The notes under the pieces were generated by a model. The model ran no database searches, was not told the DNA's origin, and saw nothing but the letters and a program-made list of their open reading frames with translations. 64,000 nt of DNA from Labia minor (Eukaryota > Arthropoda > Insecta > Dermaptera > Spongiphoridae), in the NCBI GenBank assembly GCA_963082975.1, contig OY720350.1, forward strand, positions 7,707,488 to 7,771,487, in the 5' to 3' direction. The position numbers were made by a program, and so were the translations under genes. Below are positions 1 through 64,000 of this stretch, piece after piece. Numbering within the stretch: position 1 is the stretch's first letter; each line of letters begins with the position of its first letter.

Positions 1-1778
1 CAAGAATTAAATCATATTTTATCGATATCATAATTTTTTTCATTGATTTCATCGAAAATACCAGGATTTCTCATATTAATTCAATCAAAAATGTACTTTT
101 TTAAATAAAAATGTAAAATTTATTTATTATATATCATTCTGTTCCATTTCTGGTCTTAATCACGAATTAATTCATATTTTATCGATATCATAATTTTTTT
201 CATTAATTTCATCGAAAAAACTTCAATTTGTAATATTTTTTCAAGCAAAAAGCTACTTTTTTAAATAAAAATGTAAAATTTATTTATTATATATCATTCT
301 GTTCCATTTCTGGTCCTAATCACGAATTAATTCATATTTTATCGATATCATAATTTTTTTCATTAATTTCATCGAAAAAACCTCAATTTGTAATATTTTT
401 TCACGCAAAAAGCTACTTTTTTAAATAGAAATGTAAAATTTATTTATTATATATCATTCTCTTCCATTTCTGGTCCTAATCACGAATTAATTCATATTTT
501 ATCGATATCATAATTTTTTTCATTGATTTCATAGAAAAAACCAGGATTTCTCATATTAATTCACTCAAAAAGCTAATTTTTTAAATAAAAATGTAAAATT
601 TATTTATTATATATCATTGTCTTCTATTTCTGGTCCTAATCAAGAATTAATTCATATTTTATCGATATCATAATTTTTTTCATTGATTTCATAGAAAAAA
701 CCAGGATTTCTCATATTAATTCAATCAAAAAGCTACTTTTTTAAATAAAAATGTAAAATTTATTTATTATATATCATTCTGTTCCATTTCTGGTCTTAAT
801 CAAGAATTAATTCATATTTTATCGATATCATAATTTTTTTCATTAATTTCATCGAAAAAACCTCAATTTGTAATATTTGTTCACGCAAAAAGCTATTTTT
901 TTAAATAGAAATGTAAAATTTATTTATTATATATCATTCTGTTCCATTTCTGGTCCTAATCACGAATTAATTCATATTTTATCGATATCATAATTTTTTT
1001 CATTGATTTCATCGAAAAAACCAGGATTTCTCATATTAATTCAATCAAAAATGTACTTTTTTAAATAAAAATGTAAAATTTATTTATTATATATCATTCT
1101 CTTCCATTTTTGGTCCTAATCAAGAATTAATTCATATTTTATCGATATCATAATTTTTTTCATTAATTTCATCGAAAAAACCTCAATTTGTAATATTTTT
1201 TCACGCAAAAAGCTACTTTTTTAAATAAAATTGTAAAATTTATTTATTATATATCATTCTCTTCCATTTTTGGTCCTAATCAAGAATTAATTCATATTTT
1301 ATCGATATCATAATTTTTTTCATTAATTTCATCGAAAAAACCTCAATTTGTAATATTTTTTCAAGCAAAAAGATACTTTTTTAAATAAAAATGTAAAATT
1401 TATTTATTATATATCATTCTGTTCCATTTCTGGTCCTAATCAAGAATTAATTCATATCTTATCGATATCATAAATTTTTTCATTAATTTCATCGAAAAAA
1501 CCTCAATTTGTAATATTTTTTCAAGCAAAAAGCTACTTTTTTAAATAGAAATTTAAAATTTATTTATTATATATCATTCTGTTCCATTTCTGGTCCTAAT
1601 CAAGAATTAATTCATATTTTATCGATATCATAAATTTTTTCATTAATTTAATCGAAAAAACCTCAATTTGTAATATTTTTTCAAGCAAAAAGCTACTTTT
1701 TTAAATAGAAATGTAAAATTTATTTATTATATATCATTCTCTTCCATTTCTGGTCCTAATCAAGAATTAATTCATATT

Positions 1779-1792
1779 TTATGATATCATAA
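1779..1792. repeat. Perfect 14-bp palindrome in the 159-bp monomer variant
   Basis: In the standard monomer this site reads TTATCGATATCATAA. A recurrent variant lacks the C, giving TTATGATATCATAA, which equals its own reverse complement. Other copies of the same variant lie near 4978, 7378, 8494, 9600, 11048 and 12328, and again in the right arm. The deletion is what makes some monomers 159 bp and some higher-order units one base short of a multiple of 160. Confidence 0.85.
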
Positions 1793-4470
1793 TTTTTTTC
1801 ATTAATTTCATCGAAAAAACCTCAATTTGTAATATTTGTTTACGCAAAAAGCTACTTTTTTAAATAAAAATGTAAAATTTATTTATTATATATCATTCTC
1901 TTCCATTTTTGGTCCTAATCAAGAATTAATTCATATTTTATCGATATCATAATTTTTTTCATTAATTTCATCGAAAAAACCTCAATTTGTAATATTTTTT
2001 CACGCAAAAAGCTACTTTTTTAAATAAAAATGTAAAATTTATTTATTATATATCATTCTGTTCGATTTCTGGTCCTAATCACGAATTAATTCATATTTTA
2101 TCGATATCATAATTTATTTCATTAACTTCATCGAAAAAACCTCAATTTGTAATATTTTTTCACGCAAAAAGCTACTTTTTTAAATAAAAATGTCAAATTT
2201 ATTTATTATATATCATTCTCTTCCATTTCTGGTCCTAATCACGAATTAATTCATATTTTATCGATATCATAATTTTTTTCATTAATTTCATCGAAAAAAC
2301 TTCAATTTGTAATATTTTTTCACGCAAAAAGCTACTTTTTTAAATAGAAATGTAAAATTTATTTATTATATATCATTCTGTTCCATTTCTGGTCCTAATC
2401 ACGAATTAATTCATATTTTATCGATATCATAATTTATTTCATTAACTTCATCGAAAAAACCTCAATTTGTAATATTTTTTCACGCAAAAAGCTACTTTTT
2501 TAAATAAAAATGTAAAATTTATTTATTATATATCATTCTGTTCGATTTCTGGTCCTAATCACGAATTAATTCATATTTTATCGATATCATAATTTATTTC
2601 ATTAACTTCATCGAAAAAACCTCAATTTGTAATATTTTTTCACGCAAAAAGCTACTTTTTTAAATAAAAATGTAAAATTTATTTATTATATATCATTCTG
2701 TTCGATTTCTGGTCCTAATCACGAATTAATTCATATTTTATCGATATCATAATTTATTTCATTAACTTCATCGAAAAAACCTCAATTTGTAATATTTTTT
2801 CACGCAAAAAGCTACTTTTTTAAATAGAAATGTAAAATTTATTTATTATATATCATTCTGTTCCATTTCTGGTCCTAATCACGAATTAATTCATATTTTA
2901 TCGATATCATAATTTTTTTCATTGATTTCATAGAAAAAACCAGGATTTCTCATATTAATTCAATCAAAAATGTACTTTTTTAAATAAAAATGTAAAATTT
3001 ATTTATTATATATCATTCTGTTCCATTTCTGGTCTTAATCACGAATTAATTCATATTTTATCGATATCATAATTTTTTTCATTAATTTCATCGAAAAAAC
3101 TTCAATTTGTAATATTTTTTCAAGCAAAAAGCTACTTTTTTAAATAAAAATGTAAAATTTATTTATTATATATCATTCTGTTCCATTTCTGGTCCTAATC
3201 ACGAATTAATTCATATTTTATCGATATCATAATTTTTTTCATTAATTTCATCGAAAAAACCTCAATTTGTAATATTTTTTCACGCAAAAAGCTACTTTTA
3301 TAAATAGAAATGTAAAATTTATTTATTATATATCATTCTCTTCCATTTCTGGTCCTAATCACGAATTAATTCATATTTTATCGATATCATAATTTTTTTC
3401 ATTGATTTCATAGAAAAAACCAGGATTTCTCATATTAATTCACTCAAAAAGCTAATTTTTTAAATAAAAATGTAAAATTTATTTATTATATATCATTGTC
3501 TTCTATTTCTGGTCCTAATCAAGAATTAATACATATTTTATCGATATCATAATTTTTTTCATTGATTTCATAGAAAAAACCAGGATTTCTCATATTAATT
3601 CAATCAAAAAGCTACTTTTTTAAATAAAAATGTAAAATTTATTTATTATATATCATTCTGTTCCATTTCTGGTCTTAATCAAGAATTAATTCATATTTTA
3701 TCGATATCATAATTTTTTTCATTAATTTCATCGAAAAAACCTCAATTTGTAATATTTGTTCACGCAAAAAGCTACTTTTTTAAATAAAAATGTAAAATTT
3801 ATTTATTATATATCATTCTGTTCCATTTCTGGTCTTAATCACGAATTAATTCATATTTTATCGATATCATAATTTTTTTCATTAATTTCATCGAAAAAAC
3901 TTCAATTTGTAATATTTTTTCACGCAAAAAGCTACTTTTTTAAATAAAAATGTAAAATTTATTTAGTATATATCATTCTGTTCCATTTCTGGTCCTAATC
4001 ACGAATTAATTCATATTTTATCGATATCATAATTTTTTTCATTGATTTCATCGAAAAAACCAGGATTTCTCATATTAATTCAATCAAAAATGTACTTTTT
4101 TAAATAAAAATGTAAAATTTATTTATTATATATCATTCTCTTCCATTTTTGGTCCTAATCAAGAATTAATTCATATTTTATCGATATCATAATTTTTTTC
4201 ATTAATTTCATCGAAAAAACCTCAATTTGTAATATTTTTTCACGCAAAAAGCTACTTTTTTAAATAAAAATGTAAAATTTATTTATTATATATCATTCTG
4301 TTCCATTTCTGGTCCTAATCACGAATTAATTCATATTTTATCGATATCATAATTTATTTCATTAATTTCATCGAAAAAACCTCAATTTGTAATATTTTTT
4401 CACGCAAAAAGCTACTTTTTTAAATAGAAATGTAAAATTTATTTATTATATATCATTCTCTTCCATTTTT

Positions 4471-6869
4471 AGTCCTAATCAAGAATTAAATCATATTTTA
4501 TCGATATCATAATTTTTTTCATTGATTTCATCGAAAAAACCAGGATTTCTCATATTAATTCAATCAAAAATGTACTTTTTTAAATAAAAATGTAAAATTT
4601 ATTTATTATATATCATTCTGTTCTATTTCTGGTCCTAATCAAGAATTAATTCATATTTTATCGATATCATAAATTTTTTCATTAATTTCATCGAAAAAAC
4701 CTCAATTTGTAATATTTTTTCAAGCAAAAAGCTACTTTTTTAAATAGAAATTTAAAATTTATTTATTATATATCATTCTGTTCCATTTCTGGTCCTAATC
4801 AAGAATTAATTCATATTTTATCGATATCATAAATTTTTTCATTAATTTCATCGAAAAAACCTCAATTTGTAATATTTTTTCAAGCAAAAAGCTACTTTTT
4901 TAAATAGAAATGTAAAATTTATTTATTATATATCATTCTCTTCCATTTCTGGTCCTAATCAAGAATTAATTCATATTTTATGATATCATAATTTTTTTCT
5001 TTGATTTCATAGAAAAACCCAGGATTTCTCATATTAATTCAATCAAAAAGCTACTTTTTTAAATAAAAATGTAAAATTTATTTATTATATATCATTCTGT
5101 TCCATTTCTGGTCTTAATCAAGAATTAATTCATATTTTATCGATATCATAATTTTTTTCATTAATTTCATCGAAAAAACCTCAATTTGTAATATTTTTTC
5201 ACGCAAAAAGCTACTTTTTTAAATAAAAATGTAAAATTTATTTATTATATATCATTCTGTTCCATTTCTGGTCTTAATCACGAATTAATTCATATTTTAT
5301 CGATATCATAATTTTTTTCATTAATTTCATCGAAAAAACTTCAATTTGTAATATTTTTTCAAGCAAAAAGCTACTTTTTTAAATAAAAATGTAAAATTTA
5401 TTTATTATATATCATTCTGTTCCATTTCTGGTCCTAATCACGAATTAATTCATATTTTATCGATATCATAATTTTTTTCATTAATTTCATCGAAAAAACC
5501 TCAATTTGTAATATTTTTTCACGCAAAAAGCTACTTTTATAAATAGAAATGTAAAATTTATTTATTATATATCATTCTCTTCCATTTCTGGTCCTAATCA
5601 CGAATTAATTCATATTTTATCGATATCATAATTTTTTTCATTGATTTCATAGAAAAAACCAGGATTTCTCATATTAATTCACTCAAAAAGCTAATTTTTT
5701 AAATAAAAATGTAAAATTTATTTATTATATATCATTGTCTTCTATTTCTGGTCCTAATCAAGAATTAATACATATTTTATCGATATCATAATTTTTTTCA
5801 TTGATTTCATAGAAAAAACCAGGATTTCTCATATTAATTCAATCAAAAAGCTACTTTTTTAAATAAAAATGTAAAATTTATTTATTATATATCATTCTGT
5901 TCCATTTCTGGTCTTAATCAAGAATTAATTCATATTTTATCGATATCATAATTTTTTTCATTAATTTCATCGAAAAAACCTCAATTTGTAATATTTGTTC
6001 ACGCAAAAAGCTACTTTTTTAAATAAAAATGTAAAATTTATTTATTATATATCATTCTGTTCCATTTCTGGTCTTAATCACGAATTAATTCATATTTTAT
6101 CGATATCATAATTTTTTTCATTAATTTCATCGAAAAAACTTCAATTTGTAATATTTTTTCACGCAAAAAGCTACTTTTTTAAATAAAAATGTAAAATTTA
6201 TTTAGTATATATCATTCTGTTCCATTTCTGGTCTTAATCACGAATTAATTCATATTTTATCGATATCATAATTTTTTTCATTAATTTCATCGAAAAAACT
6301 TCAATTTGTAATATTTTTTCACGCAAAAAGCTATTTTTTTAAATAGAAATGTAAAATTTATTTATTATATATCATTCTGTTCCATTTCTGGTCCTAATCA
6401 CGAATTAATTCATATTTTATCGATATCATAATTTTTTTCATTGATTTCATCGAAAAAACCAGGATTTCTCATATTAATTCAATCAAAAATGTACTTTTTT
6501 AAATAAAAATGTAAAATTTATTTATTATATATCATTCTCTTCCATTTTTGGTCCTAATCAAGAATTAATTCATATTTTATCGATATCATAATTTTTTTCA
6601 TTAATTTCATCGAAAAAACCTCAATTTGTAATATTTTTTCACGCAAAAAGCTACTTTTTTAAATAAAAATGTAAAATTTATTTATTATATATCATTCTGT
6701 TCCATTTCTGGTCCTAATCACGAATTAATTCATATTTTATCGATATCATAATTTATTTCATTAATTTCATCGAAAAAACCTCAATTTGTAATATTTTTTC
6801 ACGCAAAAAGCTACTTTTTTAAATAGAAATTTAAAATTTATTTATTATATATCATTCTCTTCCATTTTT
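4471..6869. repeat. 15-monomer higher-order repeat unit (2,399 bp), example
   Basis: The rare TTTTTAGTCC variant (usual form GGTCC) occurs at 4471 and again at 6870, a spacing of 2,399 bp, which equals fourteen 160-bp monomers plus one 159-bp monomer. The order of haplotypes between the markers is repeated almost exactly in the next unit. The same marker pair recurs near 15018 and 17417 in the 10.5-kb duplicate. Elsewhere the marker spacing is shorter: about 1,600 bp between 56964 and 58563, and 800 bp between 46499 and 47299. The higher-order unit is therefore variable in length, not a single fixed size. Confidence 0.85.
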
Positions 6870-9800
6870 AGTCCTAATCAAGAATTAAATCATATTTTAT
6901 CGATATCATAATTTTTTTCATTGATTTCATCGAAAATACCAGGATTTCTCATATTAATTCAATCAAAAATGTACTTTTTTAAATAAAAATGTAAAATTTA
7001 TTTATTATATATCATTCTGTTCTATTTCTGGTCCTAATCAAGAATTAATTCATATTTTATCGATATCATAAATTTTTTCATTAATTTCATCGAAAAAACC
7101 TCAATTTGTAATATTTTTTCAAGCAAAAAGCTACTTTTTTAAATAGAAATTTAAAATTTATTTATTATATATCATTCTGTTCCATTTCTGGTCCTAATCA
7201 AGAATTAATTCATATTTTATCGATATCATAAATTTTTTCATTAATTTCATCGAAAAAACCTCAATTTGTAATATTTTTTCAAGCAAAAAGCTACTTTTTT
7301 AAATAGAAATGTAAAATTTATTTATTATATATCATTCTCTTCCATTTCTGGTCCTAATCAAGAATTAATTCATATTTTATGATATCATAATTTTTTTCTT
7401 TGATTTCATAGAAAAACCCAGGATTTCTCATATTAATTCAATCAAAAAGCTACTTTTTTAAATAAAAATGTAAAATTTATTTATTATATACATACTGTTC
7501 CATTTCTGGTCTTAATCAAGAATTAATTCATATTTTATCGATATCATAATTTTTTTCATTAATTTCATCGAAAAAACCTCAATTTGTAATATTTTTTCAC
7601 GCAAAAAGCTACTTTTTTAAATAAAAATGTAAAATTTATTTATTATATATCATTCTGTTCCATTTCTGGTCTTAATCACGAATTAATTCATATTTTATCG
7701 ATATCATAATTTTTTTCATTAATTTCATCGAAAAAACTTCAATTTGTAATATTTTTTCACGCAAAAAGCTACTTTTTTAAATAAAAATGTAAAATTTATT
7801 TAGTATATATCATTCTGTTCCATTTCTGGTCTTAATCACGAATTAATTCATATTTTATCGATATCATAATTTTTTTCATTAATTTCATCGAAAAAACTTC
7901 AATTTGTAATATTTTTTCACGCAAAAAGCTATTTTTTTAAATAGAAATGTAAAATTTATTTATTATATATCATTCTGTTCCATTTCTGGTCCTAATCACG
8001 AATTAATTCATGTTTTATCGATATCATAATTTTTTTCATTGATTTCATTGAAAAAACCAGGATTTCTCATATTAATTCACTCAAAAAGCAATTTTTTAAA
8101 TAAAAATGTAAAATTTATTATTATATATCATTCTGTTCCATTTCTGGTCCTAATCAAGAATTAATTCATATTTTATCGATATCATAATTTTTTTCATTGA
8201 TTTCATAGAAAAAACCAGGATATCTCATATTAATTCAATCAAAAAGCTACTTTTTTAAATAAAAATGTAAAATTTATTTATTATATTTCATTCTGTTCCA
8301 TTTCTGGTCTTAATCAAGAATTAATTCATATTTTATCGATATCATAATTTTTTTCATTAATTTCATCGAAAAAACCTCAATTTGTAATATTTTTTCACGC
8401 AAAAAGCTACTTTTTTAAATAGAAATTTAAAATTTATTTATTATATATCATTCTCTTCCATTTCTGGTCCTAATCAAGAATTAATTCATATTTTATGATA
8501 TCATAATTTTTTTCATTAATTTCATCGAAAAAACCTCAATTTGTAATATTTGTTTACGCAAAAAGCTACTTTTTTAAATAAAAATGTAAAATTTATTTAT
8601 TATATATCATTCTCTTCCATTTTTGGTCCTAATCAAGAATTAATTCATATTTTATCGATATCATAATTTTTTTCATTAATTTCATCGAAAAAACCTCAAT
8701 TTGTAATATTTTTTCACGCAAAAAGCTACTTTTTTAAATAAAAATGTAAAATTTATTTATTATATATCATTCTGTTCGATTTCTGGTCCTAATCACGAAT
8801 TAATTCATATTTTATCGATATCATAATTTTTTTCATTAATTTCATCGAAAAAACCTCAATTTGTAATATTTTTTCACGCAAAAAGCTACTTTTTTAAATA
8901 AAAATGTAAAATTTATTTATTATATATCATTCTGTTCGATTTCTGGTCCTAATCACGAATTAATTCATATTTTATCGATATCATAATTTATTTCATTAAC
9001 TTCATCGAAAAAACCTCAATTTGTAATATTTTTTCACGCAAAAAGCTACTTTTTTAAATAAAAATGTAAAATTTATTTATTATATATCATTCTCTTCCAT
9101 TTCTGGTCCTAATCACGAATTAATTCATATTTTATCGATATCATAATTTTTTTCATTAATTTCATCGAAAAAACTTCAATTTGTAATATTTTTTCAGGCA
9201 AAAAGCTATTTTTTTAAATAGAAATGTAAAATTTATTTATTATATATCATTCTGTTCCATTTCTGGTCCTAATCACGAATTAATTCATATTTTATCGATA
9301 TCATAATTTTTTTCATTGATTTCATAGAAAAAACCAGGATATCTCATATTAATTCAATCAAAAAGCTACTTTTTTAAATAAAAATGTAAAATTTATTTAT
9401 TATATTTCATTCTGTTCCATTTCTGGTCTTAATCAAGAATTAATTCATATTTTATCGATATCATAATTTTTTTCATTAATTTCATCGAAAAAACCTCAAT
9501 TTGTAATATTTTTTCACGCAAAAAGCTACTTTTTTAAATAGAAATTTAAAATTTATTTATTATATATCATTCTCTTCCATTTCTGGTCCTAATCAAGAAT
9601 TAATTCATATTTTATGATATCATAATTTTTTTCATTAATTTCATCGAAAAAACCTCAATTTGTAATATTTGTTTACGCAAAAAGCTACTTTTTTAAATAA
9701 AAATGTAAAATTTATTTATTATATATCATTCTCTTCCATTTCTGGTCCTAATCAAGAATTAATTCATATTTTATGATATCATAATTTTTTTCATTAATTT

Positions 9801-11455
9801 CATCGAAAAAACCTCAATTTGTAATATTTTTTCACGCAAAAAGCTACTTTTTTAAATAGAAATGTAAAATTTATTTATTATATATCATTCTCTTCCATTT
9901 CTGGTCCTAATCAAGAATTAATTCATATTTTATGATATCATAATTTTTTTCTTTGATTTCATAGAAAAAACCAGGATATCTCATATTAATTCAATCAAAA
10001 AGCTACTTTTTTAAATAAAAATGTAAAATTTATTTATTATATACATACTGTTCCATTTCTGGTCTTAATCAAGAATTAATTCATATTTTATCGATATCAT
10101 AATTTTTTTCATTAATTTCATCGAAAAAACCTCAATTTGTAATATTTGTTCACGCAAAAAGCTACTTTTTTAAATAAAAATGTAAAATTTATTTATTATA
10201 TATCATTCTGTTCCATTTCTGGTCTTAATCACGAATTAATTCATATTTTATCGATATCATAATTTTTTTCATTAATTTCATCGAAAAAACTTCAATTTGT
10301 AATATTTTTTCACGCAAAAAGCTACTTTTTTAAATAAAAATGTAAAATTTATTTAGTATATATCATTCTGTTCCATTTCTGGTCTTAATCACGAATTAAT
10401 TCATATTTTATCGATATCATAATTTTTTTCATTAATTTCATCGAAAAAACTTCAATTTGTAATATTTTTTCACGCAAAAAGCTATTTTTTTAAATAGAAA
10501 TGTAAAATTTATTTATTATATATCATTCTGTTCCATTTCTGGTCCTAATCACGAATTAATTCATGTTTTATCGATATCATAATTTTTTTCATTGATTTCA
10601 TTGAAAAAACCAGGATTTCTCATATTAATTCACTCAAAAAGCAATTTTTTAAATAAAAATGTAAAATTTATTTATTATATATCATTCTGTTCCATTTCTG
10701 GTCCTAATCACGAATTAATTCATATTTTATCGATATCATAATTTTTTTCATTAATTTCATCGAAAAAACTTCAATTTGTAATATTTTTTCACGCAAAAAG
10801 CTACTTTTTTAAATAAAAATGTAAAATTTATTTATTATATTTCATTCTGTTCCATTTCTGGTCTTAATCAAGAATTAATTCATATTTTATCGATATCATA
10901 ATTTTTTTCATTAATTTCATCGAAAAAACCTCAATTTGTAATATTTTTTCACGCAATAAGCTACTTTTTTAAATAGAAATTTAAAATTTATTTATTATAT
11001 ATCATTCTCTTCCATTTCTGGTCCTAATCAAGAATTAATTCATATTTTATGATATCATAATTTTTTTCATTAATTTCATCGAAAAAACCTCAATTTGTAA
11101 TATTTGTTTACGCAAAAAGCTACTTTTTTAAATAAAAATGTAAAATTTATTTATTATATATCATTCTCTTCCATTTTTGGTCCTAATCAAGAATTAATTC
11201 ATATTTTATCGATATCATAATTTTTTTCATTAATTTCATCGAAAAAACCTCAATTTGTAATATTTTTTCACGCAAAAAGCTACTTTTTTAAATAAAAATG
11301 TAAAATTTATTTATTATATATCATTCTGTTCGATTTCTGGTCCTAATCACGAATTAATTCATATTTTATCGATATCATAATTTTTTTCATTAATTTCATC
11401 GAAAAAACCTCAATTTGTAATATTTTTTCACGCAAAAAGCTACTTTTTTAAATAA

Positions 11456-14400
11456 AAATGTAAAATTTATTTATTATATATCATTCTGTTCCATTTCTGG
11501 TCCTAATCACGAATTAATTCATATTTTATCGATATCATAATTTTTTTCATTGATTTCATCGAAAAAACCAGGATTTCTCATATTAATTCAATCAAAAATG
11601 TACTTTTTTAAATAAAAATGTAAAATTTATTTATTATATATCATTCTCTTCCATTTTTGGTCCTAATCAAGAATTAATTCATATTTTATCGATATCATAA
11701 TTTTTTTCATTAATTTCATCGAAAAAACCTCAATTTGTAATATTTTTTCACGCAAAAAGCTACTTTTTTAAATAAAATTGTAAAATTTATTTATTATATA
11801 TCATTCTCTTCCATTTTTGGTCCTAATCAAGAATTAATTCATATTTTATCGATATCATAATTTTTTTCATTAATTTCATCGAAAAAACCTCAATTTGTAA
11901 TATTTTTTCAAGCAAAAAGATACTTTTTTAAATAAAAATGTAAAATTTATTTATTATATATCATTCTGTTCCATTTCTGGTCCTAATCAAGAATTAATTC
12001 ATATTTTATCGATATCATAAATTTTTTCATTAATTTCATCGAAAAAACCTCAATTTGTAATATTTTTTCAAGCAAAAAGCTACTTTTTTAAATAGAAATT
12101 TAAAATTTATTTATTATATATCATTCTGTTCCATTTCTGGTCCTAATCAAGAATTAATTCATATTTTATCGATATCATAAATTTTTTCATTAATTTAATC
12201 GAAAAAACCTCAATTTGTAATATTTTTTCAAGCAAAAAGCTACTTTTTTAAATAGAAATGTAAAATTTATTTATTATATATCATTCTCTTCCATTTCTGG
12301 TCCTAATCAAGAATTAATTCATATTTTATGATATCATAATTTTTTTCATTAATTTCATCGAAAAAACCTCAATTTGTAATATTTGTTTACGCAAAAAGCT
12401 ACTTTTTTAAATAAAAATGTAAAATTTATTTATTATATATCATTCTCTTCCATTTTTGGTCCTAATCAAGAATTAATTCATATTTTATCGATATCATAAT
12501 TTTTTTCATTAATTTCATCGAAAAAACCTCAATTTGTAATATTTTTTCACGCAAAAAGCTACTTTTTTAAATAAAAATGTAAAATTTATTTATTATATAT
12601 CATTCTGTTCGATTTCTGGTCCTAATCACGAATTAATTCATATTTTATCGATATCATAATTTATTTCATTAACTTCATCGAAAAAACCTCAATTTGTAAT
12701 ATTTTTTCACGCAAAAAGCTACTTTTTTAAATAAAAATGTCAAATTTATTTATTATATATCATTCTCTTCCATTTCTGGTCCTAATCACGAATTAATTCA
12801 TATTTTATCGATATCATAATTTTTTTCATTAATTTCATCGAAAAAACTTCAATTTGTAATATTTTTTCACGCAAAAAGCTACTTTTTTAAATAGAAATGT
12901 AAAATTTATTTATTATATATCATTCTGTTCCATTTCTGGTCCTAATCACGAATTAATTCATATTTTATCGATATCATAATTTATTTCATTAACTTCATCG
13001 AAAAAACCTCAATTTGTAATATTTTTTCACGCAAAAAGCTACTTTTTTAAATAAAAATGTAAAATTTATTTATTATATATCATTCTGTTCGATTTCTGGT
13101 CCTAATCACGAATTAATTCATATTTTATCGATATCATAATTTATTTCATTAACTTCATCGAAAAAACCTCAATTTGTAATATTTTTTCACGCAAAAAGCT
13201 ACTTTTTTAAATAAAAATGTAAAATTTATTTATTATATATCATTCTGTTCGATTTCTGGTCCTAATCACGAATTAATTCATATTTTATCGATATCATAAT
13301 TTATTTCATTAACTTCATCGAAAAAACCTCAATTTGTAATATTTTTTCACGCAAAAAGCTACTTTTTTAAATAGAAATGTAAAATTTATTTATTATATAT
13401 CATTCTGTTCCATTTCTGGTCCTAATCACGAATTAATTCATATTTTATCGATATCATAATTTTTTTCATTGATTTCATAGAAAAAACCAGGATTTCTCAT
13501 ATTAATTCAATCAAAAATGTACTTTTTTAAATAAAAATGTAAAATTTATTTATTATATATCATTCTGTTCCATTTCTGGTCTTAATCACGAATTAATTCA
13601 TATTTTATCGATATCATAATTTTTTTCATTAATTTCATCGAAAAAACTTCAATTTGTAATATTTTTTCAAGCAAAAAGCTACTTTTTTAAATAAAAATGT
13701 AAAATTTATTTATTATATATCATTCTGTTCCATTTCTGGTCCTAATCACGAATTAATTCATATTTTATCGATATCATAATTTTTTTCATTAATTTCATCG
13801 AAAAAACCTCAATTTGTAATATTTTTTCACGCAAAAAGCTACTTTTATAAATAGAAATGTAAAATTTATTTATTATATATCATTCTCTTCCATTTCTGGT
13901 CCTAATCACGAATTAATTCATATTTTATCGATATCATAATTTTTTTCATTGATTTCATAGAAAAAACCAGGATTTCTCATATTAATTCACTCAAAAAGCT
14001 AATTTTTTAAATAAAAATGTAAAATTTATTTATTATATATCATTGTCTTCTATTTCTGGTCCTAATCAAGAATTAATACATATTTTATCGATATCATAAT
14101 TTTTTTCATTGATTTCATAGAAAAAACCAGGATTTCTCATATTAATTCAATCAAAAAGCTACTTTTTTAAATAAAAATGTAAAATTTATTTATTATATAT
14201 CATTCTGTTCCATTTCTGGTCTTAATCAAGAATTAATTCATATTTTATCGATATCATAATTTTTTTCATTAATTTCATCGAAAAAACCTCAATTTGTAAT
14301 ATTTGTTCACGCAAAAAGCTACTTTTTTAAATAAAAATGTAAAATTTATTTATTATATATCATTCTGTTCCATTTCTGGTCTTAATCACGAATTAATTCA

Positions 14401-17400
14401 TATTTTATCGATATCATAATTTTTTTCATTAATTTCATCGAAAAAACTTCAATTTGTAATATTTTTTCACGCAAAAAGCTACTTTTTTAAATAAAAATGT
14501 AAAATTTATTTAGTATATATCATTCTGTTCCATTTCTGGTCCTAATCACGAATTAATTCATATTTTATCGATATCATAATTTTTTTCATTGATTTCATCG
14601 AAAAAACCAGGATTTCTCATATTAATTCAATCAAAAATGTACTTTTTTAAATAAAAATGTAAAATTTATTTATTATATATCATTCTCTTCCATTTTTGGT
14701 CCTAATCAAGAATTAATTCATATTTTATCGATATCATAATTTTTTTCATTAATTTCATCGAAAAAACCTCAATTTGTAATATTTTTTCACGCAAAAAGCT
14801 ACTTTTTTAAATAAAAATGTAAAATTTATTTATTATATATCATTCTGTTCCATTTCTGGTCCTAATCACGAATTAATTCATATTTTATCGATATCATAAT
14901 TTATTTCATTAATTTCATCGAAAAAACCTCAATTTGTAATATTTTTTCACGCAAAAAGCTACTTTTTTAAATAGAAATGTAAAATTTATTTATTATATAT
15001 CATTCTCTTCCATTTTTAGTCCTAATCAAGAATTAAATCATATTTTATCGATATCATAATTTTTTTCATTGATTTCATCGAAAAAACCAGGATTTCTCAT
15101 ATTAATTCAATCAAAAATGTACTTTTTTAAATAAAAATGTAAAATTTATTTATTATATATCATTCTGTTCTATTTCTGGTCCTAATCAAGAATTAATTCA
15201 TATTTTATCGATATCATAAATTTTTTCATTAATTTCATCGAAAAAACCTCAATTTGTAATATTTTTTCAAGCAAAAAGCTACTTTTTTAAATAGAAATTT
15301 AAAATTTATTTATTATATATCATTCTGTTCCATTTCTGGTCCTAATCAAGAATTAATTCATATTTTATCGATATCATAAATTTTTTCATTAATTTCATCG
15401 AAAAAACCTCAATTTGTAATATTTTTTCAAGCAAAAAGCTACTTTTTTAAATAGAAATGTAAAATTTATTTATTATATATCATTCTCTTCCATTTCTGGT
15501 CCTAATCAAGAATTAATTCATATTTTATGATATCATAATTTTTTTCTTTGATTTCATAGAAAAACCCAGGATTTCTCATATTAATTCAATCAAAAAGCTA
15601 CTTTTTTAAATAAAAATGTAAAATTTATTTATTATATATCATTCTGTTCCATTTCTGGTCTTAATCAAGAATTAATTCATATTTTATCGATATCATAATT
15701 TTTTTCATTAATTTCATCGAAAAAACCTCAATTTGTAATATTTTTTCACGCAAAAAGCTACTTTTTTAAATAAAAATGTAAAATTTATTTATTATATATC
15801 ATTCTGTTCCATTTCTGGTCTTAATCACGAATTAATTCATATTTTATCGATATCATAATTTTTTTCATTAATTTCATCGAAAAAACTTCAATTTGTAATA
15901 TTTTTTCAAGCAAAAAGCTACTTTTTTAAATAAAAATGTAAAATTTATTTATTATATATCATTCTGTTCCATTTCTGGTCCTAATCACGAATTAATTCAT
16001 ATTTTATCGATATCATAATTTTTTTCATTAATTTCATCGAAAAAACCTCAATTTGTAATATTTTTTCACGCAAAAAGCTACTTTTATAAATAGAAATGTA
16101 AAATTTATTTATTATATATCATTCTCTTCCATTTCTGGTCCTAATCACGAATTAATTCATATTTTATCGATATCATAATTTTTTTCATTGATTTCATAGA
16201 AAAAACCAGGATTTCTCATATTAATTCACTCAAAAAGCTAATTTTTTAAATAAAAATGTAAAATTTATTTATTATATATCATTGTCTTCTATTTCTGGTC
16301 CTAATCAAGAATTAATACATATTTTATCGATATCATAATTTTTTTCATTGATTTCATAGAAAAAACCAGGATTTCTCATATTAATTCAATCAAAAAGCTA
16401 CTTTTTTAAATAAAAATGTAAAATTTATTTATTATATATCATTCTGTTCCATTTCTGGTCTTAATCAAGAATTAATTCATATTTTATCGATATCATAATT
16501 TTTTTCATTAATTTCATCGAAAAAACCTCAATTTGTAATATTTGTTCACGCAAAAAGCTACTTTTTTAAATAAAAATGTAAAATTTATTTATTATATATC
16601 ATTCTGTTCCATTTCTGGTCTTAATCACGAATTAATTCATATTTTATCGATATCATAATTTTTTTCATTAATTTCATCGAAAAAACTTCAATTTGTAATA
16701 TTTTTTCACGCAAAAAGCTACTTTTTTAAATAAAAATGTAAAATTTATTTAGTATATATCATTCTGTTCCATTTCTGGTCTTAATCACGAATTAATTCAT
16801 ATTTTATCGATATCATAATTTTTTTCATTAATTTCATCGAAAAAACTTCAATTTGTAATATTTTTTCACGCAAAAAGCTATTTTTTTAAATAGAAATGTA
16901 AAATTTATTTATTATATATCATTCTGTTCCATTTCTGGTCCTAATCACGAATTAATTCATATTTTATCGATATCATAATTTTTTTCATTGATTTCATCGA
17001 AAAAACCAGGATTTCTCATATTAATTCAATCAAAAATGTACTTTTTTAAATAAAAATGTAAAATTTATTTATTATATATCATTCTCTTCCATTTTTGGTC
17101 CTAATCAAGAATTAATTCATATTTTATCGATATCATAATTTTTTTCATTAATTTCATCGAAAAAACCTCAATTTGTAATATTTTTTCACGCAAAAAGCTA
17201 CTTTTTTAAATAAAAATGTAAAATTTATTTATTATATATCATTCTGTTCCATTTCTGGTCCTAATCACGAATTAATTCATATTTTATCGATATCATAATT
17301 TATTTCATTAATTTCATCGAAAAAACCTCAATTTGTAATATTTTTTCACGCAAAAAGCTACTTTTTTAAATAGAAATTTAAAATTTATTTATTATATATC

Positions 17401-20400
17401 ATTCTCTTCCATTTTTAGTCCTAATCAAGAATTAAATCATATTTTATCGATATCATAATTTTTTTCATTGATTTCATCGAAAATACCAGGATTTCTCATA
17501 TTAATTCAATCAAAAATGTACTTTTTTAAATAAAAATGTAAAATTTATTTATTATATATCATTCTGTTCTATTTCTGGTCCTAATCAAGAATTAATTCAT
17601 ATTTTATCGATATCATAAATTTTTTCATTAATTTCATCGAAAAAACCTCAATTTGTAATATTTTTTCAAGCAAAAAGCTACTTTTTTAAATAGAAATTTA
17701 AAATTTATTTATTATATATCATTCTGTTCCATTTCTGGTCCTAATCAAGAATTAATTCATATTTTATCGATATCATAAATTTTTTCATTAATTTCATCGA
17801 AAAAACCTCAATTTGTAATATTTTTTCAAGCAAAAAGCTACTTTTTTAAATAGAAATGTAAAATTTATTTATTATATATCATTCTCTTCCATTTCTGGTC
17901 CTAATCAAGAATTAATTCATATTTTATGATATCATAATTTTTTTCTTTGATTTCATAGAAAAACCCAGGATTTCTCATATTAATTCAATCAAAAAGCTAC
18001 TTTTTTAAATAAAAATGTAAAATTTATTTATTATATACATACTGTTCCATTTCTGGTCTTAATCAAGAATTAATTCATATTTTATCGATATCATAATTTT
18101 TTTCATTAATTTCATCGAAAAAACCTCAATTTGTAATATTTTTTCACGCAAAAAGCTACTTTTTTAAATAAAAATGTAAAATTTATTTATTATATATCAT
18201 TCTGTTCCATTTCTGGTCCTAATCACGAATTAATTCATGTTTTATCGATATCATAATTTTTTTCATTGATTTCATTGAAAAAACCAGGATTTCTCATATT
18301 AATTCACTCAAAAAGCAATTTTTTAAATAAAAATGTAAAATTTATTATTATATATCATTCTGTTCCATTTCTGGTCCTAATCAAGAATTAATTCATATTT
18401 TATCGATATCATAATTTTTTTCATTGATTTCATAGAAAAAACCAGGATATCTCATATTAATTCAATCAAAAAGCTACTTTTTTAAATAAAAATGTAAAAT
18501 TTATTTATTATATTTCATTCTGTTCCATTTCTGGTCTTAATCAAGAATTAATTCATATTTTATCGATATCATAATTTTTTTCATTAATTTCATCGAAAAA
18601 ACCTCAATTTGTAATATTTTTTCACGCAAAAAGCTACTTTTTTAAATAGAAATTTAAAATTTATTTATTATATATCATTCTCTTCCATTTCTGGTCCTAA
18701 TCAAGAATTAATTCATATTTTATGATATCATAATTTTTTTCATTAATTTCATCGAAAAAACCTCAATTTGTAATATTTGTTTACGCAAAAAGCTACTTTT
18801 TTAAATAAAAATGTAAAATTTATTTATTATATATCATTCTCTTCCATTTTTGGTCCTAATCAAGAATTAATTCATATTTTATCGATATCATAATTTTTTT
18901 CATTAATTTCATCGAAAAAACCTCAATTTGTAATATTTTTTCACGCAAAAAGCTACTTTTTTAAATAAAAATGTAAAATTTATTTATTATATATCATTCT
19001 GTTCGATTTCTGGTCCTAATCACGAATTAATTCATATTTTATCGATATCATAATTTTTTTCATTAATTTCATCGAAAAAACCTCAATTTGTAATATTTTT
19101 TCACGCAAAAAGCTACTTTTTTAAATAAAAATGTAAAATTTATTTATTATATATCATTCTGTTCGATTTCTGGTCCTAATCACGAATTAATTCATATTTT
19201 ATCGATATCATAATTTATTTCATTAACTTCATCGAAAAAACCTCAATTTGTAATATTTTTTCACGCAAAAAGCTACTTTTTTAAATAAAAATGTAAAATT
19301 TATTTATTATATATCATTCTCTTCCATTTCTGGTCCTAATCACGAATTAATTCATATTTTATCGATATCATAATTTTTTTCATTAATTTCATCGAAAAAA
19401 CTTCAATTTGTAATATTTTTTCAGGCAAAAAGCTATTTTTTTAAATAGAAATGTAAAATTTATTTATTATATATCATTCTGTTCCATTTCTGGTCCTAAT
19501 CACGAATTAATTCATATTTTATCGATATCATAATTTTTTTCATTGATTTCATAGAAAAAACCAGGATATCTCATATTAATTCAATCAAAAAGCTACTTTT
19601 TTAAATAAAAATGTAAAATTTATTTATTATATTTCATTCTGTTCCATTTCTGGTCTTAATCAAGAATTAATTCATATTTTATCGATATCATAATTTTTTT
19701 CATTAATTTCATCGAAAAAACCTCAATTTGTAATATTTTTTCACGCAAAAAGCTACTTTTTTAAATAGAAATTTAAAATTTATTTATTATATATCATTCT
19801 CTTCCATTTCTGGTCCTAATCAAGAATTAATTCATATTTTATGATATCATAATTTTTTTCATTAATTTCATCGAAAAAACCTCAATTTGTAATATTTGTT
19901 TACGCAAAAAGCTACTTTTTTAAATAAAAATGTAAAATTTATTTATTATATATCATTCTCTTCCATTTCTGGTCCTAATCAAGAATTAATTCATATTTTA
20001 TGATATCATAATTTTTTTCATTAATTTCATCGAAAAAACCTCAATTTGTAATATTTTTTCACGCAAAAAGCTACTTTTTTAAATAGAAATGTAAAATTTA
20101 TTTATTATATATCATTCTCTTCCATTTCTGGTCCTAATCAAGAATTAATTCATATTTTATGATATCATAATTTTTTTCTTTGATTTCATAGAAAAAACCA
20201 GGATATCTCATATTAATTCAATCAAAAAGCTACTTTTTTAAATAAAAATGTAAAATTTATTTATTATATACATACTGTTCCATTTCTGGTCTTAATCAAG
20301 AATTAATTCATATTTTATCGATATCATAATTTTTTTCATTAATTTCATCGAAAAAACCTCAATTTGTAATATTTGTTCACGCAAAAAGCTACTTTTTTAA

Positions 20401-21682
20401 ATAAAAATGTAAAATTTATTTATTATATATCATTCTGTTCCATTTCTGGTCTTAATCACGAATTAATTCATATTTTATCGATATCATAATTTTTTTCATT
20501 AATTTCATCGAAAAAACTTCAATTTGTAATATTTTTTCACGCAAAAAGCTACTTTTTTAAATAAAAATGTAAAATTTATTTAGTATATATCATTCTGTTC
20601 CATTTCTGGTCTTAATCACGAATTAATTCATATTTTATCGATATCATAATTTTTTTCATTAATTTCATCGAAAAAACTTCAATTTGTAATATTTTTTCAC
20701 GCAAAAAGCTATTTTTTTAAATAGAAATGTAAAATTTATTTATTATATATCATTCTGTTCCATTTCTGGTCCTAATCACGAATTAATTCATGTTTTATCG
20801 ATATCATAATTTTTTTCATTGATTTCATTGAAAAAACCAGGATTTCTCATATTAATTCACTCAAAAAGCAATTTTTTAAATAAAAATGTAAAATTTATTT
20901 ATTATATATCATTCTGTTCCATTTCTGGTCCTAATCACGAATTAATTCATATTTTATCGATATCATAATTTTTTTCATTAATTTCATCGAAAAAACTTCA
21001 ATTTGTAATATTTTTTCACGCAAAAAGCTACTTTTTTAAATAAAAATGTAAAATTTATTTATTATATTTCATTCTGTTCCATTTCTGGTCTTAATCAAGA
21101 ATTAATTCATATTTTATCGATATCATAATTTTTTTCATTAATTTCATCGAAAAAACCTCAATTTGTAATATTTTTTCACGCAATAAGCTACTTTTTTAAA
21201 TAGAAATTTAAAATTTATTTATTATATATCATTCTCTTCCATTTCTGGTCCTAATCAAGAATTAATTCATATTTTATGATATCATAATTTTTTTCATTAA
21301 TTTCATCGAAAAAACCTCAATTTGTAATATTTGTTTACGCAAAAAGCTACTTTTTTAAATAAAAATGTAAAATTTATTTATTATATATCATTCTCTTCCA
21401 TTTTTGGTCCTAATCAAGAATTAATTCATATTTTATCGATATCATAATTTTTTTCATTAATTTCATCGAAAAAACCTCAATTTGTAATATTTTTTCACGC
21501 AAAAAGCTACTTTTTTAAATAAAAATGTAAAATTTATTTATTATATATCATTCTGTTCGATTTCTGGTCCTAATCACGAATTAATTCATATTTTATCGAT
21601 ATCATAATTTTTTTCATTAATTTCATCGAAAAAACCTCAATTTGTAATATTTTTTCACGCAAAAAGCTACTTTTTTAAATAA
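11456..21682. repeat. 10.5-kb satellite segmental duplication, copy 2 (320 bp shorter)
   Basis: This is the adjacent direct copy of the block starting near 909. Up to about 18200 it lies at offset 10,547; beyond that the offset is 10,227, as shown by CATGTTTTATCG at 8010 and 18237, the CAGGCAAAAAG variant at 9195 and 19422, and CAATAAGC at 10954 and 21181. The change is exactly two monomers (320 bp), lost from this copy or gained in the other. The match ends near 21718, where copy 1 has TTCCATTT and this one TTCGATTT. Confidence 0.83.
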
Positions 21683-22760
21683 AAATGTAAAATTTATTTA
21701 TTATATATCATTCTGTTCGATTTCTGGTCCTAATCACGAATTAATTCATATTTTATCGATATCATAATTTATTTCATTAACTTCATCGAAAAAACCTCAA
21801 TTTGTAATATTTTTTCACGCAAAAAGCTACTTTTTTAAATAAAAATGTAAAATTTATTTATTATATATCATTCTCTTCCATTTCTGGTCCTAATCACGAA
21901 TTAATTCATATTTTATCGATATCATAATTTTTTTCATTAATTTCATCGAAAAAACTTCAATTTGTAATATTTTTTCAGGCAAAAAGCTATTTTTTTAAAT
22001 AGAAATGTAAAATTTATTTATTATATATCATTCTGTTCCATTTCTGGTCCTAATCACGAATTAATTCATATTTTATCGATATCATAATTTTTTTCATTGA
22101 TTTCATAGAAAAAAACAGGATATCTCATATTAATTCAATCAAAAAGCTACTTTTTTAAATAAAAATGTAAAATTTATTTATTATATTTCATTCTGTTCCA
22201 TTTCTGGTCTTAATCAAGAATTAATTCATATTTTATCGATATCATAATTTTTTTCATTAATTTCATCGAAAAAACCTCAATTTGTAATATTTTTTCACGC
22301 AAAAAGCTACTTTTTTAAATAGAAATTTAAAATTTATTTATTATATATCATTCTCTTCCATTTCTGGTCCTAATCAAGAATTAATTCATATTTTATGATA
22401 TCATAATTTTTTTCATTAATTTCATCGAAAAAACCTCAATTTGTAATATTTGTTTACGCAAAAAGCTACTTTTTTAAATAAAAATGTAAAATTTATTTAT
22501 TATATATCATTCTCTTCCATTTCTGGTCCTAATCAAGAATTAATTCATATTTTATGATATCATAATTTTTTTCATTAATTTCATCGAAAAAACCTCAATT
22601 TGTAATATTTGTTTACGCAAAAAGCTACTTTTTTAAATAAAAATGTAAAATTTATTTATTATATATCATTCTCTTCCATTTTTGGTCCTAATCAAGAATT
22701 AATTCATATTTTATCGATATCATAATTTTTTTCATTAATTTCATCGAAAAAACCTCAATT

Positions 22761-24980
22761 TGTACTATTTTTTCACGCAAAAAGCTACTTTTTTAAATAG
22801 AAATTTAAAATTTATTTATTATATATCATTCTCTTCCATTTTTGGTCCTAATCAAGAATTAATTCATGTTTTATCGATATCATAATTTTTTTCATTGATT
22901 TCATTGAAAAAACCAGGATTTCTCATATTAATTCACTCAAAAAGCAATTTTTTAAATAAAAATGTAAAATTTATTATTATATATCATTCTGTTCCATTTC
23001 TGGTCCTAATCACGAATTAATTCATATTTTATCGATATCATAATTTTTTTCATTGATTTCATAGAAAAAACCAGGATATCTCATATTAATTCAATCAAAA
23101 AGCTACTTTTTTAAATAAAAATGTAAAATTTATTTATTATATTTCATTCTGTTCCATTTCTGGTCTTAATCAAGAATTAATTCATATTTTATCGATATCA
23201 TAATTTTTTTCATTAATTTCATCGAAAAAACCTCAATTTGTAATATTTTTTCACGCAAAAAGCTACTTTTTTAAATAAAAATGTAAAATTTATTTATTAT
23301 ATATCATTCTGTTCCATTTCTGGTCTTAATCACGAATTAATTCATATTTTATCGATATCATAATTTTTTTCATTAATTTCATCGAAAAAACTTCAATTTG
23401 TAATATTTTTTCAAGCAAAAAGCTACTTTTTTAAATAAAAATGTAAAATTTATTTATTATATATCATTCTGTTCCATTTCTGGTCCTAATCACGAATTAA
23501 TTCATATTTTATCGATATCATAATTTTTTTCATTAATTTCATCGAAAAAACCTCAATTTGTAATATTTTTTCACGCAAAAAGCTACTTTTTTAAATAGAA
23601 ATGTAAAATTTATTTATTATATATCATTCTCTTCCATTTCTGGTCCTAATCACGAATTAATTCATATTTTATCGATATCATAATTTTTTTCATTGATTTC
23701 ATAGAAAAAACCAGGATTTCTCATATTAATTCACTCAAAAAGCTAATTTTTTAAATAAAAATGTAAAATTTATTTATTATATATCATTGTCTTCTATTTC
23801 TGGTCCTAATCAAGAATTAATACATATTTTATCGATATCATAATTTTTTTCATTGATTTCATAGAAAAAACCAGGATTTCTCATATTAATTCAATCAAAA
23901 AGCTACTTTTTTAAATAAAAATGTAAAATTTATTTATTATATATCATTCTGTTCCATTTCTGGTCTTAATCAAGAATTAATTCATATTTTATCGATATCA
24001 TAATTTTTTTCATTAATTTCATCGAAAAAACCTCAATTTGTAATATTTGTTCACGCAAAAAGCTACTTTTTTAAATAAAAATGTAAAATTTATTTATTAT
24101 ATATCATTCTGTTCCATTTCTGGTCTTAATCACGAATTAATTCATATTTTATCGATATCATAATTTTTTTCATTAATTTCATCGAAAAAACTTCAATTTG
24201 TAATATTTTTTCACGCAAAAACCTACTTTTTTAAATAAAAATGTAAAATTTATTTAGTATATATCATTCTGTTCCATTTCTGGTCTTAATCACGAATTAA
24301 TTCATATTTTATCGATATCATAATTTTTTTCATTAATTTCATCGAAAAAACTTCAATTTGTAATATTTTTTCACGCAAAAAGCTATTTTTTTAAATAGAA
24401 ATGTAAAATTTATTTATTATATATCATTCTGTTCCATTTCTGGTCCTAATCACGAATTAATTCATATTTTATCGATATCATAATTTTTTTCATTGATTTC
24501 ATCGAAAAAACCAGGATTTCTCATATTAATTCAATCAAAAATGTACTTTTTTAAATAAAAATGTAAAATTTATTTATTATATATCATTCTCTTCCATTTT
24601 TGGTCCTAATCAAGAATTAATTCATATTTTATCGATATCATAATTTTTTTCATTAATTTCATCGAAAAAACCTCAATTTGTAATATTTTTTCACGCAAAA
24701 AGCTACTTTTTTAAATAAAAATGTAAAATTTATTTATTATATATCATTCTGTTCCATTTCTGGTCCTAATCACGAATTAATTCATATTTTATCGATATCA
24801 TAATTTATTTCATTAATTTCATCGAAAAAACCTCAATTTGTAATATTTTTTCACGCAAAAAGCTACTTTTTTAAATAGAAATTTAAAATTTATTTATTAT
24901 ATATCATTCTCTTCCATTTTTAGTCCTAATCAAGAATTAAATCATATTTTATCGATATCATAATTTTTTTCATTGATTTC
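22761..24980. repeat. Satellite block copied again near 32346-34400
   Basis: The rare TGTACTATTT variant occurs only at 22761 and 32346 (offset 9,585). Downstream variants follow in the same order, including the CATGTTTT monomer and the doubly deleted monomer ending TTTATTATTATATATC. The TTTTTAGTCC markers at 24922 and 34347 are 9,425 apart, so one 160-bp monomer is missing from the second copy. Ends are approximate. Confidence 0.7.
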
Positions 24981-27900
24981 ATCGAAAATACCAGGATTTC
25001 TCATATTAATTCAATCAAAAATGTACTTTTTTAAATAAAAATGTAAAATTTATTTATTATATATCATTCTGTTCTATTTCTGGTCCTAATCAAGAATTAA
25101 TTCATATTTTATCGATATCATAAATTTTTTCATTAATTTCATCGAAAAAACCTCAATTTGTAATATTTTTTCAAGCAAAAAGCTACTTTTTTAAATAGAA
25201 ATTTAAAATTTATTTATTATATATCATTCTGTTCCATTTCTGGTCCTAATCAAGAATTAATTCATATTTTATCGATATCATAAATTTTTTCATTAATTTC
25301 ATCGAAAAAACCTCAATTTGTAATATTTTTTCAAGCAAAAAACTACTTTTTTAAATAGAAATGTAAAATTTATTTATTATATATCATTCTCTTCCATTTC
25401 TGGTCCTAATCAAGAATTAATTCATATTTTATGATATCATAATTTTTTTCTTTGATTTCATAGAAAAACCCAGGATTTCTCATATTAATTCAATCAAAAA
25501 GCTACTTTTTTAAATAAAAATGTAAAATTTATTTATTATATACATACTGTTCCATTTCTGGTCTTAATCAAGAATTAATTCATATTTTATCGATATCATA
25601 ATTTTTTTCATTAATTTCATCGAAAAAACCTCAATTTGTAATATTTGTTCACGCAAAAAGCTACTTTTTTAAATAAAAATGTAAAATTTATTTATTATAT
25701 ATCATTCTGTTCCATTTCTGGTCTTAATCACGAATTAATTCATATTTTATCGATATCATAATTTTTTTCATTAATTTCATCGAAAAAACTTCAATTTGTA
25801 ATATTTTTTCACGCAAAAAGCTACTTTTTTAAATAAAAATGTAAAATTTATTTAGTATATATCATTCTGTTCGATTTCTGGTCCTAATCACGAATTAATT
25901 CATATTTTATCGATATCATAATTTTTTTCATTAATTTCATCGAAAAAACTTCAATTTGTAATATTTTTTCACGCAAAAAGCTATTTTTTTAAATAGAAAT
26001 GTAAAATTTATTTATTATATATCATTCTGTTCCATTTCTGGTCCTAATCACGAATTAATTCATGTTTTATCGATATTTTAATTTTTTTCATTGATTTCAT
26101 TGAAAAAACCAGGATTTCTCATATTAATTCACTCAAAAAGCAATTTTTTAAATAAAAATGTAAAATTTATTATTATATATCATTCTGTTCCATTTCTGGT
26201 CCTAATCACGAATTAATTCATATTTTATCGATATCATAATTTTTTTCATTGATTTCATAGAAAAAACCAGGATATCTCATATTAATTCAATCAAAAAGCT
26301 ACTTTTTTAAATAGAAATTTAAAATTTATTTATTATATATCATTCTCTTCCATTTCTGGTCCTAATCAAGAATTAATTCATATTTTATGATATCATAATT
26401 TTTTTCATTAATTTCATCGAAAAAACCTCAATTTGTAATATTTGTTTACGCAAAAAGCTACTTTTTTAAATAAAAATGTAAAATTTATTTATTATATATC
26501 ATTCTCTTCCATTTTTGGTCCTAATCAAGAATTAATTCATATTTTATCGATATCATAATTTTTTTCATTAATTTCATCGAAAAAACCTCAATTTGTAATA
26601 TTTTTTCACGCAAAAAGCTACTTTTTTAAATAAAAATGTAAAATTTATTTATTATATATCATTCTGTTCGATTTCTGGTCCTAATCACGAATTAATTCAT
26701 ATTTTATCGATATCATAATTTTTTTCATTAATTTCATCGAAAAAACCTCAATTTGTAATATTTTTTCACGCAAAAAGCTACTTTTTTAAATAGAAATGTA
26801 AAATTTATTTATTATATATCATTCTGTTCGATTTCTGGTCCTAATCACGAATTAATTCATATTTTATCGATATCATAATTTATTTCATTAACTTCATCGA
26901 AAAAACCTCAATTTGTAATATTTTTTCACGCAAAAAGCTACTTTTTTAAATAAAAATGTAAAATTTATTTATTATATATCATTCTCTTCCATTTCTGGTC
27001 CTAATCACGAATTAATTCATATTTTATCGATATCATAATTTTTTTCATTAATTTCATCGAAAAAACTTCAATTTGTAATATTTTTTCAGGCAAAAAGCTA
27101 TTTTTTTAAATAGAAATGTAAAATTTATTTATTATATATCATTCTGTTCCATTTCTGGTCCTAATCACGAATTAATTCATATTTTATCGATATCATAATT
27201 TTTTTCATTGATTTCATAGAAAAAACCAGGATATCTCATATTAATTCAATCAAAAAGCTACTTTTTTAAATAAAAATGTAAAATTTATTTATTATATTTC
27301 ATTCTGTTCCATTTCTGGTCTTAATCAAGAATTAATTCATATTTTATCGATATCATAATTTTTTTCATTAATTTCATCGAAAAAACCTCAATTTGTAATA
27401 TTTTTTCACGCAAAAAGCTACTTTTTTAAATAGAAATTTAAAATTTATTTATTATATATCATTCTCTTCCATTTCTGGTCCTAATCAAGAATTAATTCAT
27501 ATTTTATGATATCATAATTTTTTTCATTAATTTCATCGAAAAAACCTCAATTTGTAATATTTGTTTACGCAAAAAGCTACTTTTTTAAATAAAAATGTAA
27601 AATTTATTTATTATATATCATTCTCTTCCATTTTTGGTCCTAATCAAGAATTAATTCATATTTTATCGATATCATAATTTTTTTCATTAATTTCATCGAA
27701 AAAACCTCAATTTGTAATATTTTTTCACGCAAAAAGCTACTTTTTTAAATAAAAATGTAAAATTTATTTATTATATATCATTCTGTTCGATTTCTGGTCC
27801 TAATCACGAATTAATTCATATTTTATCGATATCATAATTTTTTTCATTAATTTCATCGAAAAAACCTCAATTTGTAATATTTTTTCACGCAAAAAGCTAC

Positions 27901-30900
27901 TTTTTTAAATAAAAATGTAAAATTTATTTATTATATATCATTCTGTTCGATTTCTGGTCCTAATCACGAATTAATTCATATTTTATCGATATCATAATTT
28001 ATTTCATTAACTTCATCGAAAAAACCTCAATTTGTAATATTTTTTCACGCAAAAAGCTACTTTTTTAAATAAAAATGTAAAATTTATTTATTATATATCA
28101 TTCTCTTCCATTTCTGGTCCTAATCACGAATTAATTCATATTTTATCGATATCATAATTTTTTTCATTAATTTCATCGAAAAAACTTCAATTTGTAATTT
28201 TTTTTTCAGGCAAAAAGCTATTTTTTTAAATAGAAATGTAAAATTTATTTATTATATATCATTCTGTTCCATTTCTGGTCCTAATCACGAATTAATTCAT
28301 ATTTTATCGATATCATAATTTTTTTCATTGATTTCATAGAAAAAACCAGGATATCTCATATTAATTCAATCAAAAAGCTACTTTTTTAAATAAAAATGTA
28401 AAATTTATTTATTATATTTCATTCTGTTCCATTTCTGGTCTTAATCAAGAATTAATTCATATTTTATCGATATCATAATTTTTTTCATTAATTTCATCGA
28501 AAAAACCTCAATTTGTAATATTTTTTCACGCAAAAAGCTACTTTTTTAAATAGAAATTTAAAATTTATTTATTATATATCATTCTCTTCCATTTCTGGTC
28601 CTAATCAAGAATTAATTCATATTTTATGATATCATAATTTTTTTCATTAATTTCATCGAAAAAACCTCAATTTGTAATATTTGTTTACGCAAAAAGCTAC
28701 TTTTTTAAATAAAAATGTAAAATTTATTTATTATATATCATTCTCTTCCATTTCTGGTCCTAATCAAGAATTAATTCATATTTTATGATATCATAATTTT
28801 TTTCATTAATTTCATCGAAAAAACCTCAATTTGTAATATTTTTTCACGCAAAAAGCTACTTTTTTAAATAGAAATGTAAAATTTATTTATTATATATCAT
28901 TCTCTTCCATTTCTGGTCCTAATCAAGAATTAATTCATATTTTATGATATCATAATTTTTTTCTTTGATTTCATAGAAAAAACCAGGATATCTCATATTA
29001 ATTCAATCAAAAAGCTACTTTTTTAAATAAAAATGTAAAATTTATTTATTATATACATACTGTTCCATTTCTGGTCTTAATCAAGAATTAATTCATATTT
29101 TATCGATATCATAATTTTTTTCATTAATTTCATCGAAAAAACCTCAATTTGTAATATTTGTTCACGCAAAAAGCTACTTTTTTAAATAAAAATGTAAAAT
29201 TTATTTATTATATATCATTCTGTTCCATTTCTGGTCTTAATCACGAATTAATTCATATTTTATCGATATCATAATTTTTTTCATTAATTTCATCGAAAAA
29301 ACTTCAATTTGTAATATTTTTTCACGCAAAAAGCTACTTTTTTAAATAAAAATGTAAAATTTATTTAGTATATATCATTCTGTTCCATTTCTGGTCTTAA
29401 TCACGAATTAATTCATATTTTATCGATATCATAATTTTTTTCATTAATTTCATCGAAAAAACTTCAATTTGTAATATTTTTTCACGCAAAAAGCTATTTT
29501 TTTAAATAGAAATGTAAAATTTATTTATTATATATCATTCTGTTCCATTTCTGGTCCTAATCACGAATTAATTCATGTTTTATCGATATCATAATTTTTT
29601 TCATTGATTTCATTGAAAAAACCAGGATTTCTCATATTAATTCACTCAAAAAGCAATTTTTTAAATAAAAATGTAAAATTTATTTATTATATATCATTCT
29701 GTTCCATTTCTGGTCCTAATCACGAATTAATTCATATTTTATCGATATCATAATTTTTTTCATTGATTTCATAGAAAAAACCAGGATATCTCATATTAAT
29801 TCAATCAAAAAGCTACTTTTTTAAATAAAAATGTAAAATTTATTTATTATATTTCATTCTGTTCCATTTCTGGTCTTAATCAAGAATTAATTCATATTTT
29901 ATCGATATCATAATTTTTTTCATTAATTTCATCGAAAAAACCTCAATTTGTAATATTTTTTCACGCAAAAAGCTACTTTTTTAAATAGAAATTTAAAATT
30001 TATTTATTATATATCATTCTCTTCCATATCTGGTCCTAATCAAGAATTAATTCATATTTTATGATATCATAATTTTTTTCATTAATTTCATCGAAAAAAC
30101 CTCAATTTGTAATATTTGTTTACGCAAAAAGCTACTTTTTTAAATAAAAATGTAAAATTTATTTATTATATATCATTCTCTTCCATTTTTGGTCCTAATC
30201 AAGAATTAATTCATATTTTATCGATATCATAATTTTTTTCATTAATTTCATCGAAAAAACCTCAATTTGTAATATTTTTTCACGCAAAAAGCTACTTTTT
30301 TAAATAAAAATGTAAAATTTATTTATTATATATCATTCTGTTCGATTTCTGGTCCTAATCACGAATTAATTCATATTTTATCGATATCATAATTTTTTTC
30401 ATTAATTTCATCGAAAAAACCTCAATTTGTAATATTTTTTCACGCAAAAAGCTACTTTTTTAAATAAAAATGTAAAATTTATTTATTATATATCATTCTG
30501 TTCGATTTCTGGTCCTAATCACGAATTAATTCATATTTTATCGATATCATAATTTATTTCATTAACTTCATCGAAAAAACCTCAATTTGTAATATTTTTT
30601 CACGCAAAAAGCTACTTTTTTAAATAAAAATGTAAAATTTATTTATTATATATCATTCTCTTCCATTTCTGGTCCTAATCACGAATTAATTCATATTTTA
30701 TCGATATCATAATTTTTTTCATTAATTTCATCGAAAAAACTTCAATTTGTAATATTTTTTCAGGCAAAAAGCTATTTTTTTAAATAGAAATGTAAAATTT
30801 ATTTATTATATATCATTCTGTTCCATTTCTGGTCCTAATCACGAATTAATTCATATTTTATCGATATCATAATTTTTTTCATTGATTTCATAGAAAAAAC

Positions 30901-33900
30901 CAGGATATCTCATATTAATTCAATCAAAAAGCTACTTTTTTAAATAAAAATGTAAAATTTATTTATTATATTTCATTCTGTTCCATTTCTGGTCTTAATC
31001 AAGAATTAATTCATATTTTATCGATATCATAATTTTTTTCATTAATTTCATCGAAAAAACCTCAATTTGTAATATTTTTTCACGCAAAAAGCTACTTTTT
31101 TAAATAGAAATTTAAAATTTATTTATTATATATCATTCTCTTCCATTTCTGGTCCTAATCAAGAATTAATTCATATTTTATGATATCATAATTTTTTTCA
31201 TTAATTTCATCGAAAAAACCTCAATTTGTAATATTTGTTTACGCAAAAAGCTACTTTTTTAAATAAAAATGTAAAATTTATTTATTATATATCATTCTCT
31301 TCCATTTCTGGTCCTAATCAAGAATTAATTCATATTTTATGATATCATAATTTTTTTCATTAATTTCATCGAAAAAACCTCAATTTGTAATATTTGTTTA
31401 CGCAAAAAGCTACTTTTTTAAATAAAAATGTAAAATTTATTTATTATATATCATTCTCTTCCATTTTTGGTCCTAATCAAGAATTAATTCATATTTTATC
31501 GATATCATAATTTTTTTCATTAATTTCATCGAAAAAACCTCAATTTGTAATATTTTTTCACGCAAAAAGCTACTTTTTTAAATAAAAATGTAAAATTTAT
31601 TTATTATATATCATTCTGTTCGATTTCTGGTCCTAATCACGAATTAATTCATATTTTATCGATATCATAATTTATTTCATTAACTTCATCGAAAAAACCT
31701 CAATTTGTAATATTTTTTCACGCAAAAAGCTACTTTTTTAAATAAAAATGTAAAATTTATTTATTATATATCATTCTCTTCCATTTCTGGTCCTAATCAC
31801 GAATTAATTCATATTTTATCGATATCATAATTTTTTTCATTAATTTCATCGAAAAAACTTCAATTTGTAATATTTTTTCAGGCAAAAAGCTATTTTTTTA
31901 AATAGAAATGTAAAATTTATTTATTATATATCATTCTGTTCCATTTCTGGTCCTAATCACGAATTAATTCATATTTTATCGATATCATAATTTTTTTCAT
32001 TGATTTCATAGAAAAAACCAGGATTTCTCATATTAATTCAATCAAAAATGTACTTTTTTAAATAAAAATGTAAAATTTATTTATTATATATCATTCTCTT
32101 CCATTTTTGGTCCTAATCAAGAATTAATTCATATTTTATCGATATCATAATTTTTTTCATTAATTTCATCGAAAAAACCTCAATTTGTAATATTTTTTCA
32201 CGCAAAAAGCTACTTTTTTAAATAAAAATGTAAAATTTATTTATTATATATCATTCTCTTCCATTTTTGGTCCTAATCACGAATTAATTCATATTTTATC
32301 GATATCATAATTTTTTTCATTAATTTCATCGAAAAAACCTCAATTTGTACTATTTTTTCACGCAAAAAGCTACTTTTTTAAATAGAAATTTAAAATTTAT
32401 TTATTATATATCATTCTCTTCCATTTTTGGTCCTAATCAAGAATTAATTCATGTTTTTTCGATATCATAATTTTTTTCATTGATTTCATTGAAAAAACCA
32501 GGATTTCTCATATTAATTCACTCAAAAAGCAATTTTTTAAATAAAAATGTAAAATTTATTATTATATATCATTCTGTTCCATTTCTGGTCCTAATCACGA
32601 ATTAATTCATATTTTATCGATATCATAATTTTTTTCATTGATTTCATAGAAAAAACCAGGATATCTCATATTAATTCAATCAAAAAGCTACTTTTTTAAA
32701 TAAAAATGTAAAATTTATTTATTATATTTCATTCTGTTCCATTTCTGGTCTTAATCAAGAATTAATTCATATTTTATCGATATCATAATTTTTTTCATTA
32801 ATTTCATCGAAAAAACCTCAATTTGAAATATTTTTTCACGCAAAAAGCTACTTTTTTAAATAAAAATGTAAAATTTATTTATTATATATCATTCTGTTCC
32901 ATTTCTGGTCTTAATCACGAATTAATTCATATTTTATCGATATCATAATTTTTTTCATTAATTTCATCGAAAAAACTTCAATTTGTAATATTTTTTCAAG
33001 CAAAAAGCTACTTTTTTAAATAAAAATGTAAAATTTATTTATTATATATCATTCTGTTCCATTTCTGGTCCTAATCACGAATTAATTCATATTTTATCGA
33101 TATCATAATTTTTTTCATTAATTTCATCGAAAAAACCTCAATTTGTAATATTTTTTCACGCAAAAAGCTACTTTTTTAAATAGGAATGTAAAATTTATTT
33201 ATTATATATCATTCTCTTCCATTTCTGGTCCTAATCACGAATTAATTCATATTTTATCGATATCATAATTTTTTTCATTGATTTCATAGAAAAAACCAGG
33301 ATTTCTCATATTAAATCACTCAAAAAGCTAATTTTTTAAATAAAAATGTAAAATTTATTTATTATATATCATTGTCTTCTATTTCTGGTCCTAATCAAGA
33401 ATTAATACATATTTTATCGATATCATAATTTTTTTCATTGATTTCATAGAAAAAACCAGGATTTCTCATATTAATTCAATCAAAAAGCTACTTTTTTAAA
33501 TAAAAATGTAAAATTTATTTATTATATATCATTCTGTTCCATTTCTGGTCTTAATCAAGAATTAATTCATATTTTATCGATATCATAATTTTTTTCATTA
33601 ATTTCATCGAAAAAACCTCAATTTGTAATATTTGTTCACGCAAAAAGCTACTTTTTTAAATAAAAATGTAAAATTTATTTATTATATATCATTCTGTTCC
33701 ATTTCTGGTCTTAATCACGAATTAATTCATATTTTATCGATATCATAATTTTTTTCATTAATTTCATCGAAAAAACTTCAATTTGTAATATTTTTTCACG
33801 CAAAAAGCTATTTTTTTAAATAGAAATGTAAAATTTATTTATTATATATCATTCTGTTCCATTTCTGGTCCTAATCACGAATTAATTCATATTTTATCGA

Positions 33901-34346
33901 TATCATAATTTTTTTCATTGATTTCATCGAAAAAACCAGGATTTCTCATATTAATTCAATCAAAAATGTACTTTTTTAAATAAAAATGTAAAATTTATTT
34001 ATTATATATCATTCTCTTCCATTTTTGGTCCTAATCAAGAATTAATTCATATTTTATCGATATCATAATTTTTTTCATTAATTTCATCGAAAAAACCTCA
34101 ATTTGTAATATTTTTTCACGCAAAAAGCTACTTTTTTAAATAAAAATGTAAAATTTATTTATTATATATCATTCTGTTCCATTTCTGGTCCTAATCACGA
34201 ATTAATTCATATTTTATCGATATCATAATTTATTTCATTAATTTCATCGAAAAAACCTCAATTTGTAATATTTTTTCACGCAAAAAGCTACTTTTTTAAA
34301 TAGAAATTTAAAATTTATTTATTATATATCATTCTCTTCCATTTTT

Positions 34347-36520
34347 AGTCCTAATCAAGAATTAAATCATATTTTATCGATATCATAATTTTTTTCATTG
34401 ATTTCATCGAAAAAACCAGGATTTCTCATATTAATTGACTCAAAAAGCAATTTTTTAAATAAAAATGTAAAATTTATTATTATATATCATTCTGTTCCAT
34501 TTCTGGTCCTAATCACGAATTAATTCATATTTTATCGATATCATAATTTTTTTCATTGATTTCATAGAAAAAACCAGGATATCTCATATTAATTCAATCA
34601 AAAAGTTACTTTTTTAAATAAAAATGTAAAATTTATTTATTATATTTCATTCTGTTCCATTTCTGGTCTTAATCAAGAATTAATTCATATTTTATCGATA
34701 TCATAATTTTTTTCATTAATTTCATCGAAAAAACCTCAATTTGTAATATTTTTTCACGCAAAAAGCTACTTTTTTAAATAAAAATGTAAAATTTATTTAT
34801 TATATATCATTCTGTTCCATTTCTGGTCTTAATCACGAATTAATTCATATTTTATCGATATCATAATTTTTTTCATTAATTTCATCGAAAAAACTTCAAT
34901 TTGTAATATTTTTTCAAGCAAAAAGCTACTTTTTTAAATAAAAATGTAAAATTTATTTATTATATATCATTCTGTTCCATTTCTGGTCCTAATCACGAAT
35001 TAATTCATATTTTATCGATATCATAATTTTTTTCATTAATTTCATCGAAAAAACCTCAATTTGTAATATTTTTTCACGCAAAAAGCTACTTTTTTAAATA
35101 GAAATGTAAAATTTATTTATTATATATCATTCTCTTCCATTTCTGGTCCTAATCACGAATTAATTCATATTTAATCGATATCATAATTTTTTTCATTCAT
35201 TTCATAGAAAAAACCAGGATTTCTCATATTAATTCACTCAAAAAGCTAATTTTTTAAATAAAAATGTAAAATTTATTTATTATATATCATTGTCTTCTAT
35301 TTCTGGTCCTAATCAAGAATTAATACATATTTTATCGATATCATAATTTTTTTCATTGATTTCATAGAAAAAACCAGGATTTCTCATATTAATTCAATCA
35401 AAAAGCTACTTTTTTAAATAAAAATGTAAAATTTATTTATTATATATCATTCTGTTCCATTTCTGGTCTTAATCAAGAATTAATTCATATTTTATCGATA
35501 TCATAATTTTTTTCATTAATTTCATCGAAAAAACCTCAATTTGTAATATTTGTTCACGCAAAAAGCTACTTTTTTAAATAAAAATGTAAAATTTATTTAT
35601 TATATATCATTCTGTTCCATTTCTGGTCTTAATCACGAATTAATTCATATTTTATCGATATCATAATTTTTTTCATTAATTTCATCGAAAAAACTTCAAT
35701 TTGTAATATTTTTTCACGCAAAAAGCTACTTTTTTAAATAAAAATGTAAAATTTATTTAGTATATATCATTCTGTTCCATTTCTGGTCTTAATCACGAAT
35801 TAATTCATATTTTATCGATATCATAATTTTTTTCATTAATTTCATCGAAAAAACTTCAATTTGTAATATTTTTTCACGCAAAAAGCTATTTTTTTAAATA
35901 GAAATGTAAAATTTATTTATTATATATCATTCTGTTCCATTTCTGGTCCTAATCACGAATTAATTCATATTTTATCGATATCATAATTTTTTTCATTGAT
36001 TTCATCGAAAAAACCAGGATTTCTCATATTAATTCAATCAAAAATGTACTTTTTTAAATAAAAATGTAAAATTTATTTATTATATATCATTCTCTTCCAT
36101 TTTTGGTCCTAATCAAGAATTAATTCATATTTTATCGATATCATAATTTTTTTCATTAATTTCATCGAAAAAACCTCAATTTGTAATATTTTTTCACGCA
36201 AAAAGCTACTTTTTTAAATAAAAATGTAAAATTTATTTATTATATATCATTCTGTTCCATTTCTGGTCCTAATCACGAATTAATTCATATTTTATCGATA
36301 TCATAATTTATTTCATTAATTTCATCGAAAAAACCTCAATTTGTAATATTTTTTCACGCAAAAAGCTACTTTTTTAAATAGAAATTTAAAATTTATTTAT
36401 TATATATCATTCTCTTCCATTTTTAGTCCTAATCAAGAATTAAATCATATTTTATCGATATCATAATTTTTTTCATTGATTTCATCGAAAAAACCAGGAT
36501 TTCTCATATTAATTCAATCA
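34347..36520. repeat. Satellite block duplicated at +3,038 bp
   Basis: Marker variants recur at 3,038 bp, which is nineteen monomers minus two bases: TTGACTC at 34436 and 37474, TTAATCGATA at 35171 and 38209, and the TTTTTAGTCC site at 36425 and 39463. The two missing bases match the doubly deleted monomer inside the unit. The match is lost near 36520, where one copy has AAAGCTAC and the other AAATGTAC. The second copy occupies about 37385-39558. Confidence 0.75.
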
Positions 36521-39500
36521 AAAAGCTACTTTTTTAAATAAAAATGTAAAATTTATTTATTATATATCATTCTGTTCCATTTCTGGTCTTAATCAAGAAT
36601 TAATTCATATTTTATCGATATCATAATTTTTTTCATTAATTTCATCGAAAAAACCTCAATTTGTAATATTTGTTCACGCAAAAAGCTACTTTTTTAAATA
36701 AAAATGTAAAATTTATTTATTATATATCATTCTGTTCCATTTCTGGTCTTAATCACGAATTAATTCATATTTTATCGATATCATAATTTTTTTCATTAAT
36801 TTCATCGAAAAAACTTCAATTTGTAATATTTTTTCACGCAAAAAGCTATTTTTTTAAATAGAAATGTAAAATTTATTTATTATATATCATTCTGTTCCAT
36901 TTCTGGTCCTAATCACGAATTAATTCATATTTTATCGATATCATAATTTTTTTCATTGATTTCATCGAAAAAACCAGGATTTCTCATATTAATTCAATCA
37001 AAAATGTACTTTTTTAAATAAAAATGTAAAATTTATTTATTATATATCATTCTCTTCCATTTTTGGTCCTAATCAAGAATTAATTCATATTTTATCGATA
37101 TCATAATTTTTTTCATTAATTTCATCGAAAAAACCTCAATTTGTAATATTTTTTCACGCAAAAAGCTACTTTTTTAAATAAAAATGTAAAATTTATTTAT
37201 TATATATCATTCTGTTCCATTTCTGGTCCTAATCACGAATTAATTCATATTTTATCGATATCATAATTTATTTCATTAATTTCATCGAAAAAACCTCAAT
37301 TTGTAATATTTTTTCACGCAAAAAGCTACTTTTTTAAATAGAAATTTAAAATTTATTTATTATATATCATTCTCTTCCATTTTTAGTCCTAATCAAGAAT
37401 TAAATCATATTTTATCGATATCATAATTTTTTTCATTGATTTCATCGAAAAAACCAGGATTTCTCATATTAATTGACTCAAAAAGCAATTTTTTAAATAA
37501 AAATGTAAAATTTATTATTATATATCATTCTGTTCCATTTCTGGTCCTAATCACGAATTAATTCATATTTTATCGATATCATAATTTTTTTCATTGATTT
37601 CATAGAAAAAACCAGGATATCTCATATTAATTCAATCAAAAAGTTACTTTTTTAAATAAAAATGTAAAATTTATTTATTATATTTCATTCTGTTCCATTT
37701 CTGGTCTTAATCAAGAATTAATTCATATTTTATCGATATCATAATTTTTTTCATTAATTTCATCGAAAAAACCTCAATTTGTAATATTTTTTCACGCAAA
37801 AAGCTACTTTTTTAAATAAAAATGTAAAATTTATTTATTATATATCATTCTGTTCCATTTCTGGTCTTAATCACGAATTAATTCATATTTTATCGATATC
37901 ATAATTTTTTTCATTAATTTCATCGAAAAAACTTCAATTTGTAATATTTTTTCAAGCAAAAAGCTACTTTTTTAAATAAAAATGTAAAATTTATTTATTA
38001 TATATCATTCTGTTCCATTTCTGGTCCTAATCACGAATTAATTCATATTTTATCGATATCATAATTTTTTTCATTAATTTCATCGAAAAAACCTCAATTT
38101 GTAATATTTTTTCACGCAAAAAGCTACTTTTTTAAATAGAAATGTAAAATTTATTTATTATATATCATTCTCTTCCATTTCTGGTCCTAATCACGAATTA
38201 ATTCATATTTAATCGATATCATAATTTTTTTCATTCATTTCATAGAAAAAACCAGGATTTCTCATATTAATTCACTCAAAAAGCTAATTTTTTAAATAAA
38301 AATGTAAAATTTATTTATTATATATCATTGTCTTCTATTTCTGGTCCTAATCAAGAATTAATACATATTTTATCGATATCATAATTTTTTTCATTGATTT
38401 CATAGAAAAAACCAGGATTTCTCATATTAATTCAATCAAAAAGCTACTTTTTTAAATAAAAATGTAAAATTTATTTATTATATATCATTCTGTTCCATTT
38501 CTGGTCTTAATCAAGAATTAATTCATATTTTATCGATATCATAATTTTTTTCATTAATTTCATCGAAAAAACCTCAATTTGTAATATTTGTTCACGCAAA
38601 AAGCTACTTTTTTAAATAAAAATGTAAAATTTATTTATTATATATCATTCTGTTCCATTTCTGGTCTTAATCACGAATTAATTCATATTTTATCGATATC
38701 ATAATTTTTTTCATTAATTTCATCGAAAAAACTTCAATTTGTAATATTTTTTCACGCAAAAAGCTACTTTTTTAAATAAAAATGTAAAATTTATTTAGTA
38801 TATATCATTCTGTTCCATTTCTGGTCTTAATCACGAATTAATTCATATTTTATCGATATCATAATTTTTTTCATTAATTTCATCGAAAAAACTTCAATTT
38901 GTAATATTTTTTCACGCAAAAAGCTATTTTTTTAAATAGAAATGTAAAATTTATTTATTATATATCATTCTGTTCCATTTCTGGTCCTAATCACGAATTA
39001 ATTCATATTTTATCGATATCATAATTTTTTTCATTGATTTCATCGAAAAAACCAGGATTTCTCATATTAATTCAATCAAAAATGTACTTTTTTAAATAAA
39101 AATGTAAAATTTATTTATTATATATCATTCTCTTCCATTTTTGGTCCTAATCAAGAATTAATTCATATTTTATCGATATCATAATTTTTTTCATTAATTT
39201 CATCGAAAAAACCTCAATTTGTAATATTTTTTCACGCAAAAAGCTACTTTTTTAAATAAAAATGTAAAATTTATTTATTATATATCATTCTGTTCCATTT
39301 CTGGTCCTAATCACGAATTAATTCATATTTTATCGATATCATAATTTATTTCATTAATTTCATCGAAAAAACCTCAATTTGTAATATTTTTTCACGCAAA
39401 AAGCTACTTTTTTAAATAGAAATTTAAAATTTATTTATTATATATCATTCTCTTCCATTTTTAGTCCTAATCAAGAATTAAATCATATTTTATCGATATC

Positions 39501-41683
39501 ATAATTTTTTTCATTGATTTCATCGAAAAAACCAGGATTTCTCATATTAATTCAATCAAAAATGTACTTTTTTAAATAAAAATGTAAAATTTATTTATTA
39601 TATATCATTCTGTTCTATTTCTGGTCCTAATCAAGAATTAATTCATATTTTATCGATATCATAAATTTTTTCATTAATTTCATCGAAAAAACCTCAATTT
39701 GTAATATTTTTTCAAGCAAAAAGCTACTTTTTTAAATAGAAATTTAAAATTTATTTATTATATATCATTCTGTTCCATTTCTGGTCCTAATCAAGAATTA
39801 ATTCATATTTTATCGATATCATAAATTTTTTCATTAATTTCATCGAAAAAACCTCAATTTGTAATATTTTTTCAAGCAAAAAGCTACTTTTTTAAATAGA
39901 AATGTAAAATTTATTTATTATATATCATTCTCTTCCATTTCTGGTCCTAATCAAGAATTAATTCATATTTTATGATATCATAATTTTTTTCTTTGATTTC
40001 ATAGAAAAACCCAGGATTTCTCATATTAATTCAATCAAAAAGCTACTTTTTTAAATAAAAATGTAAAATTTATTTATTATATATCATTCTGTTCCATTTC
40101 TGGTCTTAATCAAGAATTAATTCATATTTTATCGATATCATAATTTTTTTCATTAATTTCATCGAAAAAACCTCAATTTGTAATATTTGTTCACGCAAAA
40201 AGCTACTTTTTTAAATAAAAATGTAAAATTTATTTATTATATATCATTCTGTTCCATTTCTGGTCTTAATCACGAATTAATTCATATTTTATCGATATCA
40301 TAATTTTTTTCATTAATTTCATCGAAAAAACTTCAATTTGTAATATTTTTTCACGCAAAAAGCTACTTTTTTAAATAAAAATGTAAAATTTATTTAGTAT
40401 ATATCATTCTGTTCCATTTCTGGTCTTAATCACGAATTAATTCATATTTTATCGATATCATAATTTTTTTCATTAATTTCATCGAAAAAACTTCAATTTG
40501 TAATATTTTTTCACGCAAAAAGCTATTTTTTTAAATAGAAATGTAAAATTTATTTATTATATATCATTCTGTTCCATTTCTGGTCCTAATCACGAATTAA
40601 TTCATATTTTATCGATATCATAATTTTTTTCATTAATTTCATCGAAAAAACCTCAATTTGTAATATTTTTTCACGCAAAAAGCTACTTTTTTAAATAGAA
40701 ATGTAAAATTTATTTATTATATATCATTCTCTTCCATTTCTGGTCCTAATCACGAATTAATTCATATTTTATCGATATCATAATTTTTTTCATTCATTTC
40801 ATAGAAAAAACCAGGATTTCTCATATTAATTCACTCAAAAAGCTAATTTTTTAAATAAAAATGTAAAATTTATTTATTATATATCATTGTCTTCTATTTC
40901 TGGTCCTAATCAAGAATTAATACATATTTTATCGATATCATAATTTTTTTCATTGATTTCATAGAAAAAACCAGGATTTCTCATATTAATTCAATCAAAA
41001 AGCTACTTTTTTAAATAAAAATGTAAAATTTATTTATTATATATCATTCTGTTCCATTTCTGGTCTTAATCAAGAATTAATTCATATTTTATCGATATCA
41101 TAATTTTTTTCATTAATTTCATCGAAAAAACCTCAATTTGTAATATTTGTTCACGCAAAAAGCTACTTTTTTAAATAAAAATGTAAAATTTATTTATTAT
41201 ATATCATTCTGTTCCATTTCTGGTCTTAATCACGAATTAATTCATATTTTATCGATATCATAATTTTTTTCATTAATTTCATCGAAAAAACTTCAATTTG
41301 TAATATTTTTTCACGCAAAAAGCTACTTTTTTAAATAAAAATGTAAAATTTATTTAGTATATATCATTCTGTTCCATTTCTGGTCTTAATCACGAATTAA
41401 TTCATATTTTATCGATATCATAATTTTTTTCATTAATTTCATCGAAAAAACTTCAATTTGTAATATTTTTTCACGCAAAAAGCTATTTTTTTAAATAGAA
41501 ATGTAAAATTTATTTATTATATATCATTCTGTTCCATTTCTGGTCCTAATCACGAATTAATTCATATTTTATCGATATCATAATTTTTTTCATTGATTTC
41601 ATCGAAAAAACCAGGATTTCTCATATTAATTCAATCAAAAATGTACTTTTTTAAATAAAAATGTAAAATTTATTTATTATATA

Positions 41684-44440
41684 TCATTCTCTTCCATTTT
41701 TGGTCCTAATCAAGAATTAATTCATATTTTATCGATATCATAATTTTTTTCATTAATTTCATCGAAAAAACCTCAATTTGTAATATTTTTTCACGCAAAA
41801 AGCTACTTTTTTAAATAAAAATGTAAAATTTATTTATTATATATCATTCTGTTCCATTTCTGGTCCTAATCACGAATTAATTCATATTTTATCGATATCA
41901 TAATTTATTTCATTAATTTCATCGAAAAAACCTCAATTTGTAATATTTTTTCACGCAAAAAGCTACTTTTTTAAATAGAAATTTAAAATTTATTTATTAT
42001 ATATCATTCTCTTCCATTTTTAGTCCTAATCAAGAATTAAATCATATTTTATCGATATCATAATTTTTTTCATTGATTTCATCTAAAAAACCAGGATTTC
42101 TCATATTAATTGACTCAAAAAGCAATTTTTTAAATAAAAATGTAAAATTTATTATTATATATCATTCTGTTCCATTTCTGGTCCTAATCACGAATTAATT
42201 CATATTTTATCGATATCATAATTTTTTTCATTGATTTCATAGAAAAAACCAGGATATCTCATATTAATTCAATCAAAAAGCTACTTTTTTAAATAAAAAT
42301 GTAAAATTTATTTATTATATTTCATTCTGTTCCATTTCTGGTCTTAATCAAGAATTAATTCATATTTTATCGATATCATAATTTTTTTCATTAATTTCAT
42401 CGAAAAAACCTCAATTTGTAATATTTTTTCACGCAAAAAGCTACTTTTTTAAATAAAAATGTAAAATTTATTTATTATATATCATTCTGTTCCATTTCTG
42501 GTCTTAATCACGAATTAATTCATATTTTATCGATATCATAATTTTTTTCATTAATTTCATCGAAAAAACTTCAATTTGTAATATTTTTTCAAGCAAAAAG
42601 CTACTTTTTTAAATAAAAATGTAAAATTTATTTATTATATATCATTCTTTTCCATTTCTGGTCCTAATCACGAATTAATTCATATTTTATCGATATCATA
42701 ATTTTTTTCATTAATTTCATCGAAAAAACCTCAATTTGTAATATTTTTTCACGCAAAAAGCTACTTTTTTAAATAGAAATGTAAAATTTATTTATTATAT
42801 ATCATTCTCTTCCATTTCTGGTCCTAATCACGAATTAATTCATATTTAATCGATATCATAATTTTTTTCATTGATTTCATAGAAAAAACCAGGATTTCTC
42901 ATATTAATTCACTCAAAAAGCTAATTTTTTAAATAAAAATGTAAAATTTATTTATTATATATCATTGTCTTCTATTTCTGGTCCTAATCAAGAATTAATA
43001 CATATTTTATCGATATCATAATTTTTTTCATTGATTTCATAGAAAAAACCAGGATTTCTCATATTAATTCAATCAAAAAGCTACTTTTTTAAATAAAAAT
43101 GTAAAATTTATTTATTATATATCATTCTGTTCCATTTCTGGTCTTAATCAAGAATTAATTCATATTTTATCGATATCATAATTTTTTTCATTAATTTCAT
43201 CGAAAAAACCTCAATTTGTAATATTTGTTCACGCAAAAAGCTACTTTTTTAAATAAAAATGTAAAATTTATTTATTATATATCATTCTGTTCCATTTCTG
43301 GTCTTAATCACGAATTAATTCATATTTTATCGATATCATAATTTTTTTCATTAATTTCATCGAAAAAACTTCAATTTGTAATATTTTTTCACGCAAAAAG
43401 CTACTTTTTTAAATAAAAATGTAAAATTTATTTAGTATATATCATTCTGTTCCATTTCTGGTCTTAATCACGAATTAATTCATATTTTATCGATATCATA
43501 ATTTTTTTCATTAATTTCATCGAAAAAACTTCAATTTGTAATATTTTTTCACGCAAAAAGCTATTTTTTTAAATAGAAATGTAAAATTTATTTATTATAT
43601 ATCATTCTGTTCCATTTCTGGTCCTAATCACGAATTAATTCATATTTTATCGATATCATAATTTTTTTCATTGATTTCATCGAAAAAACCAGGATTTCTC
43701 ATATTAATTCAATCAAAAATGTACTTTTTTAAATAAAAATGTAAAATTTATTTATTATATATCATTCTCTTCCATTTTTGGTCCTAATCAAGAATTAATT
43801 CATATTTTATCGATATCATAATTTTTTTCATTAATTTCATCGAAAAAACCTCAATTTGTAATATTTTTTCACGCAAAAAGCTACTTTTTTAAATAAAAAT
43901 GTAAAATTTATTTATTATATATCATTCTGTTCCATTTCTGGTCCTAATCACGAATTAATTCATATTTTATCGATATCATAATTTATTTCATTAATTTCAT
44001 CGAAAAAACCTCAATTTGTAATATTTTTTCACGCAAAAAGCTACTTTTTTAAATAGAAATTTAAAATTTATTTATTATATATCATTCTCTTCCATTTTTA
44101 GTCCTAATCAAGAATTAAATCATATTTTATCGATATCATAATTTTTTTCATTGATTTCATCGAAAAAACCAGGATTTCTCATATTAATTCAATCAAAAAT
44201 GTACTTTTTTAAATAAAAATGTAAAATTTATTTATTATATATCATTCTGTTCTATTTCTGGTCCTAATCAAGAATTAATTCATATTTTATCGATATCATA
44301 AATTTTTTCATTAATTTCATCGAAAAAACCTCAATTTGTAATATTTTTTCAAGCAAAAAGCTACTTTTTTAAATAGAAATTTAAAATTTATTTATTATAT
44401 ATCATTCTGTTCCATTTCTGGTCCTAATCAAGAATTAATT
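41684..44440. repeat. Satellite block duplicated at 54548-57304
   Basis: A constant offset of 12,864 bp links rare variants on the two sides of the retrotransposon: ATCTAAAAAACC at 42082 and 54946, TTGACTC at 42111 and 54975, and CTTTTCC at 42647 and 55511. With the 4,069-bp insertion and its duplication removed, the offset is 8,795 bp. The match stops near 44440, where the left copy reads CATAATTTTTTTC and the right CATAAATTTTTTC. Confidence 0.75.
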
Positions 44441-47400
44441 CATATTTTATCGATATCATAATTTTTTTCATTAATTTCATCGAAAAAACTTCAATTTGTA
44501 ATATTTTTTCACGCAAAAAGCTATTTTTTTAAATAGAAATGTAAAATTTATTTATTATATATCATTCTGTTCCATTTCTGGTCCTAATCACGAATTAATT
44601 CATATTTTATCGATATCATAATTTTTTTCATTGATTTCATCGAAAAAACCAGGATTTCTCATATTAATTCAATCAAAAATGTACTTTTTTAAATAAAAAT
44701 GTAAAATTTATTTATTATATATCATTCTCTTCCATTTTTGGTCCTAATCAAGAATTAATTCATATTTTATCGATATCATAATTTTTTTCATTAATTTCAT
44801 CGAAAAAACCTCAATTTGTAATATTTTTTCACGCAAAAAGCTACTTTTTTAAATAAAAATGTAAAATTTATTTATTATATATCATTCTCTTCCATTTTTA
44901 GTCCTAATCAAGAATTAAATCATATTTTATCGATATCATAATTTTTTTCATTGATTTCATCGAAAAAACCAGGATTTCTCATATTAATTCAATCAAAAAT
45001 GTACTTTTTTAAATAAAAATGTAAAATTTATTTATTATATATCATTCTGTTCTATTTCTGGTCCTAATCAAGAATTAATTCATATTTTATCGATATCATA
45101 AATTTTTTCATTAATTTCATCGAAAAAACCTCAATTTGTAATATTTTTTCAAGCAAAAAGCTACTTTTTTAAATAGAAATTTAAAATTTATTTATTATAT
45201 ATCATTCTGTTCCATTTCTGGTCCTAATCAAGAATTAATTCATATTTTATCGATATCATAAATTTTTTCATTAATTTCATCGAAAAAACCTCAATTTGTA
45301 ATATTTTTTCAAGCAAAAAGCTACTTTTTTAAATAGAAATGTAAAATTTATTTATTATATATCATTCTCTTCCATTTCTGGTCCTAATCAAGAATTAATT
45401 CATATTTTATGATATCATAATTTTTTTCTTTGATTTCATAGAAAAACCCAGGATTTCTCATATTAATTCAATCAAAAAGCTACTTTTTTAAATAGAAATG
45501 TAAAATTTATTTATTATATATCATTCTGTTCCATTTCTGGTCTTAATCAAGAATTAATTCATATTTTATCGATATCATAATTTTTTTCATTAATTTCATC
45601 GAAAAAACCTCAATTTGTAATATTTGTTCACGCAAAAAGCTACTTTTTTAAATAAAAATGTAAAATTTATTTATTATATATCATTCTGTTCCATTTCTGG
45701 TCTTAATCACGAATTAATTCATATTTTATCGATATCATAATTTTTTTCATTAATTTCATCGAAAAAACTTCAATTTGTAATATTTTTTCACGCAAAAAGC
45801 TACTTTTTTAAATAAAAATGTAAAATTTATTTAGTATATATCATTCTGTTCCATTTCTGGTCTTAATCACGAATTAATTCATATTTTATCGATATCATAA
45901 TTTTTTTCATTAATTTCATCGAAAAAACTTCAATTTGTAATATTTTTTCACGCAAAAAGCTATTTTTTTAAATAGAAATGTAAAATTTATTTATTATATA
46001 TCATTCTGTTCCATTTCTGGTCCTAATCACGAATTAATTCATAATTTATCGATATCATAATTTTTTTCATTGATTTCATCGAAAAAACCAGGATTTCTCA
46101 TATTAATTCAATCAAAAATGTACTTTTTTAAATAAAAATGTAAAATTTATTTATTATATATCATTCTCTTCCATTTTTGGTCCTAATCAAGAATTAATTC
46201 ATATTTTATCGATATCATAATTTTTTTCATTAATTTCATCGAAAAAACCTCAATTTGTAATATTTTTTCACGCAAAAAGCTACTTTTTTAAATAAAAATG
46301 TAAAATTTATTTATTATATATCATTCTGTTCCATTTCTGGTCCTAATCACGAATTAATTCATATTTTATCGATATCATAATTTATTTCATTAATTTCATC
46401 GAAAAAACCTCAATTTGTAATATTTTTTCACGCAAAAAGCTACTTTTTTAAATAGAAATTTAAAATTTATTTATTATATATCATTCTCTTCCATTTTTAG
46501 TCCTAATCAAGAATTAAATCATATTTTATCGATATCATAATTTTTTTCATTGATTTCATCGAAAAAACCAGGATTTCTCATATTAATTCAATCAAAAATG
46601 TACTTTTTTAAATAAAAATGTAAAATTTATTTATTATATATCATTCTGTTCTATTTCTGGTCCTAATCAAGAATTAATTCATATTTTATCGATATCATAA
46701 ATTTTTTCATTAATTTCATCGAAAAAACCTCAATTTGTAATATTTTTTCAAGCAAAAAGCTACTTTTTTAAATAGAAATTTAAAATTTATTTATTATATA
46801 TCATTCTGTTCCATTTCTGGTCCTAATCAAGAATTAATTCATATTTTATCGATATCATAATTTTTTTCATTGATTTCATCGAAAAAACCAGGATTTCTCA
46901 TATTAATTCAATCAAAAATGTACTTTTTTAAATAAAAATGTAAAATTTATTTATTATATATCATTCTCTTCCATTTTTGGTCCTAATCAAGAATTAATTC
47001 ATATTTTATCGATATCATAATTTTTTTCATTAATTTCATCGAAAAAACCTCAATTTGTAATATTTTTTCACGCAAAAAGCTACTTTTTTAAATAGAAATT
47101 TAAAATTTATTTATTATATATCATTCTGTTCCATTTCTGGTCCTAATCAAGAATTAATTCATATTTTATCGATATCATAATTTATTTCATTAATTTCATC
47201 GAAAAAACCTCAATTTGTAATATTTTTTCACGCAAAAAGCTACTTTTTTAAATAGAAATTTAAAATTTATTTATTATATATCATTCTCTTCCATTTTTAG
47301 TCCTAATCAAGAATTAAATCATATTTTATCGATATCATAATTTTTTTCATTGATTTCATCGAAAAAACCAGGATTTCTCATATTAATTCAATCAAAAATG

Positions 47401-50400
47401 TACTTTTTTAAATAAAAATGTAAAATTTATTTATTATATATCATTCTGTTCTATTTCTGGTCCTAATCAAGAATTAATTCATATTTTATCGATATCATAA
47501 ATTTTTTCATTAATTTCATCGAAAAAACCTCAATTTGTAATATTTTTTCAAGCAAAAAGCTACTTTTTTAAATAGAAATTTAAAATTTATTTATTATATA
47601 TCATTCTGTTCCATTTCTGGTCCTAATCAAGAATTAATTCATATTTTATCGATATCATAAATTTTTTCATTAATTTCATCGAAAAAACCTCAATTTGTAA
47701 TATTTTTTCAAGCAAAAAGCTACTTTTTTAAATAGAAATGTAAAATTTATTTATTATATATCATTCTCTTCCATTTCTGGTCCTAATCAAGAATTAATTC
47801 ATATTTTATGATATCATAATTTTTTTCTTTGATTTCATAGAAAAAACCAGGATTTCTCATATTAATTCACTCAAAAAGCTAATTTTTTAAATAAAAATGT
47901 AAAATTTATTTATTATATATCATTGTCTTCTATTTCTGGTCCTAATCAAGAATTAATACATATTTTATCGATATCATAATTTTTTTCATTGATTTCATAG
48001 AAAAAACCAGGATTTCTCATATTAATTCAATCAAAAAGCTACTTTTTTAAATAAAAATGTAAAATTTATTTATTATATATCATTCTGTTCCATTTCTGGT
48101 CTTAATCAAGAATTAATTCATATTTTATCGATATCATAATTTTTTTCATTAATTTCATCGAAAAAACCTCAATTTGTAATATTTGTTCACGCAAAAAGCT
48201 ACTTTTTTAAATAAAAATGTAAAATTTATTTATTATATATCATTCTGTTCCATTTCTGGTCTTAATCACGAATTAATTCATATTTTATCGATATCATAAT
48301 TTTTTTCATTAATTTCATCGAAAAAACTTCAATTTGTAATATTTTTTCACGCAAAAAGCTACTTTTTTAAATAAAAATGTAAAATTTATTTAGTATATAT
48401 CATTCTGTTCCATTTCTGGTCTTAATCACGAATTAATTCATATTTTATCGATATCATAATTTTTTTCATTAATTTCATCGAAAAAACTTCAATTTGTAAT
48501 ATTTTTTCACGCAAAAAGCTATTTTTTTAAATAGAAATGTAAAATTTATTTATTATATATCATTCTGTTCCATTTCTGGTCCTAATCACGAATTAATTCA
48601 TAATTTATCGATATCATAATTTTTTTCATTGATTTCATCGAAAAAACCAGGATTTCTCATATTAATTCAATCAAAAATGTACTTTTTTAAATAAAAATGT
48701 AAAATTTATTTATTATATATCATTCTCTTCCATTTTTGGTCCTAATCAAGAATTAATTCATATTTTATCGATATCATAATTTTTTTCATTAATTTCATCG
48801 AAAAAACCTCAATTTGTAATATTTGTTCACGCAAAAAGCTACTTTTTTAAATAAAAATGTAAAATTTATTTATTATATATCATTCTCTTCCATTTTTGGT
48901 CCTAATCAAGAATTAATTCATATTTTATCGATATCATAATTTTTTTCATTAATTTCATCGAAAAAACCTCAATTTGTAATATTTTTTCACGCAAAAAGCT
49001 ACTTTTTTAAATAAAAATGTAAAATTTATTTATTATATATCATTCTCTTCCATTTCTGGTCCTAATCACGAATTAATTCATATTTTATCGATATCATAAT
49101 TTATTTCATTAATTTCATCGAAAAAACCTCAATTTGTAATATTTTTTCACGCAAAAAGCTACTTTTTTAAATAGAAATTTAAAATTTATTTATTATATAT
49201 CATTCTCTTCCATTTTTAGTCCTAATCAAGAATTAAATCATATTTTATCGATATCATAATTTTTTTCATTGATTTCATCGAAAAAACCAGGATTTCTCAA
49301 ATTAATTCAATCAAAAATGTACTTTTTTAAATAAAAATGTAAAATTTATTTATTATATATCATTCTGTTCTATTTCTGGTCCTAATCAAGAATTAATTCA
49401 TATTTTATCGATATCATAAATTTTTTCATTAATTTCATCGAAAAAACCTCAATTTGTAATATTTTTTCAAGCAAAAAGCTACTTTTTTAAATAGAAATTT
49501 AAAATTTATTTATAATATATCATTCTGTTCCATTTCTGGTCCTAATCAAGAATTAATTCATATTTTATCGATATCATAAATTTTTTCATTAATTTCATCG
49601 AAAAAACCTCAATTTGTAATATTTTTTCAAGCAAAAAGCTACTTTTTTAAATAGAAATGTAAAATTTATTTATTATATATCATTCTCTTCCATTTCTGGT
49701 CCTAATCAAGAATTAATTCATATTTTATGATATCATAATTTTTTTCTTTGATTTCATAGAAAAACCCAGGATTTCTCATATTAATTCAATCAAAAAGCTA
49801 CTTTTTTAAATAAAAATGTAAAATTTATTTATTATATATCATTCTGTTCCATTTCTGGTCTTAATCAAGAATTAATTCATATTTTATCGATATCATAATT
49901 TTTTTCATTAATTTCATCGAAAAAACCTCAATTTGTAATATTTGTTCACGCAAAAAGCTACTTTTTTAAATAAAAATGTAAAATTTATTTATTATATATC
50001 ATTCTGTTCCATTTCTGGTCTTAATCACGAATTAATTCATATTTTATCGATATCATAATTTTTTTCATTAATTTCATCGAAAAAACTTCAATTTGTAATA
50101 TTTTTTCACGCAAAAAGCTACTTTTTTAAATAAAAATGTAAAATTTATTTAGTATATATCATTCTGTTCCATTTCTGGTCTTAATCACGAATTAATTCAT
50201 ATTTTATCGATATCATAATTTTTTTCATTAATTTCATCGAAAAAACTTCAATTTGTAATATTTTTTCACGCAAAAAGCTATTTTTTTAAATAGAAATGTA
50301 AAATTTATTTATTATATATCATTCTGTTCCATTTCTGGTCCTAATCACGAATTAATTCATATTTTATCGATATCATAATTTTTTTCATTGATTTCATCGA

Positions 50401-50474
50401 AAAAACCAGGATTTCTCATATTAATTCAATCAAAAATGTACTTTTTTAAATAAAAATGTAAAATTTATTTATTA

Positions 50475-50478
50475 TATA
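50475..50478. repeat. Target-site duplication, left copy (TATA)
   Basis: TATA immediately before the TG end of the element. Taken once with the right flank, it restores the satellite sequence TTATTATATATCATTCT exactly. Because the flanks are alternating A/T, a 5-bp ATATA reading is possible if the LTR is taken one base shorter, but TG...CA ends favour four bases. Confidence 0.88.
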
Positions 50479-50994
50479 TGTAGGGAATTTCGTTGTCTAG
50501 GGGTTGTTTAGCAAAAAATATCTGTTTTGTTTAAATGGTTGCAAAAATATCGTTTTATTGAATAAAGATGAACAAGATAAAAATACAGTGTAAAAATAAA
50601 TGAAAATGTAACTTCTTCGTTTCTTGAATACTTCTGGCGATGTACAAAGGACTGTAAAGTGTCGACTGTAAAAACTATAAAACTAAAACTTAAACTGAAA
50701 CTGTACAACTAAACTCGAATCGTGTCCGTGTCCTTTTTAAAAGGAAGTCCAAACAGCTGGAACTCGGTTGCTATTGGTCGGTGGCGTGGAGTGGGAGAAT
50801 GGCGGCGACGGTGATGGTAGCGCATGGTGGGGAGGCGGCGACGGCGTCTGGGGCGCTCGCTGCTTGGAGCGGCGTTGAGAGGAAGCACCAACTCCGATGA
50901 TATTGTGGTTGAGAATGGCCGACCCTGAGGCAGTAAGATGTGCCAGGCTTTTGATGATTCGGACGGTGATGAGCCAAAAGGCTCCATTCCCACA
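50479..50994 (-). repeat. 3' LTR (516 bp)
   Basis: This is the downstream LTR in the element's reading direction, from 50994 to 50479, identical by eye to the 5' LTR. It supplies the polyadenylation signal and also coding sequence: the second ORF crosses its edge at codon 200 and uses about 285 bp of it before stopping at 50709-50711. The bases just before it on the minus strand (...GCAGGACGGCCGAA) are only moderately purine-rich, so the polypurine tract is not obvious. Confidence 0.95.
50554..50559 (-). terminator. Polyadenylation signal AATAAA in the 3' LTR
   Basis: The minus strand reads TTCAATAAAACG about 75 bp before the LTR end, a normal position for the R-U5 part of an LTR. The same hexamer is in the 5' LTR at 54103-54108. 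It is the only canonical signal downstream of the ORFs that I noted within the LTR. Confidence 0.6.
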
Positions 50995-51593
50995 TTCGGC
51001 CGTCCTGCGATGTATTCGGCCTCGAATACGTTAATCTTCTTTTCCTTATCTCTCCACTTCGCCTTCGTTTTTCGATATTTATCGATTTTTTTCTTCACGT
51101 AAAATAGTATATCTTGTGATTTGGATAAATCATTTATGCCTGTTTCTAAATTTAAATCCACATTAAAATCTTCATTTTCTTTATTTAAAACACTATCTTC
51201 AGTTTCAACTTTACTTGCAGTTTGTGTTTTATCATTATCGTTAGAACTTTCTTCTTTAATTTCGTCTAATTTTAAAAGGACATTTGCTAAATTTAATTTT
51301 GCTTCTTTATTTTCTTCATTTGCTTGTTTTTCATAAATCACTTTTGCCAATTTTAAAACTTTCCAGGCGAATTTTAAATTAGTAACGTCATCTTCTTCAC
51401 TGTCTTTCTCACCATCTTCACTTTCAGGCATTGTTTCATCAAGATAAAACATTTTATCATTGGGATCAATCTCTTCTTCACGAATTGTTTTATTTCGATC
51501 TTCTGAAGTGCTTTCATCCTTATCAACTTCCATTGATTCATCGTCATTAACTTTATCCTCTTCATTAACTTCACTTTCGGTCTTTTTTTTCAT
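50709..51593 (-). CDS. NASP-like segment with LTR-encoded Arg-rich tail (second ORF or frameshift product)
   Basis: The ORF has 294 codons. Residues 1-69 are very acidic. Residues about 66-115 (EEDDVTNLKFAWKVLKLAK... and KEAKLNLANVLLKLDEIKEES) closely resemble the NASP/SHNi tetratricopeptide repeat that follows the acidic stretch in that histone H3 chaperone family. After about 116 the resemblance fades into an Asp/Glu/Asn-rich stretch and a basic segment (KKKIDKYRKTKAKWRDKEKK, 167-186). Codon 200 straddles the LTR edge; residues 201-294 are encoded by the 3' LTR and include Arg/His-rich runs (RPRRRRR and HHRRRH, 248-265). It overlaps the Gag-protease ORF by 23 bp in the +1 frame. An internal ATG exists, but independent translation is unproven; it may be made by frameshifting, or be the rear half of an ORF broken by an indel. 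No polymerase or envelope motif is present. Confidence 0.75.
   Translation of the reverse strand: MKKKTESEVNEEDKVNDDESMEVDKDESTSEDRNKTIREEEIDPNDKMFYLDETMPESEDGEKDSEEDDVTNLKFAWKVLKLAKVIYEKQANEENKEAKLNLANVLLKLDEIKEESSNDNDKTQTASKVETEDSVLNKENEDFNVDLNLETGINDLSKSQDILFYVKKKIDKYRKTKAKWRDKEKKINVFEAEYIAGRPNVGMEPFGSSPSESSKAWHILLPQGRPFSTTISSELVLPLNAAPSSERPRRRRRLPTMRYHHRRRHSPTPRHRPIATEFQLFGLPFKKDTDTIRV
51249..51398 (-). other. NASP/SHNi-TPR-like segment (residues 66-115 of the second ORF)
   Basis: The pattern DDVTNLKFAWKVLKLAKVIY, then KEAKLNLANVLLKLDEIKEES, follows the NASP family pattern of an acidic stretch, then NLQLAWEMLDLAK-type helix and KEAQLYAAQAHLKLGEV-type helix. NASP binds and stores histone H3-H4. 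Only about one TPR pair is recognisable, so full chaperone function is unlikely from this fragment alone. Confidence 0.72.
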
Positions 51594-53664
51594 TATCAGT
51601 CGTTAGAGATTCTTTATCTTCATTCTTTTCTTCTTTGACTTGCTCTTTATCAGTCTCTCCTTTTTTATTAGATTCTTTCTTTTCAGTCTCTTCTTTTTTA
51701 TCAGATTGTTTCTTATCAGTCTCTTCTATTTTCTCCGATTCTTTCTTTTCAGTTTCTTCTTCTTTTTCAATTACTTCTTTCTTTTCTGGTTCTTCTTCTT
51801 TTCCTACCTCCATCTTTTCATTTTCACTCTCTTCTTTCTTCTTCTCTTCAGAAGAGGGCTCTTTTTCTTCTTTAACTTCTGGTTTGGTTTCTTCTGCCTT
51901 TTTCACATCTTTTTCCTCTTTAGTTGTTTCTTTTTCTTTTGGTGTTTCATCTTTTTTTTCTATGGATTCATTTACTTTAGCTTCTTTCGTATCAATTTTC
52001 TCTGTTTTCTTTTTAGTTTGGGATTCTGTTATATTGTTTAAAGTGAGTTTTTCACTATCCTCTTCCTGTATCTTGTTTATGTATAGAGAAAGATTCGTCT
52101 CTGTTGAACTTTTTATCTCGGTGTTCATTATCTCTGTTTCTTCGGTTATCTTCTTTAAAGTTATTCCTTGGGGACTTAATGTTGTTTCAGCTTGTACTAG
52201 GAGATCACTACCGATGATGACTGGTTCATTTATTACTTCTGACGGGACAACATGAATTGGAACATCATAGCTGGATGAGTCAATTATGATTGGTGTCTGG
52301 AAGTATCCTAATGGTTGAATTTTAACTTTTCCTAGTCCGGTGAACACTTTTTTGGACTCTGTGAGGTCGGGATGGTTTATTTCATGCCATGCCGATTCGC
52401 TGACTAATGTTGCACAGGCTCCGGTGTCGATTAATGCTTTCATATGGTACCCGTTAAGCTGGATGTTTTTATGGTAATTTGTTTCACCATGATATGACAC
52501 AATGTTGATATTTCTGTTTATGGACTTTTTCGGGCATTGAGGTGACTTGTGCCCAAATTCGTTGCAACTGAAGCACTTAGTCCCTTTGTCTTTGAATGGA
52601 CATGTATTTGTCGAGTGTTGTGGGTCCCCACAATTGTAACATCGTGTTTTTATGACTGGCTTTGTTGATCTGATCTGGTTGGGTTTTTGTTCTTCCTGTC
52701 TTCTGGCGGGTGTAACCAATTCTTGAGGTTTTGTTTTTCTCATTCGAGCGCATATTTTAATTTTGCGCTTGAAAACCTCTAAACTAGATGCATCATGCAA
52801 GAACATTTTCTGGTTTGGATCAGGTATTCCATTTATGACGTAATCCATCAAGACCTGATCGCTTGCATTTACTTGATTTGCCAATTCTTTCATTCGTAGA
52901 TAATAAGCAAAGGCGTCTTCATTTTTCTCTATCATGGAGTTTCCGAGTTGTCTGAAAATGTCCGCTGCGTTAACTTTTTCAGAAAATTCTTTTAGCAGAA
53001 TACTTTTGAGCTTCTTCCAGGAGTTTATATTTTGTTCACTGTCCACCAAAGTTTTTGCTAAGCCTTGAATTGATCGTTTGGCAAGTATCAGCACGTGTCT
53101 GTCGTCCAAATCGTAGAGTGAAGCGGCTTCGTCGATTTCAGTGACCCATTTATTGATTGGATACTTGGTTGATCCATCGTATTTCTTAATTGTTGATTCG
53201 ATGTCTTGTATTTGGACGTGTCTTCTGTAGTTGTTATGACTCGGTATAGGTTGTTCGGTTCGTGTGCTTCGAGCCGGAGAATGAACTATTTCCAGTTCTT
53301 CTTCTTCTTCTTCTTCATCATCATCTTCTTCTTCTTCTTCTTCATCATCATCTTCGTCCAGTGTACATAACCAAGATAGGATTTTACCTCTAATTAGTTC
53401 GTCGCTGTCTTGCTCAGGAAGATTGAGTATATTAGATGTTTGACGTAGTTGCTTACTGGATAGTTTTTCCGTTAATTCTTCATTTTTTTTCTCATATTCT
53501 TCAGAACCTTCAACAAAGTTGAACCCTTCAAAGTTGAGTAGGGTTTTTCTATTGAGGTGGCATGTTGCGTCACCGGTTATTATTGTTTTTAGTCCTTTCA
53601 ATTCATATGGTTTGGCTTCAATGATGTTTTTTGCGATTTTTGTAAAATCAACCAATTTCACCAT
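51571..53664 (-). CDS. gag-pro: Gag-protease polyprotein with DEK-like N-terminus and Glu/Lys-rich tail
   Basis: The ORF has 697 codons. Residues about 21-100 resemble the SAF/SAP-box region of DEK, with the FxGFxFxxGSxxYxKK pattern at 45-60 and a following helix-rich part ending near SWL (97-99). An almost uninterrupted Asp/Glu run fills 103-124. Residues about 150-310 look like a retrotransposon capsid domain (NKWVTEIDEA at 171, KEDAF-like NEDAFAYYLRMKEL near 248-261). Two CCHC zinc knuckles follow: C342/C345/H350/C355 and C364/C367/H372/C377. The aspartic protease has LIDTGA at 411-416 and VIIGSDLL at 482-489. From about 531 to the stop the chain is Glu/Lys-rich with degenerate repeats and no polymerase. 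The start ATG (53662-53664) has a good context (AAGATGG). The TGA stop lies 20 bp past the start of the next ORF, in another frame. Confidence 0.92.
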   Translation of the reverse strand: MVKLVDFTKIAKNIIEAKPYELKGLKTIITGDATCHLNRKTLLNFEGFNFVEGSEEYEKKNEELTEKLSSKQLRQTSNILNLPEQDSDELIRGKILSWLCTLDEDDDEEEEEEDDDEEEEEEELEIVHSPARSTRTEQPIPSHNNYRRHVQIQDIESTIKKYDGSTKYPINKWVTEIDEAASLYDLDDRHVLILAKRSIQGLAKTLVDSEQNINSWKKLKSILLKEFSEKVNAADIFRQLGNSMIEKNEDAFAYYLRMKELANQVNASDQVLMDYVINGIPDPNQKMFLHDASSLEVFKRKIKICARMRKTKPQELVTPARRQEEQKPNQIRSTKPVIKTRCYNCGDPQHSTNTCPFKDKGTKCFSCNEFGHKSPQCPKKSINRNINIVSYHGETNYHKNIQLNGYHMKALIDTGACATLVSESAWHEINHPDLTESKKVFTGLGKVKIQPLGYFQTPIIIDSSSYDVPIHVVPSEVINEPVIIGSDLLVQAETTLSPQGITLKKITEETEIMNTEIKSSTETNLSLYINKIQEEDSEKLTLNNITESQTKKKTEKIDTKEAKVNESIEKKDETPKEKETTKEEKDVKKAEETKPEVKEEKEPSSEEKKKEESENEKMEVGKEEEPEKKEVIEKEEETEKKESEKIEETDKKQSDKKEETEKKESNKKGETDKEQVKEEKNEDKESLTTDNEKKDRK
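51583..51590 (-). other. A8 run at the frame junction between the two ORFs
   Basis: On the coding strand eight consecutive A residues lie between GATAATG and GACCG, inside the 23-bp overlap. Gag-protease is in the frame of 53664 and the second ORF in the +1 frame. Removing a single A from the run would bring the two into register, and both sides have the same acidic Lys/Glu-rich character. This suggests either a one-base insertion in a formerly continuous ORF, or slippage by polymerase or ribosome. It is not the usual -1 arrangement of gag-pol elements. Confidence 0.75.
53365..53604 (-). other. DEK-like domain within Gag (residues 21-100)
   Basis: The match is by motif, not by search. DEK proteins carry a GFPFEKGS-type pattern followed by YKKK and a helical SAP-like part; here residues 45-60 read FEGFNFVEGSEEYEKK, followed by KLSSKQLRQTSNILNLPE and KILSWL with equivalent spacing. 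An acidic run follows, as in animal DEK. DEK binds chromatin and DNA and acts with histones. Ordinary retrotransposon Gag proteins do not carry this domain, so capture from a host gene is the simplest reading. Confidence 0.72.
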
Positions 53665-53705
53665 CTTGAATATATTTTTATTTCTTTAAACTTTACTGTA
53701 TTAAA

Positions 53706-53975
53706 TCTTGTATTTTCTTTCTTGCTGATTATTCACAAAAAAAGAATCTTGAAAGTGAATAAGTTTTCAATCTTAAATCTTGTATCGTTTCCTTGACAAT
53801 TATTCACAAAAATCTTGACAGTAAATAAATCTTCAATCTTGAATCTTGTATCTTTTTCTTAAGAATTATTCACAAAAATCTTGAAAGTGAATAAGACTTG
53901 AATCTTGAATCTTGTATCTTTTCTTGAAGATTATTCACATAAAATCTTGAGAGTGAATAAGTCTAGGAATCTTCT
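53706..53975 (-). repeat. Four imperfect 66-bp repeats with hairpin arms in the 5' leader
   Basis: Units start with TCTTGTAT at 53706, 53778, 53844 and 53910 (spacing 72, 66, 66 bp). Each contains TTATTCAC and then GTGAATAA, an 8-bp inverted pair: 53729-53736 with 53755-53762, 53866-53873 with 53887-53894, and 53931-53938 with 53953-53960; in the second unit one arm is degenerate (GTAAATAA). They lie between the primer site and the Gag start, so they would be in the 5' untranslated RNA. A packaging or translation role is possible but not shown. The remaining bases of the 363-bp leader hold nothing I recognise. Confidence 0.82.
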
Positions 53976-54005
53976 TTTGCCCGAACGATAAACGAGTTGT
54001 TTTCA

Positions 54006-54024
54006 ATCACGGACTGAGCCTCCA
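54006..54024 (-). promoter_or_regulatory. Candidate tRNA primer-binding site
   Basis: Three bases inside the 5' LTR, the minus strand reads TGGAGGCTCAGTCCGTGAT. It starts with TGG as expected for pairing with a tRNA CCA end. It resembles the tRNA-Pro primer site TGGGGGCTCGTCCGGGAT used by many retroelements but has an extra A and two substitutions, so the tRNA identity is tentative. Confidence 0.65.
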
Positions 54025-54027
54025 ATT

Positions 54028-54543
54028 TGTAGGGAATTTCGTTGTCTAGGGGTTGTTTAGCAAAAAATATCTGTTTTGTTTAAATGGTTGCAAAAATATC
54101 GTTTTATTGAATAAAGATGAACAAGATAAAAATACAGTGTAAAAATAAATGAAAATGTAACTTCTTCGTTTCTTGAATACTTCTGGCGATGTACAAAGGA
54201 CTGTAAAGTGTCGACTGTAAAAACTATAAAACTAAAACTTAAACTGAAACTGTACAACTAAACTCGAATCGTGTCCGTGTCCTTTTTAAAAGGAAGTCCA
54301 AACAGCTGGAACTCGGTTGCTATTGGTCGGTGGCGTGGAGTGGGAGAATGGCGGCGACGGTGATGGTAGCGCATGGTGGGGAGGCGGCGACGGCGTCTGG
54401 GGCGCTCGCTGCTTGGAGCGGCGTTGAGAGGAAGCACCAACTCCGATGATATTGTGGTTGAGAATGGCCGACCCTGAGGCAGTAAGATGTGCCAGGCTTT
54501 TGATGATTCGGACGGTGATGAGCCAAAAGGCTCCATTCCCACA
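54028..54543 (-). repeat. 5' LTR (516 bp)
   Basis: In the element's direction this begins at 54543 (TGTGGGAATGGAGCC) and ends at 54028 (AATTCCCTACA). By eye it is identical to the other LTR at a constant offset of 3,549 bp. Its first half is G+C-rich and CpG-rich, in sharp contrast to the 20% G+C satellite around it; its second half is AT-rich. Transcription of the element would start here. A TATA-like box and a downstream insect-type initiator candidate are noted separately. Small ORFs inside it look incidental. Confidence 0.95.
54284..54291 (-). promoter_or_regulatory. TATA-like box in the 5' LTR
   Basis: TTTTAAAA lies at the boundary between the G+C-rich and AT-rich halves of the LTR, within CCTTTTAAAAAGGAC. 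A TTAGT motif about 30 bp downstream and a TCAGT motif about 40 bp downstream could serve as an insect-type initiator. The identical site in the 3' LTR is at 50735-50742. This is motif evidence only. Confidence 0.45.
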
Positions 54544-54547
54544 TATA
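54544..54547. repeat. Target-site duplication, right copy (TATA)
   Basis: TATA directly follows the CA end of the element and is then followed by TCATTCT, the normal continuation of the monomer. Four-base duplications at alternating A/T targets are known for insect gypsy-group elements such as 17.6 and 297. Confidence 0.88.
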
Positions 54548-57500
54548 TCATTCTCTTCCATTTTTGGTCCTAATCAAGAATTAATTCATATTTTATCGAT
54601 ATCATAATTTTTTTCATTAATTTCATCGAAAAAACCTCAATTTGTAATATTTTTTCACGCAAAAAGCTACTTTTTTAAATAAAAATGTAAAATTTATTTA
54701 TTATATATCATTCTGTTCCATTTCTGGTCCTAATCACGAATTAATTAATATTTTATCGATATCATAATTTATTTCATTAATTTCATCGAAAAAACCTCAA
54801 TTTGTAATATTTTTTCACGCAAAAAGCTACTTTTTTAAATAGAAATTTAAAATTTATTTATTATATATCATTCTCTTCCATTTTTAGTCCTAATCAAGAA
54901 TTAAATCATATTTTATCGATATCATAATTTTTTTCATTGATTTCATCTAAAAAACCAGGATTTCTCATATTAATTGACTCAAAAAGCAATTTTTTAAATA
55001 AAAATGTAAAATTTATTATTATATATCATTCTGTTCCATTTCTGGTCCTAATCACGAATTAATTCATATTTTATCGATATCATAATTTTTTTCATTGATT
55101 TCATAGAAAAAACCAGGATATCTCATATTAATTCAATCAAAAAGCTACTTTTTTAAATAAAAATGTAAAATTTATTTATTATATTTCATTCTGTTCCATT
55201 TCTGGTCTTAATCAAGAATTAATTCATATTTTATCGATATCATAATTTTTTTCATTAATTTCATCGAAAAAACCTCAATTTGTAATATTTTTTCACGCAA
55301 AAAGCTACTTTTTTAAATAAAAATGTAAAATTTATTTATTATATATCATTCTGTTCCATTTCTGGTCTTAATCACGAATTAATTCATATTTTATCGATAT
55401 CATAATTTTTTTCATTAATTTCATCGAAAAAACTTCAATTTGTAATATTTTTTCAAGCAAAAAGCTACTTTTTTAAATAAAAATGTAAAATTTATTTATT
55501 ATATATCATTCTTTTCCATTTCTGGTCCTAATCACGAATTAATTCATATTTTATCGATATCATAATTTTTTTCATTAATTTCATCGAAAAAACCTCAATT
55601 TGTAATATTTTTTCACGCAAAAAGCTAATTTTTTAAATAGAAATGTAAAATTTATTTATTATATATCATTCTCTTCCATTTCTGGTCCTAATCACGAATT
55701 AATTCATATTTAATCGATATCATAATTTTTTTCATTGATTTCATAGAAAAAACCAGGATTTCTCATATTAATTCACTCAAAAAGCTAATTTTTTAAATAA
55801 AAATGTAAAATTTATTTATTATATATCATTGTCTTCTATTTCTGGTCCTAATCAAGAATTAATACATATTTTATCGATATCATAATTTTTTTCATTGATT
55901 TCATAGAAAAAACCAGGATTTCTCATATTAATTCAATCAAAAAGCTACTTTTTTAAATAAAAATGTAAAATTTATTTATTATATATCATTCTGTTCCATT
56001 TCTGGTCTTAATCAAGAATTAATTCATATTTTATCGATATCATAATTTTTTTCATTAATTTCATCGAAAAAACCTCAATTTGTAATATTTGTTCACGCAA
56101 AAAGCTACTTTTTTAAATAAAAATGTAAAATTTATTTATTATATATCATTCTGTTCCATTTCTGGTCTTAATCACGAATTAATTCATATTTTATCGATAT
56201 CATAATTTTTTTCATTAATTTCATCGAAAAAACTTCAATTTGTAATATTTTTTCACGCAAAAAGCTACTTTTTTAAATAAAAATGTAAAATTTATTTAGT
56301 ATATATCATTCTGTTCCATTTCTGGTCTTAATCACGAATTAATTCATATTTTATCGATATCATAATTTTTTTCATTAATTTCATCGAAAAAACTTCAATT
56401 TGTAATATTTTTTCACGCAAAAAGCTATTTTTTTAAATAGAAATGTAAAATTTATTTATTATATATCATTCTGTTCCATTTCTGGTCCTAATCACGAATT
56501 AATTCATATTTTATCGATATCATAATTTTTTTCATTGATTTCATCGAAAAAACCAGGATTTCTCATATTAATTCAATCAAAAATGTACTTTTTTAAATAA
56601 AAATGTAAAATTTATTTATTATATATCATTCTCTTCCATTTTTGGTCCTAATCAAGAATTAATTCATATTTTATCGATATCATAATTTTTTTCATTAATT
56701 TCATCGAAAAAACCTCAATTTGTAATATTTTTTCACGCAAAAAGCTACTTTTTTAAATAAAAATGTAAAATTTATTTATTATATATCATTCTGTTCCATT
56801 TCTGGTCCTAATCACGAATTAATTCATATTTTATCGATATCATAATTTATTTCATTAATTTCATCGAAAAAACCTCAATTTGTAATATTTTTTCACGCAA
56901 AAAGCTACTTTTTTAAATAGAAATTTAAAATTTATTTATTATATATCATTCTCTTCCATTTTTAGTCCTAATCAAGAATTAAATCATATTTTATCGATAT
57001 CATAATTTTTTTCATTGATTTCATCGAAAAAACCAGGATTTCTCATATTAATTCAATCAAAAATGTACTTTTTTAAATAAAAATGTAAAATTTATTTATT
57101 ATATATCATTCTGTTCTATTTCTGGTCCTAATCAAGAATTAATTCATATTTTATCGATATCATAAATTTTTTCATTAATTTCATCGAAAAAACCTCAATT
57201 TGTAATATTTTTTCAAGCAAAAAGCTACTTTTTTAAATAGAAATTTAAAATTTATTTATTATATATCATTCTGTTCCATTTCTGGTCCTAATCAAGAATT
57301 AATTCATATTTTATCGATATCATAAATTTTTTCATTAATTTCATCGAAAAAACCTCAATTTGTAATATTTTTTCAAGCAAAAAGCTACTTTTTTAAATAG
57401 AAATGTAAAATTTATTTATTATATATCATTCTCTTCCATTTCTGGTCCTAATCAAGAATTAATTCATATTTTATGATATCATAATTTTTTTCTTTGATTT

Positions 57501-60500
57501 CATAGAAAAACCCAGGATTTCTCATATTAATTCAATCAAAAAGCTACTTTTTTAAATAAAAATGTAAAATTTATTTATTATATATCATTCTGTTCCATTT
57601 CTGGTCTTAATCAAGAATTAATTCATATTTTATCGATATCATAATTTTTTTCATTAATTTCATCGAAAAAACCTCAATTTGTAATATTTGTTCACGCAAA
57701 AAGCTACTTTTTTAAATAAAAATGTAAAATTTATTTATTATATATCATTCTGTTCCATTTCTGGTCTTAATCACGAATTAATTCATATTTTATCGATATC
57801 ATAATTTTTTTCATTAATTTCATCGAAAAAACTTCAATTTGTAATATTTTTTCACGCAAAAAGCTACTTTTTTAAATAAAAATGTAAAATTTATTTAGTA
57901 TATATCATTCTGTTCCATTTCTGGTCTTAATCACGAATTAATTCATATTTTATCGATATCATAATTTTTTTCATTAATTTCATCGAAAAAACTTCAATTT
58001 GTAATATTTTTTCACGCAAAAAGCTATTTTTTTAAATAGAAATGTAAAATTTATTTATTATATATCATTCTGTTCCATTTCTGGTCCTAATCACGAATTA
58101 ATTCATATTTTATCGATATCATAATTTTTTTCATTGATTTCATCGAAAAAACCAGGATTTCTCATATTAATTCAATCAAAAATGTACTTTTTTAAATAAA
58201 AATGTAAAATTTATTTATTATATATCATTCTCTTCCATTTTTGGTCCTAATCAAGAATTAATTCATATTTTATCGATATCATAATTTTTTTCATTAATTT
58301 CATCGAAAAAACCTCAATTTGTAATATTTTTTCACGCAAAAAGCTACTTTTTTAAATAAAAATGTAAAATTTATTTATTATATATCATTCTGTTCCATTT
58401 CTGGTCCTAATCACGAATTAATTCATATTTTATCGATATCATAATTTATTTCATTAATTTCATCGAAAAAACCTCAATTTGTAATATTTTTTCACGCAAA
58501 AAGCTACTTTTTTAAATAGAAATTTAAAATTTATTTATTATATATCATTCTCTTCCATTTTTAGTCCTAATCAAGAATTAAATCATATTTTATCGATATC
58601 ATAATTTTTTTCATTGATTTCATCGAAAAAACCAGGATTTCTCATATTAATTCAATCAAAAATGTACTTTTTTAAATAAAAATGTAAAATTTATTTATTA
58701 TATATCATTCTGTTCTATTTCTGGTCCTAATCAAGAATTAATTCATATTTTATCGATATCATAAATTTTTTCATTAATTTCATCGAAAAAACCTCAATTT
58801 GTAATATTTTTTCAAGCAAAAAGCTACTTTTTTAAATAGAAATTTAAAATTTATTTATTATATATCATTCTGTTCCATTTCTGGTCCTAATCAAGAATTA
58901 ATTCATATTTTATCGATATCATAAATTTTTTCATTAATTTCATCGAAAAAACCTCAATTTGTAATATTTTTTCAAGCAAAAAGCTACTTTTTTAAATAGA
59001 AATGTAAAATTTATTTATTATATATCATTCTCTTCCATTTCTGGTCCTAATCAAGAATTAATTCATATTTTATGATATCATAATTTTTTTCTTTGATTTC
59101 ATAGAAAAAACCAGGATTTCTCATATTAATTCACTCAAAAAGCTAATTTTTTAAATAAAAATGTAAAATTTATTTATTATATATCATTGTCTTCTATTTC
59201 TGGTCCTAATCAAGAATTAATACATATTTTATCGATATCATAATTTTTTTCATTGATTTCATAGAAAAAACCAGGATTTCTCATATTAATTCAATCAAAA
59301 AGCTACTTTTTTAAATAAAAATGTAAAATTTATTTATTATATATCATTCTGTTCCATTTCTGGTCTTAATCAAGAATTAATTCATATTTTATCGATATCA
59401 TAATTTTTTTCATTAATTTCATCGAAAAAACCTCAATTTGTAATATTTGTTCACGCAAAAAGCTACTTTTTTAAATAAAAATGTAAAATTTATTTATTAT
59501 ATATCATTCTGTTCCATTTCTGGTCTTAATCACGAATTAATTCATATTTTATCGATATCATAATTTTTTTCATTAATTTCATCGAAAAAACTTCAATTTG
59601 TAATATTTTTTCACGCAAAAAGCTACTTTTTTAAATAAAAATGTAAAATTTATTTAGTATATATCATTCTGTTCCATTTCTGGTCTTAATCACGAATTAA
59701 TTCATATTTTATCGATATCATAATTTTTTTCATTAATTTCATCGAAAAAACTTCAATTTGTAATATTTTTTCACGCAAAAAGCTATTTTTTTAAATAGAA
59801 ATGTAAAATTTATTTATTATATATCATTCTGTTCCATTTCTGGTCCTAATCACGAATTAATTCATAATTTATCGATATCATAATTTTTTTCATTGATTTC
59901 ATCGAAAAAACCAGGATTTCTCATATTAATTCAATCAAAAATGTACTTTTTTAAATAAAAATGTAAAATTTATTTATTATATATCATTCTCTTCCATTTT
60001 TGGTCCTAATCAAGAATTAATTCATATTTTATCGATATCATAATTTTTTTCATTAATTTCATCGAAAAAACCTCAATTTGTAATATTTGTTCACGCAAAA
60101 AGCTACTTTTTTAAATAAAAATGTAAAATTTATTTATTATATATCATTCTCTTCCATTTTTGGTCCTAATCAAGAATTAATTCATATTTTATCGATATCA
60201 TAATTTTTTTCATTAATTTCATCGAAAAAACCTCAATTTGTAATATTTTTTCACGCAAAAAGCTACTTTTTTAAATAAAAATGTAAAATTTATTTATTAT
60301 ATATCATTCTCTTCCATTTCTGGTCCTAATCACGAATTAATTCATATTTTATCGATATCATAATTTATTTCATTAATTTCATCGAAAAAACCTCAATTTG
60401 TAATATTTTTTCACGCAAAAAGCTACTTTTTTAAATAGAAATTTAAAATTTATTTATTATATATCATTCTCTTCCATTTTTAGTCCTAATCAAGAATTAA

Positions 60501-63500
60501 ATCATATTTTATCGATATCATAATTTTTTTCATTGATTTCATCGAAAAAACCAGGATTTCTCATATTAATTCAATCAAAAATGTACTTTTTTAAATAAAA
60601 ATGTAAAATTTATTTATTATATATCATTCTGTTCTATTTCTGGTCCTAATCAAGAATTAATTCATATTTTATCGATATCATAAATTTTTTCATTAATTAA
60701 ATCGAAAAAACCTCAATTTGTAATATTTTTTCAAGCAAAAAGCTACTTTTTTAAATAGAAATTTAAAATTTATTTATAATATATCATTCTGTTCCATTTC
60801 TGGTCCTAATCAAGAATTAATTCATATTTTATCGATATCATAAATTTTTTCATTAATTTCATCGAAAAAACCTCAATTTGTAATATTTTTTCAAGCAAAA
60901 AGCTACTTTTTTAAATAGAAATGTAAAATTTATTTATTATATATCATTCTCTTCCATTTCTGGTCCTAATCAAGAATTAATTCATATTTTATGATATCAT
61001 AATTTTTTTCTTTGATTTCATAGAAAAACCCAGGATTTCTCATATTAATTCAATCAAAAAGCTACTTTTTTAAATAAAAATGTAAAATTTATTTATTATA
61101 TATCATTCTGTTCCATTTCTGGTCTTAATCAAGAATTAATTCATATTTTATCGATATCATAATTTTTTTCATTAATTTCATCGAAAAAACCTCAATTTGT
61201 AATATTTGTTCACGCAAAAAGCTACTTTTTTAAATAAAAATGTAAAATTTATTTATTATATATCATTCTGTTCCATTTCTGGTCTTAATCACGAATTAAT
61301 TCATATTTTATCGATATCATAATTTTTTTCATTAATTTCATCGAAAAAACTTCAATTTGTAATATTTTTTCACGCAAAAAGCTACTTTTTTAAATAAAAA
61401 TGTAAAATTTATTTAGTATATATCATTCTGTTCCATTTCTGGTCTTAATCACGAATTAATTCATATTTTATCGATATCATAATTTTTTTCATTAATTTCA
61501 TCGAAAAAACTTCAATTTGTAATATTTTTTCACGCAAAAAGCTATTTTTTTAAATAGAAATGTAAAATTTATTTATTATATATCATTCTGTTCCATTTCT
61601 GGTTCTAATCACGAATTAATTCATATTTTATCGATATCATAATTTTTTTCATTGATTTCATCGAAAAAACCAGGATTTCTCATATTAATTCAATAAAAAA
61701 TGTACTTTTTTAAATAAAAATGTAAAATTTATTTATTATATATCATTCTCTTCCATTTTTGGTCCTAATCAAGAATTAATTCATATTTTATCGATATCAT
61801 AATTTTTTTCATTAATTTCATCGAAAAAACCTCAATTTGTAATATTTTTTCACGCAAAAAGCTACTTTTTTAAATAAAAATGTAAAATTTATTTATTATA
61901 TATCATTCTGTTCCATTTCTGGTCCTAATCACGAATTAATTCATATTTTATCGATATCATAATTTATTTCATTAATTTCATCGAAAAAACCTCAATTTGT
62001 AATATTTTTTCACGCAAAAAGCTACTTTTTTAAATAGAAATTTAAAATTTATTTATTATATATCATTCTCTTCCATTTTTAGTCCTAATCAAGAATTAAA
62101 TCATATTTTATCGATATCATAATTTTTTTCATTGATTTCATCGAAAAAACCAGGATTTCTCATATTAATTCAATCAAAAATGTACTTTTTTAAATAAAAA
62201 TGTAAAATTTATTTATTATATATCATTCTGTTCTATTTCTGGTCCTAATCAAGAATTAATTCATATTTTATCGATATCATAAATTTTTTCATTAATTTCA
62301 TCGAAAAAACCTCAATTTGTAATATTTTTTCAAGCAAAAAGCTACTTTTTTAAATAGAAATTTAAAATTTATTTATAATATATCATTCTGTTCCATTTCT
62401 GGTCCTAATCAAGAATTAATTCATATTTTATCGATATCATAAATTTTTTCATTAATTTCATCGAAAAAACCTCAATTTGTAATATTTTTTCAAGCAAAAA
62501 GCTACTTTTTTAAATAGAAATGTAAAATTTATTTATTATATATCATTCTCTTCCATTTCTGGTCCTAATCAAGAATTAATTCATATTTTATGATATCATA
62601 ATTTTTTTCTTTGATTTCATAGAAAAAACCAGGATTTCTCATATTAATTCACTCAAAAAGCTAATTTTTTAAATAAAAATGTAAAATTTATTTATTATAT
62701 ATCATTGTCTTCTATTTCTGGTCCTAATCAAGAATTAATACATATTTTATCGATATCATAATTTTTTTCATTGATTTCATAGAAAAAACCAGGATTTCTC
62801 ATATTAATTCAATCAAAAAGCTACTTTTTTAAATAAAAATGTAAAATTTATTTATTATATATCATTCTGTTCCATTTCTGGTCTTAATCAAGAATTAATT
62901 CATATTTTATCGATATCATAATTTTTTTCATTAATTTCATCGAAAAAACCTCAATTTGTAATATTTGTTCACGCAAAAAGCTACTTTTTTAAATAAAAAT
63001 GTAAAATTTATTTATTATATATCATTCTGTTCCATTTCTGGTCTTAATCACGAATTAATTCATATTTTATCGATATCATAATTTTTTTCATTAATTTCAT
63101 CGAAAAAACTTCAATTTGTAATATTTTTTCACGCAAAAAGCTACTTTTTTAAATAAAAATGTAAAATTTATTTAGTATATATCATTCTGTTCCATTTCTG
63201 GTCTTAATCACGAATTAATTCATATTTTATCGATATCATAATTTTTTTCATTAATTTCATCGAAAAAACTTCAATTTGTAATATTTTTTCACGCAAAAAG
63301 CTATTTTTTTAAATAGAAATGTAAAATTTATTTATTATATATCATTCTGTTCCATTTCTGGTCCTAATCACGAATTAATTCATAATTTATCGATATCATA
63401 ATTTTTTTCATTGATTTCATCGAAAAAACCAGGATTTCTCATATTAATTCAATCAAAAATGTACTTTTTTAAATAAAAATGTAAAATTTATTTATTATAT

Positions 63501-64000
63501 ATCATTCTCTTCCATTTTTGGTCCTAATCAAGAATTAATTCATATTTTATCGATATCATAATTTTTTTCATTAATTTCATCGAAAAAACCTCAATTTGTA
63601 ATATTTGTTCACGCAAAAAGCTACTTTTTTAAATAAAAATGTAAAATTTATTTATTATATATCATTCTCTTCCATTTTTGGTCCTAATCAAGAATTGATT
63701 CATATTTTATCGATATCATAATTTTTTTCATTAATTTCATCGAAAAAACCTCAATTTGTAATATTTTTTCGCGCAAAAAGCTACTTTTTTAAATAAAAAT
63801 GTAAAATTTATTTATTATATATCATTCTGTTCGATTTCTGGTCCTAATCACGAATTAATTCATATTTTATCGATATCATAATTTTTTTCATTAACTTCAT
63901 CGAAAAAACCTCAATTTGTAATATTTTTTCACGCAAAAAGCTACTTTTTTAAATAAAAATGTAAAATTTATTTATTATATATCATTCTCTTCCATTTCTG
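54544..64000. repeat. 160-bp satellite array, right arm
   Basis: The same satellite resumes directly after the retrotransposon and runs to the window edge. The monomer broken at 50478 (...TTATTATATA) continues as TATATCATTCT, so the register is kept and only four bases are duplicated. The same two monomer haplotypes and single-base variants occur as in the left arm, for example the 159-bp form near 57470, 59070, 61000 and 62590. Nothing other than satellite is visible here. The array is cut by the window end at 64000. Confidence 0.98.

Follow-up and report, generated by a model that had tools for sequence, protein, structure and literature searches.

An LTR element that lies in the window, the whole stretch of 64,000 nucleotides analysed here, most likely descends from a Ty3/Gypsy-type LTR retrotransposon and depends on a helper; it has captured part of the host gene for NASP. 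The donor gene, the autonomous parent, the first chimera and a second-step derivative are all found in one genome, so that gene capture by an LTR retrotransposon is nearly caught in the act. Because all these stages coexist with near-zero LTR divergence, it becomes testable whether an element gains from the chromatin genes it captures or simply carries them. In the same family, a DEK-type DNA-binding domain belongs to the inherited make-up of retrotransposon Gag. Among the titles and starts of abstracts listed by searches of open-access literature, we found no earlier description of such an element.

The element is 4,065 bp long, occupies positions 50479-54543 on the minus strand, as do all its features below, and is embedded in an array of a 160-bp satellite (1-50478, continued at 54544-64000). 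The original prediction had placed it at 50709-53664, an interval that holds both open reading frames but is too short, leaving out parts of the element with its 516-bp LTRs and 4-bp target duplication. The 5' LTR (54028-54543) is identical to the 3' LTR (50479-50994) at 516 of 516 positions, with ends TGTGGG..CCTACA, and the 3' LTR also supplies the arginine-rich terminus and the stop codon of the open frame. The duplicated target, TATA, stands at 54544-54547 and 50475-50478. A probable primer-binding site (54007-54024), recognized by its position 3 nt past the 5' LTR and its TGG start, precedes a leader with 66-bp tandem repeats (53745-53964). At the other end, 52 bp (50995-51046) are common to the 3' end of the autonomous element, and about 210 bp (51047-51257) separate them from the NASP-derived part. 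This 210-bp segment matches DUF4748 weakly (E=0.034) and has no match in the autonomous copy L018 or at the host NASP locus L041. A third captured gene was rejected as its source, the Pfam and PDB matches being too weak; in a genome search with this DNA, the 40 candidates scored, of 128, all came out at a rounded 100%, which would have hidden any source less closely related.

ORF1 (51571-53664, 697 aa) encodes in order a DEK-like domain, an acidic tract, capsid, zinc knuckles, protease and the start of the NASP-derived part, which ORF2 (50709-51593, 294 aa) continues in another frame. This order bears out the prediction that DEK-like and NASP-like pieces stand on either side of capsid, nucleocapsid and protease. 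A profile search against PDB places the DEK-like pseudo-SAP/SAP domain at residues 3-101 (53362-53658). The capsid part (Retrotrans_gag, residues 205-280, 52825-53052) has an E value of 1.3e-4 and, at 22.5 bits, falls short of the cut-off of 24.1. Two CCHC zinc knuckles (52525-52644) are both spanned by nucleocapsid chains in PDB and follow the pattern C..C...H....C twice; Pfam reports one, below threshold (18 bits versus 20.8), and the second is visible in the sequence. The aspartyl protease with its DTGA motif (52177-52467) is above cut-off for gag-asp_proteas (1.9e-7) and RVP (1.1e-6). The host-derived DNA (51258-52028, ends approximate) comprises acidic and charged repeats together with the latter half of TPR2; it starts within ORF1, at about 52028, and thus a single captured piece extends over ORF1 and ORF2. 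The frame is split in the window copy and single in 12 of the 16 long copies of the same build. A Pfam scan of ORF1 and ORF2 found no RT, RNase H or integrase (RVT/rve), and the reverse transcriptase pattern of the autonomous element is absent from the window copy, which carries neither the RT nor the integrase of an autonomous element. A protein search with ORF1 returned four relatives (8,000 candidates scored), and one with ORF2 alone returned none among 847 candidates of 162-514 aa.

Scanning the genome by pattern, we found 85 DEK-like sites and three classes of element: 6 copies are autonomous (class A), 16 resemble the window copy in having DEK-like, Gag, protease and NASP parts (class B), and 58 are shorter and seem to lack capsid, nucleocapsid and protease (class C). 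The DEK-like site lies upstream of the NASP-tail site in 74 of 74 cases on seven contigs, 58 with short and 16 with long spacing; all 16 long copies and 17 of the 58 class C copies were inspected at the sequence level, the other 41 being assigned by spacing alone. The 17 inspected class C copies contain DEK-like and NASP parts only. Every NASP carrier thus has the DEK-like part, and capsid and protease accompany the two in the 16 class B copies.

Class A elements are 5.5 kb long, and all six have a single frame of 1,391-1,392 aa, an LTR pair with TG..CA ends and a short target duplication; the genome likewise has six sites with their RT pattern (at most 3 mismatches). In the copy L018, Pfam finds RVT_1 and RT_RNaseH_2, followed by Integrase_H2C2 and rve, which gives class A the order protease, RT, RNase H, integrase, the protease being identified by scan in class B and by alignment in class A. 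Class A may resemble the mdg3/micropia group. All three classes share the leader, the primer site and the 3' end. Over 997 aligned bases spanning leader, DEK-like domain and capsid, class A (L018) and class B (L002) show no difference; in nucleocapsid and protease their identity falls to about 86-88%, and L011 is a mosaic of A and B. That cis sequences are shared, and that mosaics with the autonomous partner occur, is consistent with helper dependence, though gene conversion between genomic copies could also be the source of the mosaics.

The captured part comes from the host. ORF2 matches human NASP (7v1k, E=2.9e-6, residues 63-119), and the captured DNA of the window copy is 88-95% identical to the host gene L041 in several pieces, with about 90% over 300 bp; for the class C copy L024, identity is 85% over the longest piece. 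The host has one NASP gene, the sole match to the SHNi-TPR profile in the genome, and its identity was confirmed by a protein search (201 matches among 1,259 candidates, judged on the 120 listed). The SHNi-TPR profile matches none of the element copies, which are missing an intact TPR domain, and ORF2 has no Pfam family, no SHNi-TPR motif and no complete TPR domain. By sequence comparison, then, the NASP part is captured host sequence, sitting where RT, RNase H and integrase stood. Because L041 has an uninterrupted frame, sequence captured from mRNA would look the same as sequence captured from DNA.

The DEK-like domain has a different history. As a single sequence, the ORF1 N-terminus matches the DEK structure 2jx3 with E=0.0022, whereas an hmmsearch of PDB with a profile of four retroelement N-termini gives 2jx3 at 1.8e-16 and 9l1x and 8kcy at about 1e-15, the next match being at E=0.24. 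The N-terminus thus has the pseudo-SAP/SAP domain of the DEK protein family, while the Pfam scan of both ORFs found no DEK_C domain; the DEK_C matches in the genome are three other loci (L042-L044), of which L043 has a DEK-like exon. Fresh capture from a host DEK gene was rejected, as tblastn against these loci gave one chance match (E=10) and relatives carry the domain. A DEK-like N-terminus is present in the autonomous parent and in three of the four database relatives, one of them a Diabrotica gag-pol; the fourth, P0003, begins downstream of the domain and is uninformative. By these comparisons the domain forms the N-terminus of Gag in the autonomous lineage and was not captured by the window element. 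The double chimera of the original prediction is therefore real, and its two chromatin-protein-derived parts recur in many non-autonomous copies, but DEK was not captured alongside NASP. As an old Gag part, the domain probably helps Gag or the pre-integration complex to hold DNA or nucleosomes.

A stepwise origin would fit these observations. The class A parent would make one 1,391-aa polyprotein of DEK-like domain, Gag, protease, RT, RNase H and integrase; a host NASP coding piece, probably gained by template switching during reverse transcription, would have replaced RT, RNase H and integrase to give class B, including the window copy. Class C would then have arisen, presumably after B, by a deletion from the acid-rich (GAA-rich) tract past the DEK-like domain to the NASP repeats, taking out capsid, nucleocapsid and protease. 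Retaining LTRs, leader, primer site and 3' end, B and C could be packaged and copied by class A enzymes and inserted at TA-rich sites.

Insertions are recent. Statistics on LTRs and flanks cover the 39 of 85 DEK-like sites that were read with both LTRs and flanks; L017, with a single LTR in its stretch, is excluded. LTR pairs are identical in 36 of the 39 copies and differ by one mismatch in three, and the element family is very young. Equal 4-bp target duplications flank 37 copies, with TATA in 25, and 29 of the 39 are at (TA)-rich sites, compared with 270 of 3,354 background windows.

The open frames could also be explained by a passive insert: the class B and C proteins could be inert, their frames open through youth and through repeat slippage in units of 33 or 3 bp. 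This reading, to which we give somewhat less than an even chance, agrees with the identical LTR pairs and with the NASP part, whose substitution ratio is 0.63-1.18 against the host gene and 0.80 in pairs of copies. The captured residues thus appear to change near-neutrally, contrary to the idea that selection maintains them; the NASP part seems to be tolerated, mostly in frame, and no result indicates a histone-chaperone role. Four class B copies have broken frames while their LTRs are identical (three) or one base apart (one), and a host segment of 345 nt escapes stop codons in 23-66% of simulated runs as the number of changes goes from 30 down to 8. Against inertness, the frame is kept by spacing in 57 of the 58 class C copies, across 20 lengths and 9 classes modulo 33, and all 17 inspected class C copies have open frames (532-581 aa). 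In simulation, the captured span of 906 nt seldom stays free of stops once many changes have built up, the probability being 0.33 with 20 changes, 0.12 with 40 and 0.015 with 80. In the DEK-like domain, 12 synonymous changes stand against 12 non-synonymous ones between the window copy and L024 (ratio 0.25, binomial 0.0019), a comparison that is unpolarized, so purifying selection may lie on the A/B branch only. For the same domain, the ratio is 1.2 between the window copy and the L004 type and 0.42 across all 13 haplotypes. The tail shows no synonymous change; substitution counts for capsid and protease use a set of 20 copies, without L012 and L013.

At the other extreme, the DEK-NASP protein of class C might be an element-encoded factor that does work on chromatin. 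Its DEK-like domain would hold nucleosomal or cDNA ends, and the charged NASP region, 143-192 residues long from DEK-like domain to TPR remnant in five measured class C copies, with the LTR-encoded arginine-rich end would draw off histones or place them on new cDNA or the target. We consider this unlikely; if true, class C would gain over its own helper, which would explain 58 copies versus 6 and the frame kept in 57 of 58.

The original prediction also speculated that chromatin contacts might serve targeting to heterochromatin, packaging or escape from silencing. That the DEK-like and NASP parts direct insertion into heterochromatin or satellite, or protect against silencing, we regard as quite improbable. 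The SAP domain of DEK binds the nucleosomal dyad and linker DNA in the available account (PMC12263440), two of nine DNA-contact residues (R107 and K124) are basic in all four retroelement N-termini and five of nine in the window copy, and the window copy does lie inside satellite. However, it is the only one of 39 copies within the 160-bp satellite (flanks of about 0.6-4 kb), with about 0.11 expected from an estimated genome share of 0.29%, and the 600-bp flanks of the other 38 contain short tandem repeats only, the longest of about 350 bp in L033. An insertion bias to satellite is not supported, (TA)n being preferred instead, and the NASP residues drift without a SHNi-TPR match in any copy.

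The class C protein could also poison or regulate class A in the manner of a truncated Gag, which strikes us as very unlikely. Class C outnumbers class A with a Gag N-terminal domain in frame, but copy numbers by themselves do not show interference. In yeast Ty1, truncated Gag acts in this way and the capsid part does the interfering, whereas the part retained here is not capsid. Yeast is also reported to have a restriction factor that was domesticated from a retrotransposon (PMC10951436). Chance similarity or an assembly chimera, suggested by the weak single-sequence DEK match, is refuted for practical purposes by the profile match, the 74 ordered sites on seven contigs and the target duplications.

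Acute transforming retroviruses are infectious and helper-dependent and carry host coding sequence in frame with a truncated gag, replacing pol. The window element, interpreted as a helper-dependent derivative, likewise has host sequence fused to truncated gag in pol's place, but it belongs to a multi-copy genomic family, with no env seen and a histone-chaperone fragment as its insert. Maize Bs1 and other gene-capturing LTR elements hold host coding sequence within Gag-type coding; unlike Bs1, the present family involves a different host gene, three coexisting classes and a DEK-like Gag domain that is separate and older. To our knowledge, TRIMs have no coding capacity, whereas class C, with its open frame of 532-581 aa, falls outside that definition of TRIM and LARD elements. 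TRIMs do resemble the present elements in being small, non-autonomous and LTR-bearing and in occurring in an arthropod, as in the harvester ant, whose PbTRIM is so described in the available text (PMC3532108).

Another close system is RLG_Cereba and RLG_Quinta of wheat centromeres, presented in the accessible part of PMC11302176 as an autonomous element and a derived, non-autonomous, cross-mobilized partner. There, as here, the non-autonomous partner shares cis signals and encodes Gag and no enzymes, and cross-mobilization is probable in our family. Quinta has DUF1, a domain of unknown function, and that part of the source names no captured host gene, unlike the host NASP here; an integrase CR domain targets CENH3 chromatin in wheat (PMC11302176), whereas our 39 copies gave no sign of a satellite bias; and only here is a capsid-less third coding class the most numerous. 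Compared with DEK itself, the element has the full-length pseudo-SAP/SAP domain but not DEK_C in ORF1 or ORF2, and most of the DNA-contact residues are not shared by all four elements. Compared with NASP as described in the available part of PMC9122598, it has the charged region and the second half of TPR2; TPR1 and everything else of the TPR domain are missing, as are the capping helix and the C-terminus. In another animal, the pig, transcripts named NASP appear among integrase matches in the portion of PMC8303831 available.

We found that the element of the window is a complete LTR element (50479-54543, minus strand) with ends TGTGGG..CCTACA, two 516-bp LTRs without a difference between them, and a 4-bp target duplication, TATA, on both sides; the remainder of the window is 160-bp satellite, broken by the element. 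Its ORF1 (697 aa, minus strand) contains, from the N-terminus on, a DEK-like domain, acidic tract, capsid part, zinc knuckles, aspartyl protease and charged tail, and is overlapped in a different frame by ORF2 (294 aa, minus strand); neither ORF1 nor ORF2 matched reverse transcriptase (RT), RNase H or integrase. The double chimera of the original prediction, in which DEK-like and NASP-like pieces lie in one element, holds as an observation. The leader (53745-53964) contains 66-bp tandem repeats with matches in each of the family's three classes; they are possibly a packaging or translation signal.

A first DNA search gave 92 matches from the 40 of 435 candidates that were scored, and 40 element loci were examined, 8 from this search and then 15 and 17 more. 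Both LTRs are visible in 39 of them (all but L017, which was excluded), comprising 6 copies of the autonomous class A, 16 of class B, to which the window element belongs, and 17 of class C. Class A elements are 5.5 kb long with a single frame of 1,391-1,392 aa in all six, and L018, the class A copy scanned, has RT, RNase H and integrase. In class B (4.0-4.5 kb), 12 of 16 copies have a single frame, 984-1,116 aa long; the frame is split near the ORF1/ORF2 overlap in the window copy and L008, and broken inside Gag in L012 and L013. Class C elements (2.7-2.9 kb) retain the DEK-like domain, NASP repeats and a TPR remnant with no capsid, knuckles or protease; all 17 copies have a single frame, 532-581 aa long. 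All three classes have the primer site, the leader and the final 52 bp in common. The frames of classes B and C extend into the 3' LTR, giving an Arg-rich end in most of the copies inspected for it, L014 being different. An open frame from element base 8, starting MEPFGSSP or MELFGSS, is present at the 5' end of each LTR in all 39 copies; it is 90-99 aa long (131 aa in the 479-bp LTR type), is Arg-rich in most copies, again not in L014, and forms the C-terminus of class B and C proteins.

Whole-genome pattern scans (up to 3 mismatches; 0 control sites in each) found 74 NASP-tail, 85 DEK-like and 6 RT sites. The two-part structure is common to many copies, since a DEK-like site lies upstream of every one of the 74 NASP tails, at 1,004-1,352 bp in 58 cases and at 2,459-2,858 bp in 16. 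The 16 long-spacing sites are the class B copies read, and the 58 short-spacing sites include 17 that were read and 41 whose spacing is the sole ground for assigning them to class C. Eleven DEK-like sites lack a NASP tail, and 6 of these are class A. The five others (G000:C2:57738836, C5:21400154, C1:40785391, C1:68715473 and C1:68735867) lack the class A RT pattern as well as the tail and are perhaps older or divergent relatives.

Compared with DEK chains in the PDB, ORF1 as a single sequence reached E=0.0022 at best. A profile built from the N-termini of the window element and three related retroelement proteins reached the DEK domain structure 2jx3 at 1.8e-16 with the whole domain covered; E was about 1e-15 for 9l1x and 8kcy, which are longer DEK chains, and 0.24 for the following hit. 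A match of this strength over the whole domain, so far from the next hit, shows that the DEK homology of the Gag N-terminus is real. A protein search with ORF1 returned four relatives, of which P0001, P0004 and P0002, the last named as Diabrotica undecimpunctata and carrying RT and integrase, begin with a DEK-like domain and P0003 starts downstream of it. Since three of four relatives and all six autonomous copies of this genome start with this domain, its capture by the window element is ruled out, and the DEK and NASP pieces are not one double capture: the DEK-type domain was inherited with Gag. In PMC12263440, the DEK domain is placed on the nucleosomal dyad and linker DNA. Among nine contact residues taken from there and compared across four elements, R107 and K124 are basic in all four, K125 in three, K144 in two, K111 and K158 in one, and R116, R153 and R168 in none. 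DNA binding by the DEK-like domain is plausible on these residues; nucleosome binding of the DEK kind is unproven.

The donor of the NASP part is at hand. The host NASP gene (L041), an uninterrupted 701-aa frame whose named best relatives include histone-binding proteins N1/N2 and NASP, is the sole SHNi-TPR site found in the 604-Mb genome, the search giving no hit in element copies. Its DNA is 88-95% identical, in pieces, to the charged end of ORF1 and first part of ORF2, and 85% identical to the class C copy L024 over the longest matching piece. The captured span covers the charged region and the latter half of TPR2, leaving out TPR1, the remainder of the TPR domain and the C-terminus. According to PMC9122598, human NASP binds H3-H4 by its TPR domain, the acidic region being dispensable for that and reported necessary for H1 binding. 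The NASP part is judged by eye to be most host-like in L012 and L013. About 210 bp, for which no source was found, separate the NASP part from the 52-bp stretch that the autonomous element also has. This piece (51047-51257) is identical in 28 of the 30 copies where its frame pattern was found, and the adjoining NASP part has 10 haplotypes among 33 copies; it may be a cis signal or a third capture.

In this family an LTR retrotransposon has captured a host gene, and the case is well resolved: the donor, the parent and the two derived products all occur in one genome, two steps being the simplest account. Underlying it is a Gag whose N-terminus is an inherited DEK-type domain. Non-autonomous LTR elements that capture genes and have an autonomous partner are already known as a kind, and the wheat Cereba/Quinta pair (PMC11302176) works in a similar way. 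Neither the DEK and NASP parts nor a capsid-less coding derivative doing so well turned up among the titles and abstract openings that the literature searches listed.

Over 997 aligned bases spanning leader, DEK-like domain and capsid, the class A copy L018 and the class B copy L002 do not differ, and in nucleocapsid-protease their identity is 86-88%; L011 is a mosaic that begins B-like, turns A-like until about column 2,200 and is B-like from there on. These identity blocks and the mosaic indicate that classes A and B recombine, as co-packaged RNAs do, and gene conversion between genomic copies could also yield such mosaics. Recombination of A with B, taken with the lack of enzymes in classes B and C, makes trans-mobilisation the best reading, in which class A enzymes would move both.

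Non-synonymous/synonymous ratios for the NASP part are 0.63-1.18 between the host gene and ten haplotypes (33 copies) and 0.80 pairwise among haplotypes, that is, near neutral, with wide error from few synonymous changes. For the DEK-like domain, 12 synonymous and as many non-synonymous changes separate the window copy from L024, a ratio of 0.25 (binomial 0.0019 relative to site expectation, unpolarised and ignoring mutation bias). The ratio is 1.2 against the L004 type, from a change block at the extreme N-terminus, and 0.42 both for L004 versus L024 and for all 13 haplotypes together. Capsid to protease gives about 0.29 between the window copy and class A. The frame is kept in 57 of 58 class C spacings and 12 of 16 class B, with a statistic of 0.0026 that is a guide only, because 33-bp and 3-bp repeat slippage preserves frame by itself and copies are related. 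In simulated neutral change, the 906-nt captured span stayed stop-free in 33% of cases at 20 changes, 12% at 40 and 1.5% at 80. Of the 39 LTR pairs, 36 show no difference and three differ by one base. Taken together, the NASP part drifts in amino acid sequence and may be held in frame, which would fit either a charged tether, in which charge and not sequence matters, or a frame open through youth of the copies. In five class C copies, 143-192 residues, mostly repeat, separate the DEK-like domain from the TPR remnant, and this K/E repeat region looks like a charged single helix. The 11-aa K/E repeat of NASP is longer in these five of the class C copies read (L024-L040) than in the host gene, and 33 bp is a frequent difference among class C spacings.

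The suggestion that the element aims at satellite was not upheld. By blastn, with flanks of about 0.6-4 kb, the satellite of the window occurs in one of 40 element loci, its own; within 600-bp flanks of 39 copies, the window copy alone has a long array, the next longest repeat being about 350 bp (L033). A 50-base satellite pattern occurs at 9,796 places in the genome, and at 338 in the window, from which the satellite is estimated at about 1.74 Mb, or 0.29% of the genome, so that about 0.11 satellite insertions would be expected among 39 copies, a number that diverged units would raise. The empty site has (TA)3 in 29 of 39 copies versus 270 of 3,354 background windows, and the window copy inserted at a (TA) run of the satellite unit.

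Target duplications of 4 bp flank 37 of 39 copies, the exceptions being L014 and L015, class B neighbours 3,632 bp apart (G000:C2:88329800-88340600) with outer flanks both ATAA, which appear to be a tandem pair sharing one LTR. L012 and L013 (G000:C10), near-identical, about 31 kb apart and each with a broken Gag frame, probably arose by segmental duplication, since their flanks are the same. At G000:C5:65615651-65622060, four class C NASP-tail sites at exact 2,121-bp spacing, accompanied by matching DEK-like sites, probably form a tandem array made by LTR recombination, and class C may there be turning into a satellite-like repeat.
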